From the NCBI GenBank assembly GCA_963575745.1, contig CAUYUJ010017789.1, positions 1-64,000 of the forward strand: a DNA stretch of 64,000 bases, written 5' to 3'. Position 1 is the first letter of the stretch. The number at the start of each line of letters is the position of its first letter. The translations under genes were made by a program, and so were the position numbers. The notes under the pieces were generated by a model. It was not told the DNA's origin and made no database searches. It saw only the letters and a program-made list of their open reading frames with translations. This DNA comes from Prorocentrum cordatum (Eukaryota; Sar; Dinophyceae; Prorocentrales; Prorocentraceae). Positions 1-64,000 of the stretch are shown here, piece by piece.

Positions 1-930
1 TTTGCGGGGCACCAGTGTGCTGTAGGTGTTGTTGCCGTAGCAGAAGACGGCCTCTGGAGCCCAGTGCGGATTACAGCGGACAGCGTAGACCCTGTGGACG
101 CCATTGCGGATGACGTCGCGCGCACCTTCGATATGTGCCACCCATCGAAGCCAGTCAAATGCTGAGCCATCGGTGATGTCAACAGCACCTGGGGCAGTCT
201 CGCCATGGGGGTAGTGCAACAGCGATTGGAGAGCGGCGCTGGCTTCGTCGCGGCCCACAATCTGGCGCGAGCAGGCTGCCTCTTGCAGGTGCTCCTGTGT
301 GAAGAGCAGTGGGGCATCACCGCCAGTCTCGGCAGGCTGAGCAGCGCCACCGTCAGGCGCGGCAGTCTGAGCAGCGCCGCCACGAGGAACATGAGGCTGA
401 GCAGCGCCAGGCTCAGGCACGGCAGGCTGAGCAACGGCGCGTGGTGGACCGACATAGGTGGGCTCATCGGGTCGGCCGTTCTTATGGTAATGCAGGCGCA
501 TGGCTGAACCGTCTGCACGACGGAACTCGAAGAAGTGCCTGTCGTGGCCATCCGTGTTGGAGTAGTTAGGGTCGCGCTCTGTCTCGATGATGCGAAAGAG
601 AACCTGGGCGATGCCCTGCCCGATTATGCGCTCAGCGAAACCCGGAGCGGCAGACCGAAGCAGTTGCTTCCAGTCGTAGGACGGGTCGTTTTTTACGTCT
701 TTGAACGACAAGTTGTTGACAATGCACTCGGCGCGCAGCGCGCGCTGCCACTGGCAGGCGGTCTTGCCGCCCATCCCTGGTGCACGGCGGATGTCTTCGA
801 GGTGAGCCTGCTCAAAGACCACGTCGACACCTGGCTGAGGAGTCGGTGCGGGCGGATCCGGCAGAATCTCCCACGGGCCCTCGCACGGGGCCGGGGGTGG
901 CGGGGGCGATGCCTTGCCGCGTGCTGGCAT
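1..930 (-). CDS. Hypothetical protein with GAAQP-type repeats, 3' end outside window
   Basis: An open minus-strand frame of 310 codons starts at the ATG with first base 930 and runs without a stop to base 1, so the C-terminus is missing. The N-terminal 35 residues are proline-rich (PPPPPAP, PAPTPQP). A globular-looking part follows (GGKTACQWQRALRAE, SYDWKQLLR). At about residues 150-200 come four degenerate G-A-A-Q-P/T blocks set in Pro/Gly-rich linker, and then a second globular part (FDWLRWVAHIEG, YAVRCNPHWAP). Third codon positions are mostly G or C, which supports real coding. I do not recognise the family and propose no function. It is on the same strand as the gene at 2402-4586 and shares its GA(A/S)QPA blocks. 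The DNA just upstream of the ATG also contains a copy of that repeat. Confidence 0.6.
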   Translation of the reverse strand, partial: MPARGKASPPPPPAPCEGPWEILPDPPAPTPQPGVDVVFEQAHLEDIRRAPGMGGKTACQWQRALRAECIVNNLSFKDVKNDPSYDWKQLLRSAAPGFAERIIGQGIAQVLFRIIETERDPNYSNTDGHDRHFFEFRRADGSAMRLHYHKNGRPDEPTYVGPPRAVAQPAVPEPGAAQPHVPRGGAAQTAAPDGGAAQPAETGGDAPLLFTQEHLQEAACSRQIVGRDEASAALQSLLHYPHGETAPGAVDITDGSAFDWLRWVAHIEGARDVIRNGVHRVYAVRCNPHWAPEAVFCYGNNTYSTLVPRK

Positions 931-3900
931 TGTGACAAGGCAGGCTGAGGAGCACCGCCGCGGCTGGACGGCCAGGTGAAACTCGAGCAAACATGGTTAA
1001 GGATGATGATGATGGTGTTGATAGGAAACCCGGAATCAGCGAGTTGATGTACAATGAGGTGTCCGCAAACGAGACACTGCTGTCAACGCTGTTATAACTA
1101 ACCACAAACGAGACACTGCTATCAACGCTTGCACAATTAAAAAGAAACGCTGGCATTGACACTACTAGCAATACCAAAGTGGAGTTTAAACGAGGCACTG
1201 CCATCAACCGATGCAACTTCCAATAAAAGAAGATCACCAATGAGTTCACTCTGAAGTGACCCATGGGTATCAATGCGAGAAGTCTCTGCAAACTATTCAC
1301 TCATGGCGACCGCCGCGCACACGCGTGTAGGAAATCGTTGATGATGATAGTGATAATGGAGTGGGGGCCAGTAGTGCAGATACACTGCTGTGCATTCACT
1401 TGCTGCGAAAAGAAACTCTGTATGAATGAGTTGATATATAATGAGTTGTCCACAAACGAGACACTGCTATCAACGCTTGTATAAGTAAAAAGAAACGCTG
1501 CTATCGACACTTCCCCCAATACTAAAGTTGTCATTAAACGAGTCACTGCCATGAACGGCTTCAACTACAGTGTAACGAAAGGAACTGCAGGCTGAGAAGC
1601 ACCGCAGGCCAACGTGAACCAGTCGTGGTGATGAGGATGAGTGAAATCTGCGATGATGATAGCGATCATGAAGTCGGTTGTAGGAACCCACTTTTGTAGT
1701 AACCAACATACACTGGTATGCATTCACTTAGGGTGAAAGGAAACTCGGTATCAGTGAGTTGATATAGAATGAGTTGTCCGCAAACGAGACACTGCTATCA
1801 ACGCTTTTAGAACGAAGCGAACCCATCAGAACACTGTTATCAACGGAAAGAATGCTGTAGAAGGACCAAGCGCTGAATGTACACCGATGTGTTCGACGAC
1901 TGCGTATGTAATGATGTGACGATATACAGACTGAGCCCTTCGTGAATGTCTACATGTTTTTCTGGCGCCTACAAACGGCGCTGACGTGTGTGAGAAAATT
2001 GTCCGCGCAGCAAAAGCCGGCGAAGCAGCGCAGACCGCCAGCTGCAAAAAGGTTGCGAGCGGCTCTTGGAAGATGTTTACGGAACGGAGCTACGGTGTCT
2101 GAAAACATTGGCATCGAAGCGAAGAGCCTCGGAGCCCTGCAGCCTGAGAAACACCGCAGGAACTCGCATACTGAAAAGGAATGCATTGCAACCCGCACGT
2201 TGCGAACCCTGCAGGCTGAGAAGCACCGCAGGATGTCGCATGCTGAAAAGCACTTGTACTGCAGAGCGCAGGCTGCGAAACCTGCAGGCTGAGAAGCACC
2301 GCAGGAACTCGCATGCTTTCGAACACTACTGCTCGAGACCGCAGCTGGAGAGCGGCAGAACGCAGGCTGAGAAGCACCGCGGGCAGAGAGACTTGCAAAA
2401 CTCAGATGTCCTGATCGTCTTGGAGGAAGTCACGCCAGTCCGGCGGCTGCCAAGAATCGATGATGCGCCTGGAGCCACCGCCCGAGCTGCCGCCGATGTC
2501 CAGGTAGTCGCCATCGGCCCTGAACAGACGGCCGTGCCCCAACGCCAGAATCGCTTGGTTGCGGATTTGAAGCAGCTCTCCGCTCTCAAACATCTGCAAC
2601 ACGTACAGCTGCCTGCGCGTGAAGTTCGGCTTTGGCTGGCCAGCCTGGGCAGACAGATGGCGGGAAAGCCGCTCCCCCTCGTTGTAGCGCGCGATGGCCT
2701 CGGCCTTCTGTGGTGCAGCCGGCGCCGCTGTTGCCGCAGAGCTTCCTCGGGAACTGCTGCATCACGGCCCTCACTGTGATCAGCTTGCAACGCTTGCGTT
2801 AACCAATCAACGTCGAAGCGCCCTGAGAAGGCCAGCACCTCCCAGATCTGTTTAGTACCGGCCACACGTTGCAAATGGCGATGCCACCGCTTACGCTTCT
2901 GGTATTTCACAAACTTGGCGACGCTACCCAGACCTGCACCCTTGGCCTGGCCACCTTTTCCCGCAGGCTGAGAAGCACCGTGAGAACCTTTCTTACCGCC
3001 TGGCCCTTTGTTCGGACCCTGCGGAACCGCATGGCCCCCTTGTGGCGCAGACTTGCCTTTCGCTTTTCCCTTTTCGATATCCCGTTCCTGAAGCGCACGC
3101 TGCTGCCGCGACTGCTCGTACTGTCGCGAGCTACTCTGACCAATTCCTGGCGCTCAGGCTCCGTGAGAACGTAGCGCATGTCGTCGATGTTCTTGCTCCG
3201 CAGAAAGTCATGTCGAAGCGTAAGGACAGAGAGAATGGCTCGGCCAGTCTCCTCCTGAGACGCAAAGGCCGTGTCATATTCCGAGCCAGGCTGAGGAGCG
3301 CCAGCTGGATCAGTGTCCGCTGGCTCCGTGGACTTCCTCTTTTTGAAAAGCAAGAGACTGAGATGATGGGGGACTTTCGGATCGTACTCCTCGTCGTACC
3401 TTTCGCCCCAAAGCTGCCTCAGCTCCCTGTGCAAGTCGTTCGCGCGATTCTGAACGACATCCTCGACGTAGTCGGGATCACCCGGTGAAGTCGGTGAAAG
3501 CGGAGGAGTAGAACTCGGCGACCGATCCCAATGCACAGAAGACTCGCGGTCCGCCTGTACGCTGACGTCGGCGTCGGAGACGTTTTCGACGACAATTTTC
3601 CGCCTCTTGCTCTCCCCAGGCTGAATAGCACCAGGGAGAGTGAGCACAACCGCCACCGCATCGCGTGCGTCGTTGCGCATGCCACGATCCGTAAAAGACG
3701 CGCCAACGGCAATGGAGCAGACACGGGCGACTGCTCCGCAGACCGCGACGTGGTCGCCTTTGAGGTCGGCCGGAGTGGCATGGACCTCCCATACCTTCTC
3801 GTCGTTCTGCTCGCGCTGGTAAGCCTCCCGCGCCTCCTGGAAAGTGAGGTTGTCGTCGCCGATTACAAGCACAACGACTGCCTCGTTTAGATTCTCAAGA

Positions 3901-4500
3901 ATCTTGGCCAGGCCGTCCAGGTGCAAGCGGAGATGGCGAACTGTCCGCTTTCGAGTCTGGATGCTCGGCGGTTTCTTGCCGCACACGATGTGCATGTTGG
4001 CGATCACCACGTGGAACTTGTCATGGCCTGGTTTGTTCACCTCAAAAAGTGAAATAACAGCATCAATATCTCGGCCGCTAGGAGGCCTGTAAACTTTGCT
4101 GTCTTCGCACAGAGTCAGTTCCGCAGGCTGAGAAGCACCGCGGAACCCCCAGAGAGTCAAGTAGTTGTCGAACTCCAAGAAGCGAATGCCATCACCGAAA
4201 GGCTTACTGAGGATGTCTGTCACGTTGATCCCTGCTCGGCGAAAGCCTTCACGGAACGCACCGACCTCGCAGCCACAGACCATATCAGCATCAGCGGTCT
4301 CCACTATCTTGGCGCGCAACCTTCCGAAGTTAGCGCAGTGAGTGGCCGCGTGCTTACCAGTCATCATGCCCTGCTCGAACCCGAAATTGAACGAGGCGAC
4401 CGTGAAAGACGCAGGCTGCACAGCGCCAGAACCAGGCGTCTGTCCACCTTCCTCCGCAGGCTGAGAAGCACCGCGAGGCGGCGCAGGCTGAGAAGCACCG
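332..4500 (-). repeat. Dispersed 20-bp repeat encoding GA(A/S)QPA
   Basis: The plus-strand core GCAGGCTGAGAAGCACCGCG, or a close variant, occurs at least 16 times: near 332, 361, 394, 421, 941, 1587, 2139, 2208, 2283, 2362, 2962, 3290, 3617, 4123, 4411, 4458 and 4480. Read on the minus strand inside the two genes it always encodes G-A-(A/S/V/P/I)-Q-P in the open frame. It is also present in the non-coding gap. Similar peptide blocks occur in the SL-headed gene copy at 59799-61679. The span given is the envelope of the copies, not a continuous array. Confidence 0.7.
932..2401. repeat. Intergenic repeat block: three ~330-390 bp degenerate units plus GASQPA-type 20-mers
   Basis: No convincing gene. 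A segment with the core ACGAGACACTGCTATCAACG recurs near 1065, 1457 and 1785, each time preceded by a GAGTTGAT(A/G)TA-AATGAG stretch and, further upstream, a GATGATGATAG-like stretch, so about three diverged tandem units span 990-1860. From 1587 to 2385 at least five copies of GCAGGCTGAGAAGCACCGC appear, separated by unrelated sequence. The block separates the two minus-strand genes and would contain the 5' end of the left one. Confidence 0.6.
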
Positions 4501-4586
4501 CGAGGCGGCGACACTTCGGACGAGCCTCGCGGAGCAGAGGCTGCGGATGAACGTTGGACATGGGGGTACGGCCAGGGGAACGCCAT
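2402..4586 (-). pseudogene. Endonuclease/exonuclease/phosphatase-like protein with GASQPA blocks, two frame changes
   Basis: About 730 codons are readable, but in three successive frames. From the ATG at 4586 to about 3130 the frame encodes an endonuclease/exonuclease/phosphatase (EEP)-like core: VASFNFG, MVCGCEVG, VIANMHIVCG and VLVIGDDNLT are in the expected order. The usual final Ser-Asp-His seems replaced by ARDAVAVV, so catalysis is doubtful. Near 3130 coding continues in another frame (QYEQSRQQRALQERDIEKGK, then a Lys/Gly-rich stretch and KYQKRKRWHRHLQRV). Near 2750 it changes again and ends RRIIDSWQPPDWRDFLQDDQ with a stop at 2402. Seven GA-x-QP(A/G) blocks lie in the reading frame. 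The frame changes are two single-site indels, which could be real decay, assembly errors or unusual tiny introns. Fusion of a nuclease-like domain with a Gln-rich tail is the best description; the substrate is unknown. Confidence 0.55.
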
Positions 4587-4699
4587 TGCAATCAAAACTC
4601 AGTGGACTGCAGTGAATGAATGTAGTGGCCAATTGAATGCAGAGGACTGCAGTGTCACTAGCAAGTCCTGAACCAAACACAGCTGTGGCGGAAGGAATA

Positions 4700-5150
4700 T
4701 GAAGCGTCTGGCTATTCAAAATGTTGCCCGGCAATGGAGTTCTGGGAACTCGAAGACCAGGAAGTGGACTAGAGTTGGCTCTGGGCATCCAAAATGTAGC
4801 CCAGGAATGGAGTTCTGGGAACTCGAAGAGCACGAAGTGGCTTACAGTTGGCTCCGGGCATCCAAAATGTGGCCCGGGAATGGAGTTCTGGGAAATGGAA
4901 GAACACGAAGTGGCCTACAGTTGGCTCCGGGCATCCAGAATGTGGCCCGGGAATGGCGTTCTGGGATGTCGAAGAGCACGAAGTGGCCTACAGTTGCATC
5001 CGGCCCCCCAGAATGTGGCCCGGGAATTGCGTTCTGGGATGTCGAAGAGCACGAAGTGGCCTACAGTTGCATCCGGCCCCCCAGAATGTGGCCTGGGAAT
5101 GGAGTTCTGGGAAGGCGAAGAGCACGAAGTGTGTGACTGTTGGTGAAAAA
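4700..5150. repeat. 73-bp minisatellite, six units
   Basis: The motif C-C-(C/T)-GG-(G/C/A)-AATGG recurs at 4727, 4800, 4873, 4946, 5019 and 5092, exactly 73 bp apart. Each unit contains GTTCTGGGA, GAAGA(G/A)CACGAAGTGG and TACAGTTG. Because 73 is not a multiple of three, each plus-strand frame reads through all three translations of the unit. All three plus frames stay open for 121-145 codons, which explains the overlapping ORFs without a gene. Confidence 0.9.
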
Positions 5151-5289
5151 CGAGCCCGGCTCATGCCGCCCGGAAACGCCACCAACACCTGCCCGGACCC
5201 CCCTGTGGAGTGATCTGTGAGCTCTTTTGAGACCACTAGAAACCTATCAGTCTTCGCTGTTAGGTAAAAAAATAATCTCCTTGACATCC

Positions 5290-6990
5290 TTAACACAAGG
5301 ATTCCGGTTGAAAACCTTTACAAACGAATTCCTATTGAGAGCCTCTATAAACGGATTCATATTGAAAGCCTCTACATAACGAAACATGAAATCTTATTGA
5401 GTTTCTCCACGGAACGATCCGATCGAAATCTTTTTGCAAACGGATTCAGACTAAAAACCTCCAGGACAGTGATTTCTATTGGAAGCCAATACAAAAAAAA
5501 AATCCGACTGAGAGCCTCTACACAAGGATTCATATCGAAAGCCAATATTGAAGGATTCCTATTGGCAGTCATTACACAATAATTCCTTTTGAGAGCCTGT
5601 GCGCAAGGATTCCGATCGAGAGCGTCCACACAAAAGATTATTGTTGTGAGCCTCTACGCAATGATTCCCATTGGGGGCCTCTACGCAAGGATTTCGATTG
5701 AACGCCTCTACGAAAAGGACTTATATTGAAAACCAATACACAAGGATTCCTACTGAGAGCATGTGCAAAAAGGGTTCCTATTGATAGCTCGCCACTTGGA
5801 TTCCGATTGGAAGCCTCTACACAAGGATTCCTATTGAACGCCTCTACAAAAGGATTGCTATTGAAAACTAATACACAAGGACTCACAGTGAGAACCTCTT
5901 CGCAAGGATTCCGATTGAGAGCCTCCGCAAAAAAAGGATTCCGAGCGACAGCCTCTACGCAACGATTCTTAGTGAGAGCCTCTACCAAAAGGATTCCTAG
6001 TGAAAGCCTCGACAGAAAGGATTTTTTATTGAGAGCCTCTACAGAAGGATTCCACTCGAAAACCAATACACAATGATACATATTGGCAGCCCCTAACGAA
6101 AGGATTCCTTTTGGAAACCAATACAAAAGGATTCGCATTTGGAACTTCGACAACAAAGGATTCATATTGAAAGCCTCCAGGAAAAGGATTCCGATTGAAG
6201 CCCAAACAAAAGGATTCCGACTGAGAGCCTATACGAAAGGCTTTCTCTTGAAAGCCAATACAGAATGATTCCTATTTACAGGAACGCCTCTTCAAATGAT
6301 TCACAGTGGAATCCTTAACACAAGGATTCCGATTGAACGCCTTTACAGAAGGATTCCTATTGAGAGCCTCTACCAAAGGATTCCTAGTGAAAGCCTCTAT
6401 AGAAAGAGTTCTTATTGAGAGCCTCGACTCACATATTCTTATCCAAATCTTTTGTGCAGAAAAAGGACACATTGAAAGCCTCCAGAGAAAGGGTTCTCAT
6501 TGGAAGCCGATTCAAAAGGATTCCTACCAGAAGCCAATACAGAAGGATTCGCGTCGAAAACCACAAGAAAATGATCCACATTGAAAGATTGTGCAAACAT
6601 GATTCCAATTGAGAGCCTCCACACGAAAAATCTGACTGCCTCCTACACAATGATTCCTATCGAGAGCCTCTACACAATGATTCCTATTGAAAGCCTTTGC
6701 ACCAGGATTCCTAGTGCGAGCCTCTACAAAAAGGATTCCCATTGAAAGCCAATGCAACAGGTTTCCTATTGAGAGCATGCACAAACGGATTTCTGGTGAG
6801 AGCCTCCACGGAAGGATTCCTATGGAACGCCTCTACAGAAGGATTAGTATTGAGAGCCTCTGTAACAGGAGTCCAAGTGAGAGCCTTTACAAAAGATTTC
6901 CTATTCAGGGCCTCTACAAGAGGATTTTTATTGAAAGCCTCTACAAAAGATGCCGCTTGAAAGCTTTACAAAAGGACTTCCATTATCACC
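5290..6990. repeat. 27-bp satellite array, roughly 60 units
   Basis: The unit resembles AAGGATTCCTATTGA + GAGCCTCTACAC. The basic length is 27 bp, with units of 28-30 bp where the A-run between units lengthens. The array is AT-richer than its surroundings. Since 27 bp is nine codons, long ORFs appear on both strands (plus strand RIPIESLYK-like, minus strand NRNPCVEAL-like), but composition and repeat structure argue against protein coding. Confidence 0.9.
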
Positions 6991-7190
6991 TTCACAGCCT
7001 GGCTTGGGCACCAAGAAAAAAGGGTTATCCCTCCTCCTTCCTCCGCCTCCTCCTCTTCCTCCTTCTCGTTACCATTCCCCCTCCTCCTCCTCCTCTTCCC
7101 CCCCCCCCCCCTTCTGAAGGAATGCGAGAACTTCAGGGAAAACCAGTGGAACAAACACCCCCCAAAATCAACCAAAGAAACTGAAGTGCT
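6991..7190. repeat. CTC/TCC-rich pyrimidine stretch
   Basis: 7020-7130 is a plus-strand pyrimidine-rich tract (CTCCTCCTC, CCCCCCCCCC) that follows directly on the satellite. It resembles other TCC tracts in the window but does not end in a clear CAG acceptor. No gene is seen. Confidence 0.6.
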
Positions 7191-7973
7191 TGAAGCGACA
7201 ACTTTCGAGGGCAACTCTTGGAGAGACAGAAAAACTGGCGACGTGCCCAACCCTTGCGCAATGCGGGGCATGCGTGCATCAGGATTGCTACAGCGGGGGC
7301 GATGACGTAACATGGACGCACATGATTTTGCGAGCAGAACCGGAAGGCTCGCAGGCCCCCGGTCAAGATCTAAGGGCTACGCAATGACAAAGCATCCCCG
7401 TTGCGTGTGTCATGCGCCCGTTGCACCCAACTTGTCCCGCAGCAGCTCTCACTCCCGTCGGCAGTGCCACGCGCCCGTTGACCGAACGCATCCCGCAGCA
7501 GCTCTCCACCAGCTGGTTAAAGCCAGTGGACATGCCCGGGGAGGCGAGCCTGCGCAGCAGCTGGCACGACGCGAGCGCCCACGTGGAGCTCGCCCCCCCC
7601 GCGCCGACCCGCCAGCTGCTGTTTTTTTTTGTTTGGGTGGGGGGGGCTGGGAGGGGGGTTTTGTCTTCGGGGGGCTCCGTCCCTGTCGGTCGCGAGTCGT
7701 GCGCGCTGGCTCTGAGGTGGCGGAAGTGGCGCATGCGCCACCCTGGGGAGTCTTTCAGTCATTTGTCCTCTCTCGTGGCATTCCATGGCATTCCTGCCCT
7801 TGCTCCTCCTCCTCCTCCGCCTCCACTTCCCCTCGCCCTGGTCCTCGGGCGTCGTCGTCGCCCAGAGACTCGGCCGCGTTGGCCCCCGCGGCCCCGGGGG
7901 GGGGCCCGAGGGGCGTTGGGCCGAATCCGGCAGGGGGCCTCTCGGGGCAGGCCGCGCCCCCCAACAATCTTTA
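7191..7973. other. No recognisable gene; small tandem duplication
   Basis: Long GC-rich ORFs exist on both strands but none has a recognisable domain. Near 7400-7500 a ~59-bp segment (ACGCGCCCGTTG, CCCGCAGCAGCTCTC) is duplicated in tandem. A C/T-rich tract lies at 7795-7850. Nothing else is supported. Confidence 0.4.
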
Positions 7974-7981
7974 CTTTAGCG

Positions 7982-8133
7982 TTGAGTCGGGCCCGTCCCT
8001 CTACAGGGGGAGCATTCAAAAATAGTAGAAGCATAGTCGGGGGAATGTGTTTGACTATTGTTGCCCATTTTGGGAGGGGGGTGGGGGTAGCTTTCGCGCA
8101 AAATCCTTTTGTTGGGGGACATGCCCGACCTTA
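7982..8133 (+). mobile_element. Short inverted-repeat element, family 1 (copy a)
   Basis: 152 bp. The left end TTGAGTCGGGCCCGTCCCTC matches the inverse of the right end GGGGGACATGCCCGACCTTA. The flanks are CTTTAGCG and CTTTCTCA, a weak 8-bp target duplication (5/8). There is no coding capacity. The family has eight fairly complete copies in this window, with consensus ends TTARGTCGGGCCTGTCCC(T/C)CTACAG. Confidence 0.75.
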
Positions 8134-8183
8134 CTTTCTCATCTTGGGTGCCGGGAGGGGGGGGGGGGGGAGCCTTTTCTCAG

Positions 8184-8726
8184 TGAAGAGGAGCAGCGCG
8201 AAGGTTGCCATTCAGAACAGATCAGTCAGCGCTGGGCGACGGAAGCCTCCCAGCTCGAGGCGCCCATCGGACGCGCAGCCTCGCGGGCGTCGGAAAAGAT
8301 GGGCGACGAGGCCCTGGCGCTGGCCAGGCTGCCCGGGACGCGCGCCGCGAGATGATGACCGAGTTCGGCGCTCGAATGAATAAGTTCGAGGACGACGCCT
8401 CTATGTTTGGAGCATCTACAGCAGGCGGCGTGCACGGTGGAGGTGGTGGCGGTTCTTCCTCGCGCGGTGGGGGCGGCAGCAGTCGTCGCGCCCCTGGAGG
8501 CGTCGACATCGAGGGCTTCGTAGAGCATTGGGGGGGCCGTGGCCCCGCCCCCATGGCGGCGGCAGGCGCGAAGAGCACCGCCCTGCTAATCCTTTCGAAT
8601 ATATCGCAGCGGTTTCACCACAACGTGGATAAGGAAATGACGTGCATCACCCTCGACGAGAAATCTGCGCACAGAGCTTTCGCCATATTTGTACGGGCCG
8701 AAGATCGAGGGGGTGCTTGGACTTAG
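8184..8726 (+). other. Candidate coding segment, hypothetical
   Basis: A pyrimidine tract ends in CCTTTTCTCAG at 8183, a good acceptor. The following sequence encodes EEEQREGCHSEQISQRW in one frame up to about 8350, then a frame change gives MMTEFGARMNKFEDD, a Gly/Ser-rich linker and STALLILSNISQRFHHN before a stop at 8726. Codon use is coding-like but no domain is recognised. It could be one or two exons or a decayed mobile-element ORF1. Confidence 0.3.
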
Positions 8727-9199
8727 CAGAAAGCGTTCAAAGTCCCGATTGCTTCCGCCGATCCAGGGCGTTCCGGATAATGGTGATGATGATGATGATG
8801 CTGATTGTGATGATCGTGATGGTGCTGATGGTTACCGCGGTCATCGCCACTTCGGTGATTCGGGGCTTTCTTGGGCCGTTTTGAAGGCCTCTGGGGGCCC
8901 TGTTGGCCCGTTTTGGGCCTCTCTTGAAGTCTTCTGGGCTCGGATAAGTCATGCGAGAACGCTCTGGGGGCCCCAGGGGGCGCCGGGGGAACCTCGAGTT
9001 TTGAGAGCTTGGGGCCCAGGCTCATTATGAGTTCTCAGGCTTGAGGACTGAGGCTCAGGGGATTGAGCGACGGACCTGGGGAAGCCTCTTGGGAATTGTT
9101 TTGGGCCTCCTGGGGGGGTCCTGGGGGCCTGTGGGCCCCCCCGCCCCCGAGCGCTAAATGCGTCGGGAATGCCCCCCCCCCCCCCCCTTGCCCTTGCAG
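8727..9199. repeat. GGGCCTCTTGG-type degenerate repeat and ATG-rich microsatellite
   Basis: 8780-8835 is a GATGATGAT-like microsatellite. 8870-9140 is built from variants of GGGCCTCTTGGGG, also seen at 18555-18680 and 58065-58200. 9171-9199 is a C-run ending in TTGCCCTTGCAG, which looks like a splice acceptor. No gene. Confidence 0.5.
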
Positions 9200-9456
9200 A
9201 GCGAGGCTCGAGCGAGCTCGAGTCCACGCTCTCAGAAACTGACGCGCCGGCCGCCAACTTCTACAGCGCCGTGGAGCCCCCTGAGGTCGGCGGCGTCCGA
9301 CATATCGTCGCTCGTCGTGCCGAAGGAATTCGTCGCCCCGTTGAACTGTCCATCTTCAGCGTCGCTGCGGGCTGGTTTTTGGTCGCGAGCAGCTGCGCGG
9401 ACTGGGGCTGCGCGATGGACGAGGTTGCATCCAACAGTGCTGTCGCGGGCGCGTGA
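9200..9456 (+). other. Candidate exon after C-rich acceptor
   Basis: Begins immediately after CCCTTGCAG. Two frames are open (one reading to a stop at 9456, the other to 9460); the one containing SLVVPKEFVAPLNCPSS has the higher G/C at third positions. No domain or partner exon is identified. Confidence 0.25.
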
Positions 9457-10075
9457 ATGAGTAGGGGGATCACCCGGTTTAACGGTTCAAGTCGCATGGC
9501 GGGTCTCGCACTTGTGTCTTGGAGTGTCAACGTTGCCCCGATGCGCGCTCCCTGAAATTAATTTCAGGTGACATCATTCCACGGTTCCCGTGTGATTTTG
9601 GTGTGTCAAGATGTTTTTGTATATATATATATATATATATATATATGGAAAGTTTGTTTCGATGATGCCATGCGCATCGGGGGCCGGTAGTTTCGTCGCT
9701 CGGAAGGGTCCTGCATCTCATTCCTTAGGCCAGCGCGCTTTGTTTCAGGTGTACAGTCTCGGCATGATAGCATTTCGCAAGGGGTGGGGGTGGTCTGCCA
9801 ACACCTCTGCGCTCAAGCCTGTTAGTTCCCAGGCTCCTGGGGCTACGACGTAGCGGAATTCAAGACGTGCATCCGATGCATCATCGGCGACCATCGGGCC
9901 ATCGCGGCTAAAACATCAGCTCAAGCACTACCAGCGCACGTCATCATGGAGGACTGCAGCATTTCGCTTCCAGAGGCCGAGGGACCCACAGGTTCTTCGG
10001 AGTATGGCTGGGGGAATGGGGGCCCCCTGGGGCGTCAGTGCCCGGCCTTCGACCTCATGAGTCATTTCCGTCGCC
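9457..10075. other. Non-coding, with a TA microsatellite at 9620-9646
   Basis: Contains an alternating TA run of about 13 repeats at 9620-9646. The rest shows no gene, long repeat or RNA that I can recognise. Confidence 0.5.
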
Positions 10076-10693
10076 ATGCCGCCTCGGCATTTCTTTCAGC
10101 GTGCCAGACGCTGCACGCATTGCGCCCATGACCCATGCATGCGCCTCGCGGGCCGGCGACCCGGCGGAGACTTGGCCGCGGCTCGGCATCGGAGGGGGCC
10201 AGAGTGGAAGTCGATTGGTTGCCAGAACTTGCCGCAGCTGCTCAGTGAGCGCATCGAGAAATCTGGCGGGATCACGCCTGCCGGCGCCACGTCTGCGCCC
10301 TGCGCTCGCAGATATTCGAGACGTTCCGCTCTGCGAACCAAGCCGCCAGAGGTCGTGAAGTTAGGGTGCGACTTGACAGCGCCTGCCAACATCGCGGAGT
10401 GCAAAGTTGCCCGCCGCGAGCCCAGCGAGTGCGGCGCAGACAAAAGATGCGAATCGAGTTTCCCAGTCACAGAACTAAGGAGGCGAAAATTGTTCGCGCA
10501 CCAGGCACAAGATGCTCGATATGATCGCGCGGCAACTTCTGCCGCCAACAGTACCAGGGCCCATCAGCGACAGGAGGACATGTTCTTCATCAGCTGGACC
10601 CACACCGTGAAAGTGAGCTTGGGGAGGGGCGCGTTGGTCGTCCGCGCCCAGTTCGCACTGCCCGCCATCTGTGCTTCGCCCGCTCGCGGGTGA
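10076..10693 (+). other. Open frame, 205 codons, hypothetical
   Basis: An ATG-started plus-strand frame beginning MPPRHFFQRARRCTHCAHDP. It contains a CxxC pair and a stretch SIGCQNLPQLLSERIEK that looks protein-like, but an opposite-strand ORF covers part of it and no domain is seen. It may be a relic or chance. Confidence 0.2.
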
Positions 10694-12538
10694 AGATTGA
10701 CAGCGCAGCGGGCAATGAGCAGATCTGCTCGGAGATGGCGCTCGAGCTCTCGGCCACGAGCGTCGAGGTCTGCCACTAGCTATGCAAGGCACATCGGGAA
10801 GAGGAGGCGGAGGAGGAGGAGGAGCAGGCCGCGGTTTCTTGGATCACCATCATCATTCAACAAGAATGTGGAGCTTAACGGCTGTTTTTTTGCATCGCGG
10901 GTCTTCAGTGACAAGGGTTTTCAAGAAACGGCGCATCCACGCTCTGATGGCTTTGGCAGGGGATGACGAGGGGATGAAAGAAGCTGAGCACCTTGCGAAT
11001 CGCGGTTTCCAGACTGCCGCAACTGCGCCCTGCTGACGGGCCCCGCTTGCAGGAATGGCCAGACAAGTTGCCGCTATTGGCATGCTCCGGGGACGTGGTG
11101 CATGACTTCCACGGCCTCAGTCCCAGCGCCTGCTCTCGAGCCATGCTGCTTCGTAGCGTGCACGGGGTCATGGCAGCTGCTCTGCTCTGCTCTTGGCGGG
11201 CACAGATCTAGGGTTGGTCCTTGTGTCCAGGGGGGCCAGAGCCCACCGCCGAATCCCGGCGCTAAATGCGAGGAAAATGCCAGCGCCTCGGACGCCGCTG
11301 GCAAATATAATTACGTCAGTGAGCGAATCGTCTCCAACATTCGAGCGTTCGGGAATGAGTCTGGGGGTGGATGGGGTGGAGCTTATCGATGATGCTAGAT
11401 ATTCGGGCTTCGCGTTAGCCGACAAATTAGGTGCTGCTGGCCTCGTAAATTGAGAGCCTGCGGATGATGATTCAGGACACCACGTGCGAGATGAGTGACT
11501 TCGGCCTGTTTTTGAAAGCCAGAAGCATGGGTTATTCCGCCCCCAGTCTCAGCGAGCAGGCGTTCTTTTGTATCCGTGTCTTTCGGCCTGGGTCGGAGTT
11601 GCTTGCCGCCCCTCCTCGTGGAAGTCCCGGGCGTGTCCCCCGCCGCGGTGTTTCCGGGTCTTGCAGAGCTTCAGGGCTGCATTCAAGTTCCACGCCGAAG
11701 AGATATACTCTTGCTGGGCACCTTGGTCTCGGAAGTAGAATTTGCAAATGGGTTCTCATCGTCGCGAAAACAGAAACGACGGAAGTTTCCTTCTGGTTGG
11801 CGGGCGTTTTCTTTTGTTTTCAGTGGTTGTCTGTCTTCGGGCTGCTTTCCAGCAGCTGCGCCTCGCCGAGGGCGTTCTGGGGGTGACGCAATCGTCCCGA
11901 ATTGCCGCCGAGCGCCCGAAACACGACCCGAAAGCCAGGACTCCTCGCGTCGTGCACAGGTCACGACACGAGGGCCCCCCCAAAGCGTGGGGGCTCGCCA
12001 TGGTCTCAAGGGGCGTTTTTATTTCCACAGGCGACATGCCGGTCTCTGGGGCACCAGACCGGCCTCCAGCGCCTTTCGGGCCAAGATGATGCGGGTATGG
12101 TGTCGAAAGCGTGGAAACCACACCACCAGCTTCACAACGCGCCTCCGCCGTCCGCCCTGGGGCTTGGCATCGCTCGGTCGTGTGCACATTTCCTCCGCGA
12201 GGGCCATCGAGGAGCCTCCTCGACCATCGCGCCAGCAAAAACACGCACGAAACCGAAACATGCACGGGGAATGGACGCCCGAGCGATAGCAAGGAGGCGC
12301 AGCACCCCCACCTCCTGTCGCCGTGAAGAAATCGCGTCGCCCTGAGATCGTTGCGTCGCAATTATGTTGCTCCCGGCGCATGCGCCCAGATTCGGGCCTC
12401 AGGGGCATCACGGATCGATGCGTGTCGGAAAATGCAGCAGAAAGATATGGTCGGCGGTTCGGTTGTGAATTTCGCCATGCTTTTTAGTTTTTAGTTTTTC
12501 CGCAACATCGGATCTCAGGGTCCATTCGTCGGGAAAAA
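10694..12538. other. No recognisable feature
   Basis: GC-rich sequence with overlapping ORFs in several frames and no motif. A short (GGA)n run at 10803-10830 and a CATCATCATT tract follow each other. Nothing else is supported. Confidence 0.35.
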
Positions 12539-13440
12539 TCACGACCGGATTTTTTGTTTCGGCCGGTCGGCCCGACGGGGGCACTCACCGGGCCCCAGAA
12601 CCGCCAACAAGAAAATTATATGAAGTACGGGTCCTAAAGAAGTGGCCCAGACCTTTTCGAGATCCGCCTTGCAGAAACACTCGAGGCGCCCGAGCTTTGG
12701 GGCGGCACCGATACCGCTGCGCGCGGGCCCCTCGTCGCCCCAGGGTTGGATGCGCCCGACGAGTCCTGGCCAGACTGCGCGCCCTGGGAGCGGAGTCTGG
12801 TGAGCAGGGGTGCATCGGCCCCTTGCTGCTGCCCCCACGGCCTCCCGCGCTGCCCCGCACACCTTCCGGTGCACCAGCTCCCGGTGCCAAAGGGCCCCTG
12901 CGCACTCCTCGTGGCGACTCTTCTCCGCTCCTACGCCCGAGGCCTCTTCCCGCGCGCCTCCTCCGCGGCCGCCCGCTTTCCTTCCCTCGCAGCGCTGTGT
13001 GCCCTGGCTCCGGCGCGGCCCGCCGGCTTGCCGAACGCGCCGGCTTGCCGAACGGCTGCTGAGCCAAAGGGTTCCCCCAGGCCCGTCAGCAGCCCGCGGC
13101 GGTGCCCGCGCCGCCGCCGCCGACCGCGGCCCCGCCGCCGCTGGCGGCTTCCTGGCCGCCGGTGGCCCCGCCGCTGCCGGCGGAGGCCCTGCTGTCTCCT
13201 GGGCCGTTGTTGACCACCGTGCGCCTGAACGGCGAGCACAGCGATCCGGTCGCGGGCCGATGGGGATCCATCTGTGTTTCTTTGCGTCTTTTCGCTTGTC
13301 CCCCGTGGGCATGGGGGAGAACGACGTCCGGAGGGGTCGCGCGACGTGAGCGGTCCGCATGTCGTGAATGTTGCGCATGTTTCGCGGCAGTGTGCGTCGT
13401 GTACGAAAAGGTGACGACAGGAAAATAGTAGGGACCATCA
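12539..13440. other. Pro/Ala-rich GC-rich region, possible exon near 13100-13260
   Basis: On the plus strand 13102-13260 encodes PAPPPPTAAPPPLAASWPP and then LLTTVRLNGEHSDPVAG, which reads like the end of a domain-linker exon. The opposite strand is also open for 300 codons. GC content alone may account for both. No assignment. Confidence 0.2.
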
Positions 13441-13633
13441 TACCTCTGTGCTACTATTTCACAGTAGGTTCAGATTAAGAACAGGGTAAAGGAGCATTGA
13501 GTAGGTTCAGAGTAAGAACAAAGTGAATTGAGTAGAGTAGGTCATAGGTGAGAAGTCATACGCCCCGAGGTGCGTAGGACACTGGACTGGAAAAATGTTG
13601 CTGATTAAAACCTCAAATTCGGACCGTGCGGCG
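13441..13633. repeat. AGTAGGTTCAGA repeats, probable 3' region of the decayed LINE
   Basis: Contains two copies of AGTAGGTTCAGA(T/G)TAAGAACA and GAGTAGAGTAGG. It directly follows, on the minus strand, the C-terminal codons of the LINE at 13634-16860, so it may be that element's 3' UTR. The true 3' end and target duplication were not located. Confidence 0.35.
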
Positions 13634-16600
13634 CTATACGGTCAGCTTTGCTGAGCGTACGAATTGCCGCCAGGAAACTTCATTAGCCAAGAGTGGGCTT
13701 AACTTTGACATGCCGCCTGCCGCCGAGCAAGCGACTCGTAGCACCTGGGTTGTCCAGTCTGCGCGTGGCCGGCCTACCTTTCTCACGTATCGGTCTGTTG
13801 CCGGCCTGAAATTTCCGGGACAGAAGGTGGCGTTCCTGAGGAGGCTCCCTTCTGATGTCCTGGCGATTTTGTCAAGCAGGAGAAGCTGCTGTCGTGCCAC
13901 TGTGTCCGTCAGAGGATGTTGTCCCGTTTTGTCTAAGATTATCATGTTGCTCACCCTGGAGATGTCCGCTCGTTCGATTCCCCATGTTACGCGAAGACAC
14001 CAGCAATGGAAGCCATCCAGCGGCCTTCTCTCCGCAGCATTCAGCCACAAAGTCGATCAACCATGCGTGAGCTTGCTAAGAACGACGGCGCTGTAGACCT
14101 CAATTGTTCTGCGCCTGCTCAAGCCTGAATGCCGCCATATCTTGGACACCTTGTCAAAGTCGGCGCGCGCCGCGCCCAGGCGGCGACTGAGCTCCTTGCC
14201 CGCGGCGCCTGTTCCAGAAATCAAAGCACCCAGATACATCATGTCTTCTTGCACCCGTATGATGTGTCCATTCGAATCCTGAATACTGTTTGCGCATCTG
14301 ATTTGAAGCAGATGGAACTTGTCTGGGTGCAGCTCCATGCCATAGGATTTCCCAGACATCTGAATCGCAGCTAATATGTCTTCCACTGCCCGCTTCGTCC
14401 TTCCCAGAATCAGCGTGTCGTCCGCGTACAGCAAAGCGGAAAGGAATCCACTGTCCCAGAGTGCTCTGCGTTCTGCTGCAAGTTGGGAGACAGCGTCTTC
14501 GATGATTACTGCCATGGTCATCACGAACAAGAAGGGTGATGGAGGGCATCCTTGCGATATCCCGGACGACTGCGGCGGCCTCGAGGAAGAAGTCGCCCAG
14601 CAGTCCCGCACCTCGACGATTCTGTCGCTGTAAACCGCACTTATGACCTCCCATTTGTGCTCGGGCAAGCCGAAACGTCGCAGACCGCGTAGCATGGTCG
14701 AAGGGCTGATGGAATCGAAAGCTTTTTTGCTCGTCCAAGGCCAATGCATACATATTACCTGATGATGTACCAAGGTCCAAATCGATACGCCGACGGAGCG
14801 CAAAAACCGCCTCTTGTGTCCCATGCTTCGATGGAAAGCCAAATTGCGATCCCGTCAGCCTGGATTCAGCTCCTGCCTCCACCAAACGTCGGTGCAACAA
14901 AGACGCGAGTACTTTGTTCGCGCAATCATATTTTTTTCCTTTCCTGTGTATTGCTGTTACCCTGGCTTTGAGCCATCCCTGCGGAACCCTTCGCCCTTGC
15001 CAACACACGAAAGTCGTGATGCGTTGTAATGCCTTGGAGTCGTCTGCAAGTGCCTTCCAATATTCTGGTGGGATGCCGTCTGGCCCGGGTGCTTGGCCAT
15101 CGCGCAGCTTGCGCAAACATATTCTGACCTCGTCATCCGTGAAATTGGCCAAGTTGACAGGCAACGCAGGTCCAAGGGCGGGTGCGTCGACAGCGTCGGC
15201 TGGACGCACGCCCCATTGCACCGTCTCGAGGTATGTTGCCATGGTATTTGCTCGATCTTCGCTGCTGACTAATTCACCTTGCAAGTTCCAGAGCCGCCCC
15301 TGCTTGGCGGGACGGGGTTTTCGGAACTTCCGGATATCGTTCCAGGAACCAGTCGCCACCAAATTTTCCAGCCATTTGGATTTATCTTCTTGTGCAGATT
15401 TTCATGCAGTTTTGTGTTTCTTTTTCTCCATAACGGCGTTCCCGTCCACTCGAGCCTGCGCTCTTTCTTGGATGAGCTGCACTGTCCGGCCACTGATCCA
15501 CAGTCGTTTGGGTTGGGGCGGCTCGTCAGGCAAGACCTCGGATGCAGCCCCGATCGCGGCCGAGATGTCTTGCCAGGCGCCTTCGACCACGTCAGCGGCG
15601 CCCACATCCTCCGAGCAATTCTCCAAAAACGCCGTAACAAATTGCTATCGTATACCAGGTTTTTGCAAACTCCCTCTCTGTTTTCGACTGTGGTGTCGAC
15701 GTGGTTGAGAGTCGATCTGACAACATACTAGGAAGTGCCGCGTGGCCAATGCTACTTCTCGGTGGCTTTCAACGGACACCACTCGGTCAAAACTTACGCC
15801 CGGCACGAGAAACAAATCGAGCAGAGCAAATATGTCTGGCAGGATGGCGTCGTTGGGTTTTGTGCCTCTCTCCATGTACGTAATCCGTTGTCCGTCGGGC
15901 ACATTCTGAAATGTGTTGCTGATGCTGTACTGCTGCACCGTGCAGAACTCCATCAGTAGATCCCGGTTGGTGATTCTACTTTGTGTTTCGCTTCTTCTCC
16001 AAAAGTGTACGGCCCAAGGGCAGGTCCTTCGCCTCGCCGTTGTTGGCCGAGCCGGGCGTTGAAGTCTCCAGCGATATATTTGAATCCATTCACCGATATG
16101 GTATTGAGCAGTTTTTCCAATTCCAAATAAAAGTTCAATCGTTCAGATAGTGGTCGGAGGTTGTGCGGGGCGTAGCCGGTGATCAGCGCATGCTTCCCCC
16201 CGCTTCCCCGGATCTTCAAGCAAGCGAGCCAGTCTGATTATTGCAAGAAGCCACAGATGAATGTTGCCATGCGGGGCACAATGATAAATCCCATTCCTGA
16301 TCTAGGTCTGTCTGCGCTGTCTGCATTTTCCAAACCTTACAAAATAATACGATACCCGTCGTTTGTGTAGTACTCTGCTTTCGAAGCCCATGTCTCCTGG
16401 AGGCAGAGAAAATCAATCTTCAAAACATGCATTGCTTCGCAAAGTGTGTGAAGCCTCTGGTCGGTTAAACCTGTGACGTTCCACGTGACGATTGTGACGT
16501 GCCCGCTTTGTGCACTCAAGGCTCCACGTGGGCGCGGGCATCCCAACGGCGCTGAAAAACGATTGGGTGAAACAGTGTCCTCGTCCTCCGGGTCCCGTCA

Positions 16601-16860
16601 ATTCTTCCCTTTCTTCCTTTTCCTTTTTCCCATGTCAGTGGCACGGGCCAGGGTTTCCTCACAGGACGTGCGGAGCTCGATGAAAGCCGCATCGTTTTGG
16701 AGGTCAGCCCAATTCTCCCATTCTGCGCTGGGCCATGTGAGCTTGAGCGCACCTCCCACGTAGCAGACTGATAGGATGTGCTCGCCCCTGGCGTGCATGG
16801 TGAGCTCCCCGTCGTCTAGCTGAACGCTCTGTTTCTTGAAGCCCCACTGCACCAGAAGCC
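13634..16860 (-). pseudogene. Decayed LINE (LINE-C): EEP endonuclease, reverse transcriptase, C-terminal domain
   Basis: Minus-strand pieces appear in LINE order. 16852-16598 is a basic-ended ORF (GKRKRKKGKN), perhaps the end of ORF1. 16546-16337 holds the EEP N-terminus (VTIVTWNVTGL, DFLCLQETWAS). 16219-15953 holds ALITGYAPHN and AGDFNARLG. 15953-15645 continues the EEP. 15626-15402 is linker. 15362-14057 is the reverse transcriptase, with APGPDGIPPEYW, KKAFDSISPS, SGISQGCPPSPFLF and the catalytic LLYADDTLIL near 14425. 14050-13634 is the C-terminal tail with VGRPRADWTTQVLRVA. Lesions: a frame change near 14740, a single TGA at 14057-14059 between two in-frame halves, and several stops or shifts upstream. 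The element is inactive, and the copy appears 5'-truncated near 16860. Confidence 0.85.
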
Positions 16861-16865
16861 GCTTC

Positions 16866-17000
16866 AGGCCAAATTAGATAGGGGCAGAATTAGAGCAGGC
16901 AGAATTAGACAGGCAGAATTAGAGTCATAGCGGCAGAGATAGCGGCAGAATCAGAGTAGGCCATAGCGGCAAAATTATATAGAGCATCGAGTGGAGCGGC
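16866..17000. repeat. GGCAGAATTAGA short tandem repeat
   Basis: Several 14-20 bp units built on GGCAGAATTAGA and CATAGCGGCA lie at the 5' edge of LINE-C. They may be a 5' tail of the element or a host microsatellite. Confidence 0.5.
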
Positions 17001-18540
17001 ATGGACGTGAGCAGAGTAGGAGCACGGCGGCGTAGAACGGGCTTGGTAGGTGGGGCATGCAGGGCAACGCCGAGCCGCAAACTCCCAGCCGGAGCGCCGC
17101 AACATCCCCCCCCCCGCCCTGCCATCACGTCACTGGCGAGATTCAGCTCAGGAAGTGAGCACCACCCGATGAGAGCCTCTGCAGCCGCCGTGCGCCAACA
17201 TCCTCACCCGCCGTGCCATCACATCACTGGCGAGCTTCAGCACAGGAAGCGAGCACCGCCCGATGCGAGCCACTGCAGCCGCCGAGCGCGCCACGCGCGT
17301 GGGGCTGCGCCGCGCGCGGCGGATGTGCGCCAGGCGCCCCGGGTGCCCGCGCGCGCCGGGAAGCGCCTGGCTTCGCCACATGCCGACACTCAGAGGCGAC
17401 GACAGGGGCGGATAGCCCCGGGGAGAGCAATACATGCATTCAGGTACGCCGATGATTTGTGTCTTCGAAGAGGCTCCCGGGCGAAAACGTGTAATGCCCA
17501 CCCCTGGGCTACTCGCCCCTATCGTCGTAGCCGGGACACCCCCACCGACCCGAGCAGAACCGATCCAGACAGGAACAGCTCGGATGCAACTCCTGAGAGG
17601 TCAAAGTCTGATTTTCCGAGCCCAGTATATGACTACCACCACCAAGATCGAGAATAATCTACGATGCGATTTGTTGCAGTTTTGGTTTGGTGAAAAGCCC
17701 GTAGCCCCCCTCCCGCCGGCAACGGCAAACGGGCTGCCCCCCTCCCGCCGCAAACGGCCAACGGCAAACGGGCTGTTGCGCGCGGTGGCGGTGTATAGAA
17801 ATTGGCCTCGCAGATTTCGCCCCGGTCCGAAATCCGGCTTACTGCGGCTCAGTCCCTCTGAATCTGGCCTGCTCCGATTGCGTCCCGCCCAGATCATGCT
17901 GCCTCCGCGGCCCCATCCGGCGCAGCAGCCCCCCAATGGGGCTCAAGTCTCCCGAGTGCGTTCGACGAAGGCCTCTCAGCAGTTGCCTCCTGAGAGCAGG
18001 AGCCGCATTGCCAGTCTGGCGAGTGTGGCCCGCGCCCGCACTCACATCGAACTTGTGTTGGGAGGGCGGGCCGGCGAACAGCTGAACATATGACCTTCCC
18101 CACGCCGTCTCTGTGAGAACACAGTGTGTAACTGCAGCGGGGTGTTCACGTACAGTCGGGGCGCTGAAAATGTTTTTTTTGTTGTGGAGGGGTTTCGTGT
18201 TCCTTGTTTGTTTTACAGTTTACTTTTAGGTGCTCCTTAGGTTTTCAATGGGACATCGAAGTTCAGCTTGTGGAAAAAAGGAGCCTCGTTCCTTATTCAG
18301 GGTTCCTTGGGTCAAAGCCCCGACTGGATGGTCCAGCGATCGCCACCAGATTGGGTGCGCATTGTTTTCGACAGGGACAGCGGGGAGCCGCTTCGAGGAA
18401 CAGCGAGCGAGGCACAGGGACCGAGAGAGCGTGCAGAGGGCATGCCACCGGGGACCACCTTTGGGAGCCGCCACGACCCCCCAACTAGCCGCCGAATTCC
18501 GAAGGAGTTGCGCGGCAATTGCTTATTTAATCGCTTCGCT
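17001..18540. other. No supported gene; one 94-bp tandem duplication
   Basis: A segment starting GCCATCAC(G/A)TCACTGGCGAG is present at 17121 and again at 17215, about 85-90% identical. Pro/Arg-rich ORFs run through the rest on both strands without motifs. 18180-18300 is AT-richer. 18521-18545 carries a TCGCTTCGCTCATTCCGCCG stretch shared with 33579-33600. Confidence 0.45.
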
Positions 18541-18544
18541 CATT

Positions 18545-18690
18545 CCGCCGGCCCTGGAGCCCTCTTTAGGGCCTCTTGGGGGCCTCTTGGGGACCTCTTG
18601 GGAGTCTCTTGGGGCTCCTTGGCGGCGTTTTGGGGGGCCCCAGGGCCTCTTGGGGGGCTCTTGGGGGCCTCTCGGGGCGGGAGGGGGGGG
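18545..18690. repeat. GGGCCTCTTGGGG degenerate tandem repeat
   Basis: About ten variants of an 11-15 bp unit GGGCCTCTTGG. The same type recurs at 8870-9140, 33950-34150 and 58065-58200. Confidence 0.7.
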
Positions 18691-18927
18691 GGTAGTCGAT
18701 TGCGGCTTCCCCCTCGGAGGCCACGATCCTCGTGAGGGGTGTGTGGAAAAATTGCCCGGATTTGCGCGGCAATTGCTTATTTTCCTTCAAAGACTTGAGC
18801 GGAGCACCGAAGCCGCCTGCGGCGAGCCGCCGCCGCCCCGTGCTCTTTTGCCGAGCGAGCGTGCGGCCACGGCCTTCGGCCCGGCCCAGGGGGGGGCGCT
18901 TCGCGCGAGCCGTGCGGGCAAGTGTGA

Positions 18928-19081
18928 TTGAGCCGGGCGTGTCCCTCTGCAGGGGGGGACGCTCAAAAATAGAATGTTATGGGGGCGATTTTCTGACCAG
19001 ATTTGAATATTTGGCAGTATTTTGGGGGTACTTTCTATTCTTCGTCCAAAATCCCCCTGTAGGGGGACAGGCCCGACCTAA
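18928..19081 (+). mobile_element. Short inverted-repeat element, family 1 (copy b)
   Basis: 154 bp. Left end TTGAGCCGGGCGTGTCCCTC, right end CCTGTAGGGGGACAGGCCCG followed by ACCTAA. The flanks AAGTGTGA and GAGTACAA match at only four of eight bases, all differences being transitions. It lies about 130 bp before a well supported exon. Confidence 0.8.
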
Positions 19082-19213
19082 GAGTACAATTGGGCCCCCC
19101 CCGTCATCAAACAGACGCCTTGTGCGGAGGTGCGCGCGAAATACGACTGAGCGCGTGGAGCGTCACGGCGTCGCAATTCTTCCGTGCTCCTTCCTTGCAC
19201 GACTCCGTCTCAG

Positions 19214-19420
19214 CCGATTTTTTGGCGGGCCCCCTGGGGCCCCACAGCCCGCTGGGGGAGGTCGTGTGCGTCTACTGCGCCAACAAGTCGGAGGGCCTCT
19301 TCACGAAGGCCTCCGAGCTTTTCTTCGTGTCCTCTGGGATGTCGTCGGTCGAGACGCAGGACATCAGTCAGGACGATGCCCTGCGGCTCCAGCTCGACCA
19401 TCTGGGACACCCATGGCAAG
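19214..19420 (+). CDS. Host-gene exon 1 of a candidate multi-exon gene
   Basis: The acceptor is a pyrimidine-rich tract ending CCGTCTCAG at 19213. The exon is 207 nt, open, with nearly all third positions G or C, and encodes among others VVCVYCANKSEGLFTKASEL. It ends CCATGGCAAG followed by GC, a donor type that dinoflagellates use besides GT. The last codon is split after its first base, which fits the exon starting at 20201. The CxxC could be part of a metal site, but I do not recognise the family. Upstream exons were not located. Confidence 0.55.
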
Positions 19421-19585
19421 GCGACAGGCGCGCGGCTGGGAGGGATGTCCCCGCAGGGATCGTTTAGGTTCCTCCGCTTCGATTCGATGTCGATGGCTTC
19501 CGACTCCGATTCGATTCGACTTGGGATCCCGATTGGGATTCCGCTTAGCCTGCGCTGCCCGCTTCACGCGGTACCAAGTGCGGTA

Positions 19586-19764
19586 CAGTCAACCCGCATA
19601 GCAAGCATGGGCAACCTTCCCAAGGGCATCGTGGCATCCTTGCCTCCTCGGTCCATCCTTGGCCACTTTCATTGGCCACGCCCCGCTCGAAAAGCTTCGC
19701 AGTGGGCTTCCAAGGCCCTTGCATCCTTGCCTCCTCGGTCCATCCTTACTGTACGGGTTGACTG
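19586..19764. mobile_element. Mariner-like short inverted-repeat element
   Basis: 179 bp, bounded by CAGTCAACCCG at the left and CGGGTTGACTG at the right (perfect 11-bp inverted ends, with similarity continuing inward). TA dinucleotides lie immediately outside at 19584-19585 and 19765-19766, as expected for a Tc1/mariner-type target duplication. A GCATCCTTGCCTCCTCGGTC segment is duplicated inside. No transposase. It lies between exons 1 and 2 of the candidate host gene. A diverged copy lies at 54193-54347. Confidence 0.7.
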
Positions 19765-20157
19765 TAGGTTCGCCCTGCGCCGGCTCGGCGGCGATGTTGG
19801 CGCGGGCGTTCCACAATGAAGGGCGTTGGGCCTGACCTGGGCGACCTTTGAGCGATCTCCGCAATCAGATAGAGGAGATCACTCGATGTTGAACGGCCTA
19901 CGAGGCTTCAGACACCAACGCCCACGTCGACACGACAGAAACCATTCGTAGCCGCACTTGGCGCAACAGAGAGGTGCGGGGCGAGGGGGGAGGCGCTGGG
20001 CTTCTCGGGAGGAGTCGGATCCTTGCCGTGCCGGAGGCTTCCCACAGGGCCCCGTCGACAGAGCAGGCAGGGGGGCATCCGAGAAGCCTCCCGTCTCGTT
20101 GGACGCCCGTCCCCCCTCGCGCTGCCATGCTCGGCGCGCCGCCGAAGTCGGCGCTTC

Positions 20158-20504
20158 CCCTCCCCCTCCTCCTCCTCCTCCTCCTCCTCCTCCTCCTCAG
20201 GCCCGCGCACGATCCACTTTCGATGCGCTTCGATTCGCCGGCTGGGGCCGCGACTCCGCCTCGATCCGTTCTTCGGTTCCGCTCGCTGGCCCTGGTCGGG
20301 GCCCGCCGGAGCCCGGCGCGGCGGCCCGACAGTTCGGATCGAGGCGGAGCGGTGCGCTGGCGGCCCGCTTCGTGCCCGAGGCGAGCCGCACTCGCGGGGC
20401 CAGCCGGTTCAGGCGGGCCTCCCGCCCGACTCGCGTGCGCGCCATGGGCGGCCCGCGCGAGGGCCTCCTCAGGGAGCCAAGGCATTGGCAGAGCCACGAC
20501 GGAG
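20158..20504 (+). CDS. Host-gene exon 2 (20201-20504) after a (TCC)n tract
   Basis: A (CTC)n run from 20158 ends in TCCTCAG at 20200 and serves as a long pyrimidine tract. The exon is then 20201-20504, followed by GT. Joined in phase to exon 1 (one base left over), it is open throughout: PRTIHFRCASIRRLG ... TVRIEAERCAGGPLRARGE. It leaves two bases, which fits the phase of exon 3. It is Arg/Gly/Pro-rich with no recognised domain. Confidence 0.4.
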
Positions 20505-20645
20505 GTCTTTGCTCGCCTTCTGCGGCCTCGAGGGGCCCTCGCTGGGGCCCCTGGGCCGTCCAGGAACGACTCCGGACGAGACACCGGTCCTGGGGAGTGG
20601 GCCGAGACTTCTTCTCGGGGGGGGAAAGGAGGGGGGTGATGACTA

Positions 20646-20812
20646 GGGGGGGTGGATATCATGGCGTGGGCCATGATATTTCCCCAGATCTCATGGCGCC
20701 TCTTCTTATTTCGTTACGTCCCTGGACCCCCCTTGGGCCGCGCACATGCCGCTGGTCATGATTTGCACCCCCCCCCTCTTGGACACCCCCCTCTTGGCCG
20801 CTCCCGATACTC
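20646..20812. repeat. Dispersed ~165-bp repeat, copy 1
   Basis: Contains CATGGCGTGGGCCATGATA, CTCATGGCGCCTCTTCTTA, GGGCCGCGCACATGCCG and CCCCCTCTTGGCCG in that order. The same order with about 85% identity is found at 23979-24140. No obvious terminal repeats. Confidence 0.75.
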
Positions 20813-21266
20813 CAGGGACCCCGCGCAGTGGAAACATAAACAGCACGGCGTCGGAGCCCCGGGGCCCCGGCGGTGGAAGGTCTGCCCATTGCGCGCGGCG
20901 CCTGCCCGCCGCGGCGGGCGCCTGCGCCCTGGGGAGCCCGCCCCCCGGGGGCGGCAGGGCAGCTCGGGGCTCGGGCGATTTATCTGTGGTCTCTGCCCGG
21001 GCGAGGTGCTGTAGGCGTCGGCCTCTGGGGCCTGTTTTGGGGCCTCGGGTCATGCTGTTCTACATCGTACTGGAGGACCGCATGCCAGGAATAAGTTCGG
21101 GCGCCCAGAAAAGGATCGAAGCAGCGTCGAAGGAGTATCGCCTCCCAGGGCCGGAAACGTGAAGACCTTCCAATTTCGGTACTTTCCTGGTGCTCGAAAT
21201 TCCTCCTGGCTATCAAGGCTAAAGTAGGTTGGAACATCAGAAACCTCGGGGCCATCAAACATAGGC

Positions 21267-21422
21267 TGAAGTCGGTCCTGTCACAGGAGGAATATTTTTA
21301 AAGTTGTCAACAAATATTATGGGGACGATTTTTCGCCATGTTTGACAGTTTTGGAGTATCTTTTGGGTATTATTATTTTTTCGCACAAAATCCCCCTGTA
21401 GAGGGGGACAGGCCAGACCTAA
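21267..21422 (+). mobile_element. Short inverted-repeat element, family 1 (copy c)
   Basis: 156 bp, ends TGAAGTCGGTCCTGTC and GGGACAGGCCAGACCTAA. Flanked by ACATAGGC and ACATAGAT (6/8), supporting an 8-bp target duplication. The interior is AT-rich. Confidence 0.8.
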
Positions 21423-21913
21423 ACATAGATCCAGGCCGAGAAACATGACCCCAGGGAAGGGGTGGGGACAGTTCCTGGGGCCGTGCATCGGAAAAGCAGA
21501 TGGTCAGATATCTGCGCGATTGTCCTTGCGCCCATCGGCCGCACAGCCAGGGAGTCGAAGCGGGGCTCCCAAGGGGGCTCGGTGTTCCTTGGAGTTCTTT
21601 GGGGTGTTCTGCCACGGGCCCGCTCGTACGCGCCGGCGTGGTTTTTCGCGCACGGGCCCGCCGAAAAACCGGCTGGAGACCGCCAACGACCGCCGGAGGC
21701 CGATGGGCACCCAGGGTTCACGGACATCTTTCGGGAGGGGAAGATCATCACAGACACCATGGGTCTTCGATCCCCAGGGATAGGAAATTATGGGACGTGG
21801 GGGGGGAGAAAGACGACCCCCCCAAAAAAAATCGGAAAATATAGGTGGGGAGTCTCGGGAGCTGTGCCTGCTTCTTGGTGTGTCCCCGGACCTCCCTGAC
21901 CTTCTGTTTCCAG

Positions 21914-22130
21914 CGGGAAGCTGCAGCCCGGCCGGAGGGAGCCGGGCCTCGCTCCCCGCGGACGCGGCTCCGCGCAGCGACCTCGTGTGGCGCAGCGCTG
22001 CTCGTGGCCGCCGGGGGGGTGGCCCCGGGGCCACGGCGGGGACGCGGTCGAGAGCGCGCGTGCGGCCGGGAGGGTGCCCGCGAGGAGTCCGTGGCTGGAG
22101 CGCTGGGCAGAGCGAGGAGCCCCCCCCGAC
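21914..22130 (+). CDS. Host-gene exon 3 (3' limit uncertain)
   Basis: Preceded by CCTTCTGTTTCCAG. In the phase left by exon 2 it reads SGKLQPGRREPGLAPRGRG ... GDAVESARAAGRVPARSPW, with G/C-rich third positions. The donor is unclear: a GT lies near 22073, and the frame stays open until a long TCC tract begins at 22137. Confidence 0.4.
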
Positions 22131-22136
22131 GCCCCC

Positions 22137-22305
22137 CCCTCCTCCTCCTCCTCCTCCTCCTCCTCCTCCTCCTCCCCTCCTCCTCCTCCCTTCCTCCCTC
22201 CTCTCCTCCTCCCTCCTCCTCCTCCTCCCCTCTCCTGGTCCTCCTCCTCCTCCTCCTCCTCCTCCTCCTCCTCCTCCTCGAGCTCCTCCTCCTCCCCCTC
22301 CCCGC
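22137..22305. repeat. (CTC)n pyrimidine tract
   Basis: About 170 bp of CTC/TCC with few interruptions. It reads as poly-Ser or poly-Leu on the plus strand and Glu/Gly-rich on the minus strand, but its place between exon 3 and element copy d suggests intron. Confidence 0.75.
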
Positions 22306-22470
22306 CGGAGGCCCGAGCCCCGCCGCCCCCCGACGTCATGGCTTTTCCGCGGCGTCGACCCCCAGAGGTCTGGACCCCTTCCCCGGGGGCCGGTCTTCCA
22401 TCCCGAGTCGTCTTTGGACGGCCCCGCGGGCCTGCAAGGGGCCCCCAGGCGGCGAAGACAGGGGGAAGAG

Positions 22471-22619
22471 TCAGGTTGGGCCTGTCCCCCTACAGGCCGC
22501 TTTCGGACGAACAATAAGAAGCAGTCAAAACGTACCCCCAAAATCTTCGAGATCCTCTCCAGACTATTCTTTGGACTATTTTTTCATACTCCGCCTGCAG
22601 AGGGACTGGCCCGACTTGA
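22471..22619 (-). mobile_element. Short inverted-repeat element, family 1 (copy d)
   Basis: 149 bp in reverse orientation: starts TCAGGTTGGGCCTGTCCC and ends GACTGGCCCGACTTGA. Flanked by GGGAAGAG (22463-22470) and GGGAGGAG (22620-22627), a 7/8 target duplication. Confidence 0.85.
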
Positions 22620-22797
22620 GGGAGGAGCCTCCCGTCGTGATTTCGTCACCGCGCGAGGGGGAAGAGTCTCCCGTCGTGATTTCGGAGGAGGAGAAGGAGG
22701 AGGAGGAGGCTCATCGCGGATTTCTTGAACGATATCTGGCGGGAGAAATCTCGTGGCGACAACGCCTGGCCTCCCGTGGGCGCGGTGCCGCCGCCGG

Positions 22798-22872
22798 AGG
22801 TGGTACAACGTGGGCACCGCCCTGCGGCGCGACGGCGCCGAGCTGCGGGCCGTGGGGGTCGGCAGCAGCAAG
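22798..22872 (+). CDS. Candidate exon encoding WYNVGTALRRDGAELRAVG
   Basis: The frame beginning TGGTACAACGTGGGC has nearly every third base G or C and reads WYNVGTALRRDGAELRAVG. It is followed by AGCAGCAAG and then GC, a plausible donor. The acceptor is guessed at CCGCCGCCGGAG. Its relation to exons 1-3 is not proven. Confidence 0.25.
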
Positions 22873-23136
22873 GCTCAGGAGGGGACAAGGACACACAGAG
22901 ACACACTGAATCGTCGATTCCCAGGAAAATGCTAGGGAGAATATGGGAAGCGGGGGAGAAGAGAAAACACCAGAAAGTATAAGAAGATACCGGGAATCTT
23001 GGTATTAGTGCGTATTCATGGAATTTGGGGAGAAAAGAAGCCAGAAATATAACACACTGAAAAAAACAAGTGGAGGGAAGACAAAGACCCAGAAAAGATT
23101 GGGAACAGTTGCATTTGTGTGTGTATTTATTTGCAG

Positions 23137-23225
23137 AGGCGTGCTACTCGCGCGCGCTGCTGCTCGCGCTCGCCCTGGCGGCCGCGGCGCACTCCGGCGC
23201 CGCCCTGGACTTAGGCAGAGGCGAG
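23137..23225 (+). CDS. Candidate exon after TTTATTTGCAG
   Basis: A strong acceptor (GTGTATTTATTTGCAG) is followed by an open, G/C3-rich frame ACYSRALLLALALAAAAHSG, which is hydrophobic. It ends in GGCGAG followed by GC. It could encode a signal or membrane segment. Phase with neighbours was not established. Confidence 0.3.
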
Positions 23226-23253
23226 GCGTCCTGGCCCGCCTATAGCCTTAGAC

Positions 23254-23415
23254 TCAAGTCGGGCCTGTCCCTCTACAGGGGGGGATATTCAAAATTTGTG
23301 CAGAAAATTATCTGGGGACGATTTGCTCACCAGTTTTGCAGATTTGGGGGAATGTCTGGATTATTTTGAATGTTTCGTCCCAAAATCGGCCTGTAGGGGG
23401 ACAGGCCCGACCTAA
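23254..23415 (+). mobile_element. Short inverted-repeat element, family 1 (copy e)
   Basis: 162 bp, ends TCAAGTCGGGCCTGTCCCTC and GGGGGACAGGCCCGACCTAA. Flanked by CCTTAGAC and CTATAGAC (6/8). Confidence 0.85.
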
Positions 23416-23512
23416 CTATAGACCCACCAAAGAATGTTTTAAGAGCCTTTTGTGGCCTGCATGGCATGTCCTCAGAACCTGTCTGGCCCATATTGGTTTG
23501 TTTTATCACATC

Positions 23513-23600
23513 GGGTCTACGTCGACGTTCTAAGATGTTTTTGTTTTTGGAACATTTTTGGGGTTCTAAGAACGTGTCGTGGTAATTAGGCCTACAGTCG
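23513..23600. mobile_element. Short inverted-repeat element, family 3 (diverged copy)
   Basis: Left part GGTCTACGTCGACGTTCTAA, right part GGTTCTAAGAACGTGTCG followed by TAGGCCTAC. It matches the ends of the element at 63065-63238 but has a shorter, T-rich centre. Confidence 0.5.
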
Positions 23601-23748
23601 GGCCGCTGAAAGAAGGAACTCTATGCAGGGAACACAGCCTTTTTGCACCTGAAAGCACCTCCGTGCCCGAGGAGGGCAAGAGGAACAGCAAAGGAGGAAC
23701 CCAAGGAACATCGAGCCCCTTCCGAATCCAAATTGTTCCCTATTTCAG

Positions 23749-23945
23749 CGCCTTGGCTGTATGGGCATGCTGGGACGGCCGGCCCCTGCTCACTCGACGC
23801 GCGCGACTGGCCCGGCTTCGCGGAGCTCGTCCAGCGCGCGCGCGCAGCCCTGGCGGCCGCGAGGCGGGCGCCGCGCGGCGCGCCGGCGCGGCCGCCGCTG
23901 CCGACGGGGCCTCCCCCGGAGCCCCCGGGCGGACGGCGACGTGGG
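23749..23945 (+). CDS. Candidate exon after CTATTTCAG
   Basis: Acceptor AATTGTTCCCTATTTCAG. One frame reads PWLYGHAGTAGPCSLDARDW then GFAELVQRARAALAAARR and a Pro/Arg-rich tail, with very high G/C3. It ends GACGTGG before GT. It is probably part of the same plus-strand gene as the upstream exons. No domain is recognised. Confidence 0.35.
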
Positions 23946-23978
23946 GTCAGTGCACGCGGGCCGGTGGCGACTGGGCGG

Positions 23979-24140
23979 GGGGGGATCTCATGGCGTGGGC
24001 CATGATAGTTCCCCAGATTTCATGGCGCCTCTCCTTATTTCAGTGCGTCCCTGCTCCCCCCTCGGGCCGCGCACGTGCCGCCGGCCATGATTTGCCCCCC
24101 CCCCCCCCCTCTTGGACGCCCCCCTCTTGGCCGGCCCGGC
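23979..24140. repeat. Dispersed ~165-bp repeat, copy 2
   Basis: Matches 20646-20812 in the same orientation, including CATGGCGTGGGCCATGATAG and CTCATGGCGCCTCTCCTTA. Confidence 0.75.
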
Positions 24141-24380
24141 CCCGAGCGGGGGGATCGATGGTTCCTCTAGGCCCCCTGGATGGGGTCCGAGTAGATGGGG
24201 TCGCAGGATCGCGCCGCATCGCCGCCGCAGCGGCGACGCGGCTCGATGTGGAGCTCGATCTCTCCATGCCGACGTCGCCGATGTACCGCCTACGACGCGT
24301 CGCCGGGCAATCCCCGATGTATCGCCGATGCATCGCCGATGCATCGGCGATGCGGCGCGATCCTCCGACCCCATCTACTC

Positions 24381-24547
24381 TTAAGTCGGGCCTGCCCCTC
24401 TACAGTATGAAAATTCAAAAGTAGTCAATAAGTAGTATGTGGACGATTTTGTTTGACAATGTTTGAGCATGTTTGGACAATGCTTTGACAATTTTTAATT
24501 GTTCGTCCAAAGTCCTCCTGTAGGGGGAGGGGACACGCCCGACCTAA
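24381..24547 (+). mobile_element. Short inverted-repeat element, family 1 (copy f), perfect 8-bp TSD
   Basis: 167 bp. Starts TTAAGTCGGGCCTGCCCCTC and ends ACACGCCCGACCTAA. Both flanks are ATCTACTC (24373-24380 and 24548-24555), a perfect 8-bp target duplication that fixes the element ends. Such duplications are typical of hAT-type DNA transposons and of several introner families. Confidence 0.9.
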
Positions 24548-24699
24548 ATCTACTCCGACACCAGCTGGTCAGGCCTCCAGTTGCATGCAGGTGGCCCCCG
24601 AGCGGTCCTAATTATATAAGTGGCCCCTATGTCTGCCAGCGCGGGCCCGATAGAGGGGCACGAGCGGTGCGCGGTGCTTCATACCGCGTTAAGCTTCCG

Positions 24700-25095
24700 G
24701 GAGGAGGAGGAGGAGGAGGAGGAGGAGGAGGAGGAGGAGGAGGAGGAGGAGGAGGAGGAGGAGGAGAGGGAGGAGGAGAGGGAGGAGAGGGAGGAGGAGA
24801 GGGAGGAAGAGGGAGGAGGGGGAGGAGGAAGAGGAGGAGGAGGAGGAGGACGAGGACGAGGACGAAGAGGAGGAGGGGGAGGGAGAGGGGGAGGGGGAGG
24901 GGAGGATTTCCACGATTTAATTTCCAGGATTTACGCCATCACGTAGTGATAGAGGGGGAGGGGAGGGGAAGGGAGGGGGAGGGGGAAGGGGCGGGGGAGG
25001 GGGAGGGGGAGGGGGGGGAAGAGGAGGCGAGGCGAGGGGAGGAGAGGGGAGGGGAGGGGAGGGGAGGGGAAGGGAGGGAGGGAGGGAGGTCGAAG
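24700..25095. repeat. (GGA)n purine tract, about 390 bp
   Basis: The plus strand is almost pure A/G from 24703 to 24905 and from 24947 to 25092, broken only by a short mixed segment. It reads as poly-Glu or poly-Gly, but no domain flanks it. Confidence 0.85.
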
Positions 25096-25139
25096 AACGC
25101 CCGCCCAGAGACCTCCTTAACAGAGATTTGGTGGTCGAG

Positions 25140-26400
25140 CCCGTTGCGCCCGAGACATCCTCGCACCTGTCGGTTCTGAGTTGGCCAGGCTTGGGTGTTT
25201 CGCCCGAGACATCCTCCCAGCTCTGGGCTCCAGGATGCGGCGGGCGAGGTGGTCCAGCGCGTTTCGCCTGAGACGTCATCGCAACTCTGAGCTCCGAGGT
25301 GCCGCGCGCGAGGTGGTCCAGATCGTTTCGTTTGAAGCATCTCCACGCTTCTGCGCTCCGAGCTGACGCGCGCGGGGTTGTCAAGCGCGTTTCGCTCGAG
25401 AGATCCTCACAACTGGGCTCCGAGACGTTGCGCGCGAGGCGGTCTGGCGCGTTTCGCTTGAGATCTCCTCGTAAGTCTGAGCTCCGAGCTGCCGCGTGCG
25501 AGGTGGTCCGGCGCTTTTCGCTTGAGATCTCCTCGCAACTCTACACCCGAGAGGTAGTCCAGCGCGTTTCGCTTGTGCATCCTCGCAACTCTGGTATCCG
25601 AGATGCCGCGCGAGAGGCGGCTGGGCGCGTTTCGCCTGAGACATCCTCGCATCTCTTGGCTCCGAGCTGCCGCGCGCCAGGTGATCTGGCGCGCTTCGCT
25701 TGAGACCTCTTCACAGTTCTGGGCTCGAGAGGTGGTCCAGCGCTTTTCGCTTGAGACATCCTCGCAATCTGAACTCCGAGATGCTGCGCTCGAGATGGTC
25801 TGGCTTGTTTCGGTTGAGACATCCTCCCAGCTCTGGCTCCAAGACGCCGCGCGAGAAGTGGTCGGGCGCGTTCTGCCGCAGACATCCTTGCAACTCGCAC
25901 TCAGCGCTGAGAACATGTGCGCGAGGTGATCCGTTTTCCTTGAGACATCCTCACGATTCTCGGCTCCAGGATGCCGCGCGAGAGGTGCTTCGGCGCGTTT
26001 TTCCTGAGACATCCTCGACACTCTGGGTTCCGAGAGGGTTGGGCGGAGTGGTCAGACCCAAACGAACTATTTGATTACATTTCTGTTGTCGAATTGTGCT
26101 TTGGGAAGGGTCTGGGCGACGTCTGGTCCGTCCTCGCATGCCGCGTGAGACGTGGTCTGGCGCGTTTTGCCGGAGACATCCTCGCAACTCTGAGCTCCGA
26201 GATGCCGCGCGCGAGGTGGTCCGGCGTGTTTCGCCGCAAACATCCTTGCAGCTTTGTGCTCCAAGACGCCGCGCGCGAGGTGGTCCAGCGCGTTTCGCCC
26301 GAGACATCCTCGCAATTCTGGGTTCCGACGTGCCGCTTGCGAGCTGGTCCGGCGCGCTTCGCCTGAGACATCCTCGCAAGTCTGGGCTCCAAGAGGGAGG
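25140..26400. repeat. 62-64 bp satellite, about 20 units
   Basis: The unit contains CGCCTGAGACATCCTCGCAA, CTCTGAGCTCCGAGATGCCG and CGCGAGGTGGTCC. Intact neighbours at 25201, 25265 and 25329 are 64 bp apart. Units are 75-90% alike. Scattered units occur at 31800-31850, 32045-32080, 32235-32440 and 33425-33530, so LINE-A is embedded in a field of this satellite. Confidence 0.9.
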
Positions 26401-26403
26401 AGA

Positions 26404-26420
26404 GAGGAGGGAGGAGTGGT
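26404..26420. repeat. Target-site duplication of LINE-A, left copy
   Basis: GAGGAGGGAGGAGTGGT, identical over 17 bp to 31690-31706. It fixes the element's 5' end at 26421. Confidence 0.95.
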
Positions 26421-26442
26421 TCCGTAGCCATTTTGGCTCAAG
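26421..26442 (+). other. Spliced-leader sequence at LINE-A 5' end
   Basis: Matches the known 22-nt dinoflagellate SL (first base T, then CCGTAGCC, ending GGCTCAAG) at every position. It is not an SL RNA gene: no donor GT follows, and the LINE leader continues directly. Confidence 0.95.
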
Positions 26443-26624
26443 GCTAAACGTTGTGAAGGGCTATCAACGCCTGAGAATCAGCGATTAGCTTTGGACCCGT
26501 CCCCGCAGGCTGGTTCAAGCCTCCTGTGGTCACAGCCGACCACGACGTGCCTTGCACGTCTGCTTTTCGGCCACCTCGTCTGCGCGCTCGGCTGGTCTGC
26601 GCAGCTTCCGCTGCCACTGCAGCC

Positions 26625-27968
26625 ATGTCGGCCGCTGCTGCTGGCGCCGCCGCTTCGCCTGGGGGCAACAAGCGTGGCGGAAGGCAGCTGGGACGTAACT
26701 ACTCCGACGAGGCGCCGCCCAGGAAGGACATGCGCTTCGAGAGGATCGGAGCCGACGACGAGGAGGACGGCAAGGGGATGCACGAGCATGGGGCCAATGG
26801 TCGCTGCGCCGCTGCTCATGCTGCAGGTCTCGCAGACCTTGATGATGAGGAACTCTACCCCACTCTGCCTGGCGCGAAGTCACCTGCCAGCCCAAGTACT
26901 CCAACGCGGCAGGACTATGCAGGACAGGGAAATGGCGACCGTGCTGGCACTGGCGGCGCCACCCCTGGTCCCAGGCTTACGCCTCAAGTTTCATCGGCAT
27001 CAGAAGGACACACTGGCTCAACAGCTCGGGCCAGCTCGGACGGACTACCTGGACATGCCCGTGCTCAGCCTGCCGCTGCTGTTGGAGGAGACGTTGTGGA
27101 GCTCGAGCTTCGCGCATACGTGGACAAGACCCGCACTGACGTCATGGGCTCGATCCAGGCGATGCAGGCCTCGCTCACTGCCCTCTCGTCGACGATGGGG
27201 GAGCATTGCGCGAGCATCGACAAGGCGGTGGAGAAGAGGATGGTCAAGGTGGAGACGGAAGTACGTGTACATGACACTCGTATCGGCAAGCTGGAGAGGG
27301 AGGTGGAGGAGCTGCGGAACCTGCTCGGCCTCATGCGCCGCGAGGAGCCGCCCCCCAAGATCGAAGGAGGCGGGTTCGACCGCCCCGTGGATCACACGAT
27401 CATCGTGGTCAGGACGCAGGTGCCGTTGCCCAAGCAGGCCGTCGGCAACGCCCTCCAGGCGTGGATCGACGACTCGAACCTGCAGGCTGATGAATATGAG
27501 CTGCAAGGGGACGCAGTTGCTAAACGATTCCAGATTCAGATTCGTGGACAGGCTGGCTACGCGGCGCGCAAGGTCAACCAGGCCATCGGCGCGCTCAAGA
27601 TGCCAGGACGTGGTGGAGGGTGGCGTGAGTTCAGTGCCGTTCCGCCGACGGGCGGCCCTGCAGCTCGTATCAACGTCGGCCCCGACAAGAGCCCGAAGAT
27701 GGTGGCGAGGGAGCTTGGATGCAAGAAGGTGGCCAGGAAGTTGCTGGAGCTGTACCCCGAAAAGCGCTTCTTCTCGGACAAGGAGAAGGGGGTTGTCAGC
27801 ACGTCGTGGAAGGACATTGTGCACTTCTCGCCCGCGCCCGCGGGCACCGCGCCGACGATCCAGTTCAGCGATAAGAACATGGACGAGCTCGGCCTGGATG
27901 TGGCCATGGTCAGGCGTTCGGTCCACAGCATCTTCGCGGATCAGCGGGATACCGAGTGGTGTCTTTAG
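26625..27968 (+). CDS. LINE-A ORF1 protein, coiled coil plus RNA-binding-like domain
   Basis: 447 codons from the first ATG in frame (MSAAAAGAAASPGG); the frame is open 99 nt further upstream without an ATG. A low-complexity N-terminus (to about residue 150) is followed by a coiled coil (IQAMQASLTALSSTM, IDKAVEKRMVKVETEV, GKLEREVEELRNLLGLM; about residues 185-245). Next is a domain starting HTIIVVRTQVPLPKQ and containing RFQIQIRGQAGYAARK, compatible with an RRM-like fold, and a basic tail. This order is that of L1-type ORF1 proteins, which coat the element RNA and carry it back to the nucleus. It ends DTEWCL with TAG at 27968, overlapping the possible ORF2 start by 71 nt. Confidence 0.75.
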   Translation: MSAAAAGAAASPGGNKRGGRQLGRNYSDEAPPRKDMRFERIGADDEEDGKGMHEHGANGRCAAAHAAGLADLDDEELYPTLPGAKSPASPSTPTRQDYAGQGNGDRAGTGGATPGPRLTPQVSSASEGHTGSTARASSDGLPGHARAQPAAAVGGDVVELELRAYVDKTRTDVMGSIQAMQASLTALSSTMGEHCASIDKAVEKRMVKVETEVRVHDTRIGKLEREVEELRNLLGLMRREEPPPKIEGGGFDRPVDHTIIVVRTQVPLPKQAVGNALQAWIDDSNLQADEYELQGDAVAKRFQIQIRGQAGYAARKVNQAIGALKMPGRGGGWREFSAVPPTGGPAARINVGPDKSPKMVARELGCKKVARKLLELYPEKRFFSDKEKGVVSTSWKDIVHFSPAPAGTAPTIQFSDKNMDELGLDVAMVRRSVHSIFADQRDTEWCL

Positions 27969-30900
27969 CCGGCTGTTCAAGGCCTGGCAGACCGGCTCCT
28001 CGAGCCGCCTTTCGATCACGATCACTACTTGGAACGCCAGGGCGCTGTTGCACCACGACCTGCCGCTTCGCAGTAAAAAGATTCGGTATCTTGGGACCCT
28101 TCTGGCTTCGAACACGATCCTCGGGCTTCAGGAATGTCATGGGACTCTGGCCGAAGCGGAGGAAGAGTTGCACCAGCTCCATAAGCCTGTCAAGATGTTT
28201 CACTCGTTCTTTGACGACCCAGAGCGCACGAATGTAGGAGGCCTCCTCACATTCTTTCCAGTCTTGGGTGCGCACGCTCGGTTTGAAGTAAGGGACGATT
28301 TTGCTCCTGGGAGGGTCCTGAACGTCAAAGCTATACTGGACGAGTCTGGGGACTGTTGGATTTCGCATTGGAATGTCCACAATTTTGGCCTGTCTCGGGA
28401 GGTTCGTCTCAGGGTAGTTCGAGAGATTGAGCGCGATTTTGAACGAGCTCGTGCGGCTCCTGAATGTGCCCTAGTTATCTTGGCTGGGGACTTTAACATG
28501 AGTGAGGCTCCTCCGATGCCGTCGGTGCCGACGGAGACGTTCCAGCCGCATTTTGGCTACCACGAGTGGCGCGCGGGCAGGGGCAGGATCTGGCAGGGGC
28601 TGTTTTCCAAGATGGTTGAAATACAACAAGAAGATCCTACTCACTACTGTCTAGCTAACGATTCGACCAACATTATCGACCGCATCTTCGCGTCGGTTCC
28701 AGGGTGGGGCCTTATTCAGTTGAATGCCCTGGGGATGACCAAGGACCAGGTCGAGGTTCTCCACCACTTAGAGCTCTCTGATCATACCCCCGTCTCCGTG
28801 GACCTCAAGGGTGCCCCGCAGGTCTTGCCTAAGGATCGCCCCATTCCTAAGGAGCTCTTCGCTACTAGCTACTTTCAGGACTTCATGCGTGCGTACTTGG
28901 GAGCTGTGTCTGATTGGGACGAGCTTTCGCCGCCGCTGAAGATAGACCTGTACAAATATCTAATGACGGAAGGTGCTAAGTTTGCTAGGAATGCCATACT
29001 ACGTTTTGAAAGTCACGGTCGGCTGGGGCGCATTATCTTATATCGATCAGTGGCTAGAGCAGTCTGGCGACAAGATAGGAAGCTTGGCACCATCCTACTC
29101 CAGGCACATGTGGCGGCACGCAGTCTCATGCAGATAGATGCCGACTCAGGTGTGCTCTCTCTGTGCGACCCTGAGCGCTTCGCCAGGGAATTAGACCAGT
29201 TGCAGACCGACGATCTCGAGGCCAAACGAACGAAGATAGCCAACACAATCACTGACGACACTCCCGACAAACTCCGACGAAAGCGAAGACAGCAAATGAA
29301 ACGACTCCAGAAAAGAGCTTCGATTTGGGCCCCGTTCGATCGTCGACTGACGCTCAAGGGTATCAGGCTCCCGTCGAACGAGATCGCGACGCAGCCTGAG
29401 GAGATGTCTCGCGAGATCTGCGGGTACTGGGGCACCGTTTTCAGTAAGAAGCAAATCGCTACGAAGTCTGGGGAAAAGTACTTGGGGAAGTTCGGGGGCC
29501 AGATGGATTTCTCAGATATCCCACCGCCTACGCTTTCGGGGATGAGAGCTCGGATCCAAAAGCTTGAAGACTGTGCCCCTGGCCCAGACCGTCTTCCTTA
29601 TGCTGCTTGGAGGCACGGCCCGATGGCGGCAGAGCTGTTAGATGAGTACCTTTGGTGGTTGATGGAGGGGAACTCGCCGATGTCGTCCTTCAATGCTGTT
29701 TTGGGGATCTTCATTCCGAAAGGGGAGGAGGAGGGAGATCAGGGAGGAGCAGTTCGTGATGTACAGTCGCTTCGGCCCCTCGGGCTGAAGAATTCTGAGA
29801 ATAAGATTCTCGCGGGCGCCGTGACCCGGCCCTTCGCAGTCAAGATGGCCGAAGTCAGTTGCACGCTCCAACGAGGCTTCACGCTTGGTAGGCAATTCGG
29901 CACCAACATTATAGAACTGGACACCTACGCCAGGATCGCGTCTATGTCCCCCACTGCCGACTCCGACCTTCCCGCGATCCTCTCCTACGACTTCTCCCAG
30001 GCCTTCCCCTCTGTCTCCCACGAGTGGCTCCGGATGGTACTTGAACGTCTCTCTCTTCCACCTCCCCTCCTCTGGTTCTTCGCCATCCTTTACACGAATG
30101 TCCAGTGCTATGGTGTTCTTGGGGGCCAGATGCTTTGGTTATTCTCGATACGGTCTGGAATCATCCAGGGCTGTCCTGCAAGTGGAGCTCTGTTTGCTGC
30201 CGCGTTGAACCCGTTCTTACTGGACTTTAAGGCTGAATTCGTTGACAAGTATCGAGGAGTGATGTTTGCGTGTGCAGATGACCTGGGGGCCGTTATACTG
30301 AATATGAAATATCTTACCGTGCTCTACCGCGTGTTCCGCATGGCCCAGCTGCTGGCTGCGCTCATCCTTAAGGTATGTAAATGTCACATTACTCCTCTTG
30401 CTGGTGCGTTTACCCCAGAACTTGCTGCTCGGTATGCTGCTGCAGTGGCTTCTCTGGTCCCAGCCTGGGCTGACTTTGTGGTGGTCCCGAACCTGAAATA
30501 CCTGGGGATGTGGGTGGGCCCGAATGCGTATCTTAAATCCTGGATGGCGCCGAGGAACAAGTACCGCCACCGCAGCAACATGCTTTCAGGTGCCAATGCT
30601 CCCACGGCTGTCACGGCCAACCTGTACTCGGCGCGCTGTGCCACGACACTCTCGTATGTGGCCCAGTTCTGCCCTCCGCCGCCAGAGATGTTGGCACAGG
30701 AGACCTCGACGCTGGCCAGAGTTTTCCATTTCCCACATTGTGCGTTGAGCAGGGCAGGGTGGTTTGCCATGAACAAGTGGGGCGGCCCCAAAATCCCGTC
30801 GGTCACTGTCGTCTCCTATGCTGCTCATGCTCGGGCTGCTCTGTCCACGTTCGACGGGACGTGGCAGAAGATGTATAGGCTGCTGCAGGAGAAGGCATAC

Positions 30901-31641
30901 TTGGCCATCCCGATCGCCGAGATCTGCCGAGGACGGCTCTGGCCTAGCTTTTGGGAAGACCCTGCGTATTGTCAATACCTCAGGACGGCGTCTCTCGGGT
31001 ATCCTGCAGATAAACGACATGCTCTGATGGCCCCTGGTTTTGAACAACTTCGAGGACTGTTTTCTGAGCAGCACCGTGAGGCCCGCGAGGGCCGTAGAGG
31101 AAAGCGAATTCGGATTCAGCGATCTCTTACCGAAGCCTTTACCAATTCGATGTTCCCGAGCGAGGCCCTGAGATCCCTTTTCCTCCGTAGGCTCCACGAT
31201 TGGTTCCCTGAAGAAAGGGACCGAATCTCTAGGATCGACTGGACGGCCGTGAGTGCTGCCATGTCGAGGCTAAAAACTGCCCATGCGTTTTCCCTGGTTC
31301 GGACGCTTAGCAAAGCCTGGCTGACCCAAAACCGTTTTCAGAAGCTTGATTCGACCTGCTGCGTCGGATGCGCAGCCCCTGACTCGATCAATCACTACTG
31401 GATGTGCCCGCTTTTTCGGGAGGCCGTCCAAGATATATTGGGGGTGCGGTTCGGGGAGGGGTGGGATGGTCTCGATCTTCTCGGGCTTCTTGAGCCCTGC
31501 TGGGAACGCTTCAAAATTCCCGTCTGTTTTTGCTTGCTTTTCAATGCAGCTCGCGCTCGGAGGGCCCAGCTGCTGCGTGCTCTTCGTCCTGAGGAGCTCA
31601 AGGCGCTCCTGCCTGTCGTCAGCGTCCAGCTGAGGCGCTGA
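27898..31641 (+). CDS. LINE-A ORF2: EEP endonuclease and reverse transcriptase
   Basis: 1247 codons from the ATG at 27898, which lies inside the end of ORF1 in the +1 frame. The EEP endonuclease motifs are all present: TTWNAR (residue ~43), LGLQECHG (~75), LAGDFNM (~195), IIDRIF (~259), LSDHTPV (~295). Reverse transcriptase follows: RPLGLKNSENKI, motif A ILSYDFSQAF (~696), motif B SGIIQGCPASGALF (~755) and motif C FACADDLG (~791), where Ala precedes the catalytic Asp pair. A Cys-Cys-His-Cys knuckle (CCVGCAAPDSINHYWMC, ~1154) is near the C-terminus. No RNase H. It would nick target DNA and prime reverse transcription there. The frame also stays open upstream to 26491 across all of ORF1, so frameshift translation cannot be excluded. 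Confidence 0.9.
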   Translation: MWPWSGVRSTASSRISGIPSGVFSRLFKAWQTGSSSRLSITITTWNARALLHHDLPLRSKKIRYLGTLLASNTILGLQECHGTLAEAEEELHQLHKPVKMFHSFFDDPERTNVGGLLTFFPVLGAHARFEVRDDFAPGRVLNVKAILDESGDCWISHWNVHNFGLSREVRLRVVREIERDFERARAAPECALVILAGDFNMSEAPPMPSVPTETFQPHFGYHEWRAGRGRIWQGLFSKMVEIQQEDPTHYCLANDSTNIIDRIFASVPGWGLIQLNALGMTKDQVEVLHHLELSDHTPVSVDLKGAPQVLPKDRPIPKELFATSYFQDFMRAYLGAVSDWDELSPPLKIDLYKYLMTEGAKFARNAILRFESHGRLGRIILYRSVARAVWRQDRKLGTILLQAHVAARSLMQIDADSGVLSLCDPERFARELDQLQTDDLEAKRTKIANTITDDTPDKLRRKRRQQMKRLQKRASIWAPFDRRLTLKGIRLPSNEIATQPEEMSREICGYWGTVFSKKQIATKSGEKYLGKFGGQMDFSDIPPPTLSGMRARIQKLEDCAPGPDRLPYAAWRHGPMAAELLDEYLWWLMEGNSPMSSFNAVLGIFIPKGEEEGDQGGAVRDVQSLRPLGLKNSENKILAGAVTRPFAVKMAEVSCTLQRGFTLGRQFGTNIIELDTYARIASMSPTADSDLPAILSYDFSQAFPSVSHEWLRMVLERLSLPPPLLWFFAILYTNVQCYGVLGGQMLWLFSIRSGIIQGCPASGALFAAALNPFLLDFKAEFVDKYRGVMFACADDLGAVILNMKYLTVLYRVFRMAQLLAALILKVCKCHITPLAGAFTPELAARYAAAVASLVPAWADFVVVPNLKYLGMWVGPNAYLKSWMAPRNKYRHRSNMLSGANAPTAVTANLYSARCATTLSYVAQFCPPPPEMLAQETSTLARVFHFPHCALSRAGWFAMNKWGGPKIPSVTVVSYAAHARAALSTFDGTWQKMYRLLQEKAYLAIPIAEICRGRLWPSFWEDPAYCQYLRTASLGYPADKRHALMAPGFEQLRGLFSEQHREAREGRRGKRIRIQRSLTEAFTNSMFPSEALRSLFLRRLHDWFPEERDRISRIDWTAVSAAMSRLKTAHAFSLVRTLSKAWLTQNRFQKLDSTCCVGCAAPDSINHYWMCPLFREAVQDILGVRFGEGWDGLDLLGLLEPCWERFKIPVCFCLLFNAARARRAQLLRALRPEELKALLPVVSVQLRR

Positions 31642-31689
31642 ATTCAGGTACGGCAAGGACCAAGGACTCGGCGCGCCGCGGCCACGCGC

Positions 31690-31706
31690 GAGGAGGGAGG
31701 AGTGGT
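31690..31706. repeat. Target-site duplication of LINE-A, right copy
   Basis: Identical to 26404-26420 over 17 bp. Confidence 0.95.
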
Positions 31707-31856
31707 CAGGATCAGACCCAAGCAGACCCTTTGATGACACTTCTGTTGCCGAGTTGTGCTCAGGGAGGGGTCTGGGCGCCGCCTGCCGGGTCCCTCCTCG
31801 CCTGTCGCGCGCGAGGTGGTCCGGCGCGCTTCGCCTGAGGCATCCGACATTACGGG
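31707..31856. repeat. Satellite edge and a dispersed 50-bp repeat
   Basis: 31741-31790 (TTCTGTTGCCGAGTTGTGCT) is related to 26079-26125 and 35226-35275 (TTCTGTTGTCGAATTGTGCT). 31797-31850 is one diverged 64-bp satellite unit. Confidence 0.7.
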
Positions 31857-32046
31857 ACCAAAAAGTGGCATAAACATAAAAACTCGGAGGTCCGCGCGGA
31901 GTTCTCGAGTCGGCGCTGGATCCCCCTCCCTGGCGCGCGGAGCGCGCCAGGGGCAGCGCCGGAGGCGCCGCCGGGGGGCCCCAGCGCCGATCCGAGAAAT
32001 CCGCGCGGACCTCGGAGTTTTTTATGTTTATGTCACTCTTTGTTCC
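31857..32046. mobile_element. Long-hairpin foldback element
   Basis: The left arm (AAGTGGCATAAACATAAAAA, then GGTCCGCGCGGA and TCGGCGCTGG) is repeated as its inverse on the right (CCAGCGCCGA, TCCGCGCGGACC, TTATGTTTATGTCACT). The arms are about 75-80 bp with few mismatches around a GC-rich centre, GCGCGCGGAGCGCGC. It interrupts a satellite unit. A related core lies at 63545-63640. No ORF. Confidence 0.75.
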
Positions 32047-32450
32047 CCTAGACATGCTGCGCGCGAGGTGGCCTGGTTACGTTGCACCTTCGGGGGACAG
32101 CGCCTGTCCCCGAACTTGGGGTCTTTTCTTGTGCCCGACGCGGGCTCGGTGCGGACTCGACGCGGAGTTGGCGCGGACTCGGCACGGATCCGACGAGTCC
32201 GACATGGATTCGACACCGAGTCGAGGTCCCCCGAGGATGCAGCAGGACATCTTCGCAGCTCTGAGCTCCGAGGTGTCCCGCGCGAGGGGTTCCAGTGCAG
32301 CCCGCTTCGCCGGAGGCATCCTCGCAGCTGTGGCCTCCGCGCGCGCGGGGTGTTCCGGCGCCCTGCTCCAGAGACGTCCTCACAGTTCTGGGCTCCGAGA
32401 TGTTGCGCGCGACGTGGTCTTCGGAAGTCGGAAGAGCTATTCCGAGGAGG
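32047..32450. repeat. Scattered 64-bp satellite units and a GACTCGAC-type repeat
   Basis: Units at 32045-32080 and 32235-32440 are diverged. Between them 32130-32225 has a ~12-bp theme GGACTCGACGCGG. No gene. Confidence 0.6.
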
Positions 32451-32990
32451 AAAAGGTACCCATGCTTCTGCCCTTCCTTCGCTTTCCCCTGTCGGTGCCT
32501 CCCGGGAGGCCCTCGTGGCCACCGCTGGATTCACCTCGGAATTCTGGTCCGAACGCACCCCAGGGGAGGTCTGGGGAGTAGCGGTATCGGTACCTTTTGG
32601 TTCACCCATTTGCACGACCACCGGGACCTTTCAGAGCCAGATGTGGCCATTGATGGCTCATGCGTTATCGTTCGGACATTTGCTGTTCTGTTTTCCAACA
32701 ACGTGGCCAGGATAATGTGGCTCGACGTTGATCATCGTTTCCCCTCGCTGGTTCATGCGCGGAGCCGGCGTCTTGCCAGGTTGCCAGTATGGTGTGCGCC
32801 AGCTTCTGCTGTGACTCCCCCTGTTGTGCGCGTGCCGTCGCGGGGCGGGCTCGCCCTGCTCGCACTTCAGGTCGCCAAGGCGTTTCAGAGGCCACGTGTT
32901 ACGCATTCGATCATGGGCCCTTTGTTCGCGCGGAGCATCCTGCTTTCACACCGATGACCGCTGAAGATCGCCGAAAATTGTGTCGGGCCG
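32451..32990. other. No recognisable feature
   Basis: Mixed-composition sequence with short ORFs in several frames. Neither motifs nor repeats shared with the rest of the window were seen. Confidence 0.4.
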
Positions 32991-33002
32991 CCATCCAGAC
33001 TG

Positions 33003-33195
33003 CCGAAGTCCGCCGAAAGACCACCGAAAACCGCCGAAGGACCGCCGAAGGACCGCCGAAGGACCGCCGAAGGACCGCCGAAAGACCGCCGAAGACCGCC
33101 GAAAGACCGCCGAAGGACCGCCGAAAGACCGCCGAAGACCGCCGAAAGACCGCCGAAGGACCGCCGAAGGACCGCCGAAAGACCGCCGAAGGGTG
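33003..33195. repeat. 10/11-bp minisatellite GACCGCCGAA(A/G)
   Basis: About 17 units of GACCGCCGAAG or GACCGCCGAAA, with occasional 10-bp units. Every frame on both strands stays open, which gives Arg/Lys/Glu-rich or Ser/Phe/Gly-rich ORFs that are not genes. Confidence 0.9.
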
Positions 33196-33424
33196 TGTCG
33201 GGCCCCAGCGCCCGTGGCGGGGCGCTCGCCCGCTGGCGGCGGGGCGGGGCCACGATCGAGCACGCAACACATGTGCTGGCGGCGTGTGCCGCTGGATCCG
33301 CTGGACTGCGAGAGGCGAGGTTCAGAGGCTGATGTGTTGGTGGTCTTCGTTGCTGTTGTCGCTGTTGCTCCCGGTGGTGGTGTGCAGGTCAGTTCCCTGG
33401 TCTGCTGAGGGCTGGCCCGTTCCG

Positions 33425-34070
33425 CTCGAGGCGTTCCCGCAAGTCGGAGCTCCGAGATGCTGCGCGCGAGGTGGTCTGGCGCGTTCCTTCCTGCTCCCCT
33501 GAGACATCCTCAAAACTCTGGGCTCCCAGAGGGAGGAGGGAGGCGGGGTGAGACCCAAACGAACCACTCGATTATTCAATCGCTTCGCTCATTCCGCCGG
33601 CCCATTTTTGGGCATTGCCGCGTCGACTGGCCGAGTGGTCGTTGGCGGTGTTGAGCTGCAGGGGCGTCGGCTGTTTTCCGGGGCGTTGCGTGGGGCATAA
33701 TGCTGGGGCGATTCGTTGGATTTCTTGGGAGTTGTCAGGGAAATCGGTCGCTTTTCGCAGGGCGGCTAGTTGTGTGGTGCTTCGTTGGACGTCGGGTGCC
33801 TTCGTGAGGATTAGCTGGTCGTGGATGCTCACTCTGAGGCTTGTCGATGGTGCGGCGGTGTTGGGGTCTCCTGGCAGGTGTCGCGGAAGCCTTTTGGAGG
33901 CAGTTTTGAAATTTCTTGAGGCCTCGTCAGGGCTGTTTGAGTGCCCTGCGGGCCTGATTTTGGGCCTCTCGGGGGCTTCTTGGGACTTCTGGGTGCTTCT
34001 TGGGAGCCTGCTGGCAGTCCCGGAGGGGCCCCTGGGGTCGGAAAGCTTCAAATGTTATTTTGAGTTCCCT
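33425..34070. repeat. Satellite remnant, empty-site-like segment, then GGGCCTC repeat
   Basis: 33425-33535 is diverged 64-bp satellite. 33525-33570 (GGGAGGAGGGAGG, GAGACCCAAACGAACCACTC) resembles the LINE-A target without the element. 33600-33950 shows nothing recognisable. 33950-34070 carries CTTCTTGGGA-type units. Confidence 0.5.
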
Positions 34071-34076
34071 CTTTGC

Positions 34077-35065
34077 GGGCGTCTTGGGCCGTCTTGGAGC
34101 CCTCTTGTGCCGTCTTGAAGCCCTCTTGGGCCCTCTTGGGCGCATCTTGGGGGCATGTTGGGCCGTCTTGGGGCGATCTTAGGGGGCTCTTGGGCAGTCT
34201 TGGACATTGTGAACCTCCGAACGTCGTCAATGCCAGAAATTCACGTTTCCCCGAAGAAATGTAACGATGTTTGCTTGTTGGGGTCCTCTTGGAGGGCCTC
34301 GTGAGGCTCTCTTCTGGGAGGCCTGGGAGGCAGCCCTTTTGTGTCGTCTTGCAGCCCTCTTGGGCCCTCTTGGGCGCACCTTGGGGGCATGTTGGGCCGT
34401 CTTGGGGCGATCTTGGGGGGCTCTTGGGCAGTCTTGGACGCTGTGAACCTCCGAACGTCGTCAATGGCCTATATTCACGTTTCCCCGAAGAAATGCGACG
34501 ATGTTTGCTTGTTGGGGTCCGCTTGGAGGGCCTCGTGAGGCTCTCTTGGAGCTTCTCGGCGGCGTCTAGGGCCGTCTGGAGACCAGCATGGGCGTCTTGG
34601 AGCAATCTTTCGGCGACTGGGGGCCCCTTGGACCGCATCGGGGGCGTCTCGGAGCCTTCTTGGCGCGTTCTCGGAGCGCTCTGGGAGGCCTGGGAGGCAG
34701 CCCTTTTGTGTCGTCTTGCAGCCCTCTTGGGCCCTCTTGGGCGCACCTTGGGGGCATGTTGGGCCGTCTTGGGGCTATCTTGGGGGGGCTCTTGGGCAGT
34801 CCTGGACGCTGTGAACCTCCGTACGTCGTCAATGCCAGAAATGCACGCTTCCCTGGAGCAATGGGACGATTTTTGCTTGTTGGGGGCCCTCTTGGAGGGC
34901 CTCGTGAGACTCTCTTGGAGCTTCTCGGCGGCGTCTAGGGCCGTCTGGAGACCAGCATGGGCGTCTTGGGGCAATCTTTCGGCGACTGGGGGCCCCTTGG
35001 ACCGTCTCGGGGGCGTCTCGGAGCCTTCTGAGCGCGTTCCCGGAGCGCTCTGGGAGGCCTGGAAG
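34077..35065. repeat. ~365-bp tandem repeat, three copies (first shortened)
   Basis: The segment GCCCTCTTGGGCCCTCTTGG + GCGCACCTTGGGGGCATG recurs near 34115, 34350 and 34715. Copies 2 and 3 are 365 bp apart and about 93% alike over GTGAACCTCCGAACGTCGTC, GCTTGTTGGGG and CTTCTCGGCGGCGTCTAGGG. Copy 1 lacks about 130 bp. A 410-codon minus-strand ORF (34048-35280) runs through them and repeats peptides such as LQTALDAAEKLQESLTRPSK; I regard it as a by-product. Confidence 0.8.
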
Positions 35066-35225
35066 GCAGCGCCGAGGAGGAAAACCATCTCTGAGCCGCA
35101 CTTGCCTGGACCTGCTCGGGGTACTTTTCGTCCAGGTTTCCCCAGAAGCCGCCCGCGAACTATAATATATAGTGTTAACCAGTTGCCAGAGATCTTAGCA
35201 CGCCTCTGGCCAGGTGGGCCAGCGA

Positions 35226-35280
35226 ATTCTTCTGTTGTCGAATTGTGCTTTGGTAGAGGTTTGGGCGCTCCTGGCACCAC
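35226..35280. repeat. Dispersed 50-bp repeat (TTCTGTTGTCGAATTGTGCT)
   Basis: Third copy of the segment also at 26079 and 31741, here without the satellite around it. Confidence 0.65.
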
Positions 35281-35539
35281 GGAGGAGGTACCTAGCGCGG
35301 ACGCGCGAGCGCGATTCTTTCGTTAATTGCAAGGGTTTCTCAGGTGGAGCCATGCTTGAGCAAATCGTGGAGATGCCTCGGGCGAGAGCGCGGTGAGCAT
35401 GGAGGAGGCAGGATGGGACAGGAGAGCGGGAGGACATAGGAATAATGGACGAGGGGAACGGGACCAGGTCCAAACTATTTGTTTCAGGCCATCCATGGCG
35501 AGGATGTTTCCTCAAAGCGGCGTCCAGAGCGCGAAGGCT

Positions 35540-36250
35540 TGGCATGGCGGAGGAAGCGAAGAGGAGGAGGGATGAGGAGACGGAGGAGGAAGAGGAGGAA
35601 GAAAATGATTGGGAGGACGAGGAGGAGGGAAAGGAGGAGGACGAGCCTCTCCCGAGGAGGAGGAGGAGGAAGAGGAGGAGGAGGAGGGGGAGGAGGAGCA
35701 GGAGCAGGCGGAGGAAGAGGAGTGTTGCAAAGGAGGAGGAGGAGGAGGAGGAGGAGGAGGAGGAGGACGCGGCACCCGAGAAGGATGAGGACGAGGAGGT
35801 CAAGGAAGAGCACAGCGAGCAGGAGTTTGAGCAAGGGGAGGAACAACAAACATAAGGGGTGCGGTGATGAGGTAGAGAATGTGGAGGAGGATGAGGATGA
35901 GGAGGGAAACGTCAAGGAGGCATAGGACAAGGAGAAGGATTCGTACGAGGAGGGGGGCAAAAGGAGTTATATGAGGAGGTGTAGCAGGAGGAAGAGGAGA
36001 AGGAGATGGAGGAGGAGAGGGCGGAGGAGGAGGAGGAGGAAGAGGAGGAGGAAGATGGGAGGAGGACCAGGAGGATGAGGATGAGCAGGAGGTCGAGAAT
36101 TACGGGGAGGAATGGGAGGAAAAGAGGAGCGGGATGATGAGGAGGAGCTTTCGTGGAATGGGGGGAGGCGAGGGTGAGAAGGAAAACGCCGTGGATGCGG
36201 GCGAGGAGGAGGAGGAGGAGGAGGAGGAGGAGGAGGAGGAGGAGGAAGGA
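35540..36250. repeat. (GGA)n purine tract, about 700 bp
   Basis: The plus strand is mostly A/G, with (GAG)n runs at 35660-35700, 35725-35770 and 36200-36245. The Glu/Arg-rich plus ORFs and Ser/Leu/Pro-rich minus ORFs here follow from composition. Nothing domain-like flanks them on the left. Confidence 0.8.
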
Positions 36251-36399
36251 GGTGGACGACCACGATCACCACCGAAAGCTCGACGACGACGCCGAAGGCG
36301 CAGGCGGATCAGGAGCAGCAGGACGCGCGAACACTCTGACGAGCCACCTTGGCTCAAAAAGTAACGGTTTGGGGATACTGGACCCTGGCTGTCGCTTCT

Positions 36400-37065
36400 T
36401 GCCCCCCCGTTGACGAGCACCCGAGGAGCTCGCGGCCGCGGCGCGCGCAGCGCCGGGCCTGCCCGGCGGCGCGCGGGGCGGGCCGCGCTCCGCGGCCTTC
36501 CGCCAGGCCGGGCCTCTGCCGCCCGATCCGCCCACGCAGGTGCCCTGCGGTCCGCTGCGCCCCGCGCCTCCGCCGCCCGCGCCGCAGCAGTGCCCGCTCT
36601 CCTCCTCGGTGCCGCCCCCGCCGCCCGGGGGGCCGCAGTGCCCATCGCCGGCCTTGGCGCCGCCCCCGCCGCCGGGGCCGCGGGGCCCGGCCTCAGCTCC
36701 GGCGGCGCCGCCGCACTCCTGCACGGCCACCACTGCCTCTGTCGCGTCTGCGCTGTCGGCGGCCGCGCCGCCGGCGGTGGAGTCGGCGGCGGCCGCGGCG
36801 GCGAGGCGTGCGGCCGGAGTGCCCTCGGCGGAGGGCGCAGGGTCTGTGCGGCCAGCCGCTGGCGCGTCTGCCATGCCCGCGGCCGACGCGGCGGCTGGGG
36901 GCGGCGTCGCGGAGGCGCCTCCTCTCCTCCTCTCTCCTTCTCCTCCTCCCTCCTCCTCCTCCTCCTCCTCCTCCTCCTCCTCCTCCTCCTCCTTCTCCTC
37001 CTCCTCCTCCTGCGCCTCTTCCTCCTCCTCCTCCGCCTCCTCCTTCTCCTCTTCCTCCTCCTCAG
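36400..37065 (+). other. Ala/Pro-rich open region and (TCC)n tract upstream of SH3 exon
   Basis: 36540-36930 is an open, Pro/Ala-rich frame with strong G/C3 (PPPPPGPRGPASAPAAPP). It may be an exon encoding a disordered region. 36933-37065 is a CTC/TCC tract that ends CTCCTCAG and fits the pyrimidine tract of a 3' splice site. If not spliced, the tract would encode poly-Ser in frame with the SH3-like segment. Confidence 0.35.
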
Positions 37066-37291
37066 AGGCGGAGGGAGGTCGGCCCGCTGTGGCGGTGGTG
37101 GACTACGACGCGGAGGGCGGGGGCTACATCTCCGTGCGAGCGGGCGACCGCCTGTGCGTGCTCTTCGACGATGCCGGCTGGGCCTGGGCGGCGCCTCGCG
37201 GGCCCGAGGGCGCGAGGCCGGACCTGGTGCGCGGAGGGTGGCTGCCGAGCTCTGCGCTCCGACCGAGCAGCGGCTGCGGCCAGTCAAAAAG
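37066..37291 (+). CDS. SH3-like domain exon
   Basis: Begins after CTCCTCAG and ends AAAAAG before GTGTTG, a canonical donor. The peptide has the SH3 signature in order: VAVVDYDAEGGG (the ALYDY position), ISVRAGDRLCVLFDDAGW (the ExGD and WW region, with Trp then Ala-Trp), and RGGWLPSSALRP (the G-W-x-P-x-x-Y/L end). An insertion GPEGARPDLV lies before the last strand. SH3 domains bind proline-rich peptides, and the upstream open region is itself proline-rich. Flanking exons downstream were not found, and the plus-strand sequence runs into the opposing RT gene. Confidence 0.6.
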
Positions 37292-37529
37292 GTGTTGTCC
37301 TCCTGCCTGCTCCCGTTTCTCCTCTTTTCCTGTTCCGTTCCTGCTCCCTCTCCCTCTCCGCTCCTGTTCCTCCTCCGCCCGCTCCTCCTCGTCGCCCTCC
37401 TCCTCCTCGCTCTCCGCCTCCTGGTCCGCGGGCTCCTCGTCGTGCCCCTTGCCATCCTCCTCGTTCTCGTGCTGGAGCGCGGTTCGGAGCGCTAGCCACG
37501 AGCGCTTCTTCTTCTGGAGCTTCTTGCGG

Positions 37530-37534
37530 ACGCA

Positions 37535-37583
<49 letters not shown>
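37530..37583. repeat. (CTG)n triplet repeat
   Basis: About 18 pure CTG triplets, reading poly-Gln on the minus strand, about 70 bp beyond the stop of the RT gene. Confidence 0.95.
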
Positions 37584-37588
<5 letters not shown>

Positions 37589-37652
37589 GACACGTCTGCG
37601 CGGACAAGCTTCGATGTGACCACCTGTACAAGAAAGGTGCACCAGCGATCCA

Positions 37653-40600
37653 CTATTGGGACGCTGGTGCGGTAGCGGAGGAGACGAGCACCGCAGTGGC
37701 TCGCCCCAAGAGGACTGCAATCCGCTGCCGCCAATCGCGGAGCGGCGACCGTGCACAACCCGTGCCACGGAGATGGCTCTGGTGCCGGGTGAGGCTTGCC
37801 AGCTGTTGCAGCAGACACGTCAGCTGCGGCCCGTGGCGGCCGCCGAATTCAAGTGCAAGGCCTTGCGCGCTGGTGCCGCCTCGAGCTCCATATTTCGTTA
37901 CTTTCGCAGCCTCGGCAGCGGTCGCGCCAGCGCCGGCGGTCGCCGAACGGCCGCGGCGGTTGTGTGTGCTGACAACTGTGAAGTCCCCGTGGAAAATTGG
38001 GAGCGAGCAGTGGCCCCAGAGCTGCACGTCCACGCGCGGCTCACGCATGGTTGCCGTGGCCAGCTCTGGAAGCACGACCTGCGTGTGGCTGCAAGGCCGG
38101 CTGGGCGAGCGCACGCCCCGAGCTCGTCGCAGACTCCATCATGCAGACGATTGTGGGCTCCACCGATCATGCAAGATATCGCGTGATCTCCAAGCTCGTC
38201 GAGTGCGTGGCCACAGACCCTGCCAGCGCGCGTGCGGTGCTGACAAAAACACGCAACGCCGAAGAGCGGGAGCCCGAGACGCCGGCGGAAATTGATGCGG
38301 AACTCATCGTCCGACCAAGGGGCCAAATCCCCAGTGGCGTTGGCTGTGAAACCAAGCCCGCCTTCTGGGCCGCCTTCGTACAGCCAGTGCTTTCGCTGCT
38401 CAGGCGTCCCTGCAGAGAGTACGGCATCGGCCGCTCGGAGCATCCACAATTTACGACGGTGCCGCAGCGCTGCGCCTGCAGCTACCGCGTGCTCGAGCGA
38501 AAATGTGTGGGCACCTGTTTGCGCATCAGGCTCCGGCTGCGGCATCCCCCACGCGTCGAGGAACACGCCGTTCGCCGCCAACCGCCCAAGGCAATCTCTG
38601 GCAGCAGCGAGCATGCCGGAACGCTCGTACCCTACGTCGATAACAGCTGGCTGCAGGTGGAGGACAAGCTGCCGAGAGGCTTTCGGCAGCACGCGGAGGA
38701 GCGTGGCGAGATACGAAAAATGAGCCTCAAGAGCAATGGGTCGAAGCGCCATGCCTCCATGGCTGAGCGGTGCATTCAGGGTGCTGAGACAGGCCTGCCA
38801 CTGCGGGTCCGTGCAAGCAGGCCCCAAGAAAGCTGCCCGGACAAGATCGCTGACCGCGTTGTCCAAGCGACGTGCGTACGGCAGGAAGGCTGCCGCCTTC
38901 ACAACACAGGCGCCGTAGGACAGAGCGCGGTTCAAGACCAAGCAAGCAAGCTTCCATAGAGGGCCCAACTTACGGCAAGTGAGTTCGGCATGCGCAACTC
39001 GCTTTAAAATCGAAGCGAATGCGATCGCTTTCTCGCACCGCTTTTGCACTGGGCCGAGGGTGGCCCCGTCGAAACTAAAATTCGCGCTGCACTCGCCTTC
39101 GGCGTGAGCTCCATGGAGAGTAAGACCAGACGCGTCGAATTCAGCATGCGGGCGCAGCTCGGCAGCGAGCTCGCCAGCGAGGGCCAGGTTTGAACGGGCA
39201 GCTGGCACGTGGGCTTTGGTCTTGTCGACGCGCAGTTTCAGCCCCCGTGCCGCAAAGCACCGCGTCGCGATCCGCATCGCTTGCAGCCAGTGCTCACGCG
39301 GAGCGGCGACGCAGACGTCGTCGACGAAAAGGCGGAGACGCGGGCGAGAGGACTCATCTGCGAACGCCTTGGAGTAGGCCTCAGAGATGTCGCAAATGCT
39401 AGCCGAGAATGCGAGGCCGAAGTCCGAGGTTGCACTGCGACCGCCCTGGCAGCAACCCTCCTGATCTCCAGCGTCTTGAACTGCTCCCCCACCTGGGCGT
39501 AGCGCAGCTGCCGGACTCCCCCGAACCACATGTTGTGCTGCAGTGTCGCCGTGCGCGGAGAGCAGGCGCGGGCCTGCTCGCGGGCGTCCTGGCGGCGGGC
39601 AGTGCCGAAGGCGTTCTCGAAGTCGAGCCCGAGGTAGACCCAGTGCATGTGGGCCGCCATGTCCGCCTGGACCTCGGTGATGAGGGCGGCAGTGCCACTC
39701 TCTGCGCCGGGCGCATGCTGGTTGCTGACGACGTGCGCGGAAACCCTGTGGAGCTCCGCGCGGCTGATGGTGCCCGCGGCGAGCTTGAACAGGACCTCCT
39801 GGAACACGATGGGGCGCGCCTTGCCCCCGCCCTTGTCCGAGGCAATGAGCTGCACGTGGAGCCACGGCTGCCGGATGAAGGCCGGCAACTGCCGGCGGGC
39901 CCACATCGATGCCCACCTCGAGAGTGTCCGCGTCGCGCGCGGGCTCCTGAGGGGCGCCTGGACGTGGGAATTACGCTCCCCGCTGGGCCCGGCGTGCGCC
40001 AGTGCACGAGCGCTCCAGATGCACGCGCGGGCCTGCTTGCACTCGACGGGGCTGCACTTGGACACTGGCGGGGCTGGCGGTCGCGAGGCGCGAGCCTCGG
40101 CGGAAGCAGGCGGCAACAGCGCGGTCAGCTTCTCGTGCGTCTCCTCCGTCGGCGGGAGGAGCTTCGCTCCTGTCAGCAGGCGCTTGGCCTTTCGGAGGTC
40201 GCCGATGTCGGCGGCCTCCAAAGCGCGAGTCCACGTAGACGTAGAGTCAGCATGCTGGGTGGCCGGCCCCCCGCCTGCATCGGCGGTAACAGGAGCAGGC
40301 GGTGCGTCCCGGAGGTGGCTGGCATGTCCAGCGCCACGCTCGGCATGACCCGCAGCCCACTTGCGTTCGTCCTGAGCGGCAGCAGTGACGAGGTCAAGCC
40401 ACTGAGCAGCATTGGCGAGCTGCATCCTCGCGCGGAGGAGGCCGGCGAAGCTCTGCTGGGGCTGGTCTTTCTCCCCGCCGGCCCCGTCAGGGTCTGGCTG
40501 GACTGCGGCATGCTCGTCTGGGTCGGCAACGCGCTCGCGAAGCAGCAGGTGCGGCACCGCGAGCACCAGTAGGTTGAGCTCCTCCTGCACCAACGGCGGG

Positions 40601-40862
40601 AGGTCAGAGTCCAAGGCGTCCATGACCCTGTCGAGGGCCTGCAAGCGGACAGCCGCGCACTGGCGAGCGAGCCGCGTGGGCACCCACCTCGCCAGCGGTA
40701 CGCGGCGAACGACCGGAAGTTGTCGAAGCGCCAGCAGTAGCTGACGCGGCCCACTTACTTCACCTGCAGCCGCCCGAGGCGGGCTGTCGGAGACAGCGGC
40801 AGGAGGTGCCTGCAGGGGCGGCACCCCCAAGAGCGAGTCCACCGCTGCTGCTGGTGCCGCGC

Positions 40863-40902
<40 letters not shown>

Positions 40903-41271
40903 CTGCTGCTGCTGCTTGCTGCTGCTGCTGGCCATGCGCGCACAGCTGCCGCTGCTGCTGCGGTTGCTGCTGCACCTCACTGCGGCTGCCATCCGTGCGC
41001 TTGCTGCTGCCGCTGCATCTCCTTCGGCTGTTGCTGGCGCTAGTCTTGTTCCCCGCTGCTCTGGGGTTTTCACGTCGCCCGCGAGGGCGCTCGCCCGCGA
41101 AGGCGAAGCGGGTGCGAGGGTGTTGCTGCGGACGTTGCTGCTCTCCACTGCGGTATTCATCGGTGTGCATGCTGCTTCCGCTGCCGCAGTCCTGGGTGCG
41201 CATGCTCCTTCCGCTATCGTTTGTCTTTTGGCTGTTGCTGCTCCTCCTACTTTTGGAAGCTGTCTTTGCAC
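37653..41271 (-). pseudogene. Reverse-transcriptase protein without EEP endonuclease, two frameshifts
   Basis: About 1200 codons in three frames on the minus strand. 41271 to ~39470: Ala/Gln-rich N-terminus with poly-Gln encoded by (CTG)n at 40865-40925, then an uncharacterised region, then GGGKARPIVFQEVLFKLAAG (RT motif 1/2 region) and YLGLDFENAFGTA (motif A, near 39620). One missing base near 39465 shifts the frame to GCCQGGRSATS (motif B) and LFVDDVCVAAP (motif C, near 39320), then to CGHALDELGDHAISC, a Cys/His signature. A second shift near 38115 leads to VDVQLWG, DFTVV, KVTKYG, LALEFGGRHGP and WRQRIAVLLGRATAV, ending at 37653. There is no EEP domain or RNase H. The ORF is otherwise well preserved, so decay is recent or the shifts are assembly errors. 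No target duplication or SL was found. Confidence 0.8.
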
Positions 41272-41520
41272 GCGCTTCGCTCGGCGTCACCCCGACATAC
41301 TTCTACTATATGTGCGTCGCCCCCCCCCCCCCCAGGGGCGATGCGCGCACCGAGAAATCTTATAGTATATGCGTCTTGGCGGGCGCTTGACTTGGTTGTT
41401 CGGGTGTCTTTTTGCCCCGCCTCGGTTGAAGCTTAAAGGGGCGGAGTCTCCGATCCATTCTTTGTGCGCTGCTTGTTTTCTTTACTTTGAGAGGCCGGCC
41501 CACGCCAGGGATGAGGCTTG
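41272..41520. other. Upstream flank of RT gene, no feature
   Basis: Contains a C-run at 41321-41333 and a pair of TATAGTA-type sequences at 41305 and 41362. No SL and no ORF that connects to the RT frame. Confidence 0.4.
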
Positions 41521-41523
41521 CCT

Positions 41524-42320
41524 GGGCCTGGCGTTCTTTACACCAGGGGTAGCATTGCCGAGTCGTCCTGGCGTCGCCTAGTTATTAGACTTTGGGTACA
41601 TATGCGCGCTCGCTGTCTGCGCGCGTATCAGGCGCCCCAGATGTGGGGGAAGGTGTGCCGCACGTGTGGATGGACTTATACCGTGGGCTTGGCACGGGGG
41701 TGGATCTCCGCCCTGACGGATGCTATGCCTCGGGGTCTTGTTTCATCTCTTGGCAGACAGATCTGTATGAAGCCTTTTTCCCCCGCGCTGGAGCGGAAGA
41801 AGGTGGGTCCTTGATCGCTCCGCCCAATTGGCCATAGGGCCGTATCTGGAGGGCCCACCACGGGGACACTGGCTCGTCGGTTGAGTTAGGCCCGAAACAG
41901 GGATGGAGCTGGCTATCGTCCTGGAGTTCGTTACACCAGGGGTAGTGCAGCCGAGGCGTCCTGGCGTCGCCTTGTGTGTCTGACGCGCACGTGCGTGAGC
42001 GCGTTTGTTCGGGCGTCAGGCTCCCCAGTTGTGGGGGACGGTGCGCAGCACGCGTTTTGCGAGCTTGACGTGGGCCTGGCACGGGGGCCTCGACGCCCTG
42101 ACCGTTGCCTTGCTCAGGCTCTAATTTCTGTCATCGTCCTGGCGTTCGTTACGCCAGGGACGAGTGTTGTCGTGCGCTGTGGGTGGGATGCTTGCACGTG
42201 TATCAGGCACCCCAATTGTGGGGGAAGGTGCCCTGCGCGTGTGGATGGATTTCCCTGTGGCTTTGCACGGGGGCGGAGGATGTCCGCCCTGACCGATGCC
42301 AAGCCACTGCAGGTTGGTTC
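41524..42320. repeat. Three diverged tandem units (~217-395 bp)
   Basis: CCTGG(C/A)GTTC(T/G)TTACACCAGGGGTAG-like starts occur at 41526, 41921 and 42138. Each is followed by GTATCAGGC(G/A)CCCCA, TGTGGGGGAAGGTG and TGGCACGGGGG...CCCTGACCG at similar spacing. Units are about 70-80% alike. The ORFs inside are not conserved. Confidence 0.7.
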
Positions 42321-43730
42321 CCCTTTCTCCCCCTCCTTTTCCCTGTTTGGGGGTTGGTTTCCCTGGAGCACGGCCAGTGGCCCTCGTGGGCCCCCAGCGA
42401 CAGCTGCGCAGGCGAAGCCAGTGTGAGCCTTTCCCATTCCCCCTTCTGCTCAGCGCGGAGGGGGCAGCGTCCCTGGGCGCAGCGCCGCCCAGGGTGGCAT
42501 TTTGCACCAAACGAGCGTCCTCTGAGGGTTTCGCCGCCCCTTAGTTGCATCGTGGCTGCATGGTGGATGTTAAAGCAAATCGCCCTCCTCCTCCTCCTCC
42601 TCCTCCTCCTCCTCCTCCTCCTACTCCTTGTGGGACTCTTCTGTTGTTTTCTTGAACGTGATCAGAACCGTTTTAGCGAAACGCAGCGCGCCCCAAGAGA
42701 CCTCAGCTTTCAACGTGCGTGTTCGTCGTACTAGTGTCCGTGGATTGCGTCTCTACGACTTGCAGTGCGCGCGTCTCGCTGCTCCTTTGCCGGTAGATCG
42801 CGCGATTGGGATAGCCCTCTGATGGGCAGCGGATCTCTTCACCTGCCTTTACGGATTGCTTTCTCGTGGAGGAGCCCACAAACACAACAAAAACAACATC
42901 CTGAGAACAGGAAAAGTGAAAAAAGGCAGGTCGAGGAGTAGGAGGTCGGTAAAGAGGGTAGTGAAAACGTGCAGTCCCAGGTATGCCGACGGCTTCCGAG
43001 GGAACCCTGCTCCCGCCCACTCGGTCTGCCGGCGCCCTGGCTCGAGCCAAGGCCCCCGCCCTACGGCAACGCCCTCGCAGCGGCTCCTCCCCGGCGCCCC
43101 GCGCGCGCGCGAGCGCCTGCGGCGGCGGCGCGCAGGCGTGTCGCGCATGGGGGCGCCGTTGGCGCCCTCCGGTGAGTTCGCCGAGGAGGTGGCGCAGGGC
43201 GCCACCACCGTCGTCGTCGTCGGCGTCGCCGTGCGCGCTGCTGCGCCGCCGTCATAGTTGAGTCGTTTGTCGTCCTCGCCGCCATCACTCGTCTTCGTCG
43301 TCGTCGGCGTCGGCGTCGGCGTCGGTGTTTCTTTGGGTCGCGCCGGACCTCGTGCCCCTCTGGGCGCGCGTGGCCAACCCAGAGTCCCAACATCCAAGGT
43401 TTCGTAGGGCCAAGGCCGTCCTGCACTTGCAGAGGTCGAGCCTCGAGGCTTTCGGATGTTCTCACCGGTTCCCTGCGGCTTGCCAGTCTCGAGGTGCCTC
43501 CCAGCAGCTGCACCCCGCCGGGATCGTGTGGGGGCTTGCAGACCGCCCCGCGAGGCCGCCGGAGGCCCGAGGCATGGTCAGGGCCGAGCCGAGTTTGGGT
43601 CCGCTCTGCACCCGGCTCCTGCACTCCCCGCGTCCCCCCCTCCTCGCGACAGAACGACACGCGCGTTCTCGGCCACTTCTCGGCCTCCGGGGGCCCCTAC
43701 CGGGCCCCAGGACCCAGCCACGACCCAGCG
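42321..43730. other. Mostly unassigned; CTC run and GTCGGC run
   Basis: 42585-42622 is a (CTC)n run. 43285-43325 is a GTCGTC/GTCGGC run. Between and after these I see overlapping GC-rich ORFs with no motif. Confidence 0.4.
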
Positions 43731-43915
43731 GCGACCCACCCGCGACCTACCCCGCGACCCACCCGCGACCCACCCCGCGCCCAGTCCGCGACCCACCCGC
43801 GACTCACCCGCGACCCACCCGCGACCCACCCACCCGCGACCTGGCCCGCGCCCCACCCGGGCCCCACCCGCGACCCACCCGCGACCCACCCGCGACTCAC
43901 CAGTGACCCACCCAC
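43730..43915. repeat. 11-12 bp minisatellite CGCGACCCACC
   Basis: About 15 units. The part at 43797-43860 is nearly identical to 58736-58800, with only one or two differences, although the two lie 15 kb apart. Confidence 0.9.
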
Positions 43916-43984
43916 ATTGCTTTGACGAAAACATCGGCGCCTGCGGCGGGCTCGCTGGATAAGACCTGTTTCCTTATTTTTGGG

Positions 43985-44190
43985 GCATGCCGGGCGTTAT
44001 GGCCCCCGCCGCCCCCCCCATCCCCCCATTGACGCAACGGTCCCCCCCCAGTGCGCTCTGGGCACTGCCACCGTGCGCATCGGGATCCGCAAAGATGTAG
44101 GAATCCGCATCGGATTCTGGTCCGCGGTCGTCGTCGTGGTCGTCGTCGTGGTCGTCGTCGTGGTCGTCGTCGTCGTCGTCGCTCGTCGCT
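43985..44190. repeat. Dispersed repeat interrupted by LINE-B, left part
   Basis: Contains GGCGTTATGGCCCCCGC, TTGACGCAACGG, CAGTGCGCTCTGGGCACTG, GCATCGGGATCCGCA, GATTCTGGTCCGC and then (GTC)n. The same series is found uninterrupted at 56938-57235. Its right part resumes at 50768, after LINE-B. Confidence 0.85.
44175..44190. repeat. Target-site duplication of LINE-B, left copy
   Basis: GTCGTCGCTCGTCGCT, identical to 50768-50783. The target is itself repetitive, so the duplication could be a few bases longer or shorter. Confidence 0.85.
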
Positions 44191-44212
44191 TCCGTAGCCA
44201 TTTTGGCTCAAG
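44191..44212 (+). other. Spliced-leader sequence at LINE-B 5' end
   Basis: Exact 22-nt match to the dinoflagellate SL, immediately followed by ATG (44213-44215). That ATG opens the ORF2 frame. Confidence 0.95.
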
Positions 44213-47200
44213 ATGGTCACTGCCCGTGGCAGAGCACGGAGACCCTTGGTCCAGGGCCAGCTAGAAGGACTAAGCTATCACGCCTTCCTCGCGCCCGCGA
44301 GGTCGAGCTTCATATCCCGGCCGAGGCCGATCCCATCGCTCCCATGGCTCTTGGCGGCGGTGGTGGTGGCGAGTGCGGCAGTTTCGTACGGCGTCCATGG
44401 GCAAAGGTGTGGCCCTGGCGTCAGCAGGAGAGAGGACGGAAGGCATTCTGTCAGCAGTGTTGCGCTTGGCTGTTCATGGACAGGCTCGCGGACGCTGACT
44501 TCAAGTGCAAGTGCGGCGCCAGCAGCTGGGGGGCGGAGCCATCAGGAGGAGGAGCACCAGATCGTTCGCAACGTGACGGAGGCTTCGACGACTGGGGCTG
44601 GCCAGTCCTCGGAGCAGGGCGTGGCAAAGGCAGGCGCAAGGGTACTGGAGGAGGAGGTGATCTACAGCGGCCAGGAGGTTACGGAAATCAATCTGGTGGT
44701 GGAGGCGGCGGCAAGGATGACAAGGTGGCCGAACTTCTCGCACAAGCAGCAGCACTGGCTGGCGACGGCGCTTGGAAGCAGAAGATCGAGGCCCTACGCG
44801 CAGAGGCAGCACCACATCCACCAGCAGTTCAGCATCCACAGCCTGGATCCCGTCAGGCGCTCAGAGCAGCAGAAGATCGAGTACAAAAGGCACAGAGTGC
44901 GCAAACGAAGGCCTATCGCCGCCGAGAAAGGCTTCGAGAAGAACTCAAGCAAGCGGAGGATGACTTCAAGCAGCGCAGTGCAGAAGTGGCGGCGGCAGAG
45001 GCAGAGGTCAAAATCGAACTTCAGCGACATCCCCTCGGAGGCGACCTCAAGTGTGACGGGGCGCAGAACGCGAAGAAGCAGCGCGTGCTGCCCCTGGGCG
45101 CCCTCCTGGAGGACGAGGAGATCGACGTCGACCTGGGCAGCCTCTTCGAGTGCGCGAGCGACGACAACATCTCGGAGGCGGACAAGCAGGAGCTCGAGAA
45201 GAGGAAGAAGCTCTTCCTGGAGGCCGCGAAGGGAGCGGCGAAGGAGGCCTTCGCACAGGCGGCAGCTACACTCAAGCAGCAGAAGCAGCAGGAGCAGGAG
45301 TTCCTGGATCGGATTCGGAAGAAGCGCAAAGCGGACGCAGCCGAGTCTGAACTGGACGGAGCTGAAGCTGGAGCATCGGGAGGAGCGCCAGCGTCAGGCG
45401 GACCCCCTGCAGCTGCAGTGGGTGGGGCTCCACCAGCAGCGGCACAGCCAGCAGCAGCGGCAGCACCCGAAGCAGCAGCGCTATCCGAGAAGGAGGCGAA
45501 GGAGAAGCGTGAGCTGGCGGCAGCGGTCGAGGCCGCAAGGGTCGCAAACGCAGCTGGGCGAAGGGGTACGGCGAGCTCCTAGCCATACGATTTTCACGCA
45601 GAACTTGTCGACCTGGGGGCCCAGGTTGAAGAAGAAGATCGACTCGCTCAGGGACGACGTGATTATCTTCCCTGAGACGCACGTCGGCGCCGACGGCACG
45701 AACGAGATCGTCGAGCACCTGGACTTCAGGGGCTTCAAGGCGGTGGTCACGCCGTCGGTCAAGAACAGGCGGAGTGAGTTGGCAGGCGGCATCGGCATGG
45801 CCATGAGAGGTTTCTTGTCAGTGACGTCTATGCGACACTTGGCAGCGAAGAAGGAGCAGGCAGTGGGGATGCGGTATCTGGACGGCGATTGGGAGCCAGG
45901 GCCGATCGACTTCCAGGACATGGTAGCAGCGCAGTGGCGGTGGCGCGGGCAGTCGGTCCTGGTCATCGGCATGTACCTCACGTCGTCTATCGGCATGAGC
46001 GGCGAGAACCACCAGAAGATGGCGCGCCTCGCGGCGCTCACGCGCGGCCACAGTGGGCCGTGGGCTGCGATAGGCGACTGGAATGCGGAGCCGAGGGAGC
46101 TCCAGGCGGCAGGGTGGTTAAGACTGCTCGACGCGAAGGTGATCACGCCAGCTGACGTCAGCTACACGTGCACGCGCAACCCTGCGCGCATGCTCGACTA
46201 CGTGGTGTGCTCGGAGACGTTCTCGATGATCGTGGATAGAGTTGATACAGATCGCCATGACCCTGGGGATCACTACGGCGTACGAGTCCACTTGAGGGGG
46301 GACTCGAGGATCGCGATGCAGCGCAACCTGCAGCTCGCGAAGCCCTTTCCCTTGCCAGATATGCCGAAGCGGAAGGCGGACCCGAACAGCAAGCGGTCCA
46401 GGCAGAAGGCGAAGAAGCAGAGCGAGTACGAGGCAGGTGCGTTGAGCGCTGCGAGGAATGCGGAGGCCCCGCCCTCCTCGGAGCCCTCCCTCCCCAGGTT
46501 TGATCGAGGCGAGCGGAAGAAGGACGTGGTCGTCTGCGAGGCGGTGCCGCAGGAGTGCCAGCAGCAGAGCGAGCTGGCGGAGCTTTTCGGCGGGAGCAGC
46601 GACGAGGACGGGATACTCAGCGAGAATGAGGAGGCCTCGGAGGAAGCTGTCGCCGAGCCGAAGGCGGACGAGATCTTCGACCTGGAGATCGAGAAGCGCA
46701 ACCTCCTGTGGCACGAGAAGTACCGCACGGCAGTCGCCGAGGACCGCATCGCCTGGAGGCAGCCAGCGCAGTACGTGAAGCAGACGCTTGCCTACACCTT
46801 CGACGAGGAGGGGGCACGCGAGCTTGGGGCACGCTACGGCGCCTGGGTGCACGCGGTGGAGCAGTACTACATGGCGTCTCTACAGATCAAGGCCGAGGAG
46901 CGCAGCATCTACCTCGGGCGCGGCGAGGAGGTCAGGTTCAAGAAGGGCAAGACCAAGCTCGGCATCGGCGTCAGCGCCGACCTGGATCAGTCAATCAGGT
47001 GGTGGGGCACGCTGGCGTCGTACCTGGTCGAGCTGCAGCGCTGCGAGGGCAAGGGGCAACGAGCGCAGCGGCTACGTGACGACTGCAGAGCACTCAGCAG
47101 CACGATGCCTAGTGGCGGCGTCATCAAGATGACAGCGAAACAGAAGAGGAAGTGGCGAGTGGCTCTCAGCGGCATACGCGGCATGTCCAATGTGCAAGTG

Positions 47201-50200
47201 CAGCACCTCGGCGTGGCCGCGCTCACCACAGCAAAGAAGGGTAAGCGCACGGAGGTTGGCGAAGCTTTGCTGGCCTACACTAATTGGGTGCAGGAGCAGG
47301 AAGCGGCAGGCAGCGGCAAGTTGCACCGCAAGACGAAAGACAAGCCGAGGTGTGACAATGAGGTGCGCAGCCAGGGCGTCACCGCATCGGACATGGTGGA
47401 GTACATGGACGCGAAGGGCGCGGTGTGGAGCAAGAAGTGGAAGAGCAACTTCAGCACGCAGGCAATCGTGCAGCGCCTGGAGCAGTCTCGGAAGGTGGCC
47501 ACGGAGGAGGACTGGGCGCCCATCACCATCGAGAGCCTCAACGTTGCCATCGACACGATGGCGAAGAGCAAGGCGAAGGGCGTAGAGCAGATGGGCGCCC
47601 TGGCTTTCAAGTGGTTGCCCCCAGAAGCCAGGGAGGAGTTGCGCATCATCATCGAGGAGGTCGAGCGCACTGGTACATGGCCGTGGCAGCTGATGGTCAC
47701 GCTTGTCAGCTTGCTGCGCAAGGATGCAGGAGGAGACAGGGCGATTGGGCTGCTGCCCGAAGTGGTCAAGCTCTGGTCCAAGGTGCGAAGCGAGTTCACC
47801 AACGAGTGGGTCGTCGCCATGGCGGGGAAGTGGGATGCAGCGATCGCGGGGAACAGTGCTCTCAAGGAGGCCCTGGTTCGCTCCTTCTCCGACGAGGTGA
47901 TAGAGTGGATGCCAGTGAAGATCTACTCGGTGACAGCGCTGTGGGACCTGGCGGAGTTCTACGACACTCTAGAGCCCCTCCTCATCCTGGACGAGGGGCT
48001 CAGGCTGGGGCTTCCAGCCCGCACTCTGCACCTGGAGGTGCTGAGCCACCTAAGTGCACGCCTCATCAGAGAGAGGACGGCTTACGCAGAGCCGATCGCG
48101 CCCGACAGGTCCATCTGCGCGGGCGCGAGGCGGGGCATCGACTTCGGTAGGGTTGCGCTTTACGCCGTGCTGGAGCGGGTGAGCACAAAGTACGAGCAGG
48201 TACGAGTGCGATCGTGGGTCGACGACGTCACGACGAGGATGGAGGGCTCCAAGAAGGAGGTGATCAAGCAGTTGACGGGCGCGGGCGTGGAGTTCGCAGC
48301 TGGAGTGAAGAAGTCAAAGCTGACGCTCTCCACCAAGTCGGCGCTGATCGGCAACGACATGGACGTGGTGAAGGAAGTGGCCCTCAAGCTGAGGGCGCGC
48401 ATGATAACGGTGAAGGTAAGGAGTCAAGCGCCCGACTTGGGCATCGACCGAGGCCGCAGCATCGCGGGCGGCAAGGGCAAGCACGCGAGGAGGGCGGCGC
48501 ATGCAGACAGACAAGTAGCGCGCACCCTGAAGATGGCGCGAAGTGGCAGGCGCGCCAGAGGCGGCGCACGTGCAGTGGTGCAGCGCGGGTCCTTGCCGCG
48601 CGCCGCCTACTCGTGCAAGGTGTTCGGGATGGCACCCAGCACCGTGCTGAAGTGGAGGAGGAGGCTAGCAGCGACCATCGCCCCGAGGCTGCGGGGGAGG
48701 TGCCTCACGACGCTGCTCAGCATCGAGATTGCGAAGGGGGACCCCGCGTTCGGAGCCGTTTTCGCGCTGCTGGACTCGTGGATGCACATCATCAGCGACA
48801 AGTTGAGGAGGCAGAAGGTCAGCATCATCTGGCCGCGGATCGTCGAGAAGGTGTCGAAGCTGGACCCGAAGAAGCGCTGGAAGGGTGTGACGGGCATCAC
48901 CAGGGCGATGGTCAACACCCTGCTGGACTTGGGCTGGTCCATGCTGGGGCCGCGGCACTGGGTCTCGGACGACGGCGAGGAGTTCGGCAGCGACGACCCC
49001 TCGGCGCTCGACGGCGGCGTGGACACCAGCGACTTGAAGCAGGCGATCGCCAGTACTATTGAGAGGAAGCAGTGGCAGCAGGCGGTCAAGCACTACGCGG
49101 GAGGCGGCATGGAGGCGGGCGCGGACACGCGCTCAGCGAGGTCGCTCATCAAGAAGCTTAAGAGGAAGGGCGAGCACGACAAGGTCGGCGCGCATTTGGC
49201 GTGCTTGACGGGCGGAGTCTGGCCGAGGCAGCGCGTGGCAGATCTCGGGCTGGAGATCGAGGATGTCACGTGCCCGCGTTGTGGCGAAGCACCAGAAACC
49301 TGGCAGCACCGCATGTGGGAATGCAAGTGTAACGAGCTGATCGAGGAGTGCCAGAAGTCCAAGCACCTAGAGGAGAAGGCCGTGAGGGGCGTCGAGGAGG
49401 TGCCGTGCCTGTGGCTCAGAGGCATTTTGCCGAAGAGCTGGACGCAGATCCCACCCCCGCCTGAGCCAGGGACAGAGATGTGGGAGCAGTTCGGTAACCT
49501 GGAACGTCTCAGGGTCACTGCCCCCTCAGGCACGCACCGCCCACCCTCCCAGCCCGTTTGGCAATGGAGGGCAGGGAGTACCGACCTGGGGGAGGCCAAC
49601 CCTGTGGACGACGGTGGCTGGCTCATTGCTGCAGGCGACGCATCGGGCGGCGAGTACACCATGGACCCCAGGCTGAGACGGGTGGCTTGGGGCTGGGTTG
49701 TGATGCAGCCAGAGAACGTGAACGAGCCGATGGTGGTGGCAGGAGCGCGTGCCGCTCTGGGCGGCTGGCGGCAGAGCGTCAACCGCGGCGAGCTGACGGC
49801 GCTGAAGGAGCTGATGGTGGCCACCGCCAACTACAAGAGAGTGCAGTACATTGCGGACTCGTCCTACGTCATGCGCGGGGTCGAGAAGTTACGCAGAGGG
49901 AAGATGCCCAAAACTCACATCGACTTATGGAACGAGCTGAAGGTGGCCATGGTCGGTAGAGAGCTGTGGATGATCAAGGTCGAGAGCCACATGTCCGCGG
50001 TCGAGGCAGTGGCGGCAGGCATCGACCCGATCAGCTACCTGGGCAACTCGTTAGCGGACAGCTTCGTGGACGGCATCATCGAGCGGGTGCAGGTGGCGCG
50101 CGGAGACGCACTCAGGGTCGGCTGGTGTGACGGGATCGCCTCGCTGATCAGGAGCAGAGGATACGCGACTCTGATGGCGGCGATCGAAGTGGAGCCGTCG

Positions 50201-50683
50201 ATGGCGCCAAGCAGACCACAGCGCCACGAGGCGTACCTCAAGAAGCAGAGGAGGAAGGAGCGTCTCACCAACACGCAGCACGTGATCGAGGAAGTCAACG
50301 ACGGCAAGCAGTTCCGCTGCACGCGGTGCGGGAGCCTGGTGCCTGTCGTTGGCGCGGACACAGACAAGTGGCTGGAGGGCAAGTGCGTGAAGCTGGTGCG
50401 CGAGCAGGCGTCGGAGTTCGGCGCCTCGTCCCTGGGTGTGCAGGTGGGCCACCAGAGGGCGCACCCCTCCCACCAGCTGAACTACAACGAGGAGCTCGGC
50501 CTGCACTACTGCCTCAAGTGCGGGTGCATCGCACGGGAGAGCATGCGTTCACTCGCGATGGAGTGCGGGGAGCTGAAGCAGATGGGCAAGCAGAATCTGT
50601 CGCAGATCAAGAAGGGGCTCCAGCCGGGCACGAGCAAGTTCGCGCGGGACTGGAACCGCAAGAAGAAGGAGGCGCTGGGTTGA
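44213..50683 (+). CDS. LINE-B ORF2 frame: EEP endonuclease, reverse transcriptase, RNase H, zinc motifs
   Basis: The frame is open for 2156 codons from the SL-adjacent ATG; roughly the first 455 codons overlap ORF1 out of frame. Enzyme domains by residue: EEP ~461-690 (FTQNLSTW, FPETH, AIGDWNAEP, LDYVVCSE, DHYGVRV). RT: WDLAEFYD (motif A, ~1243), AGARRGIDFGRV (motif B, ~1305), RSWVDDVTT (motif C, ~1335; Val before the Asp pair). CPRCGEAPETWQHRMWEC knuckle ~1686. RNase H with the Asp-Glu-Asp-Asp set: IAAGDAS (~1807), NRGELTAL (~1858), YIADSSYV (~1880), GNSLADSF (~1945). C-terminal paired CxxC (CTRCG ~2036, CLKCGC ~2100). The last ATG before the EEP domain is at 44960, well inside ORF1, so normal initiation near the EEP start is unlikely. 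Confidence 0.9.
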   Translation: MVTARGRARRPLVQGQLEGLSYHAFLAPARSSFISRPRPIPSLPWLLAAVVVASAAVSYGVHGQRCGPGVSRREDGRHSVSSVALGCSWTGSRTLTSSASAAPAAGGRSHQEEEHQIVRNVTEASTTGAGQSSEQGVAKAGARVLEEEVIYSGQEVTEINLVVEAAARMTRWPNFSHKQQHWLATALGSRRSRPYAQRQHHIHQQFSIHSLDPVRRSEQQKIEYKRHRVRKRRPIAAEKGFEKNSSKRRMTSSSAVQKWRRQRQRSKSNFSDIPSEATSSVTGRRTRRSSACCPWAPSWRTRRSTSTWAASSSARATTTSRRRTSRSSRRGRSSSWRPRRERRRRPSHRRQLHSSSRSSRSRSSWIGFGRSAKRTQPSLNWTELKLEHREERQRQADPLQLQWVGLHQQRHSQQQRQHPKQQRYPRRRRRRSVSWRQRSRPQGSQTQLGEGVRRAPSHTIFTQNLSTWGPRLKKKIDSLRDDVIIFPETHVGADGTNEIVEHLDFRGFKAVVTPSVKNRRSELAGGIGMAMRGFLSVTSMRHLAAKKEQAVGMRYLDGDWEPGPIDFQDMVAAQWRWRGQSVLVIGMYLTSSIGMSGENHQKMARLAALTRGHSGPWAAIGDWNAEPRELQAAGWLRLLDAKVITPADVSYTCTRNPARMLDYVVCSETFSMIVDRVDTDRHDPGDHYGVRVHLRGDSRIAMQRNLQLAKPFPLPDMPKRKADPNSKRSRQKAKKQSEYEAGALSAARNAEAPPSSEPSLPRFDRGERKKDVVVCEAVPQECQQQSELAELFGGSSDEDGILSENEEASEEAVAEPKADEIFDLEIEKRNLLWHEKYRTAVAEDRIAWRQPAQYVKQTLAYTFDEEGARELGARYGAWVHAVEQYYMASLQIKAEERSIYLGRGEEVRFKKGKTKLGIGVSADLDQSIRWWGTLASYLVELQRCEGKGQRAQRLRDDCRALSSTMPSGGVIKMTAKQKRKWRVALSGIRGMSNVQVQHLGVAALTTAKKGKRTEVGEALLAYTNWVQEQEAAGSGKLHRKTKDKPRCDNEVRSQGVTASDMVEYMDAKGAVWSKKWKSNFSTQAIVQRLEQSRKVATEEDWAPITIESLNVAIDTMAKSKAKGVEQMGALAFKWLPPEAREELRIIIEEVERTGTWPWQLMVTLVSLLRKDAGGDRAIGLLPEVVKLWSKVRSEFTNEWVVAMAGKWDAAIAGNSALKEALVRSFSDEVIEWMPVKIYSVTALWDLAEFYDTLEPLLILDEGLRLGLPARTLHLEVLSHLSARLIRERTAYAEPIAPDRSICAGARRGIDFGRVALYAVLERVSTKYEQVRVRSWVDDVTTRMEGSKKEVIKQLTGAGVEFAAGVKKSKLTLSTKSALIGNDMDVVKEVALKLRARMITVKVRSQAPDLGIDRGRSIAGGKGKHARRAAHADRQVARTLKMARSGRRARGGARAVVQRGSLPRAAYSCKVFGMAPSTVLKWRRRLAATIAPRLRGRCLTTLLSIEIAKGDPAFGAVFALLDSWMHIISDKLRRQKVSIIWPRIVEKVSKLDPKKRWKGVTGITRAMVNTLLDLGWSMLGPRHWVSDDGEEFGSDDPSALDGGVDTSDLKQAIASTIERKQWQQAVKHYAGGGMEAGADTRSARSLIKKLKRKGEHDKVGAHLACLTGGVWPRQRVADLGLEIEDVTCPRCGEAPETWQHRMWECKCNELIEECQKSKHLEEKAVRGVEEVPCLWLRGILPKSWTQIPPPPEPGTEMWEQFGNLERLRVTAPSGTHRPPSQPVWQWRAGSTDLGEANPVDDGGWLIAAGDASGGEYTMDPRLRRVAWGWVVMQPENVNEPMVVAGARAALGGWRQSVNRGELTALKELMVATANYKRVQYIADSSYVMRGVEKLRRGKMPKTHIDLWNELKVAMVGRELWMIKVESHMSAVEAVAAGIDPISYLGNSLADSFVDGIIERVQVARGDALRVGWCDGIASLIRSRGYATLMAAIEVEPSMAPSRPQRHEAYLKKQRRKERLTNTQHVIEEVNDGKQFRCTRCGSLVPVVGADTDKWLEGKCVKLVREQASEFGASSLGVQVGHQRAHPSHQLNYNEELGLHYCLKCGCIARESMRSLAMECGELKQMGKQNLSQIKKGLQPGTSKFARDWNRKKKEALG
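44344..45582 (+). CDS. LINE-B ORF1 protein, zinc-finger-like and coiled coil
   Basis: 412 codons from MALGGGGGG; the frame is open upstream into the SL but without an earlier ATG. Near residues 35-65 is a Cys cluster (CQQCCAWLF, then FKCKCGAS) that could bind zinc. Gly-rich linkers follow, then a long charged helical part (RERLREELKQAEDDFKQRSA; LEKRKKLFLEAAKGAAKEAF) consistent with a coiled coil, and an Ala/Pro-rich C-terminus. It has no sequence likeness I can see to LINE-A ORF1. The expected role is binding the element RNA. Confidence 0.7.
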   Translation: MALGGGGGGECGSFVRRPWAKVWPWRQQERGRKAFCQQCCAWLFMDRLADADFKCKCGASSWGAEPSGGGAPDRSQRDGGFDDWGWPVLGAGRGKGRRKGTGGGGDLQRPGGYGNQSGGGGGGKDDKVAELLAQAAALAGDGAWKQKIEALRAEAAPHPPAVQHPQPGSRQALRAAEDRVQKAQSAQTKAYRRRERLREELKQAEDDFKQRSAEVAAAEAEVKIELQRHPLGGDLKCDGAQNAKKQRVLPLGALLEDEEIDVDLGSLFECASDDNISEADKQELEKRKKLFLEAAKGAAKEAFAQAAATLKQQKQQEQEFLDRIRKKRKADAAESELDGAEAGASGGAPASGGPPAAAVGGAPPAAAQPAAAAAPEAAALSEKEAKEKRELAAAVEAARVANAAGRRGTASS

Positions 50684-50767
50684 GTTGCGCGCCGTTTGCG
50701 CGCCGCTCTCGCCCTCCGCACTGCCCCCAGCCTGGGGGACCAGCGCCGCAGGCCAGGTCTTACAAAA

Positions 50768-50832
50768 GTCGTCGCTCGTCGCTCGTCGCTCGTCGCTCAT
50801 CGTCGTCGTGCGCGCGTGCGCGGTTGGAACCT
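50768..50832. repeat. LINE-B right TSD and right part of the interrupted repeat
   Basis: 50768-50783 repeats GTCGTCGCTCGTCGCT. Then CGTCGCTCATCGTCGTCGTG and GCGCGCGTGCGCGGTTGGA continue the host repeat, as at 57172-57215. Confidence 0.85.
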
Positions 50833-50839
50833 GTTTTTT

Positions 50840-51439
50840 CCCTACCTAGGCTCTGCCTAGAAGGGTTCTTACTCTCTTTGCTTAAAGGGGCCGGGCAGTG
50901 TTCCCCGCCCCAGGCGGTTCCCCCAGGATCCGCCCCGCGGTTCCCCCAGTTACGTCCCCTTAGTTTAGCGTTGCTTATATCATCTTAGCTTAGCTTGTTT
51001 CATCTTAGCTTAGCTTAGCTTCATTTTAGCTCAGGTTTATCTTAGCTTACCTTCATCTGAGCCTCGCTGAGCTTTAGCATAGCATAGCACAGCATAGCGT
51101 AGCATAGCATCGCGCAGCATAGCATATCATAACATAGCCCATCATAGCATAGCATAGTGCAGCATAGCATAGCATAGCACAGCCTAGCATAGCTGAGCAT
51201 ATCTTAGCATAGCTTAGCATAGCTTAGCTAGCACAGCGCAGCATGACATAGCATAGCTTAGCATGTCATAGCATTACATAGCATATCATAACATATCATA
51301 GCTTAGCGCATCATAGCATAGCATAGCATAGCGCAGCATAGCGCAGCATAGCATGGCATAGCATAGCATAACATAGCATAGCATAGCATAGCATAGCAGC
51401 TAATGCTGCTTTTCTAGGGGCTCCAACTTCTAGGTAGGG
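50840..51439. mobile_element. AGCAT-rich inverted-repeat element, copy 1
   Basis: 600 bp between perfect 10-bp inverted ends CCCTACCTAG and CTAGGTAGGG. Left part: GCTCTGCCTAGAAGGGTTCT, AAGGGGCCGGGCAGTG and CCCCAGGCGGTTCCCCC. Then a TTAGCTTAGC stretch, and about 330 bp of AGCATAGCAT satellite up to 51400. Right part: TAGGGGCTCCAACTTCTAGG. Copy 2 lies at 59071-62533. No ORF. Confidence 0.75.
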
Positions 51440-51547
51440 TCGCACTGGGGTAATTGATTTTTTTACCCCAGGCCGATGACGGCAATCATCTGGGGGAGGG
51501 AGGGCGTCTGGGAATGCTCAGGAATGACCGAGGACGGGTAGCAGCAG

Positions 51548-52568
51548 CATGTAGGTGGCGATCTGCACCACAGCGCTTGTGTACACCACACCGCCTATGT
51601 ACACCACAGCAGCCGCGTGCAGCACAGCGCCAGTGTGCGCCACAGTGCCTGCGGGCACCACAGCGCTTGTGCACACCACAACGCCTGCGTACACCACATC
51701 GTGTGCAACAGAGCACCAGTGTACACCACAATGCCTGTGTACACTACAGCGCCTGTGTACACCACGGCGCACGTGTGCACCACAGCAACCGTGTGCAACA
51801 GAGCACCACTGTTGTAGATAGAATGTTTGAAAATATCCGTATGACAAAATCGAGTGAGTGTGGATTCCACAGAACAGTTGCTTTATACAGGCTTTGGAAA
51901 GAAATGCTTATGACAGAAGTAGCGCCGCTGGAATCTACGAGTCCTCCCGAGTCCGCCCGCATCATCCGAACTTCTCCCATTTGCGTCCACGAGGCTCCGG
52001 CTAAATTGGCCGTCCGAGAACCAAGTGGATGGATTCACTCGACCAGTCTGCGGTGCACGCTGAGATGCGCACGTGCGCTGTAGCGCCGACCCGCACGACA
52101 GGAGGGAAGGGTGGGGGAGGAGGAGGAAGAGGAGGAGGAGGAGGAGGAAGTCGAGGTGGTGGAGGAGGGAGGAGGGAAAAACGTCGCATTCTATTATCAG
52201 CGGTTCCCTGGCGTGGCGTTTAGCTGTCCGCAGCAGGTCTTCACCTATATACTCCTACTACCGGTCCTGTGCACGCAAGCGGTGTGGTGTACACCAACGG
52301 TGCGTTGCACGCGGATGCTGTGGTGTAGACAGGCGCTGCGGTGTGCACAGGCGCTGCGGTGCACGCAAGCGTTGTGGTGTACACAGGCGCTGTTTTGCAC
52401 ATGGCTGTTGTGGTGTCCATACTCGCTGTGGTGTACACCGGCGCTGTAGTGCACGCAAGCATTATGGTGTACACAGGCGCTGCGTTGCTTGTGGTGTATA
52501 CGCGCGCTGTGGTGTACGCGAGCATTGTGGTGTACACAGGCGCTGTGGGGCAGATCGCCACCTACATG
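51548..52568. mobile_element. Foldback-like element with arms of 18-bp tandem repeats
   Basis: Left arm 51548-51815 begins CATGTAGGTGGCGATCTGC and consists of units like GTGTACACCACAGCGCCT. Right arm 52262-52568 has the inverse units and ends GCAGATCGCCACCTACATG, the exact inverse of the left end. The ~445-bp centre holds a GGA tract and no clear ORF. Inverted arms built of tandem repeats are the hallmark of foldback transposons. The 18-bp unit keeps all frames open, giving spurious Thr/Tyr- or Cys/Arg-rich ORFs. No target duplication was recognised. Confidence 0.7.
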
Positions 52569-52574
52569 ATGCTC

Positions 52575-52740
52575 GCGTCGTCTTCGTCGTTCGTCGCTCG
52601 TCGTTCGTCGCTCATCGTCGTCTGGCGCGCGGGCGCGGTGGTGGTGCCGGAGCCACACGGCGGGGGGGGGGCGTTGCGTCATACCCCCCCGCCCCCCCCC
52701 TCTTCCCCATGATGCCCGTCATCGCCTAAAAGAAAGAAAC
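52575..52740. repeat. Partial copies of the GTCGCTC/ATGACGGGCGTCAT repeat, head to tail inverted
   Basis: 52575-52640 resembles the right part of the repeat at 57160-57215. 52660-52730 (GCGTTGCGTCATA, CCCCATGATGCCCGTCATCGCC) is the inverse of its left part. Confidence 0.6.
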
Positions 52741-52757
52741 GCGCTCCGCCAAGCCCA

Positions 52758-52868
52758 CCTGAGAGAGAGAGAGAGAGGGAGAGGAATGAGGAGAGAGAGA
52801 GAGAGGAAGAGAGAGAGCGAGATAGGGATATAGAGAGAGAACGAGAAAGAGAGAGAAAGACAGAGACC
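52758..52868. repeat. (GA)n microsatellite
   Basis: About 110 bp of imperfect GA repeats. A similar run at 58803-58855 precedes the same downstream segment. Confidence 0.9.
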
Positions 52869-53005
52869 GCGCCTTGAAGGAACAACGTGTACTTCTGTTC
52901 TTTACGGCTCATTGTGGGTTTCGGAGTTGGGGGTTTATTATATACCGCACGTCGACACCATGTTGCATCGCCTCACGCGCAAGCGCGACCGCATGCTTCA
53001 TGATT
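52869..53005. repeat. Dispersed ~135-bp segment, copy 1
   Basis: CGCGCCTTGAAGGAACAAC, TTCTTTACGGCTCATTG, ATTATATACCGCACGTCGAC and TTGCATCGCCTCACGCGCAA are found in order, and again at 58853-58985. One frame reads YIPHVDTMLHRLTRKRDRM, perhaps a gene fragment carried by a repeat. Confidence 0.8.
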
Positions 53006-53600
53006 CGCCCCCTTCCTACGCCCCAGACTCATTTTCGGGGTCATGGCTCGGATTCGTCGGATCCCTCGCTCGCCGCCCACTCTTGGGCCTTTTTGGGGGG
53101 GTCATTTGGCCGTCTTGTAGGCTTTCTCCACCGATGCGGCGATAATGCTGTGGCAGCACCTGTAAAAACAGTAGGATCGAGCCATTTTGGACCTGTTTGG
53201 CTGTTCCCTTGAACCTCGAAGAAGGCCCGCGAGATGCCGTGGCGAGCATAGGAGAAAGGCTTCTGTCCAACCCGACTACGACCTGGAGCGGCGAGTTTGT
53301 GGAGCCCCAGGTGTCCGCAGGGAAATGGAGGAAGTTCGATCGCAAATCTTGCGAGCCATGTGTACCCTTGCATGTCAGTCTTCAGAGTGCACTGGCGCCG
53401 ATGAGCGTCTGGAAATCGACGAGATAGCCTCGACTTGGCGTCGATCAGCATTGACTAGCGTCGATTAGCGTCGAGTCAGCGTCGACGAACGTCGATTCGC
53501 AAGGGCCAGCGAGGTGCTGCGGGAGGCTCCGATGGGTTGCCACCGAAGAGGGAGAGGTGTGATTGTGAATTCGTCTCCTGGCACCTCAAGAACGCCGACA
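53006..53600 (+). other. Possible coding fragment and GTCGA(C/T) short repeats
   Basis: 53205-53427 encodes VPLNLEEGPRDAVASIGERL and FVEPQVSAGKWRKFDRKS in one frame, and looks protein-like, without a recognised domain. 53420-53500 holds GCGTCGATTAGC-type short repeats. Confidence 0.3.
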
Positions 53601-53607
53601 GGGCCGC

Positions 53608-53745
53608 CAGCGTCGGAGGAGGAGGAGGAGGAGGAGGAGGGGGAGGAAGAGTAGGAGGAGGAGGAGCAGGAGGACGAGGAGGAGAAGGAGGAGGACGGGG
53701 AGGAGGAGGAGGAGGAGGAGGAGGAGGAGGAGGAGGAGGACGATT
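53608..53745. repeat. (GGA)n purine tract
   Basis: About 135 bp of GGA/GAG with rare interruptions. Confidence 0.9.
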
Positions 53746-54192
53746 GGACGACCAGCGGGCGCCTCCTCACGAACGCCAACAGGGCCGCCAGATTCCAGCA
53801 CGGTAGGCTCGTGCGGCGTCGGCGCGCCAGCGACGCCTGCGAAGGCGTTCAGGGCTGAAGTCTGCGACGCGGAGGCACCGAGGGACACGTCAGCGCCACT
53901 GGGCCAGACGGAATTCAACCTTGAAGGATCGGGGCCGCGATTCGCACGAAGCTAGGCCGAGGATAAGTCCGTTCCAGAGCGCTCCGGAACGCTCTGAGAG
54001 CTCTGAGAAGGCCGCGGCGCCCAATGCATCGTCCAGAGCCGCTGGATTGCAGAGAGTCTCGATGTTCTCCTCGCCCGATTTCTATCCTTCTCCTGGCTGC
54101 GTCCTCTAGTAGCTAGTGGTCGGTGCAAGGTGGAACGATCGACGCGGTGTCGAAAGCCTTTGGGCGCGCCGAAGCCACGCGAACTTGCCGTT
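53746..54192. other. No recognisable feature
   Basis: ORFs are short and lack motifs. GGGCGCCTCCTCACGAACGC and CCGACAGGGCCGCCAG-like phrases flank the GGA tract on both sides, which suggests a small duplication around it. Confidence 0.4.
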
Positions 54193-54347
54193 CAGTCAAC
54201 CCGAATAGTAAGGATGGGCCTTGCACCCCTGCCTCCTCTGTCCACCCTTCGCCGCTTTCGTCGGCCGCGCCCCGCTCGAACAGCTTGGCAACGTGCGTCC
54301 GAGGCCCTTGCATCCTTCTCGCGCATCCATACTGGACTGGCTGACTG
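54193..54347. mobile_element. Mariner-like short element, diverged copy
   Basis: Starts CAGTCAACCCGAATAGTAAG and ends CATACTGGACTGGCTGACTG. The interior shares CCTTGCA, TCGGCCGCGCCCCGCTCGAA and GAGGCCCTTGCATCCTT with 19586-19764. The flanking TA is lost. Confidence 0.6.
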
Positions 54348-54830
54348 CAGCAAGCGAGCCTTCCAACGAGCTGCGCTGGTCGGGCGAAGAGAACTGTGCA
54401 CATGCACCGGTCCTGGCCAGGCCCATCCTTGACCCCAGGATCGGTGCATATGCCTTCCTGGCCAAGGCAGGGGGGTGTATGCACCGATCTTGGGCTCAGG
54501 ATGGACCTGGCCAAGATCGGTGTATGTGCATGGTGTACGTGCCAAAAAGTGGGGGGGGGAAGACTAGAACCCAGAAAACATGGGAAAGTATGTGGGGAAT
54601 CCTGTTGTTTGTGTCTGTTTATTTGTGTGCCCCAGGGCCCCTTTCTACCAGACTGGCTGGCTGCAGCACGCGAGCCTTCCAACGAGCTGCGCCGGGGGGG
54701 CACTCCGCGGGGGGGTTTGCTGCGGCAGGCGGGAGCTGCGCGGCGGGGGTGGGCCAGTGGAGGCCAGCTCGGAGTGCCCAGGGGGGGGGGGGATCGGGGC
54801 GCCCAGGAGGCCCCCAGGCGACCTCGAGAT
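54348..54830. repeat. Duplicated CTGCAGCA-GCGAGCCTTCC segment and unassigned sequence
   Basis: GGCTG(A/G)CTGCAGCA(A/C)GC followed by GAGCCTTCCAACGAGCTGCGC occurs at 54338 and 54654. The stretch between has two copies of a CACCGATCTTGGGC/CACCGGTCCTGGCC-like phrase. No gene. Confidence 0.55.
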
Positions 54831-54999
54831 TCCAGTCGGGCCTGTCCCTCTGCAGGAGGACTGAGTCAAGAAAGGTCAAAGCATAGTCTGGGGCACGATC
54901 TTTGCACAACTAGTGTGAGCATTCGGGGAGCGTTTGTAGGGTATTGTTTCATCATTTGTCGCCCCACAATCCCCCTGTAGGGGGACAGGCCCGACCCAG
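54831..54999 (+). mobile_element. Short inverted-repeat element, family 1 (copy g)
   Basis: 169 bp, ends TCCAGTCGGGCCTGTCCCTC and GGGACAGGCCCGACCCAG. Flanks CTCGAGAT and CTCAAGGT match 6/8, with transitions only. Confidence 0.8.
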
Positions 55000-55189
55000 C
55001 TCAAGGTGGCCCGAGCTGCCCGAAGAAAGCTCCAAGGCGGCCCCAGGACGTCCCAGGACGACCCACGGACGGCCGAACAAAAGCCTGCGGGAGGGTACCA
55101 GCAGGGCCGGAACACGATGCCCAGAAGTCCGCGAGACGTGCCAGGACGGCCGAAGAGGTCCCAAGATTCCGACGCCCCCCTCCGAAGGA

Positions 55190-55206
55190 AGCCATTCTGG
55201 CTCAAG
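55190..55206 (+). other. Spliced-leader relic upstream of the secreted-protein gene
   Basis: AGCCATTCTGGCTCAAG matches the last 17 bases of the SL with one change (T to C). The first five SL bases are not recognisable. It lies 88 bp before the start codon of the next gene. Confidence 0.6.
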
Positions 55207-55294
55207 GCATTCGGGATCAGGCCCGGAAAAAACTTTACCGGAGTGAGTTCACTCATCGTCTCATACTTGGCATTGTTACTTGATTTGGCGAGCG

Positions 55295-56649
55295 ATGGCA
55301 GCCCACAAGGGGCTATCAACTTTGTTCTGGTTGGTACATGTCCACGGCACATCCACCGCGACTTCTCTGAGGACAGAATCCAATGCTAATGCGTCGGTAG
55401 TCGGGTATTCGTACTCAGTGATCCTTAACACCCACTGCGGGGGCGGGTCCATCTACACGTGGGCTAATGGAGAAGCTGCTAACTATGGCCAGGGTTTCGT
55501 AAACGACATTCCTGGATGCAAGACGATGTGTGACAGTCATGCCGACTGCGCCGGATTTGTTCAACGCGACACAGACAACAGGTGTTCATTCTGGAAGTCC
55601 GCTCCTCTGGGATACGTCGCCCAAGGTACCTACACCCACCATCATTGCTACGAGAAGGGGGCTGCGATCACCAGTAGTCCGACGCCCAACCCGACGCCCT
55701 ATCCCACGCCCTACCCCACGCCCTACCCCACGCCCTATCCCACGCCCTACCCCACGCCCTATCCGACGGCCTTCCCCACGCCCTACCCGACGGCCTTCCC
55801 CACGCCCTACCCGACGGCCTTCCCAACGGCCTTCCCGACGGCCTACCCGACAGCGTTGCCGACGCCTTTTCCGACTGCCTTCCCCACGGCTTTCCCCACG
55901 CCCTACCCGACGGCCTTCCCGACGGCCTACCCCACGGCGTTGCCGACGCCCTTTCCGACTGCCTTCCCCACGCCCTACCCGACGGCCTACCCAACGGCCT
56001 TCCCGACGCCTTTTCCGACGGCCTTCCCCACGCCCAGCCCGACGTCGAGCCCGACGTTTCCTCCGGGCTGGCCGACGCCATCCCCGACGTTTCTTCCTGG
56101 AGCTCCCATGGCGGGCGGAGCTGGCGGCGTGGCTGCCACGGGCGATCCCCACCTACAGAACGTTCTCGGTCAGCGATTTGATTTGATGAAGCCGGGCAAT
56201 CATATTCTGGTGAACATCCCTCGCGGAAGGCAGACACGCGCATTGCTTCGCGTTGAGGCGGATGCGCGCCGATTGGGTGGACATTGCGCGGACATGTACT
56301 TTCAACAGGTGAACGTCACGGGTCTTGGGCAGAGGCCAAGCAAGCTGGGGGGTACCACTACGACGTATCACAAAGTGCAGTCGAGACTCCACAGTGGGCT
56401 GAGCTCGGTGCTGTTCAGCTGAAAGTCGTTCATGGACGTACGGACAGTGGACTCCAGTATCTAAATGTGTACGTGAAACATTTAGGGCGAGCAGGTTTTG
56501 CCGTCGGAGGCCTGCTGGGGGAAGACGACCACACGGAGGCCGCGACGCCTCCGCCGGTGTGTGCCAGTGCTACGTCTCTTCTGGGAGCGCAGGCGAGCAA
56601 CAGGGCTCCCCCTTCCGCGTCGTCAGTTGCAAAAGCCGTTTTCGAGTGA
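55295..56649 (+). pseudogene. Secreted apple-like / PTxP-repeat / vWD-like protein, frameshifted copy
   Basis: The ATG at 55295 gives a hydrophobic N-terminus ([17 protein letters not shown]), a likely signal peptide. Residues ~45-125 are Cys-rich ([25 protein letters not shown]), like a PAN/apple domain, which binds proteins or sugars. Residues ~130-265 are a [11 protein letters not shown]-type linker in an 11-20 bp repeat. Then [19 protein letters not shown] and LVNIPRG are the start of a vWF-D-like domain known in dinoflagellate surface proteins. Near 56335 the frame changes, and coding continues as [30 protein letters not shown] and LLGEDDHTEAATP, stopping at 56649. The SL relic upstream and the lack of visible introns suggest a processed gene copy. 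The frameshift would truncate the protein to 375 residues. Confidence 0.7.
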
Positions 56650-56937
56650 CCATGCGGCAGAAGTTCGCTTTAAATAAGGCGATTGGCAAATGGCGCACCC
56701 TATTCTGGACAGGGCGCGCTCTTTCTGTGGTAACAAACGTGACTGTGCAGGCCAGCGAAAAACAACTGCCCCGAGAGAACCTGTAGACGACCCAGAGGAG
56801 CTGACGCTGGATCAAGGCGGTCCTCGGAACGGCCCAAAACGCCCCACGAAACGGCCCCAACACAGCCGTAAGAAACACACCAAGCGACCCCAGTACGTCC
56901 ACCAAGCATACATGAGCCTGTTTCTGTATAGCTTGGG
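56650..56937. other. Flank of the gene copy, no feature
   Basis: Short ORFs only. It may contain the 3' UTR of the copied mRNA. Confidence 0.4.
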
Positions 56938-57083
56938 GAATGACGGGCGTCATGGCCCCCGCTGGCCCCCCCACCCCTTATGACGTAACGCTCCCCCCCA
57001 GTGCGCTCCGGGCACTTGCCGCTGTGCGCATCGGGATCCGCATTGGTGTCCGCATCGGAATCCGCAAAGGATTCTGGTCCGCA

Positions 57084-57163
<80 letters not shown>

Positions 57164-57235
57164 TGTGCTCGTCGCTCGTCGCTCATTATCGTCGTGCGCG
57201 CGGACGCGGCTGGAGCCTGTTTTTTTATTCTCTTG
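56938..57235. repeat. Dispersed repeat with (GTC)n, uninterrupted copy
   Basis: The same series of segments as 43985-44190 joined to 50768-50832, but without LINE-B. (GTC)n runs from about 57088 to 57165, then CTCGTCGCTCGTCGCTCATT and GCGCGCGGACGCGGCTGGA. Confidence 0.85.
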
Positions 57236-57284
57236 CACAGCTGTGCTCTAGAGCTCGGACCTCTTTAGTTTCGTTCGTCGTCGT

Positions 57285-58010
57285 CCCCCTGGTCCGGTCC
57301 TGGCCCTGGACCCAACCTCCCCCCTGGTCCTGGCCCCAGCCCGCCTCGCCATGCTGGCCCTGGCCCTGGACCCAGCCTCCCCCGGCCCCGGCTCTGGCGC
57401 CAGTCCCCCTCGCCCTGGACTTTTGATTTTCGTTCGTCGTCGTCCCTGGTCCAGTCTTGGCCCTGGGCCCAACCTCCTCCCCTGGTCCTGGCCCCAGCCC
57501 CCCTTGCCCCGCTGGCCCCGGCCTTGGACCCAGCCTCCCTCCTGGCCCTGGCCCCAGACCCCCTCTCCCTGGACCCTTTATTTTCGTTCGTCGTCGTCCC
57601 TCTGGTCCTGGCCCTGGACCCTGCCTCCCCCCCTGGCCCTGACCCCAGCCCCCCTCGCCCTGGACCCTTTGTTTTCGTTCGTCGTCGCCCTTCTGGTCCT
57701 GGCCCTGGACCCAGTCTCCTCCCCCGGCCCTGGTCCCAGCCCCCCTCGCCCTGGCGTCGTCGTCCCCCTGGCTCTGGCCTGCTTCCCCTGGCCCCCTCGC
57801 CCCAGTCCTCCTGCCCTGGCCCTGGACCCAGCCTCCCTCCTTGGCTCTGGCGCCCCCTTGGCCCTGGCCCCAGCCCCCCTCGCCCCGGACTCTTTATTTT
57901 CGTGGTTCGTGGTTCGTCGTCGTCCCCCTGGCTGTGGCCCGCTTCCCCTGGCCCTAGGCTCTGGCCCCAGCCCCCACTCGCCCCGGACCTTTTATTGCGA
58001 AGGCCTTACG
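57285..58010. repeat. CCCTGGCCCTGGACCC-rich repeat block
   Basis: Built from TGGCCCTGGACCCAGCCTCC and TTTTCGTTCGTCGTCGTCCC segments alternating every 90-155 bp. The 190 bp at 57807-57996 recur at 58465-58653 with only a few differences. Confidence 0.85.
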
Positions 58011-58059
58011 GCTGGTGCCGCCGACCCTGGAGGGCGACCCATGCGTTCTCGTATGTGGC

Positions 58060-58400
58060 GGGGGGGGCCTCTTGGGGCTTCCTGGGGGCCTCTTGGGGGT
58101 CTCGTGGAGGACTCTTGGGGATTCCTAGGGGCCTCTTGGGGGCCTCTTGGGGCCTCTTGGGGACTTCCTAGAGCCTCTTGGGGCGTCCTGGGAGCCTCTC
58201 GGGGCTGAAGGGTCGAAATGTCCGTTCGGGTGAACCATCTGGGCAATCTCTTGGAGCCGTCTTGGGGGTCTGTTGGGCGCGGCTCGGGCGTGGCTCGGGC
58301 GTGGCTCGGGCGCGGTCCGAGCACGGCTCGGGCGCGGCTCGGGCGCGGCTCGGCGGCGGCTCGGGCGGCTCGGGCGCGGCCCCGAAACAATAAAGAATCC
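58060..58400. repeat. GGGCCTCTTGG repeat and GGCTCGGGCG minisatellite
   Basis: 58065-58200 holds variants of GGGCCTCTTGGGG. 58275-58385 is a ~10-12 bp GGCTCGGGCGCGG array. Confidence 0.8.
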
Positions 58401-58464
58401 CTACGTGCAGTACTTGCGGGGGGGGCGTCGTATCTGAGTGGCGCCCCCCCCCCGGGACCCCCCC

Positions 58465-58800
58465 CCTCCTGCCCTGGCCCTGGACCCAGCCTCCCTCCTT
58501 GGCTCTGGCGCCCCCTTGGCCCTGGCCCCAGCCCCCCTCGCCCCGGCCTCTTTATTTTCGTGGTTCGTGGTTCGTCGTCGTCCCCCTGGCTGTGGCCCGC
58601 TTCCCCTGGCCCTAGGCTCTGGCCCCAGCCCCGCTCGCCCCGGACCTTTTATTTTCGTGGTTCGTCGTCGTCCCCCTGGCTCTGGCCTGCTCCCCCTGGC
58701 CCCCTCGCCCCCGTCCTCTTGCCCTGGCCCTGAACCCGCGACTCACCCGCGACCCACCCGCGACCCACCCACCCGCGACCTGGCCCGCGCCCCACCCAGG
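58465..58800. repeat. Recent duplicate of 57807-57996, then copy of 43797-43860
   Basis: 58465-58653 duplicates 57807-57996. After a further partial unit, 58736-58800 matches the CGCGACCCACC minisatellite at 43797-43860. Confidence 0.85.
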
Positions 58801-58852
58801 CCAGAGAAAGAGAGAGAGAACGAGAAAGAGAGAGAGAGAGAGAAAGAGAGAG

Positions 58853-58985
58853 ACCGCGCCTTGAAGGGACAACATGTACTTCGGTTCTTTACGGCCCATT
58901 GGGGGTTCCGGAGTTGGGGACTTATTATATACCGCACGTCGACAACATGTTGCATCGCCTCACGCGCAAGCACGACCACATGCTT
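58853..58985. repeat. Dispersed ~135-bp segment, copy 2
   Basis: About 90% identical to 52869-53005, again directly after a (GA)n run. Confidence 0.8.
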
Positions 58986-59058
58986 CTACAGTGGGAATAT
59001 CCAAAAATATAGTTAAGAAATAGCCTGAAGACTATTGTTTGAGTATTTTTCTTTTTTT
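58986..59058 (+). mobile_element. Short inverted-repeat element, family 1, left half only
   Basis: CTACAGTGGGAATATCCAAA and the following TAGTTAAGAAATAG, ATTGTTTGAGTATTTTT match the left half and centre of copies e-h. Both ends are cut by other repeats. Confidence 0.55.
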
Positions 59059-59575
59059 ATAAGCATTTTCCCCTACCTAGGCTCTGCCTACAGGGTTCTT
59101 AGTCTATTAGCTTACCAAGGGGCCGGGCAGTGGGCTTCGCCCCAGGCGGTTCCCCCGGTCCCCGCCCCGCGGTTCCCCCAGTTGCGCCCCCTTCCCTTAG
59201 CTTTGCGTATCTCATCTCAGCTGAGTTTAGCTTAGTTAAGGTTATCTTAGCTACATCTTAGCTTCGCTTAACTGTAGCTTAGCTTCGCTTCGCTTAGCTT
59301 AGCTTACCATATCATAGCATAACCCAGCATATCATAGCATAGCGCACCGTAGCACAGCATAGCATATCATAGCATAGCACCGCGCAGTATAGCACAGCAT
59401 AGCGCAGCATAGCATAGCCTACCATAGCCTAGCATAGCATAGCGCAGCCTAGCGTAGCATAGCATAGAGCAGCATCGCGCAGCATAGCATCGCATATCAT
59501 AGCATAGCATAGCATAGCATAACATATCATAACATAACATAGTGGAGCATCGCAGAGCATGGCATAGCATAACAA

Positions 59576-59743
59576 CACAACACAGGCAAACCAACAACAG
59601 CAACAGCACAGCAAAGCACAAACAACGCAAATCAAAACAAAGCAAAAGCAACAACAAAGCAAAGGAAAGGCAAAGCAAAGGCAATGTGCGACAGATGCCG
59701 AGCTAGCCTCGATGGCCGGACCGGAGCCCCGCAAACAGTGCCT
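59576..59743. repeat. AGCAA/GCAAA-rich simple sequence
   Basis: CAAAGCAAAGG-type sequence ending GGCAATGTGCGACAG. It is closely matched by 62310-62335 (GCAATGTGCAACAG), so the two sides of the inserted block carry related sequence. Confidence 0.65.
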
Positions 59744-59765
59744 TCCGTAGCTATTTCGGCTCAAG
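59744..59765 (+). other. Spliced-leader copy with two substitutions
   Basis: 22 nt matching the SL except C to T and T to C in the centre (CTATTTCGG instead of CCATTTTGG). It is followed after 33 nt by the ATG of the next gene, as in a mature trans-spliced mRNA. Confidence 0.9.
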
Positions 59766-59798
59766 CCCGGAGGCCCTGCCACACAGCCGCCCACGCTC

Positions 59799-61679
59799 AT
59801 GTCCCGAGGTTGGCGGAGTGAGGCTTTCAGCGGTGCTGCGCAGCCCGCCTCGGCACCAGGTGGTGCTGCACAGCCCACCCCGCCTGTTGTGGCCATCGAT
59901 GTGGGCGACGTCGCGTCCAAGCGGAACGACGATCAGCGGGTTAAATGCAGCGAGATGTACGCGGCTGTCGAGGAGGGCTTCTGGGCGTTCGTTGTGCTCT
60001 TTGTGGCTGAGTTCGGCTTTCAGGACATGCGTTTCATCAGTCGCACGACGCGGGGCACGTGGCGCTCGCGCCATGCCCGCCTGGGGAGGGTAGAGGCGTG
60101 GGTCGTCAGGCTGATCTGGAGCACAGGCTTGCTCGAGATGGGGATGCCTGAGGCGAACATCCATTTGACGTCTGAGAAGAGCGGCCTGGCTGGTAAGGGC
60201 GTTGCTTCTCGGGACTTGCAGCTGACCCACATGATCGACAACGATCTCGAGTGCTTGTGGAGTGTCTTCAATGTCTTGAACGACCGAGCTGGCAACTCGG
60301 GCCTGTCGATCAGGCGGAGCTAGGGCCGCGTCATCCAGCGCATGCGCCTCCGCCCTGCGCGCAGCCGGTGGTGGCGTAGTGAAGACGACGACTGTCTGGA
60401 GAGGTGCAACTCGTGGTTCGAGCATGCCGAATATTTCCAGCTGCAGCCGCTGGACATCTGGGATGAGTTGGCGCAGCTCGGGCCGCCGGCGATGCCCCGC
60501 CCCGCGTCGCGCCGAGGCGAGCCCTTGACAGCGGCGGAGGTGATCGATCTGTGTAAAAGCGGCGGTCGCCGCGAGCCTAGGCGCACGCGCGGCCGCGTGC
60601 GCCATCGTCGCGGCGACGACGATCACGATCATGCTGATGATTCTCGCCGAGTTGAGGCCAGGCGCCGCAGGGGCGGCGGCGCTGCGCAGCCCGCGTTCCC
60701 GGCAGGGCCACGCAGCGCCAGCGGGGATGCGTCGGTGGCGCCGCGCAGCCCACCTTGCCGCGCAGCGAAGCGTCCCTCGCGCGAACAGGATGCGAAGCGT
60801 ATCCGAGTTGTCTACCGAGGCGAAGTTCTACGCTCTGCGCCATCCAAAGATGTTGGGCCTGACAAAGACATCACATTGGAAGATCTCGAGGACGTCTTTA
60901 ACTCCGACAAGACCATGATAGTGGACACCCTGTCTGAGCCTCGCATCGATTTCGCCTTAGTGGCAGATCTCTCCGATGGCAGGATCGCCCAGATAACCTT
61001 GGCAAATATGGCGAGTGCTGCACTGGCCGCTCCGGTCGCCTTCCACTTCTCGGCCAGGGGTAGTTGCCAGATCCAGACGTTCAAACCGGTTATGGACGTT
61101 CTCCAGAAGGCCTGCGACTTGGTTCGCTATTCCCACGTGCTCTTCACGCGGTTTGATGCAGAACCCCTGTCCAGCGTCGTCGCAGAGTGGATGGAGCCAA
61201 ACCTTGTGGCCCCGTTCTATCAGACCTGGCGCAAGGAGATGAATGACGTCATCTTCGCGTTGCCTGCTTCTCGGTTCCTGGGCGCGTGCGAGCGCGCGAG
61301 TGAAAGGGCGCCGGGCCCCGCCCGCGCGGGCGCCGGGCCCCCGCAGGGCGAGGTCCAGGTCGAGGACGCCCCGCCGAGCCCCCGTCGAGGACGCCCCGTC
61401 GAGCTCGAAGGCCGAGGCAGAAGCAAAAGCAATAGAAAACAACAAAGGCAATGCAAAAAAAAACGAGCTCAAAGCAAACGCGACAGCAGCGGCGAGGGGA
61501 CACAACTCCCCGCTAACGCCCAACCGCCGACGTTATTTTCCCTTAACTTCCTCCCGCGGCCTGTTGAGACGCTAGCACCGACACTCAAGCCCCACCAGCA
61601 CTGCACTCGACTAGCATCGCGCCCTCGACCAGCGCGTAGAGCCCGAGGTCACTACAAAGCGCCCCACGACCAGCACTAG
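59799..61679 (+). pseudogene. SL-headed gene copy, GAAQPA-containing protein with one in-frame TAG
   Basis: The ATG at 59799 opens 174 codons (SGAAQPASAPGGAAQPTPP near the N-terminus, then MYAAVEEGFWAFVVLF and RLIWSTGLLEMGMPEANI) to a TAG at 60321-60323. The same frame goes on for 452 codons: CNSWFEHAEYFQLQPLDIWD, a basic His/Asp/Arg-rich region, GGGAAQPAFPAG, ITLEDLEDVFNSDKTMIV, ITLANMASAALAAPVAFH, WMEPNLVAPFYQTWRKEM. After about 61255 the peptide becomes low-complexity and the natural C-terminus is uncertain. No introns and an SL just upstream indicate a reverse-transcribed mRNA. The TAG may be a mutation of CAG. The family is not recognised, but it shares the GAAQPA blocks with the genes at 1-930 and 2402-4586. 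Confidence 0.7.
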
Positions 61680-62135
61680 AGGCCGAGGTCCCTACAAGAC
61701 GTCCCACGACTTGCACGTAGTGGCCGAGGTCCCTACCAAGCGTCCAACGACATGCACTAGTGGCCGAGGTCCCTACCAAGCGTCCCGCGACGAGCACATA
61801 GAGGCTGAGGTCACTACAAGGCGCCCCACGACCAGCACTAGAGGCCGAGGTCCCTACAAAACGTCCCACGACTTGCACGTAGTGGCCGAGGTCCCTACCA
61901 AGCGTCCAACGACATGCACTAGTGGCCGAGGTCCCATACCAAGCGTCCCACGACGAGCACGTGGAGGCCGAGGTCACTACAAAGCGTCCCACGACCAGCA
62001 CTAGTTGCCGAGGTCCCTACAAGACGTCCCACGACTTGCACGTAGTGGCCGAGGTCCCTACCAAGCGTCCAACGACATGCACTAGTGGCCGAGGTCCCTA
62101 CCAAGCGTCCCACGACGTGCACGTAGAGGCCAAGG
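61630..62135. repeat. Higher-order repeat: four ~41-bp subunits per ~163-bp unit, three units
   Basis: The subunit is (G/A)GGCCGAGGTC(C/A)CTACAA + GCGTCCCACGAC + a variable CAGCACTA/TTGCACGTA/ATGCACTA/GAGCACATA. The CAGCACTA variant recurs at 61671, 61833 and 61996, so the four variants cycle every 162-163 bp. Confidence 0.85.
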
Positions 62136-62489
62136 TCATTACAAAAACAAATACAAAACCAAGCAACAGCAAAGCAACAGCAAAAGGCTTGGTTTAGCTT
62201 AGCTTAGTTTAGTTAAGCTTAGCTTAGCTTAACTAAGATACAGCAGCAGCACCAGCAAAGCAAAGCACTAGCAACGCAAAGCAAAGCACAGCGAAAGCAA
62301 GTCAAATGAAAGGCAAAGCAAAAGCAATGTGCAACAGTACGATCAGAGAGCCCACCCGGTGAGCGAACGCACAAACATGCGAGTGCGTGTGTGCGAAGGC
62401 AAAGCAAAAGCAAAACCAAGCAAAAACAAACACAAACAAAAGCAATACGACGATGAGAAGGAGGAGGACGGCGTTTACCGTTACTACTG
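62136..62489. repeat. AGCTTAGCTT and GCAAAGCAAA simple sequence
   Basis: 62190-62240 has TTAGCTTAGC as in the AGCAT elements. 62240-62450 is AGCAAAGCAAAA-rich, matching 59576-59690. No gene. Confidence 0.7.
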
Positions 62490-62554
62490 ATGTTGCTTTC
62501 CTAGGGGCTCCAACTCCTAGGTCCTAGGTAGGGTCGCGCTGGGGTAACTTGATA

Positions 62555-62595
62555 TATTTCTTCGTCCAAAATCCCCCTGTAGGGGGACATGCTCG
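62555..62595 (+). mobile_element. Short inverted-repeat element, family 1, right end only
   Basis: TTCTTCGTCCAAAATCCCCC then TGTAGGGGGACATGCTCGACTT matches the right 40 bp of copies a-h. The left part is missing. An open frame (LDLTRDFSRAVVAQAQMRAA) starts at the element's own end. Confidence 0.7.
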
Positions 62596-62750
62596 ACTTG
62601 ACGCGAGACTTCTCGAGGGCGGTGGTCGCCCAGGCCCAGATGCGCGCCGCCCGGCTGTCCGCGCGGTCGCGCGAGATCCGCCGGCCCGAGGTGGCCCCTG
62701 GCGTCGACGGCGAGCTGGCGCAGTTGGAGCGCGAGCTCACCAGGGAGGTT
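62589..62750 (+). CDS. Candidate exon at a family-1 element end
   Basis: Encodes LDLTRDFSRAVVAQAQMRAA, RLSARSREIRRPEVAPG and DGELAQLERELTRE with almost only G/C at third positions, then meets CACCAGGGAGG. If TGTAG at 62582 acts as acceptor, the element end would supply the 3' splice site. Helical, charged sequence; no family recognised. Confidence 0.35.
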
Positions 62751-62764
62751 TTTGTTGGGGGGGA

Positions 62765-63043
62765 GGGGGAGGGGGGATCGAGCTCCTCCCCCTCCCCCTC
62801 CTCCTCCTCCTCCTCCTTCTCCTCCTCCTCCTCCTTTTCCTCCTCCTCCTTCCCCCTCGACCCGCTCCTCCTCCTCCGTCCTCCTCTTCCTCCTCCTCCT
62901 CCTCCTCCTCCTCCTCCTCCTCCTCCTCCCTCCCTCCTCCTCCTCCTCCTCCTCCTCCTCCTCCTCCCCCTCCGTCCCTCCTCCTCCTCCTCCTCCTCCT
63001 CCTCCTCCTCCTCCTCCTCCTCCTCCTCCTCCTCCTCCTCCTA
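62765..63043. repeat. (CTC)n pyrimidine tract ending in TAG
   Basis: About 280 bp of CTC/TCC. It ends CTCCTCCTAG at 63043. It reads as poly-Ser, poly-Leu or poly-Pro in the three frames. Confidence 0.9.
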
Positions 63044-63064
63044 GTGGCGAAGGGTCCTGGCGTG

Positions 63065-63238
63065 CTTATAGGCCTACCAAACCTTGTTCTAAGAACCCCG
63101 CGTGGTTTCCACGGGATGTTCTCGGAACGCTACTGGCTGGGACTGTCTTGTTTTTCCCCATCGGGCTAGGGTTCTAAGAACATTGCTCTGGTTCTCACAA
63201 CATCTGGGGGTTCTAAGAACATGTCGTCGTAGGCCTAT
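63065..63238. mobile_element. Short inverted-repeat element, family 3
   Basis: About 174 bp. Left end TATAGGCCTACCAAACCTTG then TTCTAAGAACC; right end GGTTCTAAGAACATGTCG then TCGTAGGCCTATA, its inverse with a few mismatches. TGTTCT-type phrases recur inside. A shorter relative lies at 23513-23600. Confidence 0.65.
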
Positions 63239-63544
63239 AGGGATGCCGGGACGGTCGGTCCCTGCTCAAGAGGGGGAGGACAAGCTGGGTGCGGTAGCAT
63301 CACATCTGACGTCCCACCCCGCCCTCCCATCGCTTGCCATGGCGTAGATATCCTCTCCATTCGCACGGTCGGAAATGGAGCGGCGCTGCAGCGGGAGCAC
63401 GATTCGGCAGGGCTGGAGCGCGGGAACGAGGACAGAAAACGGGAGTGAGGCCACCGCTGCAGCGGGGCCCGGGTGGGGGAGGGGGGAGGAGGAGTCCGTC
63501 GAGGAACAAGTCGTGGCACGGCCATGCAGCTGTCCGATGCGTCC

Positions 63545-63650
63545 GCGCGGATGTCTTGTGTCGGCGCTGGACTCCGCTCCCTGGCGCCCCCCCTCGCCGC
63601 CAGGGGGGCTCCGGCGCCGGTCCGAGAGCTCCGCGCGGACCCCCGACAGT
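63545..63650. mobile_element. Foldback element relative (core of 31857-32046)
   Basis: TGTCGGCGCTGGACTCCGCT, CCCTGGCG, CGCCAGGGGGGCTCCGGCGC and GGTCCGAGAGCTCCGCGCGG align with the central half of the hairpin element at 31857-32046. The outer AT-rich ends are missing. Confidence 0.6.
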
Positions 63651-63681
63651 TGTTGTGTGCAGGTCATTGCCTGGTCGAGCA

Positions 63682-63841
63682 TCGAGTCGGGCCTGTCCCT
63701 CTGCAGGGGGAACCTCCAAAAATAGTCAAAACATAGTCTCGGGAAGATGTTTTGAGCATTTGTGCACATGTTTGGGGTATTGTTTGACTATTTTGGATTT
63801 CTCGTCCGAAGTCGGCCTGTAGGGGGACAGGCCCGACCTAA
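63682..63841 (+). mobile_element. Short inverted-repeat element, family 1 (copy h)
   Basis: 160 bp, ends TCGAGTCGGGCCTGTCCCTC and GGGGGACAGGCCCGACCTAA. Flanks GTCGAGCA and TTCGGAGG show little match. The interior keeps AATAGTCAAAACATAGTCTC and TTTGACTATTTTGG, an inner inverted pair. Confidence 0.8.
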
Positions 63842-64000
63842 TTCGGAGGTGGATAGACCTCCTACCCTGACACGTCGATTATGGAATTGGCCGTTTTCGA
63901 TTCGCGAGTGGGCGTCGCGGCCGTCATGTTTGCGGGTCCAGGTCCGTTGGTTTCGGTCCCAGGCCGTTTTCACCAAGGGGAGGTTTTTTACAGGGAGGTT
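63842..64000. other. Right edge of window, no feature
   Basis: Unique-looking sequence with no ORF of note before the window ends. Confidence 0.5.

Follow-up and report, generated by a model that had tools for sequence, protein, structure and literature searches.

In this dinoflagellate, the 22-nt spliced leader (SL), which is ordinarily added to host mRNAs, also opens LINE elements in the DNA: at many separate insertions, and in three element types (LINE-A, LINE-B and LINE-C), element and SL start at the same base. Judged from the sequences, LINE-B-type elements very probably move as SL-trans-spliced mRNAs that are copied to the cap. This is the core of our proposal, and the start-codon step is weighed apart from it. 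The window, that is, the whole stretch of DNA analyzed (64,000 nt), holds copies of LINE-A and LINE-B, and all features given below lie on its + strand. The proteins closest to those encoded here come from Prorocentrum cordatum (98% identity).

The LINE-B element of the window (44191-50767) is flanked by identical 16-bp repeats. Its 5' target-site duplication at 44175-44190 (GTCGTCGCTCGTCGCT) was identical in 16/16 positions to the 3' duplication at 50768-50783 and abuts a complete 22-nt SL at 44191-44212 (TCCGTAGCCATTTTGGCTCAAG), which was found at the same place in genome copies. The original prediction had read this border as a 16-bp duplication, an exact SL and then an ATG at 44213 without spacer, and each part of that reading was confirmed. 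The ATG (44213-44215) adjoins the SL with a spacer of 0. In the scan of the window, the SL 21-mer was exact at 44192-44212 and 26422-26442 and showed 2 mismatches at 59745-59765. By adding the preceding T, both exact matches became the full 22-mer, and the SLs of LINE-A and LINE-B were identical. The third match (59744-59765, 2 mismatches) is a decayed SL and stands at the head of an older retrocopy-like stretch. A chance origin of the border SL was ruled out, as 0 matches were expected in the window (100 shuffles); the SL also recurs at dozens of separate insertions in the three element types, so the claim that it is no coincidence held.

Because the flank is trinucleotide-repetitive, 399 other upstream points were compared with the 3' flank as a control for the 16-bp duplication. 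A match of at least 16 nt to the LINE-B 3' flank was obtained at 0/399 points, and the longest was 14 nt. At 56910-57240 lies a related but unoccupied target, through which the joined LINE-B flanks align. This stretch contains neither SL nor LINE, and its junction has 22 extra columns of GTC repeat.

The ORF2 frame from the SL-ATG is open for 2156 codons (44213-50683). ORF1 (44344-45582, 412 aa), with a WPWR motif and a Cys-rich N-terminus, lies one frame behind ORF2. The APE-like endonuclease region (45581-46282) was assigned by Exo_endo_phos (Pfam), which was matched by 7/7 A1 members with a best E of 1.1e-5, P0001 itself being under the curated cut-off. RNase H (49769-49999) was detected in 5/7 A1 members, with P0001 again under the curated cut-off, and PDB RNase HI was matched by profile. 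In the PDB profile search of LINE-B, the matches were RNase H (29 sequences) and a single weak proteasome entry, with no RT. Putative RT motifs were located at 47945-48226, with D1245 in motif A and VDD at 1336-1338 in motif C; D1245 and D1338 were invariant across 7 sequences. The RT of LINE-B had no Pfam match, and the predicted structure of its region was poor (pLDDT 44). An RNase H and a VDD catalytic loop had both been predicted for LINE-B; the RNase H was supported by profile and the VDD residues were present, with the RT itself seen as motifs only. The 3' UTR (50684-50767) ends with ACAAAA. A protein search with ORF1 gave no match, and a search of viral contigs by patterns gave no related loci. 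The Rfam scan of the LINE-B leader (44100-44500) gave three matches, all far below the gathering scores, and a known RNA family near the leader was dropped on this result. By its APE-type endonuclease and target-site duplications LINE-B is classed as a non-LTR retrotransposon (LINE), with a putative RT recognized from its motifs.

The host assembly (4.13 Gb) was searched with the LINE-B border, and the query included the SL, which favors SL-bearing copies. From 543 candidates 40 places were scored, the window's own included, and 40/40 were read at the 5' border. The SL was exact in 25 of these LINE-B-type leader copies and had at most 1 mismatch in 35, and the ATG followed it directly in 37/40. 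Among the 40 places there were 35 distinct 20-nt flanks, so that in a few cases one insertion may be represented more than once. A longer leader between SL and ATG, which would speak against the predicted arrangement, was seen in 2/40 copies only, and there the extra sequence is a 15-nt truncated SL relic. In L009 the SL is followed by an exact SL(8-22) and then the ATG; L049 showed the same tandem in a decayed state. L045 was too decayed to judge the SL-to-ATG spacing. The SL thus stands directly at the 5' end of the insertion, as in DinoSL-tagged retroposition, and the relic SL truncated after nucleotide 7, which is the mark of recycled DinoSL copies, was present in these two copies. The first SL base was T in 37, C in 2 and A in 1 of the 40 copies. 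As PMC7245778 gives T, A or G for this base, C alone is unexpected. Substitutions in the SL that are shared between copies do not separate renewal from inheritance.

The 3' ends were fetched for seven close LINE-B copies. Six of the seven stretches reached the end and showed the same ending as the window copy, and the stretch fetched for L006 missed it. Target-site duplications of variable sequence were found, 16 bp in the LINE-B of the window and 16-17 nt in L007, L008 and L011. L005 and L009 lie in repeats, where the duplication length cannot be told. For L010 the script gave no duplication; by eye we observed an 18-nt repeat and then an extra T on the 5' side. The flanks of LINE-B and LINE-C copies are mostly TCC/TCG/TCA repeats. 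A pyrimidine-rich target upstream was considered as a source of the splice signal and was rejected as not general, because LINE-A copies have mostly GGA/GAG upstream.

The LINE-A element of the window carries a complete SL at its 5' border (26421-26442). The 17-bp 5' flank repeat (26404-26420) occurs again as the 3' flank repeat at 31690-31706. In the upstream-point control its own match of 17 bp was compared with matches of up to 23 nt elsewhere; the flank is repetitive and the repeat is not independent evidence. For LINE-A, a related unoccupied target was located by eye at about 25990-26180 and is supported by a blastn stretch. ORF1 spans 26625-27968, and the ORF2 frame (26428-31641) contains APE and RT, matching RVT_1 and L1/R2 structures. 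The LINE-A query was used without the SL; 40 places of 410 candidates were scored and 30 loci were read, the window's included. The SL was exact in 18/30, with at most 1 mismatch in 23/30 and at most 3 mismatches in 27/30. By eye, the remaining three were an apparent truncation at the SL 5' end (L091) and two rearranged loci (L092, L079). Among the 30 loci 24 flanks were distinct, and the first SL base was G in two loci. The leader of about 50 nt (26443-26494 in the window) was nearly invariant across the 30 loci, and fold prediction gave a conserved hairpin, with the last four SL bases forming part of its stem; covariation in the leader was almost nil as a test of this predicted hairpin. In 27/30 loci each of the three frames meets a stop in the initial 45 nt or so of the leader, the window's own LINE-A being one of the three loci where this is not so. 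The SL-ATG fusion was absent in 30/30 LINE-A loci. LINE-A thus starts with the SL but has a mostly non-coding hairpin leader, which indicates that the SL-ATG fusion is not general.

Five copies (L052, L053, L057, L062 and L065) resemble LINE-B over about the first 130 nt only. L052, the sole LINE-C copy compared, showed an ORF2 frame matching LINE-A with 25.8% identity over about 400 aa (E 4e-26), and its match to LINE-B was confined to the N-terminal peptide, with 67.6% identity over about 36 aa (E 7e-8). In LINE-B this common leader segment lies at 44213-44320 (about 36 codons) and reads MxxxRGRARRPLVQGQL...RSSFIS in the ATG frame. By these comparisons LINE-C combines a leader of LINE-B type with an ORF2 of LINE-A type, which points to leader exchange or to an ancient shared origin of this leader. 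LINE-A and LINE-B had been called unrelated and independent lineages. Their proteins indeed do not align, but LINE-C links both, and the claim of independence must be weakened. Since one cassette heads two different ORF2 lineages, the SL-plus-leader might act as an exchangeable cassette. It might also be a self-renewing and promoter-independent front end, by which these LINEs would have given over their 5' end to host trans-splicing, with each SL copied into DNA accepting the following one. In LINE-B and LINE-C its acceptor would then be welded to the ORF2 start and read in the +1 frame through ORF1. We hold this reading tentatively.

The ATG had been predicted to belong to the ORF2 frame and not to ORF1, which was found in the window and in the close copies: the SL-ATG frame was stop-free over 562 codons, into the endonuclease, in 8/8 of them (window's included). 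From 32 distant copies 20 were read, chosen after their 5' ends were known and with L045 and L049 left out; the ATG followed the SL in 20/20. Over 1900 nt their SL-ATG frame was stop-free in 6 and had stops in 14. The endonuclease motif was in the ATG frame in 9/20 distant copies, at codons 422-446 compared with 463, and 7/9 had no earlier stop. The length of the overlap has therefore changed and the frame relation was kept. Upstream of ORF1 the ORF2 frame has no ATG besides 44213, and none occurs from the ORF1 stop to where the endonuclease begins; the next one, at 45797, is inside the domain.

In all three types, LINE-A, LINE-B and LINE-C, the ORF2 frame is +1 relative to ORF1. Across ORF1, the ORF2 frame showed 0 stops in LINE-B, LINE-A and LINE-C (L052), with synonymous-shuffle means of 4.9, 6.9 and 5.1, respectively, and the fraction of 5000 shuffles as low was 0.0006, 0 and 0, respectively. 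The other non-ORF1 frame was also stop-poor, with 9 stops in LINE-B (mean 14.5) and 12 in LINE-A (mean 20.7), and some of the depletion is thus not confined to the ORF2 frame. In a stricter shuffle holding the codon-junction dinucleotides, the fraction was 0.18 for LINE-B (not unusual) and 0.0035 for LINE-A (still unusual). Six control windows in ORF2 cores had 11-22 stops in the +1 frame. By comparing the window copy with L067 over the overlap, ORF1 position 3 (ORF2 position 2) was found to vary most, with 89/131 in one stretch. This one comparison suggests a coding signature in ORF1 and ORF2-frame residues that seem not conserved across it. The ORF1 frame was interrupted and the ORF2 frame open in L008 (one stop) and L067 (three stops). 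At 44513-44963, codons read in the ORF2 frame came closer to the usage of the ORF2 core than those read in the ORF1 frame did. The dN/dS of the leader codons was lowest in the ATG frame, among the three frames, in 2/5 comparisons only.

We propose that LINE-B, as a non-LTR retrotransposon, moves by way of an RNA that would be an ordinary SL-trans-spliced mRNA of host type. Going by the SL at the DNA border, the precursor RNA would be trans-spliced, and target-primed reverse transcription would copy the spliced product as far as the cap; a full-length daughter would then start with the SL. An SL-bearing genomic copy could be transcribed and spliced again at the internal AG (nucleotide 7), giving SL + SL(8-22), and the tandem copies imply that SL-bearing copies can be sources. 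Because such relics are rare (2/40), we infer that in the usual cycle splicing would occur at the AG closing the genomic SL and would regenerate an identical 5' end without trace. The SL would then be a portable acceptor, and the element may need no promoter of its own. In LINE-B and LINE-C, ORF2 might be started at the SL-ATG as the first AUG and ORF1 via leaky scanning to 44344, which is the least certain step.

SLACS and CZAR of trypanosomatids are LINEs that insert site-specifically into SL RNA genes, and an element of this type would also have SL sequence at its border. The flanks observed here are mostly microsatellites, 35 distinct for the LINE-B-type leader and 24 for LINE-A, and no SL is present in the empty target. 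For these copies, integration into SL RNA genes was refuted, and an element of this type is extremely improbable. The SL could instead have been acquired once, long ago, and inherited as fixed DNA, with transcription from or before the SL and no trans-splicing now. The same kind of leader after the SL in nearly all copies read, and a tandem in 2/40 only, would be expected in that case. However, a fresh splice should leave SL + SL(8-22), as seen in L009 and L049. Variation of the first base mostly follows that of host SLs, and the SLs of LINE-A and LINE-B are identical although the proteins do not align; on balance a single acquisition is unlikely. The same tandem copies bear on the idea that the copies are dead-on-arrival processed copies like host retrogenes, with a hidden master without genomic SL alone active. 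Dinoflagellate host mRNAs are retroposed with the SL in the same manner (PMC6050394, PMC7245778), but the tandem SL and relic require an SL-bearing source, and the ATG frame was intact over the stretch read in 8/8 close copies. Dead-on-arrival copies as the sole kind were rejected on L009 and L049, and we give the hidden master a small chance. Trans-splicing of the element's own RNA is the reading that we prefer.

The start of ORF2 was less clear. The SL-ATG may be incidental, with ORF2 translated by a +1 frameshift from ORF1 or by reinitiation and the leader conserved as RNA or DNA and not as protein. The +1 relation of the two frames in all three element types would fit this, as would the lack of an SL-ATG in LINE-A, the overlap residues that seem not conserved and the mixed dN/dS of the leader. 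Such an explanation does not account for an ATG directly after the SL in nearly all LINE-B-type copies, for overlaps of about 422-463 codons that still keep this ATG in frame with the APE, or for a leader peptide so similar between LINE-B and LINE-C in that frame. We consider an incidental ATG a serious possibility, somewhat short of an even chance. The sequence evidence leans towards the SL-ATG as the likelier start of ORF2, and it is plausible that the acceptor sets this start, in line with the original suggestion that it may determine which protein is made.

Among known systems, the L1Tc/ingi elements of trypanosomatids are also LINEs in a host with polycistronic transcription and SL trans-splicing, and a short conserved 5' module is common to the elements (PMC8190864). 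That source describes their module, Pr77, as a promoter and ribozyme giving unspliced transcripts, whereas the 5' end here is the SL. Transposon RNAs receive the host SL in Hydra, where it was found on about 30% of transposon reads (PMC12220107), and in Cer1 of C. elegans (PMC3315495). In both, the SL was shown on RNA, and the text available from these sources describes no SL at a DNA border; here the SL was seen in the DNA. For Cer1, the full-length 8-kb RNA is the one that is not trans-spliced (PMC3315495). In Symbiodiniaceae, LINE machinery was proposed to insert viral, SL-bearing RNAs (PMC10235124), but as far as that source could be consulted the relic SLs lie near viral genes and not at LINE borders, and the LINEs are called common, non-active remnants.

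That LINEs themselves begin with a complete SL is a sign that machinery of the LINE type deals with trans-spliced RNA as far as the cap. In addition, the SL could serve as a counter of cycles for each element, and several kinds of LINE in this dinoflagellate seem to borrow their front end from host RNA processing. DinoSL-tagged retrogenes with a genomic SL at the 5' end were reportedly described by Slamovits and Keeling in 2008 (cited in PMC6050394 and PMC3229502). The nearest likeness is to these retrogenes of dinoflagellates (PMC3229502, PMC6050394, PMC7245778, PMC12014239), which share the genomic 5' SL and in which SL truncation after nucleotide 7 was described (PMC3229502) and a tandem of SL and an SL cut after nucleotide 7 marks repeated cycles (PMC6050394, PMC3229502). 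The retroelement behind these abundant retrogenes was called unknown in PMC6050394, with LTR elements favored. The open-licence literature searched, in its accessible parts, gave no account of LINE copies with the SL as their 5' terminus. Unlike in the retrogenes, the RNA retroposed here comes from the LINE itself, with its long open frames and its target duplications, and the SL would accordingly be the 5' terminus of an element that is apparently autonomous.

The 5′ module of LINE-A type elements was near-invariant across the 30 loci read among the matches to the LINE-A query without the spliced leader, SL (L071–L100), the window's own copy (26443–26494) included, and it showed predicted pairing with the last four SL bases. 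This module was common to many loci whose match to the LINE-A query covered only the first 50–80 nt. The 5′ flanks of these LINE-A copies (L071–L100) were mostly GGA/GAG microsatellites, whereas the border copies of LINE-B and of LINE-C, which carries a LINE-B-type leader on a LINE-A-like ORF2, were preceded mostly by TCC/TCG/TCA microsatellites (L004–L011, L019–L050). The two groups have opposite target senses.

On the 3′ side of LINE-B, a non-coding block at 50835–51330 showed 78% identity to a second copy at 59066–59571. The stretch at 59744–61679 opened with an SL that had decayed by two transitions. Behind it ran one frame, interrupted only once, by an in-frame TAG at 60321. This frame gave no Pfam match at E 0.01, and the stretch appears to be an older SL-headed copy of something else.

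Exact SLs were also seen on three database contigs outside the window, two of them binned as bacteria. In one (L002:32–52), the SL followed a TCA microsatellite at the contig start, with bacterial-looking genes downstream, an arrangement that we read as chimera or contamination. In the other (L003:4334–4354, minus strand), the SL was followed by GTACG and, by eye, was flanked by apparent large-subunit and small-subunit rRNA genes; it is perhaps an SL RNA gene within an alveolate rDNA spacer. The third contig was AT-rich and giant-virus-like and carried two exact dinoflagellate SLs (L001:2746–2913, minus strand). By eye, the second of them headed an open frame richer in GC, which looks as though a viral genome had taken up a trans-spliced dinoflagellate cDNA.
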